55,645 bases of DNA from Singulisphaera sp. GP187 (GTDB taxonomy: Bacteria > Planctomycetota > Planctomycetia > Gemmatales > Gemmataceae). Position numbers and translations under genes: made by a program. Position 1 is the stretch's first letter, and the number at the start of each line of letters is the position of its first letter. Under the pieces are notes generated by a model. The model saw only the letters and a list, made by a program, of their open reading frames with translations. It did not search any database and was not told where the DNA came from. The DNA is taken from NCBI GenBank assembly GCA_945905925.1, contig CAMDQN010000027.1, positions 1 to 55,645 of the forward strand, given 5' to 3'. Shown piece after piece: positions 1 through 55,645 of the stretch.

Positions 1-201
1 CGAAAGTGCCAGGTGTCCTTGAGAAATTTGGCTCTTCAAGTGCCGAGGAGTCCGAAATACCAACGGTGGCAAGTCGCTTCAAGACAAGGAGTTATTACAA
101 TCTGATAGAGTGCCAATCATCATCGCGCGCAAACCGTGTCGTACACCCCGACTTTACGACTTGAGACCTTACGACTTGTGACTCGGAGATGGTGAAAGTA
201 A

Positions 202-220
202 GATGACGTAAAACGTCATC
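202..220. promoter_or_regulatory. Palindromic putative operator upstream of the RHH gene
   Basis: GATGACGT and ACGTCATC form a perfect 8-bp inverted repeat around AAA, ending 18 bases before the start codon at 239. Ribbon-helix-helix proteins bind short palindromes as paired dimers and often repress their own promoters. This is therefore a reasonable autoregulatory operator, inferred from position and symmetry only. Confidence 0.4.
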
Positions 221-238
221 GTCACGCGAGGCCGAGTA

Positions 239-679
239 ATGGCGAAAGACAAGCGAGAGAAGCTGGAGAAATCGCAGATCGTCGCATTCAAGGTCGATGA
301 CGACCTGGCCAACTTCCTTGACAAACTGCCGAACAAGAGCGAGTTCATCCGCCGGGCGATCCTCGCGCAGTTCAACATGACGTGCCCGCTTTGCACCGGT
401 TCGGGTGTCGTCCCCTCCGGTCTGCACCACCACTTTGAGCACGTGATCGAGGATCATTCAACGCGCCCGTGCGAGAAGTGCAAGACGCCGGTCGCTTTCC
501 CGCTCTCGCCCGAGGGCGTGGTTCCCGCCGACAAGGACCGCCTCGAACAGTTCCTCAAGGGCGGGCCACTGTATTGCCCGAAGTGCTACCCATCCGTGCC
601 GCCCTGCGACGACTGCGGCTGGCACGTGATGATGGAGAAGGTCGCGGAACACTTCAAGAAGGTGCATTCGCACGCTTGA
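239..679 (+). CDS. Ribbon-helix-helix / zinc-finger protein
   Basis: This 146-residue protein is probably a DNA-binding regulator. Residues about 13-45 fit a ribbon-helix-helix fold: a short strand (IVAFKVDDD), then two helices ending in NKSEFIRRAIL, the usual second-helix pattern of CopG/NikR-type proteins. The rest carries four CxxC pairs (Cys49/52, 78/81, 113/116, 123/126). The last is followed by His138 and His143 in C2H2 zinc-finger spacing, and a His-rich HHHFEH lies after the first pair. The start is ATG, and a palindrome lies just upstream. No paired toxin gene is visible, so a stand-alone regulator, possibly metal-responsive, fits better than an antitoxin. The regulatory role is inferred. 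Confidence 0.7.
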   Translation: MAKDKREKLEKSQIVAFKVDDDLANFLDKLPNKSEFIRRAILAQFNMTCPLCTGSGVVPSGLHHHFEHVIEDHSTRPCEKCKTPVAFPLSPEGVVPADKDRLEQFLKGGPLYCPKCYPSVPPCDDCGWHVMMEKVAEHFKKVHSHA

Positions 680-680
680 A

Positions 681-767
681 AGTCTCAAGTCCACAAGTCT
701 CAAGTCCCAAGTCGAAGACAGAACTGGTGTCTTCGACTTGGGACTTGAGACTTGTGGACTTGAGACT
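681..767. repeat. Perfect 40-bp inverted repeat, TCTCAAGTC family
   Basis: Arms 681-720 and 728-767 are exact reverse complements around a 7-base loop. Each arm is built from repeated CAAGTC units. The element fills the whole gap between the stop of the upstream gene (679) and the stop of the convergent gene (770), so it can act as a two-way terminator. A second member of the family lies at 38237-38318, also between two convergent genes. A related run of ACGACTTGAGAC-like units occurs near 156-180. Confidence 0.9.
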
Positions 768-769
768 GG

Positions 770-1156
770 CTAGAATTGATCCAGCCAGAAGTGATTGCCG
801 CGGTAGTACCGCATCGGGGTCCACAGTTCGTAGCGCCAGCCCGGTTCCTTGAACGCGGGATACGCCATGTATGCTGGCGGGCGGACGTAGGGGTGACCCT
901 TCGGTTCCGGCCACTGAGGGCTGTTCTGCGGCCAGTAGTTGTGCGGGTAGTAATAGTAGGGGTAGTAAGACCAGCGCGGCATCGCCGGTTCCGGCCCAAC
1001 TGGGAAGTCGAACCGCTGGAGCGGAGTGGGCTGCGTGTAGAACGCGGGCGGCGGGGGCTGTGCGCCGGGTTGAGCGGATGCCGGTTGCCCGGTCCCCACC
1101 CACAGCGCTGCGGACAGCGCCGCGAACCCGAGTCGCGGGAGCCAAGTGCGCATCAT
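770..1156 (-). CDS. Small secreted Tyr/Pro-rich protein
   Basis: This encodes about 128 residues of unknown function. The start at 1156 (or the adjacent ATG at 1153) is preferred over upstream codons because a GGAGGA ribosome site lies just before it. A clear signal peptide follows: MMRTW, then a hydrophobic stretch ending near PASAQ. The mature part is rich in proline, tyrosine and tryptophan (for example YYPYYYYPHNYWPQN), with no recognisable domain. It is probably an exported structural or surface protein. It converges on the upstream gene, with a perfect hairpin between them. Confidence 0.6.
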   Translation of the reverse strand: MMRTWLPRLGFAALSAALWVGTGQPASAQPGAQPPPPAFYTQPTPLQRFDFPVGPEPAMPRWSYYPYYYYPHNYWPQNSPQWPEPKGHPYVRPPAYMAYPAFKEPGWRYELWTPMRYYRGNHFWLDQF

Positions 1157-1306
1157 GTCCTCCGTGAAGGTTGAATCGCGACAGCCGGCTCCTGGGAAGA
1201 GCCGAACTTCCTGTCGGTGAAACCATACCGCACGGGTTGCACTCGCGAAGCCGACGAGCAGCGGCGCGGGTCGGAAATCGTACAACAAACACCGGATCAC
1301 ATGCGT

Positions 1307-1373
1307 TGGCGAACCCGAAGCGTCCGCGACGGGGTTGACGCTTCACCCCGTCGCGGACGCTCCAGGTTCGCCA
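1307..1373. repeat. Inverted repeat upstream of purB, RTRSVSDG family
   Basis: Arms 1307-1335 and 1345-1373 (29 bases each) pair with two mismatches around a 9-base loop, ending 14 bases before the purB start codon. The same units, GCGAACC, GAGCGTC and GACGGGGT, recur in the element at 44733-44812 inside the pyruvate carboxylase gene. One family is therefore found both between and within genes. So close to the start codon it could affect purB translation. Confidence 0.85.
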
Positions 1374-1387
1374 GAATTCTTCAAGTT

Positions 1388-2869
1388 ATGACCACCGAAA
1401 CCGACGTGTACGACAATCCGCTGATCGGCCGCTACGCTTCCAATGAGATGGCCGAGCGCTGGGGACCACTGCGGAAGTTCCGCACGTGGCGCCGGCTCTG
1501 GCTCGCGCTCGCGGAAGCGGAAGCCGAGTTGGGACTCCTCGCGGACGACGGTGTTTCGCCGCGCATCACGACGCCTCAACTCGCGGAACTTCGCGCGCAC
1601 CTCGACGACATCGACCTGACACACGCCGCCGCACACGAGAAGCGCCTGCGACACGACGTGATGGCGCACATCCACGCGCTCGGTGACATCGCTCCCGGCT
1701 GCAAGGAGATCGTTCACCTCGGCGCGACGTCGTGCTACGTCACCGACAACGCCGACCTGATTCTGATGCGCGAGAGCCTGAACCAGTTGTGCGAATCGCT
1801 CGCGTGCGTGATCGACGCGCTCGCGGTGTTCGCAACCACCTGGAAGGACGAACCGGCGCTCGGCTTCACGCACTTCCAGCCGGCCCAACTCACAACCGTA
1901 GGGAAGCGCGCAACGCTGTGGCTGTTCGACTTCGTCCTCGATCTGCAAGAACTCGAACGCCGGCGCGATGAACTACCGTTCCGCGGGGCGAAGGGCACGA
2001 CCGGCACGCAGGCGAGTTTCCTCGCGCTGTTCCGTGGCGATCACGACAAAGTGAAGGCGCTCGACCAACTCGTTGCGAAGAAGATGGGCTTTAGCCGCGT
2101 GTTCCCGGTCACGGGGCAGACCTACTCGCGCAAAATCGACACGCAACTATTAGATGCGGTCAACGGTCTCGCGCAGAGCGCGCACAAGTGGGGCACCGAC
2201 CTGCGGTTGCTCGCTCACCGGCAGGAAATCGACGAACCGTTTGAGGCGGAGCAGATCGGGTCGAGCGCGATGGCGTACAAGCGGAACCCGATGCGAGCGG
2301 AGCGCATGTGCAGTCTTTCGCGATTCATTTCGGGCTTACCCGCGATGGCCGCGAACACCGCTTCAACGCAGTGGTTCGAACGGACCCTCGATGACAGCGC
2401 GTGTCGCAGGCTGTACATCCCGCAAGGCTTTCTCGCGGCCGACGCGGTGTTGCGCATCGCGCTAAACCTGCTCACACAGAAGAACGAGAGTGGTCGCGGG
2501 CTTGTGGTGAACCGCCCAGTGATCGCGAAGAACGTGCGCGAACACCTGCCCTACATGGTGACTGAGAACCTGATGATGGCCGCGGTGCGGGCCGGCGAGG
2601 ACCGGCAGGTCGTTCACGAAATCGTACGGCAGCACAGCCACGCGGTCACAGCTCGCGTGAAGTCCGGCGAAGGCTCACCGACGGAGCTGTTCGCGCGGTT
2701 AAAGGACGAGGGCGTGTTCGCGAAGGTAGATTTCGGCGAACTGCTTGATGCTCGCCAGTTCGTCGGGCGCTCGCCCGAGCAGGTCGAAGAGTTCGTGAAG
2801 GAATACGTCGCGCCGATTCGCGCGAGTTATGTGGGTGTGTTGGGGAAAACGGCGGAGTTGCATGTATGA
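1388..2869 (+). CDS. purB: Adenylosuccinate lyase
   Basis: This 493-residue member of the fumarase/aspartase superfamily splits adenylosuccinate into AMP and fumarate. It also splits SAICAR in purine synthesis. The family signature SSAMAYKRNP lies near residue 293, with the helical superfamily features HLGATSCYVTDNADL and THFQPAQ earlier. The ATG at 1388 gives the expected N-terminus (DNPLIGRYAS). An in-frame extension further upstream would run through the hairpin element and is unlikely to be translated. The gene stands alone and converges on the helicase gene. Confidence 0.95.
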   Translation: MTTETDVYDNPLIGRYASNEMAERWGPLRKFRTWRRLWLALAEAEAELGLLADDGVSPRITTPQLAELRAHLDDIDLTHAAAHEKRLRHDVMAHIHALGDIAPGCKEIVHLGATSCYVTDNADLILMRESLNQLCESLACVIDALAVFATTWKDEPALGFTHFQPAQLTTVGKRATLWLFDFVLDLQELERRRDELPFRGAKGTTGTQASFLALFRGDHDKVKALDQLVAKKMGFSRVFPVTGQTYSRKIDTQLLDAVNGLAQSAHKWGTDLRLLAHRQEIDEPFEAEQIGSSAMAYKRNPMRAERMCSLSRFISGLPAMAANTASTQWFERTLDDSACRRLYIPQGFLAADAVLRIALNLLTQKNESGRGLVVNRPVIAKNVREHLPYMVTENLMMAAVRAGEDRQVVHEIVRQHSHAVTARVKSGEGSPTELFARLKDEGVFAKVDFGELLDARQFVGRSPEQVEEFVKEYVAPIRASYVGVLGKTAELHV

Positions 2870-2873
2870 ACCA

Positions 2874-2890
2874 GTGCCGCCAAGCGGCAC
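2874..2890. terminator. Hairpin between purB and helicase gene
   Basis: GTGCCGC, CAA, GCGGCAC forms a perfect 7-bp stem between two convergent stop codons (2869 and 2898). There is no U-run, so termination without Rho is uncertain. Confidence 0.5.
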
Positions 2891-2897
2891 AGGCGAG

Positions 2898-4454
2898 TCA
2901 CAGCCGCTGACTGTACTTCTTGTTGCGCCGGCCAAACACCGGCTTCTTCACCGGTTCGCCGCCCTCGGTTGGGGTCACCTGCGGCGCTGCCGGGGCGGGA
3001 TCGCTCCCCCAACCGTCGTCTTCTTCGCCATCGGGCTTCGGTGGCGGCTTCACCGCGTCCAGCCCACTGAACACCACCTTCACCTCGCGATACGGCCCCT
3101 TCGCTCGCGGCGCCGCGGCCTCGAAGCCTTCAATTTGGTCGGCTTCGATCAGCCGGTTAATCATCATCTCGATGTCGGTGAGTAAGCCGCCCTGCTCCGG
3201 GAGCGCGAACGAGATCGCGATACCGTCTTTCCCGATGCGCCCGGTGCGCCCGATCCGGTGAACGTAGTTCTCGATGTCCATCGGCAGGTCGAAGTTCACC
3301 ACGTGTGAGAGGTCGTTCACGTCGATACCGCGACTCATCACGTCGGTCGCGATGAGATACTTGATTTCACCGGTGCGGAACGCGGCCATAATCTTTTCAC
3401 GCTGCGACTGCGGCAAGTCTCCGTGAATCACTGCGGCCTTCGGAACCGCGCGCTTGAGGTCGCGATACAGGTTGTCGGCCCAGCGCTTCCGCTCCACGAA
3501 GATGAGGCACTGGCGCGGTTTTTCGCGCTCGATGACGCGCTTTAACAGTTCAAACTTGCGGTCCGGGTCCACCGTGAAGTAGCTCTGACGGATCTTGTCC
3601 ACGGTCGGCGTATTTGGCGTCATGTGCAGGTGGACCGGGTCTTTCATGTACCGGTTCACCAGGCGCTTGATCGACTCGGGCACGGTCGCGGACATCAGGA
3701 GCGTCTGCCGCTCAGTAGGACACCGTTTCAGGATGCGCTCGATGTCGTCGCGGAACCCGATGTCGAGCATCCGGTCGGCTTCGTCGAGTACCGCGTAGCG
3801 CACCTGGCTCAGCGACATCGAGCCGCGTTGCAGGTGGTCGAGCATCCGCCCCGGCGTGCCAACGACGAGGTCGCAACCTTGTGAGAGCCCCCTCAACTGG
3901 CTCTGCATCCCGGTGCCACCGTAGACGGGGATACACCTGAACTTGCTGCTCGGTGCGAGCCTCTCCGCTTCCGTAGCGATCTGAAGCGCGAGTTCGCGCG
4001 TCGGCGTCATCACGACGCCGATCGGACCCTTCAGGGTATGTGGGCGCCAGCGGTTCAGAAACGGGATCAGGAACGCGGCCGTCTTGCCGGTGCCGGTCTG
4101 CGCCTGGCCGATCACGTCCTTCCCGCGGAGCGCGGGCGGAATCACGGCTTCCTGAATTGGCGTCGGGTGCGTGTAACCAGCCGCGTTGACCGCGTCCATC
4201 AAGGGCCGCATCAACTTCAAGTCCGCGAAGACCATCGCGGGGTCGGTTTCCGGCGGCGGAGAGGCTTCGTGATCAGGGTCATCCGCGGGATTGCCAGCGA
4301 CCTCGTCGTCCTCGTCAGAAAGGGCATTTTCGTCGGGCGGGGGTTCGTCAACCGGTTGGTCGAAATCCGGCTCTTCGGACGGGACGTGTTCGGAATTGAG
4401 TTCGGGGACAGTCCAGTCGTCCCCGTTGGTTGGGGGAATCAACACATGCTCCAT
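2898..4454 (-). CDS. DEAD-box RNA helicase
   Basis: This 518-residue ATP-dependent RNA helicase is of the RhlE/CshA type and presumably acts in ribosome assembly or mRNA turnover. An acidic, Pro-rich N-terminal extension covers residues 1-72. Then come the Q motif (THPTPIQ), motif I AQTGTGKT at 118-125, PTREL, the DEAD box, SAT, and the C-terminal RecA domain with ATDVMSRGIDV and HRIGRTGR. A short C-terminal tail of about 110 residues ends in basic residues. The ATG at 4454 lacks a clear ribosome site, and the start could lie somewhat inside the acidic tail. The subfamily cannot be fixed by eye. Confidence 0.95.
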   Translation of the reverse strand: MEHVLIPPTNGDDWTVPELNSEHVPSEEPDFDQPVDEPPPDENALSDEDDEVAGNPADDPDHEASPPPETDPAMVFADLKLMRPLMDAVNAAGYTHPTPIQEAVIPPALRGKDVIGQAQTGTGKTAAFLIPFLNRWRPHTLKGPIGVVMTPTRELALQIATEAERLAPSSKFRCIPVYGGTGMQSQLRGLSQGCDLVVGTPGRMLDHLQRGSMSLSQVRYAVLDEADRMLDIGFRDDIERILKRCPTERQTLLMSATVPESIKRLVNRYMKDPVHLHMTPNTPTVDKIRQSYFTVDPDRKFELLKRVIEREKPRQCLIFVERKRWADNLYRDLKRAVPKAAVIHGDLPQSQREKIMAAFRTGEIKYLIATDVMSRGIDVNDLSHVVNFDLPMDIENYVHRIGRTGRIGKDGIAISFALPEQGGLLTDIEMMINRLIEADQIEGFEAAAPRAKGPYREVKVVFSGLDAVKPPPKPDGEEDDGWGSDPAPAAPQVTPTEGGEPVKKPVFGRRNKKYSQRL

Positions 4455-4593
4455 CAGTTAGCGTGAACGTGTTCGCACGTTGGGGTTAGGAGAAATAGCA
4501 ATCGCTTTTCTCCCTTATATGGTAAGGCACCCAGCGCGAAATTGTCTACTCGACTTGCGAGAACGCCAAAATGCGCTGGGTCATACTTTGAAA

Positions 4594-4649
4594 CGTCGGA
4601 CCCGGAGGGGCCGCTCCCTGATTGGAGAAGTAACCCTCCGGGTTCGACG
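4594..4649. repeat. Inverted repeat downstream of the sigma-partner gene
   Basis: Arms CGTCGGACCCGGAGGG (4594-4609) and 4634-4649 pair with one mismatch around 24 bases. It lies 15 bases after the stop of the minus-strand gene ending at 4665, so it may end that transcript. A weaker pair, ACCCAGCGC at 4529-4537 with its complement at 4573-4581, lies alongside. Confidence 0.7.
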
Positions 4650-4664
4650 CTAACAAGGACAAAT

Positions 4665-5114
4665 CTACTCGCCCTTGCCGAGATCGATCATGATGTCGCC
4701 GTTTTCGCCCTTCGCCTTATCCTGTTCGATCTTCTTCAGCGGGGCGTGATCCTTGCCGCTTGCGCCGCCGTTGTGAAGAAGCGTTGGCGCGCCGGGCGTG
4801 GTTCCGGTGCCAGCGGGCACCCGCCCGTCTGGTTGGAACCCGTCCGCGAGGAACCAACACGTGCAAAGCACCATCGCGACAGACGCCGCCAGTGTGAACC
4901 GGGCCCGTGCTGTATTGTCGCGCGTTTTGGTGGGTGCCGAGGGGACGATGCGCGAGGCTTCATGCGTGGTCACCAGTTCCGACGGCTCGCTCACTGGCGT
5001 GCTGGCCGCGTTCATCGGTGCCTTCGGCCACGGCTGTTTGAGCTGGGCCTTGAAGAAGTCCGAGAACAGTTGGTCGGTTGCGTCAGTCTCGTTTTGGGGA
5101 GAGGTCGCGTTCAT
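4665..5114 (-). CDS. Membrane protein coupled to ECF sigma factor
   Basis: This 149-residue protein has one membrane span at about 73-93 (FTLAASVAMVLCTCWFLADG). The N-terminus is soluble and probably cytoplasmic, with LFSDFFKAQLKQPWPKAP near its start. The C-terminus is Gly/Lys/Asp-rich. Its ATG overlaps the stop of the sigma gene by four bases, so the two are translationally coupled. A single-span protein directly after an ECF sigma gene is the usual place for an anti-sigma factor, but no ZAS zinc motif is visible. The anti-sigma role therefore rests on context. This could also be a planctomycete-specific sigma partner of other function. Confidence 0.6.
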   Translation of the reverse strand: MNATSPQNETDATDQLFSDFFKAQLKQPWPKAPMNAASTPVSEPSELVTTHEASRIVPSAPTKTRDNTARARFTLAASVAMVLCTCWFLADGFQPDGRVPAGTGTTPGAPTLLHNGGASGKDHAPLKKIEQDKAKGENGDIMIDLGKGE

Positions 5115-5698
5115 GTTTTGGACTCACTCGCGGGTTCGCCGGTCGTGAAATCTCCATGGGTCGAGAGTCGTTCGGCGAGCCGCTGTCGTGCCCGGCTCAA
5201 CCGCATGTGTACCGCCGTGACAGCCACGTTGAGTTGCTCGGCGATCAGGTTCGCGTCGTAATCGAGTGCGTATCGCAGCGTCAGTATTTCGCGGTCCGCG
5301 GGTGCGAGTTCGTCCAACACGGCACGCAGTTGAGCGAACTGCTCTTGTCGTTCGAGTTCGTCGGCCGGCAGCGGTTGCGAGGACCGCACACTATTCAGTA
5401 GCTCCGGGGGCTGTGTCCCGTTCCGACGGAACGCACTTTTCGCATGATCTTCCGCGAGATTTCGCGAAACTCTTAGGAGCCACGCTCGCGGGTTCTGGAT
5501 GTCTTCGCCACCAGTTTCCCACTGCCTCCAGAGCCTCAGGAACGCTTCTTGCGTGATGTCCATCGCAAGGTCGGCGTCCATCCACCGAGCGTAGGCGAGC
5601 GCCCAGACTTCGCGGCTGTGCTGCTGATGAAGCGCCTCAAACTCCGCCCGCCGGGCGGAGCCGCGGGGGTCCGGGGGATTCGCTTCGCCCTTCGGCAT
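5111..5698 (-). CDS. ECF-type RNA polymerase sigma factor
   Basis: About 195 residues form a sigma-70 family factor with only regions 2 and 4, as in ECF sigmas. Region 2 includes DITQEAFLRLW and PRAWLLRVSRNLAEDHAK. Region 4 includes LAPADREILTLRYALDYD and the helix-turn-helix IAEQLNVAVTAVHMRLSRARQRL. An ATG at 5698 and a GTG two codons upstream are both possible starts. It overlaps the downstream membrane protein gene by ATGA and so is expected to be controlled with it. The regulon and signal cannot be told from the sequence. Confidence 0.9.
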   Translation of the reverse strand: MPKGEANPPDPRGSARRAEFEALHQQHSREVWALAYARWMDADLAMDITQEAFLRLWRQWETGGEDIQNPRAWLLRVSRNLAEDHAKSAFRRNGTQPPELLNSVRSSQPLPADELERQEQFAQLRAVLDELAPADREILTLRYALDYDANLIAEQLNVAVTAVHMRLSRARQRLAERLSTHGDFTTGEPASESKT

Positions 5699-5766
5699 CG
5701 TCACAGTTCAGTCGCGGGAATTCGCACTCTGCGTCATCTACGGGAAGACGACAGCGCATCGTCATT

Positions 5767-6900
5767 CTAACTGGTGAGAACCAGATTGTCCCGATGAACG
5801 AGTTCGGGGTAGGGAACGCTCCCCAGAACCGCCGCGATCTTGTCAGTATGCAACCCCCGAATCCGCTCCGCAGCGCCGGAAGAGTAGTTGCTGAGGCCGC
5901 GTGCCAATTCCGTTCCCTCGGTGTCGCAAATCAATACTACATCGCCTTTTCCGAATTCGCCTTCGACCGCGGTCACGCCGATCGGAAGTAAGCTTTTCCC
6001 TTCAAGGACGGCTTGCCGTGCGCCACGATCCAATCGAAACACGCCTTTCGGTCGCACGGTCAGGCCGAACCAGCGTTTCCGCGACGGAACCCCTTCCCCA
6101 TGCGGGAGAAACAGCGTGCCGACCGTTTCACCTGCGAACACGCGGTCGAGAATGCCGTCGAGGGAGCCATTTGCCATGATGACGGCTTCGCCCGCGACCG
6201 TAACCAGCCGCGCTGCTTTGAGTTTGCTTTCCATTCCACCGGTGCCGAGCGCGCTTTTCGTCTCTGCCGCAAGTCCGGTCACGGAGTGATCGATGTTGGG
6301 TACGGTCGCAAGAAGTTGTGCATCCGGGTTGGTTCGCGGATCGTCGGAGTAGAGGCCGTCCACGTTGGTCAGGAGAACCAAAAGGGGTGCGCGTAGGAGA
6401 TTCGTGACCATCGCCGCGAGGTGGTCGTTGTCGCCGAACTTGATCTCCGCAACCGAAACGGTGTCGTTCTCGTTGATGATCGGCAGCGCCCCGTACTCGA
6501 ACAGCGTGACGATTGTGTTTCGTGCGTTCAGGTACCGGGCGCGATTTTCGAAGTCGCTCGCGGTCAGAAGTATCTGGGCGGTGTGAATTCCGTACCGTGC
6601 AAGGCTCTCCTGGTAGAGTTGCATAAGCGCCGTTTGCCCGACAGCGGCGCAGGCTTGAAGGTGCGCGAGGTCCGTGGGCCGCTTGCCGATGTGGAGTTTC
6701 CCGACACCTGCACCAATCGCGCCCGAGGTCACGAGAACGACTTTCCGCCCAGTCTCGCGGACGCGGTGAAGTTGGTCCGCGAGGGACTGAATGCGGTGCC
6801 GGTCAAGGTGACCAGTCGGATTGGCCAACACGTTCGTGCCGACTTTGATCACGACAGTTGTAGCCCCCGACACGACATCCTGACGAACCGGATCGACCAT
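5767..6900 (-). CDS. proB: Glutamate 5-kinase
   Basis: This 377-residue enzyme phosphorylates L-glutamate to glutamyl 5-phosphate, the first step of proline synthesis. The amino-acid-kinase domain starts at VVIKVGTNVL and includes SGAIGAG and the substrate loop INENDTVSVAEIKFGDND. The C-terminal 80 residues match a PUA domain (LLPIGVTAVEG, RGLSNYSSGA), as in the full-length bacterial form. The ATG at 6900 gives a normal N-terminus; an upstream in-frame start would add 29 unlikely residues. Glutamyl-phosphate reductase (proA) is not next to it. Family members are feedback-inhibited by proline. Confidence 0.95.
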   Translation of the reverse strand: MVDPVRQDVVSGATTVVIKVGTNVLANPTGHLDRHRIQSLADQLHRVRETGRKVVLVTSGAIGAGVGKLHIGKRPTDLAHLQACAAVGQTALMQLYQESLARYGIHTAQILLTASDFENRARYLNARNTIVTLFEYGALPIINENDTVSVAEIKFGDNDHLAAMVTNLLRAPLLVLLTNVDGLYSDDPRTNPDAQLLATVPNIDHSVTGLAAETKSALGTGGMESKLKAARLVTVAGEAVIMANGSLDGILDRVFAGETVGTLFLPHGEGVPSRKRWFGLTVRPKGVFRLDRGARQAVLEGKSLLPIGVTAVEGEFGKGDVVLICDTEGTELARGLSNYSSGAAERIRGLHTDKIAAVLGSVPYPELVHRDNLVLTS

Positions 6901-7016
6901 AAACCGCCCCGCGAAGCAAACGAATTGTGTAGGGTTAGTCGTAACTGCGGCGGAGACTGGTGACAACCGGAATCTCGCCGGCGTCACCCGCGCGTAACGT
7001 GATTCAGAACTTTCGT

Positions 7017-7045
7017 TTGACGCGATACCGCCCGGCGGTTAATAT
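7017..7045 (+). promoter_or_regulatory. Sigma-70-like promoter for the S41 peptidase gene
   Basis: TTGACG (7017-7022) and TAATAT (7040-7045) are separated by 17 bases, a near-consensus housekeeping spacing. It lies about 80 bases before the start at 7128, in the divergent gap with proB. Predicted from sequence only. Confidence 0.5.
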
Positions 7046-7127
7046 CTTCTTCACGGGTCATCATTCGCCTCTCTCCACGAATGTTACGACGCTGTTGCTC
7101 GGTCCATCAGAATCGGAGACATCCGGA

Positions 7128-8840
7128 ATGACCGCGTGGGCCACAATCCGCCGGTTCGGTGCCGTGAGCGCACTCGTATTGAGCGCGTTCGCGTTTACTG
7201 CTCCGCCTGTTCGTGGCGCGCCCGAGCCGAGTCCGGCGCGGCCCGCGAAACCGACCCCCGCGCAACTCCGCGAGATCGCTGAAAAAGCCGAAAAAGGCGG
7301 CGACTGGGAAGCCGCGTTCAACGCGTACTGTCATCTGTTCGTCGCGGACCGCGCCTCGCCCGAGCTTCGCGAGAAACTGAACACCGCCCTTCGCTACACG
7401 CAACAACTGCGGCGTCACCGCGACCCGGGTTTCCAACAGTTCGCCTCTGGAATGCCACTCGACAGCGGGCTTGATCTGTTCGCCGAGGTGCTCCAGAAAA
7501 TTCCCGTGGTCTACGCGGAACGCGAGAAGGCGACGGTTCAACACCTCTGGAACTTCGCAATCGAAGAACTGGCGAGGTCCTTGGCGAACCCGGCGTTTAG
7601 ACAAGCATTCCTCGATAACCCGCGAGCCGACAAGCTCGAACAGTTCCGTGGTGCGCTCCACCAAATCTGGGCGAAGCGCAACGTCACCGACCACAAGGAC
7701 GCGCGCCTCGCGTTGCGTCGTTTGATCGCGTCGGCGCAAGACCACTTTACGGTTCGTGTGCCGGCCGCGTTCGCGGTCGAAGCCGCGTGCGGCGCGTGCG
7801 GTGGGTTAGACGAATACACGGTGTTCCTCACGCCGAACGCGAACGCGAACGTGGAACCCTCCCTGATTCCCGATTTGTCTACGTCCGGGTTGTATCTCGG
7901 GATCGTGAAGAACGCGATAGTCGTCGATGGCATCGTACCAAACTCGTGGGTCGCGCTGACTTACCCGCAACTGCGGCGAGGCGACCGCATCACGCGGCTC
8001 AACAATCGCGTGATGGACACCGCCGGACTGCCCGGTGCGGCCGGCGCACTGCGCCACCCCATCGAAGGATTCCACCAACTTGACATTCGCGGAGCCGATG
8101 ACGAGGCGAAGATCGAGGTGAGAATACCCATAGCGGTGCCGTCCGTGTACGGCGCGCGAATGGTACCCGACAAACCGGTCGGCTACATCCGCATCGGCGA
8201 CTTCCAGACCTCGACGCCACGCGAACTCGATACTGCCATCGCTGGGCTGAAAATGGACGGCGCTCGCGCGGTGATCATCGACCTGCGCGGCAACCACGGC
8301 GGCTCGTTCCTCGCGGGCGTTGAAACCGCCCGTCGTCTGCTCCCGAACGGCGTGATCGTCACCACGCAAGGACAGGTCACGGAAGTCGCGAATCAAGTGT
8401 TCACGTCCTCAACTGGAATGAGCGCACACGATATTCCGCTCGTGCTGTTGATCGACGCCGAAACCGCATCCGCGGCGGAAGTCCTCGCGGCGGCGCTGAA
8501 GGATCACGACCGTGCGAAGGTCGTCGGGATGCCGAGTTTCGGTAAGGGCACAGTTCAGTACCCGCTACGGCTCGTGACGCTCGACGACATCGACCCTGCG
8601 ACCGGCAAGAAGGTCAGCAAGTCCGGCACGGTCCGCGTCACGATCGCGAAACTGGTCGCTCCAACGAGTGGCCCGATTAGTGGGGTCGGCATCAGCCCGC
8701 ACTTTGTCGAAGCGGACCCGAACCTCCAACTTGAAACCGCCGCGGACAAAGCCGAAGAGGAAATCGTTCGGCGCGAGATGATGCAACTGACGCCGGCTCC
8801 GCCCCCGGTCCCCTCGCCGCTCCAACCGACAAGCCCGTGA
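7128..8840 (+). CDS. Secreted S41 C-terminal processing peptidase
   Basis: This 570-residue serine protease of the Prc/CtpA family should act in the periplasm. The ATG at 7128 has a GGAG upstream and starts a signal peptide ending near VRGAPEP; upstream in-frame codons would bury it. A PDZ-like region (GLYLGIVKNAIVVDGIVPNS, then GDRITRLNNRVM) precedes the catalytic fold. The expected Ser/Lys dyad is Ser448 (ETASAAEV) and Lys473 (SFGKGTVQ). Their spacing of 25 residues equals that in E. coli Prc. The N-terminal 200 residues look helical and are not assigned. The C-terminus is Pro-rich. Substrates are unknown. Confidence 0.9.
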   Translation: MTAWATIRRFGAVSALVLSAFAFTAPPVRGAPEPSPARPAKPTPAQLREIAEKAEKGGDWEAAFNAYCHLFVADRASPELREKLNTALRYTQQLRRHRDPGFQQFASGMPLDSGLDLFAEVLQKIPVVYAEREKATVQHLWNFAIEELARSLANPAFRQAFLDNPRADKLEQFRGALHQIWAKRNVTDHKDARLALRRLIASAQDHFTVRVPAAFAVEAACGACGGLDEYTVFLTPNANANVEPSLIPDLSTSGLYLGIVKNAIVVDGIVPNSWVALTYPQLRRGDRITRLNNRVMDTAGLPGAAGALRHPIEGFHQLDIRGADDEAKIEVRIPIAVPSVYGARMVPDKPVGYIRIGDFQTSTPRELDTAIAGLKMDGARAVIIDLRGNHGGSFLAGVETARRLLPNGVIVTTQGQVTEVANQVFTSSTGMSAHDIPLVLLIDAETASAAEVLAAALKDHDRAKVVGMPSFGKGTVQYPLRLVTLDDIDPATGKKVSKSGTVRVTIAKLVAPTSGPISGVGISPHFVEADPNLQLETAADKAEEEIVRREMMQLTPAPPPVPSPLQPTSP

Positions 8841-8868
8841 GCGGCGGAAGGCGACTTAACGCAACGGC

Positions 8869-9744
8869 ATGCTCCACACACCACCCACCATCGCGGAAAC
8901 TGAAGCCGCCGACGCGCTGATCCAACTCGCGCTCGCGGAAGACCTCGGTACCACTGGCGACCGCACGAGTCTCGCAACCATCCCCGTCGCGACTCACGCA
9001 GAAGCCGTGTTCGTCGCACGCGGCGCGGGCGTGGTCGCGGGTCTGCACGTCGCGGGCAGCGTGTGCAGTGCCGTTAGCCCCGAGTTGCTCTTCACTCCCT
9101 CCGTCTGGGAAGGAACCGCGACCGAGCGCGGCCTCGTTCTCGCGACTCTCTCCGGCCCATTACGTGCGGTCCTCGCGGCCGAGCGCACCGCACTCAACTT
9201 CCTTCAACGGTTAAGCGGCATCGCGAGCCTCACGCGCAAATACGTCGATGCCGCGGGTGGGTTCCGCGTACAAGTCCTCGACACGCGCAAGACGACCCCG
9301 GGCTGGCGCCTCCTTGAGAAATACGCGGTCCGCATGGGCGGCGGAACGAATCACCGCATCGGGCTGTACGACGGCATACTGATCAAGGACAACCACATCG
9401 CGGGGTTAGGGGGCGACGTGCGGAAGTCCGTGGAAGCAGCCCGTGCTTATCCCGGGAACGCGGGCCTTCTGGTCGAAGTGGAAGTCGATACACTCGAACA
9501 ACTCGAACACGCCCTCGCGGTCAAAGCGGACATCGTATTGCTCGACAACATGACGCTCCACCAACTCCGCGTCGCGCGATCGCGCCGCGATGCGATTAGC
9601 CCCGCGACACTGCTCGAAGCTTCCGGCGGCGTGAACCTGACGACGATTCGCGACATCGCCAGCACTGGCGTGGACCGCATTAGTGTCGGCTCGCTGACGC
9701 ACTCCGCCCCGGCGCTCGACATCGGGTTGGATTTCCTCGCGTGA
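8869..9744 (+). CDS. nadC: Nicotinate-nucleotide pyrophosphorylase (carboxylating)
   Basis: This 291-residue quinolinate phosphoribosyltransferase makes nicotinate mononucleotide from quinolinate and PRPP in de novo NAD synthesis. Family motifs are visible in order: AEDLGTTGDRTS, RTALNFLQRLSGIAS, DTRKTTPGWR, KYAVRMGGGTNHR, DGILIKDNH, VEVEVDTLEQ, LLDNM and LEASGGV. The length is normal. The stop overlaps the GTG start of birA, so the two are co-translated. The gene lies 28 bases after the S41 peptidase gene and may share its transcript. Confidence 0.96.
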   Translation: MLHTPPTIAETEAADALIQLALAEDLGTTGDRTSLATIPVATHAEAVFVARGAGVVAGLHVAGSVCSAVSPELLFTPSVWEGTATERGLVLATLSGPLRAVLAAERTALNFLQRLSGIASLTRKYVDAAGGFRVQVLDTRKTTPGWRLLEKYAVRMGGGTNHRIGLYDGILIKDNHIAGLGGDVRKSVEAARAYPGNAGLLVEVEVDTLEQLEHALAVKADIVLLDNMTLHQLRVARSRRDAISPATLLEASGGVNLTTIRDIASTGVDRISVGSLTHSAPALDIGLDFLA

Positions 9745-10541
9745 ACGCGTCACACTTCACCCCGCGCGAGACCTGGCACTTCGACACCGATCGCATCGGC
9801 CGACGCGTGCTGGTGTACGACCACGTCGAAAGCACCAACACACTCGCAATGACTCTCGCGGCGTCCGAAGAGGACGCAGACGGCCTCGTGCTGATCGCGG
9901 ACAACCAACTCGCGGGCCGCGGACAGTACGGCCGCGCATGGAGGAGCCGCCCCGGCAGCTCCCTCCTCATGTCCGTTGTGGTGCGCCCGCCGGTCGAGTT
10001 GCGGCGCCCGGTGATTCTCACGGCCTGGGTCGCGGTTGCGGTCGCGGACGCGGTGTTCTCGCTCACCGGCGCGCAGGCCCGACTCAAATGGCCCAACGAT
10101 CTGCTGATTCGCAGTAAAAAGGTGTGCGGAATCCTGATCGAGCAGAGCAGCAGCGCGAGCGGCGTTATCACGGTCGCCGGAATTGGCCTGAACCTCACGC
10201 AAACCGCCGACGAATTCGCACAAGCCAACCTCCCTGACGCGACCTCGCTCGGCATCGTTTCGGGCGGGTTGCTCGACGCACGCACCGCCGCGAGCGTAGT
10301 GCTCCGCAAGCTCGATCATGAGTACGCACGCCTGATCGCGGGCGGACGCGTCGTGGTCGAAGCGGACTGGAAGTGGCGCGTCGGCTTGCTCGGACGGCAG
10401 GTGATCATCGAACATCCTGGCGGCGGACGCTCCACTGGCCGGTTGCGCGACATGAGCTTCGACGGCCTGGAAATCGAGGACGCGGAAGGTTTCGTTCGCG
10501 TAGTTGCGCCAGAATCGGTGACCCACATCCGCGCCGCGTGA
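9741..10541 (+). CDS. birA: Biotin-[acetyl-CoA-carboxylase] ligase
   Basis: This 266-residue enzyme makes biotinyl-AMP and attaches biotin to carrier lysines. Catalytic motifs include DHVESTNT, the GRGQYGRAW loop and LKWPNDLLI. A C-terminal SH3-like domain follows (IIEHPGGGRSTGRL). It lacks the N-terminal winged helix of E. coli BirA, so it should be a ligase only, not a repressor. It starts with GTG overlapping the nadC stop (GTGA). A probable substrate is encoded in the same window: pyruvate carboxylase at 42808-46290. Confidence 0.95.
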   Translation: MNASHFTPRETWHFDTDRIGRRVLVYDHVESTNTLAMTLAASEEDADGLVLIADNQLAGRGQYGRAWRSRPGSSLLMSVVVRPPVELRRPVILTAWVAVAVADAVFSLTGAQARLKWPNDLLIRSKKVCGILIEQSSSASGVITVAGIGLNLTQTADEFAQANLPDATSLGIVSGGLLDARTAASVVLRKLDHEYARLIAGGRVVVEADWKWRVGLLGRQVIIEHPGGGRSTGRLRDMSFDGLEIEDAEGFVRVVAPESVTHIRAA

Positions 10542-10618
10542 ACTCGTTCACAACTTCTTTCCCGATAGTTGTAAGAGGCCCGACCGATACCTGTATGCCA
10601 TGAGAATCCGGCTCTACT

Positions 10619-10720
10619 AAAGTCGTAGGCACACCGAGTGTGCCGTCAGCTTCAAGAGACGGAAGTGCGATACGTACTTGGGTTGCGAAGCGACGGCACA
10701 CGGAGTGTGCCGGCTACTTT
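10619..10720. repeat. MITE-like element with nested palindromes
   Basis: This 102-bp element has terminal inverted repeats of 29 bases (10619-10647 and 10692-10720). Each terminus is itself a palindrome: GGCACAC, CGA, GTGTGCC at the left and GGCACAC, GGA, GTGTGCC at the right. The termini differ at only a few positions, and the interior is also partly symmetrical (GCTTC near 10649, GAAGC near 10691). No coding capacity or clear target duplication is seen. The GGCACAC/GTGTGCC core recurs at 48440-48483. It lies between birA and the ligase gene, 15 bases before the ligase start. Confidence 0.8.
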
Positions 10721-10735
10721 GAAAGCTCGTGGCCG

Positions 10736-12016
10736 ATGCCGACGGTGTCCCCCAACACACACTCCGACCAACTGCGGGCCGCACAACTCGCGGCCGTGCG
10801 GTCATTGCTCGCTGCAGTGCTCCCGCGGAACGCGTTCTACGCCCGCAAACTGGTCGCCGGTGAAGCGCACGGTATCGACTCGTTGGAAGCGTTCACGCAG
10901 TTGCCGTTCACTACAAAGACCGAACTCACTGCCGACCAGACCGAACACCCGCCCTACGGCACCAACCTGACCTTCGCTCTCGAACACTACTCGCGCTTCC
11001 ACCAGACCTCCGGCACGAGTACCGGGCACCCACTGCACTGGCTCGACACTCGCGACTCGTGGGACTGGGTCACCGGTTGCTGGCTCACAACCTTTGAGTT
11101 GCTCGGGCTGACACCCGTGGACCGGTTGTTCTTCCCGTTCTCGTTCGGCCCGTTCCTCGGGTTCTGGAGCGCCTTTGAAGCCGCGACCCGGGCCGGGTTC
11201 CTTGCAATGCCCGGCGGCGGGATGAGTAGCACGGCCCGACTGCGGTTCCTCCTCGAACACCGCTGTACGGTCCTGTTCGCCACGCCGACCTACGCCCTGC
11301 ACCTCGCGGAAGTCGCGACGAAAGAGAAGCTCGATATCGCCGCAAGCGCGGTGCGAATGATCGTGGTCGCGGGCGAGCCGGGCGGGAACATCCCCACGAC
11401 GCGATCACGCCTCGAAGCCGCGTGGGGCGCGCGCGTCTTCGACCACTACGGCATGACGGAGGTCGGGCCGGTCGCGGTGGTAGCAGAGGGGCGCCCCGGC
11501 GCGATGTACCTCTTAGAATGTGACTACCTCGCGGAAGTGATCGACTCGCGCACCGGCGATCAGGTGCCCGACGGCGAATCAGGCGAACTGGTACTCACGA
11601 ACCTCGGGCGCGTCGGAAGCCCACTGATTCGCTACCGGACCGGCGATATGGTCCGCATCGCGACCTCGCCGGACCCGAGTGGGCGCAACTGGCGCCGGCT
11701 TGAAGGTGGCATTCTGGGGCGCGCCGATGATATGATTCACGTGCGCGGGAACAACCTGTACCCCAGCGCGATCGAGGCCATCGTGAGACGATTCCCCCTG
11801 GTCGCGGAGTACCGCATTCACGTGGACCACACGAATCCGCTCGCCGACCTGCGGTTGGAAATCGAACCCGCGACCGGCGACGGGATCGCACTCGCCGAAG
11901 CCGTCGGCCGCGCGGTCCGCGACGAACTGTACTTCCGCGTCGATGTGAGCGCCACTCCGCCCGGAACGCTGCCCAGGTTCGAGATGAAAGCCCGCCGGGT
12001 CATACATCAGAACTGA
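10736..12016 (+). CDS. PaaK-like AMP-forming CoA ligase
   Basis: This 426-residue enzyme is of the phenylacetate-CoA ligase family, which activates an acid with ATP as an acyl-adenylate and then forms a CoA thioester. Visible motifs are HQTSGTSTGHPL (phosphate loop), DHYGMTEVGP, YRTGDMV, and GRADDMIHVRGNNLYPSAIE leading into the C-terminal domain. The ATG at 10736 starts just after the hairpin element; an earlier in-frame ATG would translate that element. The substrate is unknown and may be aromatic. It lies upstream of a second, LuxE-like adenylating enzyme, so it may feed or parallel that pathway. Confidence 0.8.
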   Translation: MPTVSPNTHSDQLRAAQLAAVRSLLAAVLPRNAFYARKLVAGEAHGIDSLEAFTQLPFTTKTELTADQTEHPPYGTNLTFALEHYSRFHQTSGTSTGHPLHWLDTRDSWDWVTGCWLTTFELLGLTPVDRLFFPFSFGPFLGFWSAFEAATRAGFLAMPGGGMSSTARLRFLLEHRCTVLFATPTYALHLAEVATKEKLDIAASAVRMIVVAGEPGGNIPTTRSRLEAAWGARVFDHYGMTEVGPVAVVAEGRPGAMYLLECDYLAEVIDSRTGDQVPDGESGELVLTNLGRVGSPLIRYRTGDMVRIATSPDPSGRNWRRLEGGILGRADDMIHVRGNNLYPSAIEAIVRRFPLVAEYRIHVDHTNPLADLRLEIEPATGDGIALAEAVGRAVRDELYFRVDVSATPPGTLPRFEMKARRVIHQN

Positions 12017-12081
12017 CCTCGTCGCAAAGAACGCCGACACCGCTGAGACTGACACTCGCGAGTTCAACCACGGAGTACCCG

Positions 12082-14424
12082 ATGCTGCCCCTCCCGCGAC
12101 TCTTCTGCTTCGTCCTCGCCGCTGCGTTGTGCGCGCACTCGGCCGCAAAGGCCGGTGACTGGACCCACTGGCGCGGGCCAGCGCAAAACGGGCACTCGCT
12201 CGAAAAAGGGCTGCCCGGGGAGTTCGACCCGGCTATGAAAGAGAAAGGCAACGTCCTCTGGACCGCGCCGTTCGGAGGGCGTGCAGCCCCGCTCGTCATG
12301 GACGGCCGCGTCTATGTGCAACAGGGTTTCGGCGAAGGACTGTCCGAATCCGAGCGCATCGTTTGCGTTGAGGAGAAGACCGGCAAGAAACTCTGGGAGC
12401 ACGTCGAGCGCGTCTACCACACGGATGTCGTTTCAAGCCGACTCGGGTGGACGCCACTCACGGCCGATCCCAGCACCGGGCACGTCTACGCGAATACCAC
12501 CGCTGGCAACATCGTGTGCCTCGACAAGGCCGGCAAACTGGTGTGGCAGCGGAACCTGACCGAAGAATTCGGCCGGTTCACCGGCTACGGCGGGCGCGTC
12601 AGCGCCCCGATCTTCGACAGTGGTCTCGTGGTCATCGGCATCATCAATTCGAGCTGGGGCGACCAGGCTCGCGGCGCAAACCGCTACCTCGCGTTCGATG
12701 CCCGCGACGGCGCGGTCACGTGGATCGCGGACACCGGCCCGCCCAAATCGACCTACCAGTCGAACCCAGTGATCGCGGTCATCAACGGACAGCGGTTGCT
12801 CATCACCGGCGGCGGCGACGGAGCGATCCACGCGTTCAAGGTGCGCACCGGCGAACTCGTGTGGAGCTACGCGTTCAGCGGCGGCGCGGTGAACCCGAGT
12901 CCCGTCGTCGATGGGAACCTCGTGTACTGCAGCCACGGCGAGGAGAACCCCGGCGGCGGGATCATCGGGAAAATTATCTGCGTGGACGCGAGCCAGATCG
13001 ACGCCACGACCAAACGGCCCAAACTCATCTGGGAGTACAGCAAGGGTCAGCGGTTCGGGCTGTCATCTCCGGCGCTCGCGGACGGCGTTCTCTACACGCC
13101 CGAAGATAGCGGCGACCTGTTCGCGTTCGACGCCAAGACCGGCAAGATGTTGTGGAAGTTCAGATACGGCACGGAGGTTCGCGGCGCCCCGCTCGTCGCG
13201 GACGGCAAGATCTACCTCTTCGACGTGAAGGGCCGGCTGAACATCATCAAACTGAACGGCAAGAAGGCTCCCGACGAGGACGATTCGTTCGTCTTCACCT
13301 TCAAGGAAAGAATCGGGGCCAAGATCGTCCAGACCGAGACGAACGGCACGCCGATCGCCGTGAACGGGCGTGTGTACTTCACCTCGCGCACTGAACTGTA
13401 TTGCCTCGGCACCGCAAGCACGAAACCGGTCGAAGTAAAATACCCACCGATGCCCGCGGAAGCTCCTTCGGACGGAAAAGTGTTCGGCGCACGGATCTTC
13501 CCGGCCGAGATCACCTTCGCGCCGGGATCGAGTCCCAAGTTCCAGGTGGTCTACTTCGACGCCAACGGGCGCGAAGTGAAGGCCGCGCCGACCGAGAAGC
13601 CAGAATGGAATATCGCGCTGCCGGGGAAGACGCCCACGGGCGCGCAGCCCCCAGCGCTCGTCGGGAAGCTCACCGGAACCGCCACCGCGGTCACGCTCGA
13701 CGTGGGACCGAACCCGAGCCAGCAAGGTTACGTGGATCTGAAGATCGGCGCGATTACCGCCCGCGCGCGTGTTCGCGTGGCCCCGAAGGTCGGGTTCAAA
13801 GCCAACTTCGACATGGCGCCGGACGGTTCCTCGCCGGGCGGCTGGGTGAACACCAACGGCAAGTATCTCGTGAAGAAACTGCCCGACGGGAACCAGGTGC
13901 TGAGCAAGCTGAATACGGACGCACGCCCGCCGCTCGCGAAGGCCATCGCCTATTTGACCGAACCAGCCGCGAGCGATTACACGATCCAGGTGGACGTGAT
14001 GGGCGCCGAGGTGCGCGGCAAACTCCCGGACGGCGGTCTCGTGAACAGCCGGTACACGCTCATTCTCGACGGCAAGGTGGACGCCAAGGTTCAGCAGCGG
14101 ACGCTCCGTCTCAGCTCGTGGGAGTCCCGCGAGCGGATCAACATCGGCGTACCGTTCAACTGGCAACCCAACGCCTGGTATACGCTCAAGTTGACGGTCG
14201 AGTTGAAGCCGACGAGCGCCGCGCTTCGCGGTAAGGTTTGGAAGAAAGGCGATCCCGAGCCGGCCGCGTGGACGATCGAATTCGAGGATACGCACCCGAA
14301 CCGCAGCGGAGCTGCCGGGCTGTACGGCTACATTCCGAACGTCCTCGACAACGGCGGCAAGATCGAACCCGGTTCGGAACTCTTCTTCGACAACCTGAGC
14401 GTCACACCCAATGGCAAGAAATGA
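12082..14424 (+). CDS. Secreted PQQ-type beta-propeller protein
   Basis: This 780-residue exported protein begins with a signal peptide (cleavage near AAKAGD) followed by WTHWRGPAQNG, a common opening of planctomycete propeller proteins. Residues about 30-440 hold repeated blades of the form LVWSYAF or MLWKFRYGTEVRGAPLVADGK, as in BamB and PQQ dehydrogenases. The C-terminal 330 residues are not propeller. About 590-780 look like a beta-sandwich, lectin-like or DUF1080-like module (FDNLSVTPNGKK at the end). No PQQ-dehydrogenase catalytic signature was seen, so binding or scaffolding is more likely than redox catalysis. A GGAG lies 7 bases before the ATG. Confidence 0.75.
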   Translation: MLPLPRLFCFVLAAALCAHSAAKAGDWTHWRGPAQNGHSLEKGLPGEFDPAMKEKGNVLWTAPFGGRAAPLVMDGRVYVQQGFGEGLSESERIVCVEEKTGKKLWEHVERVYHTDVVSSRLGWTPLTADPSTGHVYANTTAGNIVCLDKAGKLVWQRNLTEEFGRFTGYGGRVSAPIFDSGLVVIGIINSSWGDQARGANRYLAFDARDGAVTWIADTGPPKSTYQSNPVIAVINGQRLLITGGGDGAIHAFKVRTGELVWSYAFSGGAVNPSPVVDGNLVYCSHGEENPGGGIIGKIICVDASQIDATTKRPKLIWEYSKGQRFGLSSPALADGVLYTPEDSGDLFAFDAKTGKMLWKFRYGTEVRGAPLVADGKIYLFDVKGRLNIIKLNGKKAPDEDDSFVFTFKERIGAKIVQTETNGTPIAVNGRVYFTSRTELYCLGTASTKPVEVKYPPMPAEAPSDGKVFGARIFPAEITFAPGSSPKFQVVYFDANGREVKAAPTEKPEWNIALPGKTPTGAQPPALVGKLTGTATAVTLDVGPNPSQQGYVDLKIGAITARARVRVAPKVGFKANFDMAPDGSSPGGWVNTNGKYLVKKLPDGNQVLSKLNTDARPPLAKAIAYLTEPAASDYTIQVDVMGAEVRGKLPDGGLVNSRYTLILDGKVDAKVQQRTLRLSSWESRERINIGVPFNWQPNAWYTLKLTVELKPTSAALRGKVWKKGDPEPAAWTIEFEDTHPNRSGAAGLYGYIPNVLDNGGKIEPGSELFFDNLSVTPNGKK

Positions 14425-14429
14425 TCTGT

Positions 14430-14451
14430 GCCTGGGGCGTACGCCCCAGGC
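14430..14451. repeat. Perfect 22-bp palindrome
   Basis: GCCTGGGGCGT is followed directly by its exact reverse complement, with no loop. It starts 5 bases after the stop of the upstream gene, in a 58-base gap between two propeller genes in the same direction. It could work as a hairpin attenuator. Confidence 0.85.
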
Positions 14452-14482
14452 CACGCAGACGAACCCTCACGGAACCCACAAT

Positions 14483-16297
14483 ATGACTGCTCGCACCCCG
14501 ATTCTTGGCGCCGCGATACTGCTCACGCTCGGCTGCACTCAACTGGTCACGCCACCCGAACCGACCCCGGCGCCGGTCGTGCTTGGCGACCTGACACCAC
14601 TCGTTCCCATCGCGGCGGCGCAGCCGACCAAAGGGTCGGCCGAAGGCACGTCGCCGGTCGCGACCAACCCCGGCCCGAGCGATCACACGATGTTCGGCGG
14701 CACGCTGTCGCGGAACATGATCAACCTCAAGGACAAGGTCGCGAAGTTCCCCAAAGCCGGACCAAAGTGGGACGAGGACGAAGAGGTCAAGAAGTGGACA
14801 GCCGAGTGGGTGTTGTGGTCGGCCGAACTCGGCTCGCGCGCCTACGGCGGACCGACCGTCGCGGGCGGTAAAGTGTACGTCGGCACCAACAACGAACGCC
14901 CACGCAACAAACGCGACGCCATCAAGGACAAAGAAGGCGTCGATCAGCCCATCGATAAAGGCGTGTTGATGACCTTCGAGGAAAGGACGGGCAAGTTCCT
15001 CTGGCAGTCGATCCACGACAAGTTGCCCAACGGCAACGTGACCGACTGGCCGAAGGAAGGGCTGTGTTCCGCGCCCACGGTCGAGGGCGACTACGTGTAC
15101 TACGTCAGCAACCGCTGCACGATTGTCTGCGCCGACGTGAACGGGTTTGCCAACGGCAACGACGGCGTCCAGACGGAGAAGTACAAGGACAAGTCCGACG
15201 TGGACATCATCTGGGAGTACGACCTCATCAAGTCGCAGGACGTGTTCCCGCACAACATGTCGGCCGGGTGCCCGCTGATCGTCGGCGACATCATCTACTG
15301 CGTCACCGCCAACGGGGTGGATGAGAACCACATCAACCTGCCCAGCCCGCTCGCGCCGAGCTTCGTCGCGATCAACAAGAAGACCGGGGCGCTCGCGTGG
15401 AAGAGCAACCTGCCTGGCAAGAACATCATGCACGGGCAGTGGTCGAACCCGGTCTACGGCGAGATCGACGGCGTGAAACAGGTCATCTTCCCCGGTGGCG
15501 ACGGCTGGCTCTACGGGTTCACCCCGGACAAGGGCGAGATGCTGTGGAAGTTTGACGCGAACCCAAAGTGGGCCGTCTACGACCTCGGCGGTCTCGGCGA
15601 CCGCAACGACTTCATCGGCACCCCGGTCGTCCACGACAACAAGGTCTACATCGGCGTCGGTCAAGACCCTGAGCACAGCAGCGGTATCGCCAACTTCTAT
15701 TGCTTCGCGCCGACCAAGAAAGGCGACATCTCGAAGTATCTCGAAGGGGAGAAGAAGAAAAACGAGGAAGGTAAGGACGTGGTCACGGAGAAGCCGAACC
15801 CGAACTCGTGCGAGATTTGGCGTTACGGCTGGGACGAGAAACGCAAGTTCCCGCCGCGCGACTTCAAGTTCGGTCGCACAATGTCCACTGCGTGCATCGT
15901 GGACGGCATCGTGTACATCTCCGAGCTGCACGGCTACATCCATTGCCTCGACGCCAAGACCGGCGAGTTCTACTGGCAGTACGACACGAAGTCCAGCATC
16001 TGGGGGTCGCCGTACTTGGTGGACGGTAAAGTGTTCCTCGCGACCGAATCCGGCGATGTGTTCGTGTTCAAGCACGTGGCGAAGCCGGTGAAGATCGACG
16101 GTGTTGAGGCCGCGAAGGACGCGCCCGACATGAAGGCGGCCCGCGCAATCCAGAAGGCAGAGAAGGCGAAGGTGGAGAAGGAGTACTTGCTCGCGAAGAT
16201 CGAGTTCCCGTGCGCGATCCGCTCCACGCCAATTGTCGCGAACGGAGTGTTGTACGTGATGACCGAGAACACCCTCTACGCGATCAAGACGAAGTGA
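14483..16297 (+). CDS. PQQ-type beta-propeller lipoprotein
   Basis: This 604-residue protein probably has a lipid anchor: MTARTPILGAAILLTLGC is a signal peptide ending in a lipobox before Cys18. A Pro-rich linker follows. Propeller blades then run through most of the protein, for example GGPTVAGGKVYVGTN, GALAWKSNL and GEFYWQYDTKSSIWGSPYLV. A charged Lys/Glu-rich insertion (about residues 415-440, EGEKKKNEEGKD) separates two blades. The ATG at 14483 is chosen because the lipobox follows it. It is related in fold to the genes on either side of the reductase cluster. Its function is unknown; it is likely periplasmic and not catalytic. Confidence 0.75.
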   Translation: MTARTPILGAAILLTLGCTQLVTPPEPTPAPVVLGDLTPLVPIAAAQPTKGSAEGTSPVATNPGPSDHTMFGGTLSRNMINLKDKVAKFPKAGPKWDEDEEVKKWTAEWVLWSAELGSRAYGGPTVAGGKVYVGTNNERPRNKRDAIKDKEGVDQPIDKGVLMTFEERTGKFLWQSIHDKLPNGNVTDWPKEGLCSAPTVEGDYVYYVSNRCTIVCADVNGFANGNDGVQTEKYKDKSDVDIIWEYDLIKSQDVFPHNMSAGCPLIVGDIIYCVTANGVDENHINLPSPLAPSFVAINKKTGALAWKSNLPGKNIMHGQWSNPVYGEIDGVKQVIFPGGDGWLYGFTPDKGEMLWKFDANPKWAVYDLGGLGDRNDFIGTPVVHDNKVYIGVGQDPEHSSGIANFYCFAPTKKGDISKYLEGEKKKNEEGKDVVTEKPNPNSCEIWRYGWDEKRKFPPRDFKFGRTMSTACIVDGIVYISELHGYIHCLDAKTGEFYWQYDTKSSIWGSPYLVDGKVFLATESGDVFVFKHVAKPVKIDGVEAAKDAPDMKAARAIQKAEKAKVEKEYLLAKIEFPCAIRSTPIVANGVLYVMTENTLYAIKTK

Positions 16298-16311
16298 ACG
16301 AGAATGCCCTG

Positions 16312-16364
16312 TTTAGCCGCAACCCCGCAGGTGCGTCACGCACCACTGCGGGGTTGCGGCTAAA
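16312..16364. repeat. Perfect 19-bp inverted repeat, terminator-like
   Basis: Arms 16312-16330 and 16346-16364 (TTTAGCCGCAACCCCGCAG and its complement) are exact. The bases between form a second hairpin, GTGCGT/ACGCAC. It lies 14 bases after the propeller gene stop and 45 before the next start. It is a plausible terminator, although the run after the stem is TAAACTAATA rather than T-rich. Confidence 0.8.
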
Positions 16365-16409
16365 CTAATACACTTTACACTATCTGCCCTGCTCACCTCT
16401 GGAGCTGCT

Positions 16410-17540
16410 GTGAAAGACACGCCAGGCAAGCCGGTACCGGTCACCGGTGCGACGCTCAACGCGAAGATCACGAACGCAAAGACCCAACTCGACGCGCAGG
16501 TGCGAGACGTGGTGCGATGGCACTTCGACCCGGCCACCGGCACGCCATTCTGGTTGGAAAAAGCGAAGACGTTCAACTTCAACCCGCTCACCGACGTGAA
16601 CGGGTGGGAAGACATCAAGAAATTCCCCCTCTTCGAGGATGACTGGCTTCGCGGCGGCCCGGTGGACCGCTGGATCCCGAAGGGGCTGCGGGACAAGCCG
16701 TGGTATGTCTTCGAGACCGGCGGCACCACCGGGATTCCCAAGAGTCGCGTCGTCTCGGACGACTTCAAGATCGACTACGAGATGATGTCCGATTCGTTCT
16801 CGGACAAGTACTTCCCCAGGGGCAGCAACTGGCTGATGTTCGGCCCAAGCGGACCGCGCCGGTTGCGCCTCGCGGTCGAGCACATGTGCCAGTATCGCGG
16901 CGGTATCAGTTTCTGCATCGACCTCGACCCCCGGTGGGTGGTTAAACTCATCAAGAAGGGGTGGACCGAACACCTCAAGGCGTACCAGGAGCACTGCGTC
17001 GATCAGGCGATGACGGTCCTTTCGGCCGGACACGACATCAAGTGTATGTTCACGACGCCCAAACTCCTCGACGCGCTGTGCAAGCGGTTGGAGAACGAAG
17101 GTTCGAGTATCGCGAAGGCCGGCATCACGGGCATCTTCTGTGGCGGCACGGAGATGACTTCGCAGTGGATCCGGTTCGCGATGGAAGAGTACCTCGGCCC
17201 GGACGTGTACATCGCGCCGACTTACGGCAACACGCTGATGGGCCTCGCGGCGGCGGAGATGCCGACTCCCGCGGCGAGCTACAAGATCGCGTACTACGCC
17301 CCGCAACCGCGAGCGGTGGCGCAGGTGGTGAACTTCAAGAACTACGACGAACTTGTGCCGGTCGGCGGAACGGGCCGCGTGCTGCTCACGACGTTGACGA
17401 AGGAATTCTTCGTGCCGCGTTTCGCGGAGCGCGACGAGGGCGAGCGAGAAGCGCCCAGCGAGAAGTACCCGTGGGACGGCGTCAGCGGTGTGCGGCCGTT
17501 CCACGAGATCGCAGCGACAACTACTGTCGGCGTGTATTGA
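16410..17540 (+). CDS. LuxE-like acyl-adenylating enzyme
   Basis: This 376-residue member of the AMP-forming superfamily has the phosphate loop ETGGTTGIPKSR at 102-113, then IFCGGTEMTSQW and APTYGNTLMGLA. The length and the lack of a full C-terminal lid domain match LuxE-type acyl-protein synthetases and arylcarboxylate reductase components rather than typical acyl-CoA ligases. It starts at GTG with GGAG five bases upstream. An aldehyde dehydrogenase-like reductase follows in the same direction, 127 bases later. Together they suggest activation of a carboxylic acid for reduction to aldehyde. The substrate could be fatty or aromatic. Confidence 0.65.
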   Translation: MKDTPGKPVPVTGATLNAKITNAKTQLDAQVRDVVRWHFDPATGTPFWLEKAKTFNFNPLTDVNGWEDIKKFPLFEDDWLRGGPVDRWIPKGLRDKPWYVFETGGTTGIPKSRVVSDDFKIDYEMMSDSFSDKYFPRGSNWLMFGPSGPRRLRLAVEHMCQYRGGISFCIDLDPRWVVKLIKKGWTEHLKAYQEHCVDQAMTVLSAGHDIKCMFTTPKLLDALCKRLENEGSSIAKAGITGIFCGGTEMTSQWIRFAMEEYLGPDVYIAPTYGNTLMGLAAAEMPTPAASYKIAYYAPQPRAVAQVVNFKNYDELVPVGGTGRVLLTTLTKEFFVPRFAERDEGEREAPSEKYPWDGVSGVRPFHEIAATTTVGVY

Positions 17541-17549
17541 GAAAGAATA

Positions 17550-17642
17550 AGGGATGAAGGATGAAGAATGAACCAAGACAGGAGAAGCTCCGAGTTGGCC
17601 TCGCTGTCTTGGTTTCTAGTTCATCCTTCATCCTTCATCCCT
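17550..17642. repeat. Imperfect inverted repeat, GGATGAAGG family
   Basis: The left arm 17550-17581 (repeats of GGATGAA, then CCAAGACAG) pairs with the right arm 17604-17642 (CTGTCTTGG, then repeats of TTCATCC), apart from a short bulge and one mismatch. It fills most of the gap between the LuxE-like and reductase genes and ends before the AGGAGA ribosome site at 17655. A related element lies at 50169-50259. Confidence 0.85.
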
Positions 17643-17667
17643 CATCCCTCATTCAGGAGACTCTCCG

Positions 17668-19098
17668 TTGATCAAGATCCCCGTGCTCCGTTGGGGCGAA
17701 CCGTACCAGAGCCTGGAGAACGACAAAGTCGTTCACTTTATTACCGGCGAGGTACTCGCCGAGGTCGGGCGCGCCAACGCCGCGATGGTCGAGCGCGACA
17801 TGCGATTCGCCCAGCGCGCACGCGATGTGCTGCGAGCAATCCCGATTGCTGATCTGATGCAAATGATGAAGAAGGCCGGCGAGTTGTACGCGAAGGCCGA
17901 ATTGCCACTCGGCGACGGCACGCAAACTCCCGACCAGTTCGCACGCATGCAGTCGGCGACCACCGGGCTGCCGGAACACATGTGCAAGTTCAACATGGAG
18001 AAGAACAACTTCGTGCTGAACAACATGGACAAGATTCTCGACTCGCTCACTCGCGGGTTGGATCTCAACATCCTGTCTAGCGGGTACGGTGTCGAAGCTC
18101 GTGGGGTGCCGGTTAGTTACCAGTGCCAGTCGCCGGTGCTCGGCATGGTGCTGCCGTCGAACTCGCCCGGTGTTCACACGCTCTGGCTGCCAATCATCCC
18201 GATGCAGGTGGGCCTCGTATTGAAGCCCGGACCGCAGGAACCGTGGACGCCGTACCGAATGTTCAACGCGTTTGTGGCGGCCGGCGTGCCGAAGCAGGCG
18301 ATGTGCATCTACCCCGGTCTCGGCGACATCGGCGCGGCTGTACTCAAGGAGTGCCCGCGAAGCCTGATCTTCGGCGGCACCGCCGTCGTCGAACAGTACA
18401 AGGGTAACCCGAAAGTGCAGGCTCACGGCCCCGGGTTCAGCAAGATCCTCCTCGGCGACGACAAGGTCGATCAGTGGGAGAAGTACGTCGATATCATGGC
18501 CGACAGCATTTACGTCAACAGCGGGCGCGGCTGCATCAACTGTTCGGGCGTCTGGGCGTCGCGCCACACGGAGAAGATCGCGGAGGCGATCGCGGCGAAG
18601 ATCGGGCCGATTCAACCGCTGCCTCCCGAAGACCCGACCGCGGCTCTCGCGCCGTTCACCGTGCCCGGCCAGGCCGACGGCGTGAACAAGGACATCGAGG
18701 CCGCGTTGAAGGAAGCCGGCGTCACGGACATGACCGCGAAGTACGGCAACCGAATCGACAAGCGCGAGCGGTGCGACTACATGCGACCGACGATCATGCA
18801 CAGCGACAGCCCGGACACCGCGATGGCGAAGAAGGAGTACATGTTCCCATTCGCGACCGTGGTGAAGTGCCCGCAGGAGAAGATGCTGGAGAAGATCGGG
18901 CCGACGCTGGTGTGTTCAGCGATCACCGAGGACAAGAAGTTCCAGCGGGCGCTGATCGACGCGACCCACATCGACCGGCTGAATCTCGGGGCGATGCCGA
19001 CCATCAAACTGAACTGGCTGCAACCGCACGAGGGAAGCATCGTGGACTTCCTGTTCCGCGCACGGGCATTCCAGTTCGAGGGACCGGTGAACGGTTGA
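17668..19098 (+). CDS. Aldehyde dehydrogenase/acyl-reductase-like enzyme
   Basis: These 476 residues of the aldehyde dehydrogenase fold resemble LuxC-type reductases. The cofactor region includes SPVLGMVLPSNSPGVHTLW and KPGPQEPWTPYR. The catalytic cysteine is most likely Cys289 or Cys292 in SGRGCINCSG. The C-terminus has RLNLGAMPTIKLNW and QPHEG. The start is TTG with AGGAGA eight bases before it, and no better start exists. Its place between an adenylating enzyme and an iron alcohol dehydrogenase favours reduction of an activated acid to an aldehyde. Oxidation of an aldehyde is also possible. A broken paralogue follows at once. Confidence 0.75.
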   Translation: MIKIPVLRWGEPYQSLENDKVVHFITGEVLAEVGRANAAMVERDMRFAQRARDVLRAIPIADLMQMMKKAGELYAKAELPLGDGTQTPDQFARMQSATTGLPEHMCKFNMEKNNFVLNNMDKILDSLTRGLDLNILSSGYGVEARGVPVSYQCQSPVLGMVLPSNSPGVHTLWLPIIPMQVGLVLKPGPQEPWTPYRMFNAFVAAGVPKQAMCIYPGLGDIGAAVLKECPRSLIFGGTAVVEQYKGNPKVQAHGPGFSKILLGDDKVDQWEKYVDIMADSIYVNSGRGCINCSGVWASRHTEKIAEAIAAKIGPIQPLPPEDPTAALAPFTVPGQADGVNKDIEAALKEAGVTDMTAKYGNRIDKRERCDYMRPTIMHSDSPDTAMAKKEYMFPFATVVKCPQEKMLEKIGPTLVCSAITEDKKFQRALIDATHIDRLNLGAMPTIKLNWLQPHEGSIVDFLFRARAFQFEGPVNG

Positions 19099-19114
19099 CC
19101 AACACTTTCGTGTT

Positions 19115-19187
19115 GTGACCGTGTAAAGCCGCGACCCGACGGAGAGCGCGCAGGGCGTTCCTTCGGGTCGTGGCTTTACACGGTCAC
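19115..19187. repeat. 25-bp inverted repeat at the pseudogene edge
   Basis: Arms 19115-19139 and 19163-19187 (starting GTGACCGTGTAAAGCC) differ at one position, around a 23-base loop. The element lies 17 bases after the reductase stop, directly before the recognisable pseudogene sequence. It may mark the site where that gene was truncated, or serve as the terminator of the reductase gene. Confidence 0.85.
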
Positions 19188-19760
19188 GAACGCAACAACC
19201 TGCCTCATCCAGACCCTCGGCATGGACAAGAAGGCCGCGAATTCGTTCCTCAACTCCGCATGGCGTTCGGCGGCGACCGCAGTATGGCTCCTCATGCGAA
19301 GGATCACCGGGTGGAGATTCATGGAACCGAATATTCCACGATCATTGTTGGCGAGGATCAGGCGGACCACTGTGAACGGCACCGGGACACGCTTGTGGAA
19401 TCGATCGCGAGCACGCCACGGCTTGTAGGAGAAGGCTGCTGCGAATGGTCACTTCCAACGATCATCCTGTGCCACAGCCCGGAAACACCCGCTCGCGAAC
19501 GAGGAGTTCCAGTTCCCCTACGCCAGCGTGATAGAATACCCACAACACGATGTGTTGAAGCGATCGGTTACAGGCTCGCGGCAACAGCCCTGACCGATGA
19601 CCGGGCGTTCACAGCAGGATGTATGGCCTGCCCGACCATCGCGCGGCTGAACATCGGACCGTTACCCACGAACCGGTTGACCCGGAACCAGCCGCATGAA
19701 GGCAACCTCTTCATCCACCCCTCCAAGCAACGCGCCCTCCAGCACGCTCCCCGCCGAGCC
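19188..19760 (+). pseudogene. Frameshifted aldehyde dehydrogenase remnant
   Basis: Reading in two frames recovers the C-terminal part of an aldehyde dehydrogenase. One frame gives TEYSTIIVGEDQADHCERH and LPTIILCHSPE. The frame then shifts (near 19485) to LANEEFQFPYASVIEYPQHD. It shifts back (near 19555) to ARLNIGPLPTNRL and QPHEGNLF. These match, in order, PTIMHSDSP, KKEYMFPFATVVKCPQE, DRLNLGAMPTIKL and QPHEG of the intact gene upstream. At least two frameshifts and a missing N-terminal half make it non-functional. The first 40 bases or so are not clearly homologous. The start codon of the alcohol dehydrogenase lies inside the QPHEGN remnant in another frame. Confidence 0.75.
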
Positions 19761-20889
19761 GGGATTTGACTTCCAGCCGCTCGGGCGCGTAATGTTCGCG
19801 CCGGGTGCCTTGAACCAACTCGGTGAAGCGGTGAAATCCATCGGTGGCGAGCGTGTGTTGCTCGTCACCGACCCTGGCCTCGAACACGTCGGGCACCCGC
19901 AGCGCGCGCTGAAGATCATGCGCGAGGCGGGGCTGGAAGTATTCACGTTCGACGGCGTGAAGGAGAACCCGACCGAGCGTGAGGTGGTCGCGGGTGTGGT
20001 GTTCGCACGCACGCACCACGTCGATTGCATCGTCGCGGTCGGCGGCGGCAGTTCAATGGACTGCGCGAAAGGCATCAACTTCATCCTGACGAACGGCGGC
20101 CGGATGGCCGACTACAAGGGTAACGGCAAGGCGACGAAGCCGATGCTGCCGTCGGTCGGCGTGCCGACCACCGCCGGCACCGGGAGCGAGGCACAGAGTT
20201 ACGCGCTCATCACAGACGAGCACACCCACCACAAGATGGCGTGCGGCGACAAGAAGGCCGCGTTCCGCGTCTCGATCCTCGACCCGGAACTGACGCTGTC
20301 ACAACCGAAGTCCGTGACCGCGGTTACCGGTATCGACGCCGTCGCGCACGCGATCGAATCGTTTGTTTGCACCAAGCGGAACGCGATCTCTTCAATGTGT
20401 GCGCGGTCCGCGTTCGGGCACCTGGAGCCGAACTTCGAGACGGTGTTGCGTTCGCCTCAAGACCTCCCGGCACGCACCGCGATGCAGCTCGGATCGCACC
20501 TCGCGGGCATGGCGATCGAGAACGCGATGCTCGGCGTGTGCCACAGTTGCGCGAACCCACTGACGGCGCATTACGGGATCACACACGGCGTCGCCATAGG
20601 CGTGATGTTGCCGCACGTGATCCGCTTCAACGCGCCAGTCGCGGGCCACCTGTACGCCGAACTGATTGGGGAGCGTGCGAACAGGCAACCAGCAGCGGAA
20701 GTGCTGGCGGCGCGTGTATCGCAACTGACCGCTGCGGCCGGGTTACCACAATCATTGAAAGAGTGTGGGGTCAGCGACACTATCCTTCAGTTGCTCGCTG
20801 AGGAAGCGAATCTGCAGTGGACTGCGCGATTTAATCCCCGCCCGGTCACCGAAGCCGACATTCACAAACTGTATCAGGCCGCTTGGTGA
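19696..20889 (+). CDS. Iron-containing alcohol dehydrogenase
   Basis: This 397-residue NAD(P)-dependent type III alcohol dehydrogenase has the cofactor-binding VGGGSSMDCAKG, VPTTAGTGSEAQSYALIT, and the metal-site region GIDAVAHAIESF and CHSCANPLTAHYGITHG with its conserved Asp and His residues. The ATG at 19696 is the only plausible start before the conserved FDFQPLGRV. It lacks a clear ribosome site and lies inside the dehydrogenase pseudogene, so the first 25 or so residues come from decayed sequence. Its likely role is to interconvert the aldehyde from the reductase upstream and an alcohol. Confidence 0.9.
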   Translation: MKATSSSTPPSNAPSSTLPAEPGFDFQPLGRVMFAPGALNQLGEAVKSIGGERVLLVTDPGLEHVGHPQRALKIMREAGLEVFTFDGVKENPTEREVVAGVVFARTHHVDCIVAVGGGSSMDCAKGINFILTNGGRMADYKGNGKATKPMLPSVGVPTTAGTGSEAQSYALITDEHTHHKMACGDKKAAFRVSILDPELTLSQPKSVTAVTGIDAVAHAIESFVCTKRNAISSMCARSAFGHLEPNFETVLRSPQDLPARTAMQLGSHLAGMAIENAMLGVCHSCANPLTAHYGITHGVAIGVMLPHVIRFNAPVAGHLYAELIGERANRQPAAEVLAARVSQLTAAAGLPQSLKECGVSDTILQLLAEEANLQWTARFNPRPVTEADIHKLYQAAW

Positions 20890-20891
20890 TG

Positions 20892-20911
20892 TTCCGCCGC
20901 TAGCGGCGGAA
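20892..20911. terminator. Perfect 20-bp palindrome after the alcohol dehydrogenase gene
   Basis: TTCCGCCGCT and AGCGGCGGAA are exact complements, beginning 3 bases after the stop codon. The strong GC stem suggests a terminator or 3'-end stabiliser, but no T-run follows. Confidence 0.6.
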
Positions 20912-20948
20912 TCGACCACTCCAGACATTCCCGACCAAGGTGCCCGCT

Positions 20949-22160
20949 ATGTTCCGCGTACTCGCGCTCGCCGTACTCGCCGCAGGCGGGTGGTTGGTCT
21001 GTTTGGGTTGTGGTGCAAGCATCCCGACTGCATCGCCAGGTACAGGCGAAACGCCTGCGCCACAAACTGAGACGCGACCCGCGGACGCTCTCGTCCGCGC
21101 AGTCGGCGGAGCCGACTGGCCAGTCGCGCGTGGCGACGCGTTCATGACCGGGTCCGGCACCGCGAAGCTCCCGGACCAACTCGAAGTACGCTGGGAGTTC
21201 AAGACCGGCGACGCTAAGACCTCCGGTGGCATCGAAGGCGCACCGGCCATCGTCGGGGACACCGTCTACGTCGCGTCACTCGACAAACACCTCTACGCGC
21301 TCGAACTCGCCACCGGCAAGCGGAAGTGGAAAGTCAAACTCGGGGCGATGAAGGCGTCCCCGAGCGTGAAGGGGGATCGCGTATTCATTGGGAACTTGGA
21401 CGGGAAGTTCTTCTGCCTCAAGACGGCCGACGGGTCAAAGGTGTGGGAGTTCGAGACCGAAGGCGAGATCATGGCCGGGTGCAACTTCCACGGCTCTAAC
21501 ATCCTCATCGGTTCGCACGACTCGACGCTCTACTGCCTCAGCGCGGACGGCAAGAAGGTGTGGGACGTGAAGACCGACGGCCCGGTGAACGGTTCGCCCG
21601 CAGTCATCGGCGATGTCACATTCGTCGCGGGTTGCGACAGCATCTTTCACATTCTCGACGCGAAGACCGGCAAGGAACTCGGGTCGGTCGATCTCGGTGG
21701 TCAGGCGGCAGCAACCGCAGCCGTTGTCGGTGACCGCGCGTATGTGGGCACGATGGCGAACACCGTGGTCGCGGTCGATTTAAAAAAGAAGGAGAAAGCC
21801 TGGGAGTTCACGCCGGCGGTTCGGCAACAGCCGTTCTACGCGTCGGCTGCGGCCGGCGAACTCATCGTAACGGGCAGCCGCGACAAGAAGGTGTACGGCC
21901 TCGATCCGAAGACCGGAAAGCAGGTGTGGAGTTTCGAGACCGAGGGACAGGTCGATGCGTCCCCGGTAATCGTCGGGGGTCGGGTGTACGTCGGATGCCT
22001 GAGTGACGGCGGCGAGTTCTACGTGCTCGAGTTGAAGACCGGCAAGAAGATTCAGGCGCTGGAGCTGGATTCGGCAGTGAGCGGTTCGGCGGCAGTCGCC
22101 CCAGACTGCATCATCGTGGGCACTGACAAAGGCACAGTATACTGCTTGGGAAAGAAGTAA
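20949..22160 (+). CDS. PQQ-type beta-propeller lipoprotein, BamB-like
   Basis: This 403-residue protein starts at the ATG at 20949, with AAGG eight bases upstream; a GTG three codons earlier is less likely. The signal peptide ends in a lipobox (WLVCLGC, about residue 21). Seven or so short blades follow, with the regular pattern GAPAIVGDTVYVASLDKHLY, ATGKRKWKVKL, DGSKVWEFETEG and TGKQVWSFETEGQ. Size and layout are close to BamB, the propeller of the outer-membrane assembly machine. Planctomycetes have many such paralogues, so that role is not assured. Confidence 0.75.
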   Translation: MFRVLALAVLAAGGWLVCLGCGASIPTASPGTGETPAPQTETRPADALVRAVGGADWPVARGDAFMTGSGTAKLPDQLEVRWEFKTGDAKTSGGIEGAPAIVGDTVYVASLDKHLYALELATGKRKWKVKLGAMKASPSVKGDRVFIGNLDGKFFCLKTADGSKVWEFETEGEIMAGCNFHGSNILIGSHDSTLYCLSADGKKVWDVKTDGPVNGSPAVIGDVTFVAGCDSIFHILDAKTGKELGSVDLGGQAAATAAVVGDRAYVGTMANTVVAVDLKKKEKAWEFTPAVRQQPFYASAAAGELIVTGSRDKKVYGLDPKTGKQVWSFETEGQVDASPVIVGGRVYVGCLSDGGEFYVLELKTGKKIQALELDSAVSGSAAVAPDCIIVGTDKGTVYCLGKK

Positions 22161-22193
22161 GCCGCCCGTTTTCGCCCCACGAGTGATTTCATC

Positions 22194-23567
22194 ATGACCG
22201 TCAGCGCTGCCGAACAAGAGAAGACCGGGCTGGGCAATTACTTCATCGCGAACTACCCGCAGTTCTCGTTCTGGAACAACTCGTACCTGCCGGACGCGGA
22301 GCAGGCGCTCAACTCGCCGCCGCGGCAGGGCGTGCCGCTTGGGTTGTACCTGCACATCCCGTTCTGCCGGAAGCGGTGCAAGTTCTGCTACTTTCGCGTC
22401 TACACCGACAAGAACGCGAACGACATCTCAGTCTACCTCGACGCGATCACCAAGGAGGTCGAACTCCTTAGCAAGACCGCGTGCGTCGGGGGGCGCGAAC
22501 TCGATTACGTATATTTCGGGGGCGGGACGCCTTCTTACCTCAGCGCGACTCAACTCGACGCGCTGATGACGCGATTGCGCGAGATCATGCCGTGGGACGC
22601 GGCACGAGAAGTGACCTTCGAGTGCGAACCCGGCACACTCCAGAAACACAAACTGGAGATGCTCCGCAAACACGGCGTCACGCGACTCAGCCTCGGCGTC
22701 GAGAACTTCAAACCGGAAATTCTTCAGTACAACGGACGCGCGCACCTCGAAGACGAGATCTACCGCGCGTTCGGCTGGGCGCGCGAACTCGGGTTCCCGC
22801 AAATCAACATCGACCTCATCGCGGGGATGGTCGGCGAGGATTGGGACAACTGGAAAGAGTGCGTCGCGAAGTCGATCAAGATGGACCCGGACTGCGTGAC
22901 GATCTACCAGATGGAACTGCCGTACAACACGGAGTTCTCGAAATCCCTCCGCCAGAAGGCCGGCGAAGGCGCAGGGGGCGCGTCACTAGATGTCGTCCAG
23001 CCTGCGGTTATCGGGGCGACTGCGATGGAGGTCGCGGACTGGCCGACCAAGCGAGCGTGGACGAAGTACGCGTTCGACGAGTTGGTAAAAGCTGGATACG
23101 ACATCTCCAGCGCAACGACCGTGGTAAAGAGCAAGGCGAAGACGCGATTTGTCTACCGCGAGGCGCTCTGGCGCGGTGCAGACATGTTCGGGACCGGGGT
23201 TGCGTCGTTCGGGCACGTCAACGGGGTTCACGTTCAGAACGTCGATACGTGGGAAGCCTACATCGCGAAGCTCGACGCGAACGAGCTTCCGCTGGGCCGC
23301 GCGTTCCCGACCACACCGCGTGAGCGTCTGATCCGCGAAGTCGTCTTACTGCTGAAGACCGGGCACCTCGACGTGCAGTACTTCCGCGACAAGTACGGTG
23401 TGGACATTCGCGACGCATTCCGCCCCGCGTTCGAGAAACTTGAGCGCGAAGGGTGGCTCACGGTGCGCGGCGAGAGCGTCGATTGCACGCCCGACGGTCT
23501 CATTCAGATCGACCGGCACCTCCCCGCGTTCTTCGACCCGCAATACGTTAGCTCGCGGTACACCTGA
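22194..23567 (+). CDS. HemN/HemW-like radical SAM protein
   Basis: This 457-residue radical SAM enzyme binds its iron-sulfur cluster through Cys58, Cys62 and Cys65 (HIPFCRKRCKFCYF), then YVYFGGGTPSYLS and TRLSLGVENF, as in oxygen-independent coproporphyrinogen oxidase relatives. A HemN C-terminal region is present, with a winged-helix-like end (LEREGWLTVRG). The presence of a Phe-Cys-Tyr-Phe stretch rather than the HemN pattern FCGC makes a true coproporphyrinogen oxidase less certain. Heme handling (HemW) or another radical SAM reaction is possible. A GcvH-like gene follows 89 bases later. Confidence 0.8.
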   Translation: MTVSAAEQEKTGLGNYFIANYPQFSFWNNSYLPDAEQALNSPPRQGVPLGLYLHIPFCRKRCKFCYFRVYTDKNANDISVYLDAITKEVELLSKTACVGGRELDYVYFGGGTPSYLSATQLDALMTRLREIMPWDAAREVTFECEPGTLQKHKLEMLRKHGVTRLSLGVENFKPEILQYNGRAHLEDEIYRAFGWARELGFPQINIDLIAGMVGEDWDNWKECVAKSIKMDPDCVTIYQMELPYNTEFSKSLRQKAGEGAGGASLDVVQPAVIGATAMEVADWPTKRAWTKYAFDELVKAGYDISSATTVVKSKAKTRFVYREALWRGADMFGTGVASFGHVNGVHVQNVDTWEAYIAKLDANELPLGRAFPTTPRERLIREVVLLLKTGHLDVQYFRDKYGVDIRDAFRPAFEKLEREGWLTVRGESVDCTPDGLIQIDRHLPAFFDPQYVSSRYT

Positions 23568-23656
23568 GAAGAAAGTGCGGGTGTTAGGCGCGGCGTCAGT
23601 TCGCCCGCGACCCAATCTCGCCTCTTCGCCATTCACACCCATACCCACACTGCCGA

Positions 23657-24121
23657 ATGTCCGAACCGCTCACGTTCATGATGGGCAAGCACCCAGCCCC
23701 GGTTCCCGGCGACTTGCTCTATTGCAAGAACCACATGTGGTGCCGACCCGGAGAGAACGGGGTTCACGTCTTAGGCTTCACCGCATACGCGGTCCGCCTC
23801 ATGCAAGACGTGTACTTCTTGGAGTGGCGCGTTGAACCGGGACTTGTCACCGCCAAACAGGAAATCGGCTTCATCGAAACGCAGAAGGCCACATCCGGGT
23901 TGTACGCGCCGATCGCGGGTCGCATCCTCAAATTCAACACCGCTCTCTTGGATGACCCTGGAACGATCAACCTCGACAGCTACGGTCACGGCTGGCTCTT
24001 TGAGTTCGTCGGCGACCTTGTTGGAACGCTGGACTCAGCCGCGTACTTCGCGCACCTCGAAGCCGGTTGGGATGCCACGCAGCGCGTCCTCAAGGGCCAA
24101 ATCAACGCGAGCGGCGACTGA
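23657..24121 (+). CDS. GcvH-like lipoyl-carrier protein
   Basis: This 154-residue protein matches glycine-cleavage H protein along most of its length: YCKNHMWCR, GVHVLGFTAYAVRLMQDVYFLEW, then FIETQKATSGLYAPIAGRILKFN and a GHGWLFEF end. Lys77 in ETQKA is in the position of the lipoylated lysine (ESVKA in classical GcvH). The changed flanking residues, and the lack of gcvT or gcvP nearby, suggest a GcvH-like carrier with another role, possibly tied to the radical SAM gene upstream. Whether it is lipoylated is not known. Confidence 0.8.
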   Translation: MSEPLTFMMGKHPAPVPGDLLYCKNHMWCRPGENGVHVLGFTAYAVRLMQDVYFLEWRVEPGLVTAKQEIGFIETQKATSGLYAPIAGRILKFNTALLDDPGTINLDSYGHGWLFEFVGDLVGTLDSAAYFAHLEAGWDATQRVLKGQINASGD

Positions 24122-24126
24122 CCTAG

Positions 24127-24155
24127 TTGTGACACCCCCGAAGAGATGGTACGCT
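24127..24155 (+). promoter_or_regulatory. Sigma-70-like promoter for the NYN operon
   Basis: TTGTGA (24127-24132) and TACGCT (24150-24155) have a 17-base spacing, and TGG before the second box gives an extended -10. It lies 35 bases before the ATG at 24190. A small CGGAC/GTCCG hairpin lies between. Confidence 0.5.
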
Positions 24156-24189
24156 TTCATACGGACTATTTGTCCGGACGAGGCGCCCG

Positions 24190-26958
24190 ATGAAGCCATC
24201 AGCCGTACTACTCGTCGATCTCGAAAACTTCGTCCTCAGTCGCTTCGACCACTTCAACGACGAGAACATTCGGAGCGAGGATCGGCCGTCGTTCACCGAG
24301 GACTTGAAGAACCTCGTGCGGTACGCGACCCGCATGGCTGGGTTGCCGCTCGCAGTCCGGCGCGCGTACGCGGACTTCGAGTCGCTCCGCGTGGACGCTC
24401 AAGACCTGATGCGGCAAGGCGTCGAGCCGGTGCAAGTGTTCCGGCTCTCGGGCAAGTCCGCGAACAAGAACGCCGCCGACATGAAGCTCGCGATGGACGC
24501 GGTGTCGCTGCTCGACTCAGGTGGGAACTTTGAGCACTTCGTCCTCGTCTCCGGCGACGCGGACTTTATCCCGGTGATCCTCGAACTGAAGCGCCGCGGG
24601 CACACCGTCTCGGTGATCGCGGTAACCGGCGCGACGAACGAGTTGATTCAGCAGTTCGTCGATAACTTCGAGCTGTTTGAAGACCTCGTGAGCGCCGAGG
24701 GCGCGAAGCCTCGCGGGCGGGTCGTAACGCCCGACGAGCTGCTCTACGTCGCTACGGCGCTTCGCAAGTTATTGAACCGGTCGCGGCCGGTGCGATTCAA
24801 CATGGTTCAGCCACTGCTCTCGAAGGAACTTGGGTATACGTTCGACTCCGGTATCTTTGGGTGTAACAGCGCCGGGGAGTTCCTCCGCAAGCACTGCGCC
24901 GCGCTCGGGATCGTGGTCCGCGGCACCCACAACGAGCAGGAGATCGACTTACCGGGCGTGCCGGCACCGAGTGCCAACGGCACCAACGGAACGAAACCGG
25001 TCGCGCGGTCCGGCCCGCGAACAACTCCGGCCGAACGCGCGACGCCAGCGCCATCACACGAACCGCACTCATCCGCACACTACAAGCACCTGCTCGCGAG
25101 CGGCCGAGCCGACGCGAACGAAGCTCGTGTCCTTCCCGTTCCGTGGGCTTCTCTCGTGTGGGTATGCGACGCGGTCATTCCCGCGCTCACGCCCCCGACC
25201 GGGCGCCCGGCGACCTCGATGGAGCTCATGTCCTGGCTCCAGACCGACGCGAAGACCACCGGTGTGCCAGACCTCGCAGCGCACGTCACGCTCATCCACG
25301 CGACCGTGCGGTGTTCGCTGCCGGTCCCGCCGGTCCCCGGCGGTGCCTACTCGCTGCCGGCGGACGCAACCGGCGAACAGATTCGCAACGGCGTGCTGCG
25401 TTACACCGTTTATGTCCTCGGCTGTCGGCTCTCCGAGAACGGGGTGAAAGGTCCGATCCGGCCCGAGTCGGTCGCGGCGATGTTCGACCCCGGACCGCAT
25501 ACCGAACAGGCCACCGCGGAAGCGCGCGCCGCACTCGCGGCGGCAGTCGCCGAGCCGGCACTGGTTGCACCCGCACCGCCTCCGGTCACACCAGCCAAGC
25601 CGGTGGCGCGCGCGGACGAGAACCACATTCACACGCCGGACGGATATCGCAGGCTGCTCCAGAAGGGCGGGCCGAAAAACAGCGGCGACTCGGAACACAT
25701 GCGCGTCCACACGACCCCGTGGCCCTCGGTCGTGCGGGTCTGCGCCGACGCGTTCGACGCACTTTCCCCGGCCGGAACCACGATGCAGCGCGGGCAGTTT
25801 CTGGAACGGCTCTACGCGGCCGAACAGGAGATGTGCGCCGACAACTACCGGTCGCACGTGCGCCGGGCGTTCACACTTCTCGGCGTCTCGCACGCGATCC
25901 TCGAAGACGGGGACCGAGTCACGCTCCACCCCGAAGTCGCCGAACCCGGCGACATCCGCTGGGCCGTGTTGGGAACCATGCTCAAACTGGTCGCCATCCG
26001 ACTGGAAGAAAAGGGCGTCGCGAATCGGGTCCAACCGGACGTGTTCGTCGCGGCGATCGAGGCGGGACCGTTCACCGACGAGATGCTTCCCGAGATTACG
26101 CGCGCCATTGAAGACATGTACCTGACGGCCGACGGGAGCGAGCCTGAACCGGTGACCGTGGACCTCGCACCAGAACCTGAGGCGCAACCCGCAACCGGAG
26201 CGGACGACACCCCCGAACCGGTTCCCGTGGACGACGCGGAAGCGAACGCGAACGCGGTAGCCACGGTCGAACCCGCTAACGAAGCAGCGGTTCCGCAGGC
26301 CGAACCAATGGACTGGGATCAGTTCGCGTTCGATGGGTCGTTGCCGGAATATTCGACCACAGCGAGCGCCGTCGCGGAGCCGTACCCCGCGCACGACCCG
26401 ACGGCCGCTGGCGCGTTGGGCATCGATGTCGCGGTCCTTACGGACGCGGCGGTCGCGACTGTCGTCGAGCCGGCAGTGCAGGTGATTGCTGTTTCCGAAC
26501 CTGCGTCCACGACCGAGACGGTACCGCCCCCAGAGGCAGTTTCAGAACTGGTCGTTTTCGCGCCTCCGCTAGTAATCGAAGCCGCACCGGGACCGCAACA
26601 GCCGGCGCCGCCGGTCGACAAGATTCCGCTAGAAAGTCCCGACGTGGACTGGCTCGACGACGATTCCATCCTCTCGGTTTCGGGGGTTCCGGTCGATCGC
26701 GTCGCAGAGCGACTGACCGGTTCCTCGACCCGCCTCGCGCCACTGACGACGACCGCACCCTACGCGGACGACGACTCGGTGTTCTCGGATTCCGAGTTTT
26801 CCGCTGACCGGATCACAGAGCGACTCACCGGCTCTTCGGCCCAGCTCGCGCCACTGATGCCGTTGCCCGCTGAAACCCGCATGCCTGTCACTAAGATATC
26901 GCTCCCGCAGCTACACGCACCGCACGTTCCGCCGCCGTCGCCACCGGAGTCAGCATGA
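24190..26958 (+). CDS. NYN-domain / OST-HTH (LOTUS) protein
   Basis: This 922-residue protein probably acts on RNA. Residues 1-165 form a NYN (LabA/DUF88, PIN-like) nuclease domain with the expected acidic residues Asp10 (LLVDLENF), Asp97 and the SGDADF pair Asp123/Asp125. About 180-245 match an OST-HTH/LOTUS RNA-binding module (LRKLLNRSRPVRFNMVQPLL). Two similar segments of about 140 residues follow, each with a W[AP]S[LV]V.VC core (about 300-420 and 475-640). The last 280 residues are acidic and Pro/Ala-rich. They end with two copies of DDDS(I/V)-x-DR(V/I)xERLTGSS-x-LAPL. It overlaps the ferredoxin gene by ATGA. Confidence 0.75.
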   Translation: MKPSAVLLVDLENFVLSRFDHFNDENIRSEDRPSFTEDLKNLVRYATRMAGLPLAVRRAYADFESLRVDAQDLMRQGVEPVQVFRLSGKSANKNAADMKLAMDAVSLLDSGGNFEHFVLVSGDADFIPVILELKRRGHTVSVIAVTGATNELIQQFVDNFELFEDLVSAEGAKPRGRVVTPDELLYVATALRKLLNRSRPVRFNMVQPLLSKELGYTFDSGIFGCNSAGEFLRKHCAALGIVVRGTHNEQEIDLPGVPAPSANGTNGTKPVARSGPRTTPAERATPAPSHEPHSSAHYKHLLASGRADANEARVLPVPWASLVWVCDAVIPALTPPTGRPATSMELMSWLQTDAKTTGVPDLAAHVTLIHATVRCSLPVPPVPGGAYSLPADATGEQIRNGVLRYTVYVLGCRLSENGVKGPIRPESVAAMFDPGPHTEQATAEARAALAAAVAEPALVAPAPPPVTPAKPVARADENHIHTPDGYRRLLQKGGPKNSGDSEHMRVHTTPWPSVVRVCADAFDALSPAGTTMQRGQFLERLYAAEQEMCADNYRSHVRRAFTLLGVSHAILEDGDRVTLHPEVAEPGDIRWAVLGTMLKLVAIRLEEKGVANRVQPDVFVAAIEAGPFTDEMLPEITRAIEDMYLTADGSEPEPVTVDLAPEPEAQPATGADDTPEPVPVDDAEANANAVATVEPANEAAVPQAEPMDWDQFAFDGSLPEYSTTASAVAEPYPAHDPTAAGALGIDVAVLTDAAVATVVEPAVQVIAVSEPASTTETVPPPEAVSELVVFAPPLVIEAAPGPQQPAPPVDKIPLESPDVDWLDDDSILSVSGVPVDRVAERLTGSSTRLAPLTTTAPYADDDSVFSDSEFSADRITERLTGSSAQLAPLMPLPAETRMPVTKISLPQLHAPHVPPPSPPESA

Positions 26959-28022
26959 GCCGTTCCCGCATTACTGTCGTCCTCTCGCAGGCACCCGGAA
27001 AGCACCCCGCGAAGCGCGCGCTCGAAGAAAGTATTGTCGCGGCGTTACTGCTCGACCCGGAACTGGAAGTCTCGGTCGTGCCCAACCTCTACGATCTCGG
27101 ACCCGACCACACCGGACGTCTATTCCTCGGCGCGGTCAAGGGGGACATGATCGTGCTCTCGTGGATCTACCCGCGCGCCGCGTTCTGGCTACTCGACCGC
27201 AACGGCATCAAGGGGCACTTCGGCGAAACCCAATTGAAGCCTCCAGCGGACGACGAGGAAGAGGACGGTGCGGACGCCGACACACCCGTCGAGAAGCCCG
27301 AAGCGATTGGGCCGGCGGGCGTGATTCCCGACCGACACATTTTCACGCTCGACCTGCGCGACTCCAACAAGCACGAGGCTTACGTTGCCGAGATTAATCG
27401 CATTTCCGCAGAGTGCCGCGACCGGCGTGACCTGAAGGCGCGCGAAAAGGCAGTGAACAGCCCCGCGATCATCCAACTGGGGTTGTCGCTCCGGGATGAA
27501 CAGGGGGCTGACGCCCCCCGCTCGCCAATCGCGATGGGGGCGTTCACGCCGGAGGCGATGCTCGCGCCCGCCGGTCGCCGGTGGTACCCGGTGATCGACT
27601 ACAACCGCTGCACGAACTGCCTCGAATGCCTCGACTTCTGCCTCTTCGGGGTCTACGGCGTCGATTCGATTGAGCGCATCCTGGTCGAGAACCAGGATCA
27701 GTGCAAGAAAGGCTGTCCCGCGTGCAGTCGCGTGTGCCCGCAGCAGGCGATCATCTTCCCTGAATACAAGTCGCCCGCAATCGCGGGAGCGGAAACGGGC
27801 ATCGTCGGCGGGTTGAAGATCGACCTGAGCCGGTTGTTCGGTGGCGACGTGGGCGACGCGATTTCCGCCGCCGTGAGCGAGCGCGACCGCGAACTCCTGA
27901 ACGATGGACGCGAAGCGGTCGGCATGGCCGTGGGCATCCCGAAGCGCCAGACCGACAAACCACAGGGCCCGAAGGACGATCTCGATAGACTCGTGGACGA
28001 CCTCGATAACTTGGGGTTGTGA
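26955..28022 (+). CDS. 4Fe-4S ferredoxin-domain protein
   Basis: This 355-residue protein is co-translated with the NYN protein (ATGA overlap). Residues about 216-275 carry a two-cluster ferredoxin domain, CTNCLECLDFC and CKKGCPACSRVCP, with an insertion between the clusters. The first 200 residues resemble no family I can name. They contain a hydrophobic segment, LSWIYPRAAFWLLDRNGI, and a stretch rich in acidic residues. The C-terminus is charged. A palindromic repeat unit lies in frame just before the cluster domain (27495-27526). Its role is unknown; electron transfer is likely. Pairing with a putative RNase is unusual. Confidence 0.75.
   Translation: MSRSRITVVLSQAPGKHPAKRALEESIVAALLLDPELEVSVVPNLYDLGPDHTGRLFLGAVKGDMIVLSWIYPRAAFWLLDRNGIKGHFGETQLKPPADDEEEDGADADTPVEKPEAIGPAGVIPDRHIFTLDLRDSNKHEAYVAEINRISAECRDRRDLKAREKAVNSPAIIQLGLSLRDEQGADAPRSPIAMGAFTPEAMLAPAGRRWYPVIDYNRCTNCLECLDFCLFGVYGVDSIERILVENQDQCKKGCPACSRVCPQQAIIFPEYKSPAIAGAETGIVGGLKIDLSRLFGGDVGDAISAAVSERDRELLNDGREAVGMAVGIPKRQTDKPQGPKDDLDRLVDDLDNLGL
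27495..27526. repeat. In-frame copy of the GGGGGCTTACGCCCCC repeat
   Basis: The 26 bases 27501-27526 match the right arm of the element at 30853-30886 with one difference (CTGACG for CTTACG). They form a small hairpin, GGGGGC/GCCCCC. They encode about ten residues (DEQGADAPRS) within the ferredoxin gene without a frameshift. Confidence 0.75.
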
Positions 28023-28042
28023 TCTGATTTCTGGTGACGCTT

Positions 28043-28981
28043 ATGGCGCTGCTTAAGCGATTCTCCGACGCCCTCCGCGCGGTATTCGGGTCGAACGCCG
28101 CTGCGGCTCCGTCCGTGGCGAAGCGCGCTGCCCGGCTCGAACAGCGGATCACGCGCCTCGTGGACGAAATCCCCGCGATGCCTATGACTGCCGCCCGCGC
28201 GATCACCTTGATGGAAGACCCAGACGTTCTGCTGGTCGATATCGCAAACCTGATCCAGGAAGACGCGGCGCTCGCGACCGCGTTGTTACGCATGGCGAAC
28301 AGTGCACTTTTCGCCGGCGGTTCGCCGGTCCTGCGCCTCGATCAGGCGGTGGTTCGGCTAGGGCTGTGGACGTCGAAGCAGCTCGTCACCGCGGTCGGGA
28401 TGCGGGGCATGCTTCGCGGGAGGTCCAAAGAAACCGAGGCCGACCGCCAGCAACTCTGGCACCACGGGTTCGTCACTGCGTCCATCTGTTCTCAACTCAA
28501 CCGCACCAACCGACTCGGCTTCAAGGGGGAGGAGTATTCGGCGGGCCTGTTGCACGACCTCGGCCGCTTGCTCATTGCCCTGGCCGACCCGGACTGCATA
28601 GCGATGGCAGATCTCATGGACTTCCACGAAGAGGGCGACGTGCTGGCCCGCGAGCGCACCGCGATCGGGGCCGATCACTGTGGGCTGGGCGCCTGGTTCG
28701 CCGAACTGAGTACTCTGCCAGCGGAACTGGTCGAAGTGATCCGGCACCACCACGCCCCTAACACCTCGCGCCTCTGCGCGCTCGTCGCTTCGAGCGACCA
28801 CATGGCCAACCATTTACACCGTGGCGAGAGTGCCGAGAGCTACGCCCCGCTGACAAACCCCGGACTCTCGGCGTTGTGTAAGGGTTGGGCCGCGGGGCGC
28901 CGTGACGCCCTCTTCGCATCGTTGCCCGAAGTCATGCGAACCGCGGTCGCCGCCGCAGAACAAGACCTCGGCGCGATCTGA
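28043..28981 (+). CDS. HDOD-domain protein
   Basis: This 312-residue protein matches the HDOD domain, a catalytically inactive relative of HD phosphohydrolases used in bacterial signalling. Seen are IPAMPMTAARAITLMEDPDV, LIQEDAALATALLRMANSALF, AVVRLGLWTSKQLVTAVG, GLLHDLGRLL and IRHHHAPNTS near the end. No other domain is fused to it. The ATG at 28043 is preferred to a GTG three codons upstream; neither has a strong ribosome site. It follows the ferredoxin gene by 20 bases, so it may be in the same operon. Partners and signal are unknown. Confidence 0.85.
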   Translation: MALLKRFSDALRAVFGSNAAAAPSVAKRAARLEQRITRLVDEIPAMPMTAARAITLMEDPDVLLVDIANLIQEDAALATALLRMANSALFAGGSPVLRLDQAVVRLGLWTSKQLVTAVGMRGMLRGRSKETEADRQQLWHHGFVTASICSQLNRTNRLGFKGEEYSAGLLHDLGRLLIALADPDCIAMADLMDFHEEGDVLARERTAIGADHCGLGAWFAELSTLPAELVEVIRHHHAPNTSRLCALVASSDHMANHLHRGESAESYAPLTNPGLSALCKGWAAGRRDALFASLPEVMRTAVAAAEQDLGAI

Positions 28982-28997
28982 TTCTTCATCGTCCTCA

Positions 28998-29138
28998 TCA
29001 CGCGAGTTTGCTGCCCGCGAGCAATTCCGGCATGAACAGCACATGCCCAGCCTCGAGCGCATCGGTGATAACGCCCTGCTCCGCCGCACGGAGACTGCTG
29101 TCCCATGCGGTCACGTGGCTCGGATGAATCGCGGACAT
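28998..29138 (-). pseudogene. Short N-terminal gene remnant, possibly Kdo-hydroxylase-like
   Basis: A 46-codon reading frame, beginning MSAIHPSHVTAW, includes ITDALEAGHVLFMPEL. That phrase resembles the N-terminus of Kdo-hydroxylase-type iron/2-oxoglutarate oxygenases (LE.G.VL.FP.L). It stops right after the conserved phrase, and nothing matching the catalytic part follows. It is most likely a stump left by a deletion. The family assignment is from memory of the pattern and is weak. Otherwise the stretch 28982-29221 holds nothing I can identify. Confidence 0.3.
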
Positions 29139-29221
29139 CGGGGGCGTCTTCGTCGGCCGGGGACGCTCAGATCCTACAATCGACGCAGTTAGCCCGCGTG
29201 CTCGAATCAAACGGACGCGAC

Positions 29222-31069
29222 ATGATCCCCGCAGACCGCATGAAGAGCGCGTATCTCGTCGCTCGCGACGCGCTCCTCGCTGAGCGCGTGCCTGAGGGTC
29301 ACTGGGTCGGCGAGCTTTCCACCTCCGCACTCTCGACTGCGACCGCGGTGATGGCTCTTCATCTGGTGAACCCGATCGAGCACCGCGAGCGCATCGACGC
29401 CGGAACGCGCTGGCTAGCGGACCACCAGAACGAGGACGGCGGGTGGGGCGACACGGTCAAGAGCCTCTCGAACATCTCGACAACGATGCTCTGCCGCGCG
29501 GCGTTCAAACTGGTCGGCGAGAAGGAGCACGACGAAACAATTCGGAGAGTGGAAGCCTTCATCACACTGCAGGCGGGCGCGATCCCGGCGCGCCGGGCCG
29601 CGGCGATCCGCGCGCGGTACGGCAAGGATCACACGTTCTCGGTTCCGATCCTGATGACTTGCGCAATCGCAAAGATGGTTCCCTGGGAAGAAGTCCCGCG
29701 ACTGCCGTTCGAGGCCGCGTACCTTCCTCAAAGTTGGTATCGCTTCGCGCGTATGCCGGTGGTGAGCTACGCGCTGCCCGCACTCATCGCGATCGGGCAA
29801 TGCATCCACAATCACCGGCGTTCGCGCAACCCGATTCGCAACGCGGTGCGGCGGTTCGTTCGCGGGCGCACGCTGAGGGTACTTCGGCGCATCCAACCGA
29901 CAACCGGCGGCTACCTCGAAGCAACGCCGCTCACGAGTTTCGTCGTGATGGCGCTGGCGAGTATCCGCCGCCGGCGCTCGGTCGCAGAAACGCAAGTGAT
30001 CGACGAAGGCGTACGGTTCATCGTGAGTTCGGTGCGCCCTGATGGAAGTTGGCCGATCGACACGAACCTCGCGACGTGGGTAACAACTCTCAGCGTGAAC
30101 GCCCTCGCAGCCGCGAACGATCTCGGCGCGCTCAACTCGAAGGAACAGATTCTCGCGTGGCTGTTGAGGCAGCAATACAAGGAGCGTCACCCGTACACGG
30201 GCGCCGACCCCGGCGGTTGGGCGTGGACCGACCTCGCGGGCGGCGTCCCCGATTGCGACGACACGCCGGGGGCGATGTTGGCAGTCCGCGTGCTGCGGGC
30301 GAAGAAAATAGCCACCGACCGCACGGCCCTAGACGAAGCAGTCTCCCAAACCCTCCGAGGGGAGGTGGAAGGAGGCTTGGCGCTGAAGTGGATCTGGGGG
30401 CTGCAAAACCGTGACGGGGGCTTTCCCACTTTCTGTCGCGGTTGGGGCACCCTCCCGTTTGACCGTAGCGGTGCGGATCTCACCGCGCACGCGCTTCGTG
30501 CGATCGGAGCCGATTACACGGGCCTGTTGTACCTCGGGAAGGAACAGCGGCCGGATGGCTCGTGGCTTCCACTGTGGTTCGGGAACCAGCACGCGCCGGA
30601 CGACATCAACCCCGTGTACGGCACCGCGCGTGTGCTGGCCGCGTACCGCGATCTGGGGATGAAGGATTCACCGGAGTGCGTTCGCGGGGTGGCTTACCTG
30701 CTGTCCGTGCAGAACGCCGACGGCGGATGGGGTGGCGCGAAGGATTGCCCTTCGAGCGTGGAAGAGACGGCGCTCGCGGTGGAGGTACTCATCGATTTGG
30801 CGAGCGGGGGGCGTAAGTCCCCCGATGAACCTCAACACGAATTGAACGTGGCAGGTTCATCAGGGGGCTTACGCCCCCCGCTCGCCTCGGAGGTTGAACG
30901 AGGAATCGCGTGGCTCGTGGAGGCCGTCGAATCGGGCCGGTTCCGCGACCCTAGCCCCATCGGGTTCTACTTCGCGAAACTCTGGTACTTCGAGAAACTG
31001 TACCCGCTCATCTTCACGGTCGCGGCGCTCGGACGCGCCCGCTTCGCGACTTCGTCTACCAACGAGTAA
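29222..31069 (+). CDS. Squalene-hopene cyclase-like protein
   Basis: About 615 residues belong to the prenyltransferase/squalene cyclase alpha-alpha barrel superfamily. QW-type repeats recur: QNEDGGWGDTV, QNRDGGFPTF, RPDGSWLPLWFG and QNADGGWGGA. The class II cyclase acid motif is present as DCDDT at Asp344-Asp347, in GGVPDCDDTPGAM. It could therefore cyclise a polyprene such as squalene, as in hopanoid or sterol-related pathways, although no other such genes are near. The ATG at 29222 is chosen; an upstream extension looks non-coding. Residues about 527-556 come from an inserted hairpin repeat and should be absent from relatives. Confidence 0.8.
   Translation: MIPADRMKSAYLVARDALLAERVPEGHWVGELSTSALSTATAVMALHLVNPIEHRERIDAGTRWLADHQNEDGGWGDTVKSLSNISTTMLCRAAFKLVGEKEHDETIRRVEAFITLQAGAIPARRAAAIRARYGKDHTFSVPILMTCAIAKMVPWEEVPRLPFEAAYLPQSWYRFARMPVVSYALPALIAIGQCIHNHRRSRNPIRNAVRRFVRGRTLRVLRRIQPTTGGYLEATPLTSFVVMALASIRRRRSVAETQVIDEGVRFIVSSVRPDGSWPIDTNLATWVTTLSVNALAAANDLGALNSKEQILAWLLRQQYKERHPYTGADPGGWAWTDLAGGVPDCDDTPGAMLAVRVLRAKKIATDRTALDEAVSQTLRGEVEGGLALKWIWGLQNRDGGFPTFCRGWGTLPFDRSGADLTAHALRAIGADYTGLLYLGKEQRPDGSWLPLWFGNQHAPDDINPVYGTARVLAAYRDLGMKDSPECVRGVAYLLSVQNADGGWGGAKDCPSSVEETALAVEVLIDLASGGRKSPDEPQHELNVAGSSGGLRPPLASEVERGIAWLVEAVESGRFRDPSPIGFYFAKLWYFEKLYPLIFTVAALGRARFATSSTNE
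30799..30886. repeat. 34-bp inverted repeat inserted in the cyclase gene
   Basis: Arms 30799-30832 and 30853-30886 (GGCGAGCGGGGGGCGTAAG and onward) pair with two mismatches around a 20-base loop. The element is read through in frame as about 30 residues containing GGRKSPDEP and GGLRPP. Partial copies lie at 27495-27526 in the ferredoxin gene and at 33169-33190 in uvrA. Confidence 0.9.
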
Positions 31070-31159
31070 TCGTCGCGTGTATAGTAGTCGTTTGTACCAT
31101 TCTCTCCGCTCGCCCCGCCGACCAACTCGCGCGCAAGAACTCAGGAGGAGTCTCAGGGC

Positions 31160-38233
<7,074 letters not shown>

Positions 38234-38236
38234 CGG

Positions 38237-38318
38237 GTCTCAAGTCAACAAGTCTCAAGTCAAAGACCTTCGCTGCTGTGGACTTCGACATGAGACTTGA
38301 GACTTGTTGACTTGAGAC
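38237..38318. repeat. 25-bp perfect inverted repeat, TCTCAAGTC family
   Basis: Arms 38237-38261 and 38294-38318 are exact complements around 32 bases. They fill the gap between uvrA (stop 38233) and the convergent hydrolase gene (stop 38325). The repeat unit is the same as in the element at 681-767, in the same kind of site. Confidence 0.9.
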
Positions 38319-38324
38319 TCCTCT

Positions 38325-40841
38325 TTAAGGAATGTTGTTGAACTCCAGTTTGTTCAAGAACAGCATTCGGCGGTCGCCACGCTCAAAGTAGTCTTCCAAC
38401 AACACTTCCAGGCTCGGCTCGATCAACTTCGGTTTGAGCCACCCCTGCGGCACGCTCGTGTTGATCTGCACCTTCACCGGCTTCGTCCAGTCGATCATGT
38501 CCGAACTCAGCCACACGGTCAGTTGTTTCACCCGCTCGCACTTTATTTCCACCAAGTTGCTGCCTCGCACGTCGCCCTGCAACGTCGCGGGGACGATCGC
38601 GCCGCCGGACTTTCCCGTCACGACCTTGTCAGCTTGCAGCCAGTAGAACCGGTTGTCCGAATCGCGGAGCATCATCCACGGCTGGCGGTAGTTGCCCAGC
38701 GCGAGCGTCGCGGTGCCGTTGACACGCGTCTTGCGGTTCATCCAGTCGAAGATGACCGGCGTTTCGGCCCCATACCACTCGATCCCACGACCCTTGTAAA
38801 TAGCCATCACCGCCGGGAACCCCTGCGGCGCCCACTTCAGGAACATCTCCCTGAGGTTGGAAACCGAGTCGCCCACGAGTTCCCCGGTCACGATGTAGAA
38901 CGGGAGCTTCTGCGCGTTGCGCCAGTACTCGATGAAATGGCCACGCCACTTCGGGGTCGGCGCCATCGGGACCACGCCCGCGAACAGGTCCGGGTGCGAC
39001 ATGCCCACATCCATCGCCATGTTCGCGCCGTCACCGACGCCGCACAGGAACACGCGGTCGTTGTCCACCGTGAAGTGCCTTACCGCGTCGCGCAGCGCCG
39101 CGGTAACGTAAACGTGGTCCTCGCCTTTCCACTGCCAGCCGCCCTTCGCGAACGGTCCGTTCCACTGCGGCGCGATCACGATGTAACCGTTCTTCTCCGA
39201 CTCGGTCATGAGCGGACCCAAAATCTCCTCGGCATCGAGTCCGGCGTGCGTGAGAGCGATCAGAACCGGGTACGCGCGGCCGTGGTGGTACTCGGGCGGG
39301 AGTTTCACGAGGTATTCGATCCCGCCCACATGCCCGGCGACCGGGCCGGTGGTTCGTCGGTACACGCCTCCCGGTACGCCCTTCCCCATCTCGGCCGGTT
39401 TGCCGGTGCGTTTGTTGAGGTCTTCGGGATCAACAGGCGGCAACATCGAGATGATCTGCGCGAGTTGGTCGATCCCGAACGCGGTCTTCTTGAACTGGCC
39501 GAGGAGTTCGTTGCGCACGTTCGCCGATTCGCTTTTCTGGTACGCGAGAACCGCGTCGCGTGCCGCCCACACCTTCAACGCTGCTTCGACGTCCGGGGTC
39601 GCGCCGTTCCTGCCCATCGCCCACCCGCTGATGGCGGTCGCAATCAGTTCGTCGGGCTTCTTGGTCGGTTCCTTGTCGGCCGCGCGCTCGCGCTCGGCCT
39701 GGGTCGCGAGCGTGACGAAGGTCTCGATGCGGATCGCGGAGTCCGGGTGCAGCTCCGCGAACACCTGTCCCGCGGCAGCCGCGAGCGCCTGCGATTGCGG
39801 CGGCTGGTTATCCGGGCGCTTCCAGGTGGCACTTGCCAGACCGCCGCCACCCGCGATGAGCGGGTTAAGCGCGCGCCGGCCGCTCACGGTATCGATCAGC
39901 CCGCCGAGCATCCGGCGGGCGGTGTCGTGGCGTTCCTGCGCCGTCTTCAGGTCGGCCCCGACCTTCGCGGCCCGCGCCACCTCTTTGGGTTCCGCGTTCT
40001 TTTCAGGGAAGATCGCGAGCAGTTCCGCCGCGTAAATGTACCGCCCGGCCCGCAGCGCGACCTCCGCCTCGCGGACGACGAGTTCTGCCGTAGCTTGGTC
40101 GATCTCCTTCGTGATCTTCTCGTGCGCTTCCTTCGCGTCCTTCGCAAACTCGCCCGTAAAGTCGCGTTTGAGGCGCTCCATCTCGTCCTTCGCGAACTGC
40201 AGCCACCCCGCGTCGAGCATAAACTTCGCGATCCCGATCCGCCTCAGCGGTACGCACTTGCCATCGGGTTCGGCCAGCTCGGGGTGCATGACCAGGAGTT
40301 TGCGCACCGACTTCGGATCCCACTCGGAGGTGCGATACGTGAGGCGCCACAGGTGCGTCCCGGAGACGAGGTAGACGAAGTACGGATCGAGGTGGGTGAT
40401 CTGCTGGTCGATCTGTTGGTTGGCACCGACAGTCGCCTTCGCATCGATCGTTCGGATCCACTTCGAGTTGAAGTCGCTGACTTTTGAAGTCGCCGCGAGT
40501 CCGGCGAGCGGGAGGTTCGACCTCCGCCCCTGGAACGGCATTGTGTACGCCTTGAATTCGGGCCGGAGTTTCGTGTCGGGAGAAATGGCGCCGAGCTGCT
40601 TCCCATGAGTGCTGAAGACCGTCACCTTCGGCCCCTCGTCGATCATGTCGAGACCATTCGCCTTGACGATCCGGATCGAGGTGCCGGTAGACTTGTCGAA
40701 AACCATCTCCGATTCTTTATGCACGTTGCCCTGGATCACGAACCCGTCCTTGAGAATCACCACGTCCGCGGCGGACACGACCGCGGCGCAACTGGCAAGG
40801 AGGACCAGCGCGAGTGCCGGGCGTGAGTGGCGTGCGGTCAT
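38325..40841 (-). CDS. Secreted alpha/beta-hydrolase-like protein lacking its nucleophile
   Basis: This 838-residue exported protein has a signal peptide of about 24 residues. The first part (25-500) is unassigned, with an SLA1-like or beta-rich start (VVILKDGFVIQGNV) and helical repeats. About 510-730 match the alpha/beta hydrolase fold of feruloyl-esterase or PHB-depolymerase type (HHGRAYPVLIALTHAG, YVTAALRDAVRHF, DRVFLCGVGDGANMA, HPDLFAGVVPMAP). The nucleophile-elbow serine (G-x-S-x-G) is replaced by Gly603 (CGVGDGAN), so ordinary serine-esterase activity is not expected. The ATG has GGAG upstream. It may be a binding protein. Confidence 0.7.
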   Translation of the reverse strand: MTARHSRPALALVLLASCAAVVSAADVVILKDGFVIQGNVHKESEMVFDKSTGTSIRIVKANGLDMIDEGPKVTVFSTHGKQLGAISPDTKLRPEFKAYTMPFQGRRSNLPLAGLAATSKVSDFNSKWIRTIDAKATVGANQQIDQQITHLDPYFVYLVSGTHLWRLTYRTSEWDPKSVRKLLVMHPELAEPDGKCVPLRRIGIAKFMLDAGWLQFAKDEMERLKRDFTGEFAKDAKEAHEKITKEIDQATAELVVREAEVALRAGRYIYAAELLAIFPEKNAEPKEVARAAKVGADLKTAQERHDTARRMLGGLIDTVSGRRALNPLIAGGGGLASATWKRPDNQPPQSQALAAAAGQVFAELHPDSAIRIETFVTLATQAERERAADKEPTKKPDELIATAISGWAMGRNGATPDVEAALKVWAARDAVLAYQKSESANVRNELLGQFKKTAFGIDQLAQIISMLPPVDPEDLNKRTGKPAEMGKGVPGGVYRRTTGPVAGHVGGIEYLVKLPPEYHHGRAYPVLIALTHAGLDAEEILGPLMTESEKNGYIVIAPQWNGPFAKGGWQWKGEDHVYVTAALRDAVRHFTVDNDRVFLCGVGDGANMAMDVGMSHPDLFAGVVPMAPTPKWRGHFIEYWRNAQKLPFYIVTGELVGDSVSNLREMFLKWAPQGFPAVMAIYKGRGIEWYGAETPVIFDWMNRKTRVNGTATLALGNYRQPWMMLRDSDNRFYWLQADKVVTGKSGGAIVPATLQGDVRGSNLVEIKCERVKQLTVWLSSDMIDWTKPVKVQINTSVPQGWLKPKLIEPSLEVLLEDYFERGDRRMLFLNKLEFNNIP

Positions 40842-40946
40842 CGGGTTGCTCCGAGTCGGTGTTCGCAGGGCGTAACACTCATTCTTCCTGGGATGAGCGC
40901 CCCGATCAAGCTCTGAGCTGGATTCGTGCCCAGACCGTCGGGCGAT

Positions 40947-40955
40947 TGGTATACT
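40947..40955 (+). promoter_or_regulatory. Extended -10 element
   Basis: TGGTATACT fits an extended -10 box, 48 bases before the zinc-ribbon gene at 41003. No good -35 box is seen. The divergent gap 40842-41002 holds no other clear signal. Confidence 0.4.
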
Positions 40956-41002
40956 GCTGCTAAACGTTGTTAGCCCCGCCCTCGTTGGCCGGAGACCTCG
41001 GA

Positions 41003-41650
41003 ATGCCCATCCGGTTCCGCTGTACGTACTGCAACCGGCTTCTCGGGATCGCGACCCGCAAGGCCGGGACCGAAACGATCTGCCCGCACTGCAGTTACAC
41101 CATCACGGTGCCCGTCCCCACGGACGACGACTCGAAAACCGAGCGTGTCAACCTGGACGACGTGGAAGAAATGCTCGGGAACCTGGCGACCGAGCGCATC
41201 GTGGAACCAGCGACCAACGGCCAACCGGCCGCGACCGCTGACCCGCCCGCGCGCCCGGCCGAGCCACCGCGCACGGAACTGCCAAAGGCCGTTCCACCAC
41301 CGGTCCCCAAAACCGCACCGCCGCCTGTTCCGAAGGGAGTCCCGAAACCCGCTGCGTCCGCGCTGAACCTGTCGCCAGATGCAAACCCACACACCGCGCC
41401 GAAAGTGACCCCGAACCCGGACGATCCGCCGCTCTTCGAGGGCAACGTGGACGAGCTCCTCGGCCGTACTGTTTCCCCCGCCGAAGACGACCGGGCGAAA
41501 CCCCCGCCAACGTCGGGACAGGACGCGATGGGTCTCGGCGAGCCGCCCCGAATGCTCGTCATCAGTGCCCAGAAGGCGACACTGCTCATGGGTGCGGTGG
41601 TCGTGTTGCTCGGCCTCGCGTTCGCCGCGGGCTTCTTTCTGGCGAAGTAG
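41003..41650 (+). CDS. Zinc-ribbon protein with C-terminal membrane anchor
   Basis: These 215 residues start with a short zinc ribbon, Cys7/Cys10 and Cys27/Cys30 (RFRCTYCNRLLGIATRKAG, then CPHC), a type frequent in planctomycetes. A long Pro/Ala-rich, probably disordered stretch follows (about 60-185). The protein ends in a single hydrophobic helix (LLMGAVVVLLGLAFAAGFFLAK), so it is probably tail-anchored with the ribbon in the cytoplasm. The ATG at 41003 has GGAG eight bases upstream. The function is unknown. It could also be a divergently expressed partner of the hydrolase-like gene. Confidence 0.65.
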   Translation: MPIRFRCTYCNRLLGIATRKAGTETICPHCSYTITVPVPTDDDSKTERVNLDDVEEMLGNLATERIVEPATNGQPAATADPPARPAEPPRTELPKAVPPPVPKTAPPPVPKGVPKPAASALNLSPDANPHTAPKVTPNPDDPPLFEGNVDELLGRTVSPAEDDRAKPPPTSGQDAMGLGEPPRMLVISAQKATLLMGAVVVLLGLAFAAGFFLAK

Positions 41651-41684
41651 GTGAGCAGTCCCCGCGAAGCGGCGAGCAAAGGGG

Positions 41685-42761
41685 TCACTTCACCTTGCGG
41701 ATGCGGTGGCTATTAGTGTCGCCGATGTAGAGGGCGCCATCCAACCCGACCGCGACCCCGTGCGGCCGACCGAGCGTGGCGGCAGTCGCGGCGCCGTTGT
41801 CACCGAGGCCCGGTGTCTTCGACTTCCCTTTTCCTGCCATAGTCGTCACGATGCCGGTTTTCGCGTCGATCTTGCGGATCGCTTCGTTCTCGGTGTCCAC
41901 TACGAACACATTGCCGTCCTTGTCGATGTCGATTTCCTTCGGGCCGTCGAAGGTCGCGTCGAGTGCTTTCCCACCGTCGCCAGTGTAGCCCTTCTTGCCT
42001 GTGCCTGCGAACCGGTCGATTGTGCCCTTCGCGAGATCGACGACCCGAACGCAGTGACCGTTGCGCTCCACGATCAGGAGCTTCCCACTCGGCGCGATCG
42101 CGACCGCGCGCGGGCCGAACAGCACCGCGTCCTTCAGTGCGCCGCCGTCGCCGGTCGTCGCACCCTTTCCATTTCCGGCGAGTGTGTCGATTTGGCCCTT
42201 CGCGAGATTGACGACACGGACGCGATGTCCAGCCACGTCCGCGATGTAGAGTTTCCCCTTACCATCGAGGCAGATGCCGTTCGGTTCGACGAGTAGCGCC
42301 TTGTCCGCGGCGCCGCCGTCGCCACCGAACCCGGACTTCCCGCCCACTCCGGCGATCGTGGTAATGGCCAGGGTCTTCGCGTCCACCTTGCGCACGCAAT
42401 AGTTGAGTCGGTCCACAATGTAGAGGTTGCCGTCAGCGTCGAGTTCGATGCCGTAGGGTTCGTTCAGGTTCGCGTCGGTCGCCTTCGCACCGTCGCCCGC
42501 GAACCCCTTTTTACCATTGCCCGCGACCGTGGAAATCACACCGGTCTTCGGGTCCACCTTGCGGATGCGGTGGTTGAATGTGTCGGAAAAGTAAAGGTTA
42601 CCGGCCTTATCGAACGCGACATCGAACGGCTGATCGAGTTTCGCCTTGTCTGCAGCGCCGCCGTCACCGGAGAAGCCCTTCTCGCCTGTGCCGACCGGCG
42701 AGGTAATCGTCGGCGCGGGATCCGCACCGATGGTAGCGAAGGCCAGAACCAGGGGCAGCAT
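41685..42761 (-). CDS. Secreted NHL-repeat beta-propeller protein
   Basis: This 358-residue protein starts with a short hydrophobic signal-like segment (MLPLVLAFATIGADPA). It consists of about six NHL repeats, recognisable as GDGGxAxxAxLxxPxxIxxDxxGNLYxxDxxNxxIRKVD and ending SHRIRKVK. NHL propellers are mostly binding platforms; no catalytic residue is evident. It lies 46 bases after the start region of pyruvate carboxylase's stop and in the same direction, so it may be transcribed with it. The partner is unknown. Confidence 0.8.
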   Translation of the reverse strand: MLPLVLAFATIGADPAPTITSPVGTGEKGFSGDGGAADKAKLDQPFDVAFDKAGNLYFSDTFNHRIRKVDPKTGVISTVAGNGKKGFAGDGAKATDANLNEPYGIELDADGNLYIVDRLNYCVRKVDAKTLAITTIAGVGGKSGFGGDGGAADKALLVEPNGICLDGKGKLYIADVAGHRVRVVNLAKGQIDTLAGNGKGATTGDGGALKDAVLFGPRAVAIAPSGKLLIVERNGHCVRVVDLAKGTIDRFAGTGKKGYTGDGGKALDATFDGPKEIDIDKDGNVFVVDTENEAIRKIDAKTGIVTTMAGKGKSKTPGLGDNGAATAATLGRPHGVAVGLDGALYIGDTNSHRIRKVK

Positions 42762-42807
42762 GTGGATTCCCCGACAGAGAGTTGCTTGCGGCCAGAGTAC
42801 AACGACG

Positions 42808-45800
42808 TCACTCGAACCGGATCACGAGGTCGCCGCCTTCGACCTGCACTCCGGGGCGAACGAGGACTTCCGCCACCTTCCCGGGTCGGTCGGCGTGGAG
42901 CGTGGTTTCCATCTTCATCGCCTCGAGCGTGAACAACTTCTGCCCGGCCGCGACCTCGTCGCCGGGCGCCACCGCGACCGCGACCACCGCACCCGGCATC
43001 GGCGCGGCGACGTGTTTTGTGTTCCCGGACTCGGCCTTCGCACGCGCCTTCACCGCGCCTGCGCTCAGCGACTTGTCCGCGACAATCACCTCGCGCGGCT
43101 GACCGTTCAGCTCGAAGTACACCACACGCCGGCCGTCCGGTTGCGCCTCGCCGATGGTGAGGAACTTGATGATCAGCGTTTTGCCCGCTTCAATCTCGAT
43201 GCTGACTTCCTCGCCCTTCATCATGCCGAAGAAGAACGCGGGCGTCGGCAGCACGCTCAGGTCCGAATACTTCGCCTGATGCTCAGCGTACTCGGCAAAC
43301 ACTTTCGGGTACAGGATGTAGGAGATCACATCCTGGTCGCTCGGCGGGCGGCGCAACTTCCCTTCGAGTTCGCTCGTGGCTTTCGCTAGGTCTGCCGGCG
43401 GGAGTGTCGCGCCGGGGCGATCCGTCAGCGGCTTTCTCCCTCGCAAGATTCGCGTTTGCAGAGCAGGCGGAAACCCACCGGGCGGCTGACCGAGTTTGCC
43501 CTCGAAGAACTCCACCACGGATTCCGGGAATGCGATCTCGCGCTTCGGGTCCAGCACCATCTCCGGCGTGAGGTTGTTCGCCATCATGAACAGCGTCATG
43601 TCACCGACGACCTTCGACGTCGGCGTCACCTTCACGATGTCACCGAACATCTGGTTGACGGATGCGTACATCTTGCCGACCTCGTTCCAGCGCTCGCCGA
43701 CACCGAGCGAGTGCGCCTGTTGGTAGAGATTCGCGTACTGCCCGCCTGGCATCTCGTGGAGATAGACCTCGGCCGAACTCGCAAGTTGCCCCGTCTCGAA
43801 CGGAGAGTAGAGTTTGCGCACGCGGTCCCAATAATTCGCGGTTGCTTGAAGTGCGTCGAAACTCAGCCCGGTGTCGCGCGGCGTGAACCGCGTCGTCTCA
43901 ACGAGCGCGTTCAGGCTCGGCTGGGAAGTCACGCCGGCCATCGGCGCGAACGCGCAATCGACGATGCTCACGCCCTCTTCTGCGGCCATCATGTACGACG
44001 CGAGTTGCCCGCCGGCGCTGTCGTGCGTGTGAAAGTGAATCGGTACACCGACGGCCTCGCGCAGGGCCTTCACGAGTCGCTTCGCGGCGTAGGGTTTGAG
44101 CAACCCGGCCATGTCCTTGATCGCGAGGAGGTGCGTCCCGAGTTTCTCCAGTTCCTTCGCGAGGTTCACGAAGTAGTTGAGCGTGTACTTGTCCCGCTTC
44201 GGATTGAGAATGTCGCCTGTGTAACAGATCGCGGCCTCGCAGATCGCATTCGTCTTGAGGACCGCGTCGATTCCGAGTCTGATGTTCGGGAGCCAGTTGT
44301 TCGCATCGAAGATGCGGAAGATGTCCATGCCGGCTTCGGCAGAGAGCCTGATGAACTCGTACACCACGTTATCAGGATAGTTCGTGTAGCCGACCGCACT
44401 TGCGGCGCGCACCAGCATCTGGAACAGGATGTTCGGGACGCGCTCGCGCAGTTGGGCGAGCCGGTCCCACGGTGATTCCTTCAAGAATCGCATCGCGGTG
44501 TCGAACGTCGCTCCCCCCCACATCTCCATCGAGAACAGGTCGGCGTGTTCGCGCGCGTAGCGATCCGCAATGGCGAGCATGTCGAAAGTGCGCATCCGGG
44601 TCGCGAACAGCGACTGATGCGCGTCCCGCATCGTCGTGTCGGTCACGAGCAAGCGGGTTTGCTCGCGCGTCCACTGGGCGAACTTCGTCGCCCCGAGTTC
44701 CTTGAACTTGTCGCGAGTTCCATTCGGCAACAGCGAACCCTGAGTGTTGGCGACGGGGTGAGCGCGGCCTGATGGGATTGGGTTCACCCCGTCACTGACG
44801 CTCCGGGTTCGCCCTTTAGCGATCTCCGGGTGCCCGTTGACGATGATCTCCGCGAGGTACGACAACACCTTCGTCGCGCGGTCGCGGCGCGCCGTGAAGC
44901 GGAACAGGTCCGGGGTTTCGTCGAGGAATCGCGTGGTCACATCACCTGCGAGGAACTGCTGGTGGCTGATCAGGTTCAACAAAAAAGGAATGTTCGTCTT
45001 AACACCGCGAACACGGAACTCCTGGAGGCATCGCTCCATTCGCGTCGCGCAGTCCGCGAACGTCAAGCCGCTAACGGTCACCTTCACGAGCAACGAGTCG
45101 TAGAACGGCGTAATGACCGCGCCGCCGAACGCGGTCCCCGCGTCGAGCCTGATGCCGGGACCGCCGCTCGAACGGTACGCGCTGAGGCGCCCGTAATCGG
45201 GCACGAAGCCGTTCGCGGGGTCTTCGGTCGTCACGCGGCACTGAATCGCGAACCCGCGTGTACTGATCGCGCTCTGCTCCAGACCGACGCGTGCGTGATT
45301 CAACGGCAGCCCGGAAGCAATCAGGATCTGCGACCGGACGATGTCGAAGCCCGTGACTTGTTCGGTAACCGTGTGTTCGACCTGAATGCGCGGATTCACT
45401 TCGATGAAGTAGAACCGCTTCGCGTCGGTGTCGTAGAGGAACTCGACCGTACTCGCGTTGTCAATGCCGCATGCCTTGCCCACAGAGAGCGCCGCGTCGA
45501 GAATGCCCTGCCGGATGTCGTCGGGTAGACTGGGTGCGGGTGCGAGTTCGACAACCTTCTGATGCCGCCTCTGGATGGAACAGTCGCGCTCGAAGAGGTG
45601 AACCAATCCGCCGTGCTTGTCGCCGATCAACTGCACTTCGATGTGCTTGGCACGCACCACGAATTTTTCGAGGAACACATCGGCGATGCCGAATGCGGCG
45701 CCGGCTTCGCGTTGCGCCGACTCGACTGCCTCGTGGAGTTTGTCCGCGATGTGGACGACTCGCATCCCGCGACCGCCGCCGCCCATCGAAGCTTTCACGA

Positions 45801-46290
45801 TCACTGGGTAGCCGAGTTTCTCCGCGAGTGCCGTTGCTTCGGCCGCGCTCGCGAGCGGGCTATCGCCGCCGGAAAGAACCGGTACATTCGCCTTCTGCGC
45901 GATCGCGCGCGCGGTCACCTTGTCGCCGAGTTGCTCCAACACCTCCGGGCGTGGGCCGACGAACGTGATTCCCGCATCAGCACAGGCGCGTGCGAACGCT
46001 GCGTTTTCCGAGAGAAAGCCGTAACCGGGGTGAATGGCATCGACGCCCACTTCCTTCGCGAGTTTCACGATGCCGAGAATGTCGAGGTAGGCACGGATCG
46101 GCTCGCCGGGTTTTCCGACCTGATACGCCTCGTCCGCTTTGAATCGGTGGAGCGCGAACCGGTCCTCATGCGAGTAGATCGCGACCGTACGAATACCGAG
46201 TTCGTGGGCCGAGCGGAACACCCGGATCGCGATCTCACTCCGGTTCGCAACGAGCAACTTCCTGAACGGTCTGGATTTCACGTCCGGCAT
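42808..46290 (-). CDS. pyc: Pyruvate carboxylase
   Basis: About 1160 residues make oxaloacetate from pyruvate, bicarbonate and ATP. In order are the biotin carboxylase domain (LLVANRSEIAIRV, GYGFLSENAAFA, VKASMGGGGRGMRV), the carboxyltransferase domain (VTDTTMRDAHQSLFATRMRT, KDMAGLL) and a biotinyl carrier domain with EAMKMET, its lysine near 1126. The full single-chain form is present. The ATG at 46290 has GAGG upstream; an earlier GTG adds 11 residues. Residues about 493-520, between the biotin carboxylase and carboxyltransferase domains, derive from an inserted palindromic element. BirA in this window is the likely biotinylating enzyme. Confidence 0.95.
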   Translation of the reverse strand: MPDVKSRPFRKLLVANRSEIAIRVFRSAHELGIRTVAIYSHEDRFALHRFKADEAYQVGKPGEPIRAYLDILGIVKLAKEVGVDAIHPGYGFLSENAAFARACADAGITFVGPRPEVLEQLGDKVTARAIAQKANVPVLSGGDSPLASAAEATALAEKLGYPVIVKASMGGGGRGMRVVHIADKLHEAVESAQREAGAAFGIADVFLEKFVVRAKHIEVQLIGDKHGGLVHLFERDCSIQRRHQKVVELAPAPSLPDDIRQGILDAALSVGKACGIDNASTVEFLYDTDAKRFYFIEVNPRIQVEHTVTEQVTGFDIVRSQILIASGLPLNHARVGLEQSAISTRGFAIQCRVTTEDPANGFVPDYGRLSAYRSSGGPGIRLDAGTAFGGAVITPFYDSLLVKVTVSGLTFADCATRMERCLQEFRVRGVKTNIPFLLNLISHQQFLAGDVTTRFLDETPDLFRFTARRDRATKVLSYLAEIIVNGHPEIAKGRTRSVSDGVNPIPSGRAHPVANTQGSLLPNGTRDKFKELGATKFAQWTREQTRLLVTDTTMRDAHQSLFATRMRTFDMLAIADRYAREHADLFSMEMWGGATFDTAMRFLKESPWDRLAQLRERVPNILFQMLVRAASAVGYTNYPDNVVYEFIRLSAEAGMDIFRIFDANNWLPNIRLGIDAVLKTNAICEAAICYTGDILNPKRDKYTLNYFVNLAKELEKLGTHLLAIKDMAGLLKPYAAKRLVKALREAVGVPIHFHTHDSAGGQLASYMMAAEEGVSIVDCAFAPMAGVTSQPSLNALVETTRFTPRDTGLSFDALQATANYWDRVRKLYSPFETGQLASSAEVYLHEMPGGQYANLYQQAHSLGVGERWNEVGKMYASVNQMFGDIVKVTPTSKVVGDMTLFMMANNLTPEMVLDPKREIAFPESVVEFFEGKLGQPPGGFPPALQTRILRGRKPLTDRPGATLPPADLAKATSELEGKLRRPPSDQDVISYILYPKVFAEYAEHQAKYSDLSVLPTPAFFFGMMKGEEVSIEIEAGKTLIIKFLTIGEAQPDGRRVVYFELNGQPREVIVADKSLSAGAVKARAKAESGNTKHVAAPMPGAVVAVAVAPGDEVAAGQKLFTLEAMKMETTLHADRPGKVAEVLVRPGVQVEGGDLVIRFE
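44733..44812. repeat. Inverted repeat inserted in pyruvate carboxylase gene, RTRSVSDG family
   Basis: Arms 44733-44761 and 44784-44812 (29 bases each) pair with about five mismatches around 22 bases. Read on the minus strand, they encode GRTRSVSDGVNPIPSGRAHP and onward. The arm sequence matches that of the element at 1307-1373 upstream of purB. Confidence 0.85.
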
Positions 46291-46361
46291 CCGGCGAACC
46301 TCACGAGCGGCGAGCGACAACACTAGTGTGATAGGAAACGCAACAGCGCACTACAAATGAG

Positions 46362-46391
46362 AAAGCCCGCCTGCTTGTGCAGGCGGGCTTT
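46362..46391. terminator. Bidirectional terminator
   Basis: AAAGCCCGCCTGC, TTGT, GCAGGCGGGCTTT is a perfect 13-bp GC-rich stem. It lies 16 bases after the stop of the DUF1573 gene (minus strand) and upstream of pyruvate carboxylase. The flanking T/A bases give a short U-run on either strand, the best classical terminator in the window. Confidence 0.8.
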
Positions 46392-46407
46392 CGGGGTTAG
46401 GTTTGGA

Positions 46408-47394
46408 TTACTTGCCGACGACCTTCGCGGTCACGGGCACGATGATCGACGGTTGATCCTTGTTGTCGGTCACGATCTCAACGGTCCGAATGAACCCACC
46501 GGCTGCGGTTGGGTTGGCCGCGATCACGACCGTGTGAACCGCCTTCGCAATATCGGTATCGTACTTCACCGTGAGTTGCGTGTCAGCGCCCTTCACTTCG
46601 AGAATCTTGAATGGCGTCGCACTCTGGATCGTGATCTTCTGTTCCGGTGTGCTGCCCGTCTTCACGTTGCCGAACGCGACCGTTCCCGGTGATGCCGCGA
46701 CCGCCGCGGTGACGTTCACGGTGACCGGGATGCGGAGTTTTGCGACCGAGGCGTGCGACGTTTCCAAATTCACGTCCGAAGTCCAGCTTCCCGCCGGGCA
46801 CTCTTTCGCGAGTGTCGCGATGATGTCGTAAGTAACGATGCTGCCGCTGCGAGAACTGAGAGTCGCCTCGACACTCACGAACCCGCCTGTGCTCGTAGCC
46901 TTGTTCACGGTCCATTTCGGGTCGCTCGTGAATGTGACCTTCGTGGACACTTTCGCTCCCTTGCCCTTCGTGACGTTCCCGAACGCGAGTACGTCCGGCG
47001 ACATCATGAGGTCGTCGCGGGTAACGGTTGTAACCTTGAGCGCAACCTCTTCGAACTTTGGCGAGGTGAACGGGACATAAACCAGAACCGTCTTCGTGAT
47101 GCCCGCGTGCGGGATCCGCTTCGTGTCCATGTACGCAATGACCGCGGCTGACTCGCCAGGCGCGAGCCGGTCTGACGAGAGAGCCGGGGTAACGCACCCG
47201 CACGATACGCGCGGCTGGCCAAGCGTGATCGTGTCGTTGGTGGTATTGGTAAACCGGAAGTAGTGAACCAGAACCGTTCCCTTCGGACTGACCCCGAAGT
47301 CTTTCTCCTTCTCAGTGAACAGATCGCCCGGCCCGGCCAGCGCCAGTGTGTTGAACGCCAACACGCCGACAAGGCCCATCACGAAACGTGCCAT
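46408..47394 (-). CDS. Secreted DUF1573 protein
   Basis: This 328-residue protein starts with a signal peptide (LVGVLAFNTLALAGP). A DUF1573 domain follows, with DFGVSPKGTVLVHYFRFTNTT and the cysteine phrase VSCGCVTPALS. One or two more immunoglobulin-like repeats follow, with VLAFGNVTKGKGAK and VAFGNVKTGSTPEQ openings. The family is abundant and secreted in planctomycetes, with no known biochemical role. The ATG has GGAG eight bases upstream. A hairpin lies 27 bases before the start and a good terminator after the stop, so it is probably a single-gene unit. Confidence 0.85.
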   Translation of the reverse strand: MARFVMGLVGVLAFNTLALAGPGDLFTEKEKDFGVSPKGTVLVHYFRFTNTTNDTITLGQPRVSCGCVTPALSSDRLAPGESAAVIAYMDTKRIPHAGITKTVLVYVPFTSPKFEEVALKVTTVTRDDLMMSPDVLAFGNVTKGKGAKVSTKVTFTSDPKWTVNKATSTGGFVSVEATLSSRSGSIVTYDIIATLAKECPAGSWTSDVNLETSHASVAKLRIPVTVNVTAAVAASPGTVAFGNVKTGSTPEQKITIQSATPFKILEVKGADTQLTVKYDTDIAKAVHTVVIAANPTAAGGFIRTVEIVTDNKDQPSIIVPVTAKVVGK

Positions 47395-47420
47395 TGACGC
47401 TACTCCCCCATGATGGGAAC

Positions 47421-47447
47421 TGTGGCATTCCCCCCCGGGATGCCACA
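47421..47447. promoter_or_regulatory. Hairpin in the DUF1573 gene leader
   Basis: TGTGGCATTCC and GGGATGCCACA pair with one mismatch around five C. It lies 27 bases upstream of the start codon on the minus strand, so it is either a leader hairpin or an operator. The rest of the 213-base gap up to 47607 shows nothing clear. Confidence 0.45.
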
Positions 47448-47607
47448 GCCCTTAACCTACTTGGTATCACACTCCGACCGATCGGTTCATCAAGAAACCA
47501 CGTTAAAACTCCACCCGGTCGCATGCTGGAGGGTACCGCTTCCGTTGCTACCTGCGGAGCCAGCGCAATCGCACCTGCTTGTACCACCGATCCCACCCAT
47601 GCAACTC

Positions 47608-48336
47608 CTACCGCCGGGCGAGTACTGCGACCACGACACGATCCGCACCCTGAGCGCGAAGCACTCGTGCTGCTTCGCTCGCCGTACTCCCCGTGGTCAG
47701 CACGTCATCCACGAGTAGGACTGTTTGACCGAGTAACCTTGCGCCGGATCGCACCCGAAACGCACCCTTAATATTTTCCAGTCGCGCCGTGCGTGACACC
47801 TGGACATGTTGTGTCGTATGCCGGACCCGGCGTAGCAAGTGCGGCTCGAACGGCACCTTCAGCCCCATCGCGAGTTCGCGTGCGACGGATTCTGCCTGGT
47901 TGTATCCTCGGAGCCATTTCCGCAACCAGTGGAGCGGAATCGGGGCAACCACATCTATTGCAGATGTTGCAAGATTGGTGCCACGACACTCCGCAAACGT
48001 GCGTCCGAGCAAATCCGCCAGCCCTTCTCCCGTTAGAACTTTCATGCGCAGTACAGCTTCGCGCAGTTTTCCGTCATAAGGCCCAAGCCGGACTGCACCT
48101 GTGAAGCCGAGTGAACGTCCACTGCATTCCGCGCAGCCTGTACTGGTGTTGGTGTGCGGACCGACCGTTTGTGCGCACCACGGGCAAACAGGGAACGGGT
48201 CCGTTGTGACAGCGAGGTGACACCCGGTGCAGAACCCGTGCCGGTGCGTGCCCTCATGGGAGTCGCAAATCAGGCACGTGTCGGGGTAAATCAACTGAGC
48301 AGTGTTGCGGGTTAGTTCCGTCACGGACTGTAGCAT
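47608..48336 (-). CDS. comF: ComF-family phosphoribosyltransferase-like protein
   Basis: This 242-residue protein has the ComF layout. An N-terminal zinc-binding region has CLICDSHEG, CTGC, CPWC and CAEC cysteine pairs. A type I phosphoribosyltransferase fold follows, with PIPLHWLRKWLRGYNQAE and the PRPP loop VLLVDDVLTTGSTASE. The ATG at 48336 is preceded by GGAAGGAAG and is better than an upstream in-frame start. ComF is needed for DNA uptake in naturally competent bacteria, at the step of single-strand entry. No other competence gene is nearby, so that role is only suggested. Confidence 0.85.
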   Translation of the reverse strand: MLQSVTELTRNTAQLIYPDTCLICDSHEGTHRHGFCTGCHLAVTTDPFPVCPWCAQTVGPHTNTSTGCAECSGRSLGFTGAVRLGPYDGKLREAVLRMKVLTGEGLADLLGRTFAECRGTNLATSAIDVVAPIPLHWLRKWLRGYNQAESVARELAMGLKVPFEPHLLRRVRHTTQHVQVSRTARLENIKGAFRVRSGARLLGQTVLLVDDVLTTGSTASEAARVLRAQGADRVVVAVLARR

Positions 48337-48439
48337 GACCGGCTTCCTTCCGGTAAAACGCCACCACGAATTGAGAACGGATAGGTGGAGGGTAACGGCG
48401 GGAGGAAGCGACCGCAAGAGGCAGGGAAGAAATGGGGAG

Positions 48440-48483
48440 CCTTCAATCGATCAGGCACACCCGTGTGCCTGATCGATTGAAGG
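48440..48483. repeat. Near-perfect 44-bp palindrome after histidine kinase gene
   Basis: Two exact 21-base arms (48440-48460 and 48463-48483) flank only CC. The centre is GGCACAC/GTGTGCC, the same core as in the element at 10619-10720. It lies five bases beyond the stop of the kinase gene and about 100 bases upstream of comF. Confidence 0.9.
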
Positions 48484-48488
48484 GGCGA

Positions 48489-50159
48489 TCAAGCCGATTG
48501 GCGGTCGAGGAAGTCGAGCGTGACCGAGCGTGGCACCGTGACGACGAAACGCGTCGACCCGTCGGTTGGCTCGTGTCGCACGTCGCCACCGTTCTGCCGG
48601 GCGAACTGCCACGCGGTCGGAAGTCCCAGGCCACGCCCACGACCAGCCGAGCGCCCGCAATAGAAAGGGTCGAACGCGTGTTCGAGCGACGCGGCGCTCA
48701 ACCCCGGTCCGCTATCCTCGACCACGAACGTGACGAACTCATCGTCGCCGTTGGTATAACTCAGTCGAATCCATCCGTCACTGCCTGCCGCCTCGACGCC
48801 ATTGCGAGCGAGCGCGACGAGAGCGTGCTTGATCTGTTTGGAATCGCATCGCACAAACACATCTGTTGCCACTGTACCGAGTTCGATGCGAACGCCTTTC
48901 TCCACAGCGAACGGGCTGAGTTCGTCGCGGACCGTAGAGATGAGTTCAGTCGCGGCGGTACGATGTGGTTGCGGCTGCGGCGGGCGCGCGAACTGCATTA
49001 GGTCTCGCACGATCCCCGCGATGCGGTGCGTTTGGCGAATGACGGTCTGAAGCGTCTCCCCGCGTTCCGGGTCCGGTTCCGTGCGGAACAAACGTTGTGC
49101 GTGGCCCGAAATGACCGCGAGCGGGTTGTTGATCTCGTGTCCGGCGCCGGCTGCGAGTTCCGCGAGCGCCCGGAGTTTCGCGTCGCGCGCCCGCGTGTCG
49201 AAATCGCCCGCGACGTGCGCCACCGCATGATGGAGTTCGTCGACCCGGTCTTCGAGGCGCAGCACAAGCGCGGCACCGTTGCGCCGCCGGCTTTCGGCCG
49301 CCATCTTCAGCAGATTCGAAACCAGCGGCACATTGTGTGGGTTCGGGTCGAAGTCGGAAACCGGTGCGGAATCGGGCGCAACGGCCGTCCACAGTGCGTC
49401 CACAGTCGCGTCATCGAGTTTCAGTGTTCGCAGTAACTCTGCACGATCAACGCCTTCGGTGAGACCGAGCGAATGAACGCGGCGCTCGGCCTCGAACGCG
49501 GCGAACTGGCAGAGGACGAACAACTCCGGGTCGGCGACGACCGCGCGGGCCGCGACGAGCGGAAGGTTCAGGTTGCCGAGAAGAGGCGTGATCCAGGCGG
49601 GCAGACGCCAGCGGTTCGCTAGCCGGCGGGCGATGGCGTTCTGGTCGAGACCCCAGCACTCCGCCTGAAGCGCCAGCGTCGGCGGCGTGAGCGGATCGTT
49701 AAGCAATTCCGTAAACGCGCCGGGATCGACAGGAGCGACCGCGAGCCAACCCAGCGGCGCGAGCGCGAGAACCGCCGCAGCGCGGTCGGCACCAGCGTGA
49801 TGGATGTGTTCGGCGAGCCGGTGCGCGAACGCGCTCGCATGTACGGAAAACGCGCGGCACCGCTTCGCGACTTCGTGAACGGGATTCACCCAGCCGCTCG
49901 GAGTGGTGGCGAGGTACGCAGCGGCCGTGTCCGGGAGCGACGCGGCAGAAAGCGCAGACGGACAAAACAAATTGCTGGTGGGCGAAAATGGCGACGGTGC
50001 GAACCGAAGCAAAAAGGCCAACAGCCCGACATCACCAACGTCGACGGTGGATTGCCGCGCGAGGCCCGCCGGAGATTCGGCGAGCCTGATCAGGCTATCC
50101 GTGTTCGGGCACAGCCACGGCAATCCCACCGCGGTCCGCGCCACCGCCTTCCCTGGCAT
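48489..50159 (-). CDS. Soluble sensor histidine kinase with HDOD-like N-terminus
   Basis: This 556-residue protein has no membrane span and is likely cytoplasmic. About residues 90-250 look like an HDOD-type helical domain (VAKRCRAFSVHASAFAHRLAEH). The kinase core has the phospho-acceptor His341 in AGAGHEINNPLAVISGH. The ATPase domain has VALARNGVEAAG, VVEDSGPGLS and GRGLGLPTAW. The ATG at 50159 has GAGG upstream. It follows the response regulator gene by about 100 bases, filled by a hairpin repeat. The pair probably forms a two-component system. The signal is unknown. Confidence 0.85.
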   Translation of the reverse strand: MPGKAVARTAVGLPWLCPNTDSLIRLAESPAGLARQSTVDVGDVGLLAFLLRFAPSPFSPTSNLFCPSALSAASLPDTAAAYLATTPSGWVNPVHEVAKRCRAFSVHASAFAHRLAEHIHHAGADRAAAVLALAPLGWLAVAPVDPGAFTELLNDPLTPPTLALQAECWGLDQNAIARRLANRWRLPAWITPLLGNLNLPLVAARAVVADPELFVLCQFAAFEAERRVHSLGLTEGVDRAELLRTLKLDDATVDALWTAVAPDSAPVSDFDPNPHNVPLVSNLLKMAAESRRRNGAALVLRLEDRVDELHHAVAHVAGDFDTRARDAKLRALAELAAGAGHEINNPLAVISGHAQRLFRTEPDPERGETLQTVIRQTHRIAGIVRDLMQFARPPQPQPHRTAATELISTVRDELSPFAVEKGVRIELGTVATDVFVRCDSKQIKHALVALARNGVEAAGSDGWIRLSYTNGDDEFVTFVVEDSGPGLSAASLEHAFDPFYCGRSAGRGRGLGLPTAWQFARQNGGDVRHEPTDGSTRFVVTVPRSVTLDFLDRQSA

Positions 50160-50168
50160 AGGAACCTC

Positions 50169-50259
50169 AAGGATGAAAGATGAAGGCTGGAAGATGAAGG
50201 GAAACCAAAACGGCGGAGCCATTTGTTTCATCCTTCATCCTGCACCCTTCATCCTTTTG
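50169..50259. repeat. Imperfect inverted repeat, GGATGAAGG family
   Basis: The left side carries AAGGATGAAAGATGAAGG and more GATGAAGG units. The right side carries TTTCATCCTTCATCC and CCCTTCATCCTT as partial complements. It fills the space between the response regulator stop (50261) and the kinase start (50159), and is related to the element at 17550-17642. Confidence 0.75.
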
Positions 50260-50260
50260 T

Positions 50261-50842
50261 TCAGGCCAACACGCCGGTCTCGATGTCGAGTTGGGCGCAC
50301 ATTTTCTCGATCAGGTGGTCCACGTCGAACGGCTTGTGGATGAACTCGTCGGCACCCGCCAACTTGAGTTCCTGCACCTTGTCTTCTTCGATCATGCCGG
50401 AGATGCAAATGATCCGCACATCCTCCATCGCCGGGTCGGCGCGCACCCGGTGGCACACTTCCTTGCCGTTGATGTCCGGCAGCATCACGTCGAGGATGAT
50501 GAGGTCGGGACGGTAGTCCTTCACCATCATGCCCGCGTCGAAGCCGTTGGACGCGATCCGCACTTCAAAGCGGCCGTCGTCCTGGAGTGCCTTGTGGACG
50601 ACGTCGACCAGTTCGAGGTCGTCGTCCACGAGCAGCACCTTGCGCTTGCCGCTCTCTAGGGCATCCGTTGGGATGCCGTTGTCCTTCATGAACTTGTAAA
50701 GAGCTTCACGGGGGATGCGCCGGAACTTACTTCCGGGAACGCGGAACCCCTTGAGTTGCCCGTTGTCGAAACAACGGATGATTGTCTGCTGCGAGACCTT
50801 ACAGATCTTCGCCGCTTCACCGGTTGTGAACACCGTCTTCAT
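50261..50842 (-). CDS. Response regulator with excisionase-like DNA-binding domain
   Basis: These 193 residues join an N-terminal helix-turn-helix of the excisionase/MerR type (residues 1-55: FTTGEAAKICKVSQQTIIRCFDNGQLKGFRVPGSKFRRIP) to a receiver domain. The receiver has the acidic pair LLVDDDLE, the phospho-acceptor Asp118 (LIILDVMLPD) and FIHKPF. This order, DNA-binding part first, is reversed from most response regulators. The ATG at 50842 is chosen because the helix-turn-helix begins there and AAGGTGG lies upstream. The kinase gene follows on the same strand. It is likely a transcription factor with an unknown regulon. Confidence 0.85.
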   Translation of the reverse strand: MKTVFTTGEAAKICKVSQQTIIRCFDNGQLKGFRVPGSKFRRIPREALYKFMKDNGIPTDALESGKRKVLLVDDDLELVDVVHKALQDDGRFEVRIASNGFDAGMMVKDYRPDLIILDVMLPDINGKEVCHRVRADPAMEDVRIICISGMIEEDKVQELKLAGADEFIHKPFDVDHLIEKMCAQLDIETGVLA

Positions 50843-51462
50843 ACGCGCATCCACCTTGGCCGGCTCAGCCGGCTCGCATGGGGGAGATCCGCGCACGGCC
50901 GAACGACCGAGCCGGGCTGCGGACCGAAACTTCGTCCGTGACTCACGCAGGACATCTGGCCGCACCGCCCACCGACCCGCGCAACTGGCGCAATCCGGAG
51001 GACGACACAGGAATGGAGGGCAACCGAACGATCCCGGGTGAAGCGACTCGTGGTGTAGAGCAAGCGGAGTGGCTTCGGTTGCCCACTCCATCATACCCGG
51101 GTTCGCTGTCCGATCAACGGCCCAGAACTCACGCGATTGGGTATGGAAGTCACACCCGACCCAAGTTCCGCCCCGATCACCCAGACAACGCTCCCGGTTT
51201 CGCCCCATCACACGCGCGACTCTGGCCCTGGAGTTCTCGCCTTCCTTCCCGAGCGACCCAAATGTAGGTTCCTGCCGACTCGGTCGCGGGAATCATCGGC
51301 GCCCTACTTCGCGCAGCCCCACGATTTTGCCAGCTTTCCCTTCGGAGGAGCCGGAAACCGTGTCGCCTGCGCGGAGTTTGCGCTTCAGAGTGACCGCGAC
51401 CGATCCCGCGGGCGTTGCCAGTTACCCGGCTTCTCCCTAACGGGCAAGCAGCCCATAACGGC
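50843..51462. other. Gene-free stretch upstream of response regulator
   Basis: In 620 bases between the mnmG stop and the response regulator start I see no convincing gene or RNA. GCCGGC, TCA, GCCGGC (50859-50873) forms a hairpin or operator-like palindrome in the leader of the regulator gene. A stop-to-stop run of about 43 codons on the minus strand (51293-51423) has no start codon. The space probably holds the regulator's promoter and perhaps decayed sequence. Confidence 0.5.
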
Positions 51463-53358
51463 TCAATCCAGATAAAGCAACAGCATTGCTAGGTCGGCCG
51501 GGGTGATGCCGCTGATGCGGCTCGCCTGGCCCAAACTCGTGGGGCGCACCCGACTCAACTTCTCGCGCGCTTCGTGCCTGAGTTGGTGAACTGCGGCGTA
51601 ATCGAACGCGGTCGGGATGCGCCGGTTCTCCAGTCGCTGGAATCGCTCCACATCCGCTGTCTGTCGCGCAATGTAGCCGGTGTACTTGGCCTCCAGAACC
51701 ACCTGTTCCACCACCTCGGGCCGTGTGTCCCATTCCGCCAACGCGGGCAGACGCGCGCAGACCTCCGACCATTCCACCTCCGTGCGGCGGAGCCACGTCG
51801 CGAGTGTGTCACCGGCGCTGCGGTTTGTCTTTAGCGCAGTCTGGAGTTCGGTGATTCCCTGCTCCTTGCGCTGGAAGCGTTCCCACTCGGCATCGCTCAC
51901 CGAACCGACGCGCCGGCCGAGTGGCGTGAGTCGGCGGTCTGCGTTGTCGTGGCGCAGAAGCAGCCGGTACTCCGCGCGCGACGTGAACATGCGGTATGGT
52001 TCGTCCACGCCCTTCGTCACGAGATCGTCGATCAACACCCCTATGTACGCCTGGCTCCGGTCAAGTACGAGCGGCGATTCCCCCTTTAACTTGAGAGCAG
52101 CATTCAAGCCCGCCATCAACCCCTGCGCCGCGGCCTCCTCATACCCGGTGGTGCCGTTGATCTGCCCCGCGAAGTAAAGCCCGCTAACCGGCTTGGTTTC
52201 GAGCGTCGGGTGAAGTTGCGTCGGCGGGGCGTAGTCGTACTCGACCGCGTATCCCCAGCGCATCACCTCCGCGTTCTCCAGCCCGGGGATGAGCTTCAAC
52301 ATCGCGGCCTGCACGTCTTTCGGGAGGCTGGTGCTGATGCCGTTGCAATAATATTCGCGCGTACTCAGCCCTTCGGGCTCAAGGAAGATGAGGTGCGAGT
52401 CCTTGTCCGCGAACCTAACCACTTTGTCCTCGATGGAAGGGCAATACCGCGGCCCGCGACCACATATCTGGCCGCTGTACATCGGGGCGCGATGAAGGTT
52501 CGCGCGGATGATGTCGTGAACCGCGGGCGTGGTCTCGGTGCTGTGGCACACCACCTGCGGTACGGTAATCTTCTCGGTGCTGAAGCTGAACGGCCTGGGG
52601 GTCGCGTCGCCCGGCTGAACGGTGCATTTCGTGAAGTCGATGGTGCGTCCGTTGAGACGGCACGGAGTCCCGGTCTTGAATCGCGCGAGTTCAAAGCCGG
52701 CTTCGGCAAGACTGCCGCTCATGCCCTCGGCGGACGAATCACCGGCGCGCCCGCCAACGGTCTTCGCCTCGCCGGTGTGCATGATCGCTTTGAGGAAGGT
52801 GCCCGTGGTGAGGATCACCGCGGAGGCGAGATACCGCGTGTCACCACGCGCGACGACGCCGAGGACTCTTTGAATGGCGGAAGGCGGAAGGCGGAAGGCG
52901 GAGAAAGATGAAGCCGGGTTCTCTGATTCCTCTCCGCCTTCCGCCTTCCGCCCTCCGCCTTCTTCGATCAGCAGACCCTCAACCAACTCTTGGCGGAGCG
53001 TCAAGTTCTCCTGCTCCTCGACCCAGCGTTTCATCGTGAACTGGTACAACTTCTTGTCCGCCTGCGCGCGCGGCGAGTGCATCGCTGGCCCTTTGGACAG
53101 GTTCAGCACACGGAACTGAATGCCGCTCGCGTCGATGCACTTCCCCATCACGCCGCCGAGAGCGTCGATCTCGCGAACGATCTGACCCTTCGCGACGCCG
53201 CCGATCGCGGGGTTGCAACTCATCTGCGCGACCGCGTCCGCGTTCATGCTCAGGAGGCACGTCTTCAGGCCGAGGCGGGCCGAGGCCATCGCCGCTTCCG
53301 TCCCCGCGTGCCCGGCCCCAACCACGACAACATCGAAACGGTATTCCAGACTGCTCAC
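51463..53358 (-). CDS. mnmG: tRNA uridine-5-carboxymethylaminomethyl modification enzyme
   Basis: This 631-residue FAD enzyme (GidA) works with MnmE to place carboxymethylaminomethyl groups on wobble uridine 34 of certain tRNAs. It starts at GTG with GAGG five bases before. Seen are [21 protein letters not shown] (FAD), [66 protein letters not shown] and the C-terminal helical domain. Residues about 133-161 ([11 protein letters not shown] to [11 protein letters not shown]) derive from a palindromic repeat and have no place in the family. They lie between strands of the FAD domain, so the insert is presumably a surface loop. MnmE is not nearby. Confidence 0.96.
52876..52962. repeat. GGCGGAAGGCGGAAGG inverted repeat inserted in mnmG
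   Basis: The core arms 52883-52904 and 52931-52952 are exact complements (units of GGCGGAA and TTCCGCC) around 26 bases; the outer parts pair less well. The element is read in frame as about 29 residues of mnmG. Confidence 0.9.
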
Positions 53359-53498
53359 GTTTTCCTCGAAACGAACGGCCGGTGAGGCGTTACTTCAATC
53401 ATAGCGGATGGTTCGACCGACGAATGCAGTAGTCCCCGCAACGGGCGGGCGGTACACCAACATTGGCCACCCACGTTCGCCACGAGGACTTCACGCTC

Positions 53499-55469
53499 AT
53501 GGATCTCGTCGCACAGGCGCGGGCCGGCTTCGTCGGCATCGACGCCGACGCCGCACTCAAAGACAAGGCACTCGGCAACCTTCAAACCTGGATCACACAC
53601 GCGGAGTTCGCCGCGTACCGCCCCCAACTCGAACACCTCTGCGCGAACGGAGCGTGGTCGGTCCTGTTGGACTCCTTTTATCAGGTGATGCCGTTCGGCA
53701 CCGGGGGTCGACGCGGGGCGGTCGGCATCGGCCCGAACCGCATGAACGTCTGGACTCTCGGCGCGAGCGTGCAGGGCCACTGCGAGTACCTCCGACAGCG
53801 GTTCCCCGGCGTATCGCCGCTGAGGGTGGTCTTGGCATTCGATGTCAGGCAGTTCGAGGACAAGCGGAAGGTCTACAACCCCGCGCTGCCCAACCCAGTG
53901 TTGCACCTGTCGAGTCGCGAGTTCTGCCAGCACGCGGCCGGCGTGTACGCGGCCAACGGCATTCAAGCGATCATCCTCCCGCCCGACAGCAAGCGCTACA
54001 TCCCGACCCCGGAGTTGTCGTTCACGATCCGCCACCTCCGTGCGCACGGCGGGTTGAACATGACCGCCAGCCACAACCCGCCGGACGATAACGGGAGCAA
54101 GTTCTACGACGACCGCGGCAGTCAACTCGTGCCGCCCGAAGATCAGTTGATGAGCGAGATGGTGGAACAAGTGCTGACGATCAAGCACATACCATTCAAT
54201 GACGCGGTGCGCTCGGGGAAGGTGCAGTTCCTCGACGAAGCACCGCACCGGGCGTTCATCGAGATGTGCCGGCACGAGAGCGTACTCGGTTCGCCGAAAG
54301 CCGACGAGCTTCGCGTGGTGTTCACGCCGATGCACGGATGCGGCGGGTTCTGCGCCGGTGAAGTGTTGGAGGCACAAGGCTTCCGCCCGATCCCGGTGCC
54401 TGAGCAAGCCACGCCGGATGGGCAGTTTCCGAACGTCACCAAGACGCCGAACCCAGAAGTGCCGGAGTGCATGGACCGCGCCGAGCGAGTGGGCACCGAA
54501 CGCGGCGCGGACCTGATCATCTCGACCGACCCGGACGCGGACCGCATCGGGGGCATGGCGAACCGCTCGCCCGATGGTAAGGGCACGTTCCGGTTCATCA
54601 CCGGGAACGAACTCGCGGCGCTGCTCACGCACTTCAAGTTGGCGCAACTCGCGCGCTCGGGGTCGCTGCCCGCGGCGCCCATCGTCATTACCACGGAAGT
54701 GACCACGGGCCAGATCACGCGCATCGGTCGACAGTTCGGCGCGCAGGTGATCGGCGATTTGCTCGTGGGCTTCAAGTACCATGCCGACGCGTTATGGCAA
54801 CTCGAATCGACCGGGCAGTTCGGCGACGTTCGCGGCTCGCTGAGTGACTTCGTGATCGCGACAGAAGAAAGCCACGGGATCATGGCGACGGCAGCCGTTC
54901 GCGACAAGGACTCCGCGGTCGCGGCGCTGCTCTTGGCGGAAGCCGCGCTGTACCAGAAGCGCCAGGGGCGGACGCTCGTCGATTACCTCGACGACCTCAA
55001 CCGACAGTTCGGGTACTTCCGCAACGAGTTACTGAACATCGTGCTAACTGGTCTCGAAGGGAAGATGAACATGGCACGAATGCTCGACGCGCTGCGCCTG
55101 AACCCACCGAGAGAGATCGGCGGTTTGCCGGTCACGGGCTTCGAGGACTTGCAGGACGAGAACGGCTGGATGGGGCCATTCAAAGGCGACACGGACAAGG
55201 CCGCGCGGAACTTCCTGATCTTCAGGCTCGCGGGCGACGGGACCGCAGCGAAAGTGTGCCTGCGCCCCTCAGGTACGGAGCCGAAAGCAAAAGCGTACAT
55301 CGAAGTGTCGGGGCAACCGTGGAAACCTGGCACGCCGCAGACCGCGTGGGATGCCGCGTGCGTAGCGATCGATGCACGCGTGCAAAAGCTCGCGACCGAC
55401 TTCCTCACGCAAGCACTCGCGACCATCGGCCAAACCGCCGCACCCGGGGCGGACAAACTGAGTCGATGA
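53499..55469 (+). CDS. Phosphoglucomutase/phosphomannomutase-type enzyme
   Basis: About 656 residues belong to the alpha-D-phosphohexomutase superfamily, which shifts phosphate between C1 and C6 of hexoses. The catalytic serine is Ser191 in TASHNPPDDNG. The metal loop is DPDADRIGGM and the sugar-binding loop is ATEESHG. An N-terminal FGTGGRRG loop and a C-terminal phosphate-binding RPSGTEPKAK complete the set. The ATG at 53499 is taken as start; a TTG 12 codons earlier is open but lacks a ribosome site. Which sugar it uses cannot be told. It is divergent from mnmG, with about 140 bases between them. Confidence 0.92.
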   Translation: MDLVAQARAGFVGIDADAALKDKALGNLQTWITHAEFAAYRPQLEHLCANGAWSVLLDSFYQVMPFGTGGRRGAVGIGPNRMNVWTLGASVQGHCEYLRQRFPGVSPLRVVLAFDVRQFEDKRKVYNPALPNPVLHLSSREFCQHAAGVYAANGIQAIILPPDSKRYIPTPELSFTIRHLRAHGGLNMTASHNPPDDNGSKFYDDRGSQLVPPEDQLMSEMVEQVLTIKHIPFNDAVRSGKVQFLDEAPHRAFIEMCRHESVLGSPKADELRVVFTPMHGCGGFCAGEVLEAQGFRPIPVPEQATPDGQFPNVTKTPNPEVPECMDRAERVGTERGADLIISTDPDADRIGGMANRSPDGKGTFRFITGNELAALLTHFKLAQLARSGSLPAAPIVITTEVTTGQITRIGRQFGAQVIGDLLVGFKYHADALWQLESTGQFGDVRGSLSDFVIATEESHGIMATAAVRDKDSAVAALLLAEAALYQKRQGRTLVDYLDDLNRQFGYFRNELLNIVLTGLEGKMNMARMLDALRLNPPREIGGLPVTGFEDLQDENGWMGPFKGDTDKAARNFLIFRLAGDGTAAKVCLRPSGTEPKAKAYIEVSGQPWKPGTPQTAWDAACVAIDARVQKLATDFLTQALATIGQTAAPGADKLSR

Positions 55470-55526
55470 ACATCCTCGTGTCGGAACCGCGACCATCTAG
55501 TGCCACAACTCGCATCCAACATTTCA

Positions 55527-55643
55527 TCAGGTGGCAAGGCTTTGTGGTTTGTGTAGGTTTCGTGGTTTGACGCGGCGGTGCGGCGGGACGAAGTTGGCTC
55601 GGCGGTTCTTTTGGAGGGGCTTGCCGGTGTAGGTCCAGTCGAA
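55527..55643 (-). mobile_element. C-terminal end of an IS630-like transposase (cut by window edge)
   Basis: The minus strand reads FDWTYTGKPLQKNRR and on to a stop at 55527. WTYTGKPL is a common ending of IS630/Tc1-type transposases in planctomycetes. Only the last 38 or so codons are in view, so the rest of the element, its ends and whether it is intact cannot be judged. The call is from pattern memory. Confidence 0.45.
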
Positions 55644-55645
55644 GG

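Follow-up and report, generated by a model that had tools for sequence, protein, structure and literature searches.

GGCGA-tagged, REPIN-like palindromic repeats of Gemmata between genes and, by reading frame, within linkers of conserved proteins

Background

Among the described systems closest to the repeats reported here, REPINs have been proposed to depend for their movement on a Y1 transposase acting in trans (PMC3116915, in the part considered here). Some GTAG- and CGTC-tagged REPs lie inside ORFs such as uvrA, and recB of two Xanthomonas species carries different REPs at about the same site, according to the part of PMC3733652 considered here.

We have analyzed a stretch of 55,645 nucleotides (the window; contig CAMDQN010000027.1 of assembly GCA_945905925.1, deposited as Singulisphaera sp. 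GP187) from a genome treated here as one of the genus Gemmata and designated G000. An earlier note on this DNA had connected a hairpin insert in the pyruvate carboxylase gene with a hairpin upstream of purB. These hairpins belong to a repeat family, F1, which resembles REPINs but has a new end motif, GGCGA.

Methods

The F1 arm ACCCCGTCNNNGACGCTCCGGGTTCGCC (28 nt) was searched with up to three mismatches, and the pattern read backwards was used as the control. Pfam was run on ten F1-spanning ORFs of G000, ten of its relatives and ten F2-spanning ORFs; those without a domain (three, seven and three, respectively) were not counted as genes. Several Pfam matches in the spanning ORFs of G000, and the DUF1801 match of locus L221, lay away from the element and were not accepted as spanning evidence. 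In the relatives, part of the F1 loci was inspected for in-protein copies. The F2 loci inspected comprised 29 rows of 30, representing 27 distinct places; all are perfect matches, so they are not a random sample.

The pyruvate carboxylase comparison comprised 18 rows of the 19 genomes, G018 being left out as it has no linker. For GltB, the distant matches (34-40%) of G001, G004 and G013, the genome without a match (G015) and the antisense ORFs in the G007 and G009 rows were set aside. The squalene-hopene cyclase comparison leaves out G010, and G015 was not judgeable. A quick tree was built from pyruvate carboxylase, GltB and PurB after removal of the pyruvate carboxylase and GltB linkers.

Results

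An F1 pair in pyruvate carboxylase and another upstream of purB

The features of the window that concern F1 are as follows.

1308..1372 (+): F1 inverted pair with a 9-nt spacer, upstream of purB; one extra T/A pair gives 1307-1373
1388..2869 (+): purB, adenylosuccinate lyase, with Lyase_1 and ADSL_C
42808..46323 (-): pyruvate carboxylase, 1171 aa, with the element in the BC-CT linker
44732..44813 (-): F1 inverted pair of two GGCGA-tagged hairpin units with a 26-nt spacer, in-frame in pyruvate carboxylase as GRTRSVSDGVNPIPSGRAHPVANTQGS

The ORF at 42808-46323 can be aligned with solved pyruvate carboxylases, e.g. 2qf7, across almost its full length, and it matches Biotin_carb_N, CPSase_L_D2, Biotin_carb_C (361-469), HMGL-like, PYC_OADA (853-1053) and Biotin_lipoyl in Pfam. 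The peptide GRTRSVSDGVNP...HPVANTQGS is placed between Biotin_carb_C and the carboxyltransferase part. Its DNA is an imperfect palindrome with inverted arms of 28 nt each (44732-44759 and 44786-44813), the outer unit at 44732 being degenerate and beginning AGCGA. The predicted fold of the transcribed strand has -49.3 kcal/mol, versus -30.5 +/- 3.7 for shuffles (z -5.1), and that of the opposite strand reaches z -7.5; the purB-leader hairpin reaches z -8.9 against shuffles.

As the earlier note had it, the hairpin at 1307-1373 ends 14 bases (1374-1387) 5' of the purB ATG at 1388 and has arms in common with the linker insert, here 83% over 29 nt. Compared with the family consensus, the four arms of these two copies have 1, 2, 2 and 4 deviating bases in 28 positions. 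The assignment of coding and non-coding copies to one family was also borne out, the family not being limited to pyruvate carboxylases but occurring in GltB, ApbE, PKS-like and NtrC-type proteins as well. The peptide RTRSVSDG, which the earlier note had proposed to search for, occurs literally in pyruvate carboxylase only among the spanning ORFs of this genome with a Pfam domain; the GltB copy is read in a different frame, as ANPERQQRG. The expectation of copies inside many unrelated proteins suits F1 less well than its sister family F2.

Copy number, distribution and anatomy of F1

The F1 arm has 34 matches in this genome of 6.47 Mb, versus 0 for the reversed control. F1 is present in 12 of 59 genomes including this one, all within the genus (12 of 19; 0 of the 40 others searched), though three that are counted among the 12 (G004, G005 and G008) have 1-2 matches only. 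The unit is a 28-33 nt hairpin with 5' GGCGA, a CCCG stem, a tandem G-A/A-G mismatch, GC pairs and a GNNA loop. Like REPs and REPINs, it is a short, imperfect, hairpin-forming palindrome repeated through the genome. In G000, 24 places comprise 17 inverted pairs and 7 single units, one of which is a divergent variant; the GGCGA ends lie outside in 13 pairs and inside in 4, and spacers range from 2 to 32 nt (up to about 160 in G014).

As in REPINs, inverted pairs prevail in G000 and their arms are matched, which is weaker in the other, smaller samples. Arms within a G000 pair agree at 25.3 of 28 positions, versus 23.7 when re-dealt (0/5000 permutations). The 26 pairs of G014, some with a weak second arm, give 25.8 versus 24.3 (0/5000), and the arms of 11 sampled pairs of G013 are likewise matched (8/5000). 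Matching is weaker in G018 (165/5000) and G010 (384/5000), and the two pairs each of G003 and G002 (2533/5000 each) are too few. Across 83 distinct units from seven genomes, compared with shuffles in which the relatedness of units was not kept, paired cells amount to 0.896 versus 0.852 +/- 0.006 and two-sided changes to 13 versus 3.3 (0/2000 shuffles for both). A hand-chosen set of 21 units points in the same direction (95.2% paired versus 84.3% shuffled), with one of five measures unexceptional (27/500).

Each base of the 5' GGCGA is conserved in 97-100% of F1 units (n = 32) and in 100% of F2 units (n = 37), these units having been picked by patterns that start with GGCGA. No base exceeds 60% at the 15 positions 5' of it, and at position 0, just before it, 75% of F1 units and 89% of F2 units have A or T. 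The unpaired GTAG/GTGG or CGTC end tetranucleotide of classical REPs is absent from F1 and F2; CGTC is found solely inside the unit, where G013 and some G014 variants have CCTC instead.

At G014 loci L305, L308 and L309, an F1 arm forms a pair with the arm of another variant, so different variants are able to combine. Among the five '-+' pairs found in G000 and G003, three or four have similar spacers by eye (about AAGYGATTGG); in G013, three of the four also have spacers that resemble each other. G000 also has four 88-bp palindromes with a partly shared 32-nt core.

The window contains further inverted repeats. Those at 681-767, 17547-17661, 38237-38319 and 52876-52959 are built of heptamer-like units (for example TTCATCC and GGCGGAA) unlike F1, and repeats of a similar kind occur in the pyruvate carboxylase linker of G014. 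Another, at 19115-19187, has 29-nt arms and a 15-nt spacer.

F1 copies in and near other genes

At the level of sequence, F1 copies are shown in three settings: intergenic, immediately upstream of starts, and in-frame within linkers of conserved proteins. Of the 24 G000 places, the two in pyruvate carboxylase and GltB are clearly internal to a conserved protein; a third place is C-terminal, in an ApbE protein. In GltB, Glu_syn_central matches two stretches, and the better one (597-796, profile from 89) begins right behind the element at 568-595. Among the relatives, F1 occurs in the pyruvate carboxylase linker of G002 in the same frame as in G000, in an NtrC-type regulator of G003 between the receiver and sigma-54 domains, and, in G010, between the acyl transferase and the dehydratase of a PKS-like protein. 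Such predicted in-frame placement within an otherwise conserved protein is what characterizes intragenic REPs and RPEs. Stable F1 folds near starts are found at purB and, by eye, at a folD-like ORF and a Ser/Thr kinase ORF.

The purB leader

The F1 pair upstream of purB is found solely in G000 among the leaders of 19 species. By eye, F2-like hairpins occupy about the same place in G015, G010 and G018, and the 3' border of the F1 pair in G000 is also that of the F2-like hairpin in its clade mate G015. Most species have a block like AAATCGTACAACAAAC about 100 nt upstream of purB (about 1274-1292 in the window; leaders L255-L273), and TCAAGTNATG is seen at the purB start in most. No Shine-Dalgarno sequence is evident by eye in leaders L255-L273. 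A sigma-70 promoter and terminator scan of 1150-1420 returned nothing, and Gemmata promoters need not fit the sigma-70 model.

The sister family F2

F2 (GGCGAGCGGGGGGCGTNAGCCCCC) has the same GGCGA start as F1 and 197 matches in this genome, versus 0 reversed. Counting this genome, 34 of 59 have F2 matches, some of them beyond the genus; the reversed control gives 1-2 matches in seven genomes (G007, G008, G009, G016, G026, G029 and G033), so genomes with few F2 matches are at noise level. The window holds three in-frame F2 copies.

27503..27526 (-): single F2 unit, in-frame in a plus-strand ORF (QGADAPRSP) with 4Fe-4S motifs downstream
29105..31069 (+): squalene-hopene cyclase; the best SQHop_cyclase_C stretch (335-657, in the stop-to-stop ORF from 29072) spans the insert at 575-605
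30799..30886 (+): F2 inverted pair, in-frame in squalene-hopene cyclase
33169..33192 (+): single F2 unit, in-frame in a UvrA-type protein (LASGGRKPS), shortly 3' of a Walker A motif seen by eye

Five of the 27 inspected F2 places are in-frame within or between Pfam domains, in an FGGY kinase, a PSD1 protein, squalene-hopene cyclase, a 2-oxoacid dehydrogenase acyltransferase and a class I tRNA synthetase. With less certainty, the 4Fe-4S ORF adds a sixth place to these five.

Recurrent sites across the genus

Among the pyruvate carboxylase linkers of 18 species, those of G000 and G002 hold F1. The linker of G013 carries a related palindrome with the GGCGA tag, that of G014 a long inverted repeat of a different kind and, by eye, those of G003 and G008 weaker inverted repeats; the repeats of G003, G008 and G014 are not F1. 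Folds as unusual as that of the linker arise in 0.02 of random windows of the same locus in G000, 0.007 in G002 and in G013, and 0.0 in G014. The element-free linker of G010 folds as unusually as that of G000 (0.02), and the linker of G008 folds no better than random windows (0.35). Linker length is similar with or without an element. Judged by eye, the element here and at purB seems to have taken the place of a native stretch of similar length instead of being inserted in addition. In the tree, G000 forms a group (SH-aLRT 100) with G003 and G015, both of which lack F1 in this linker, and G002 falls outside the 12-species clade of G000 (SH-aLRT 99). From these positions, the two F1 insertions in the linker look independent.

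In GltB, 13 species were usable. G000 has the F1 pair, G014 a variant pair and, by eye, G002, G003 and G018 have single hairpins in the same frame. An 18-aa insert in G009 GltB adjoins the F1 site and is not palindromic (stem 5).

In squalene-hopene cyclase (18 species, loci L384-L403), nine are longer by at least 8 residues at the F2 site and eight have an empty site. In seven of the nine, the DNA that encodes the insert forms perfect stems of 10 to 29 nt, and at least three unlike palindromes are involved; stems in other insert blocks of this protein are 4 to 6 nt.

Search for a mobilizing enzyme

Y1_Tnp matches occur at 80 places in 16 of the 19 genomes of the genus. No F1 or F2 unit was found near the 32 of these places examined (about 1.5-2 kb on each side, less at contig ends), so no mobilizing enzyme is tied to either family. 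Against the NCBIfam IS200 cut-off, two of three Y1_Tnp proteins pass and one falls below. The genomes without Y1_Tnp (G007, G011 and G017) have 0, 0 and 0 F1 and 2, 0 and 0 F2 matches; G005, G009 and G012 have Y1_Tnp yet almost no copies (F1 1, 0 and 0; F2 0, 2 and 3).

At G013 locus L168 (1202-1364 and 1898-1937), hairpins such as TGCGAACCCGGGGCGTTGCCCCGGGTTCGC, with an F1-like left half, flank a Y1 transposase gene. They are a weak lead to the mobilizing enzyme.

Discussion

We consider it probable that F1 is a non-autonomous, REPIN-like palindromic repeat of Gemmata. It would spread as single-stranded hairpin DNA whose GGCGA foot is recognized by a trans-acting enzyme; the likeliest candidate is a Y1 (HUH) transposase, which has been proposed for REPINs. 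As no such transposase could be tied to F1 or F2, transposition is something we infer. In-frame copies would be translated, and copies in genes would persist only where the added or replaced linker is harmless and brings no stop or frameshift, which may be why the same linkers have been struck repeatedly in different species. The purB hairpin may be a tolerated leader structure, possibly with a regulatory role.

A rather unlikely but serious rival dispenses with transposition and has an old imperfect hairpin overwritten or perfected in place, by replication template switching or by gene conversion from other repeats. It is serious because the element seems to have taken the place of similar-length native sequence in pyruvate carboxylase and purB, and it would suit the matched arms within pairs, the mixed pairs of G014, the coincident 3' border in G000 and G015 and the similar length of the pyruvate carboxylase linker with or without an element. 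The short empty sites of squalene-hopene cyclase in eight species speak against it, since there the sequence must have been gained in the other species (or lost in the eight), and the similar spacers of '-+' pairs suggest that pairs move as units.

That the hairpins are regulatory RNA tuning the translation of purB and other genes seems improbable to us: the stable folds near starts and the F2-like hairpins ahead of purB in three other species would fit, but a scan of the whole window at the gathering threshold gave no Rfam match, F1 is confined to one of 19 purB leaders, and other copies lie inside proteins. We think still less of a MITE derived from a DDE insertion sequence with palindromic ends, for which the four 88-bp palindromes could be cited, since single units and both pair orientations exist and spacers vary widely.

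Returning to the REPIN-like reading, it is possible, and we suggest it tentatively, that GGCGA marks a third REP-like tag class, present in Gemmata and moved in trans by an unrecognised enzyme. Certain linkers of housekeeping proteins would then be standing landing sites at which unrelated palindromic families are gained independently and become linker. A small literature check found no repeats of this kind in Gemmata, and no account in which several palindrome families return to the same sites in several housekeeping proteins. Repeats usually called extragenic appear here to supply protein sequence, repeatedly and at the same positions. Gemmata offers a natural set of replicated insertions in which to see how selfish DNA turns into harmless protein linker; its sites bear on whether a position is chosen by the element or merely tolerated by the protein, and on which enzyme moves repeats beside which no RAYT was found.

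Compared with the REPIN/REP doublets of Bertels and Rainey 2011 (PMC3116915, in the part considered here), F1 has the same short hairpin units, mostly in inverted pairs that make one long hairpin, with compensatory changes across the pair and single units that are likely remnants. It differs in having no RAYT neighbor at the 32 places examined, in having GGCGA rather than GTAG/GTGG at its 5' end, and in that some copies are intragenic. The Rickettsia palindromic elements, as described in PMC3733652, are likewise in-frame palindromes in unrelated proteins, a likeness drawn from their description, and belong to a different host. With the GTAG- and CGTC-tagged REPs of Di Nocera 2013 (the same paper, to the extent considered here), F1 shares palindromic units with one unpaired conserved end and dimers in both orientations. 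Unlike them, the repeats of Gemmata have GGCGA as their end motif and place several palindrome families at one position of orthologues in many species of one genus.
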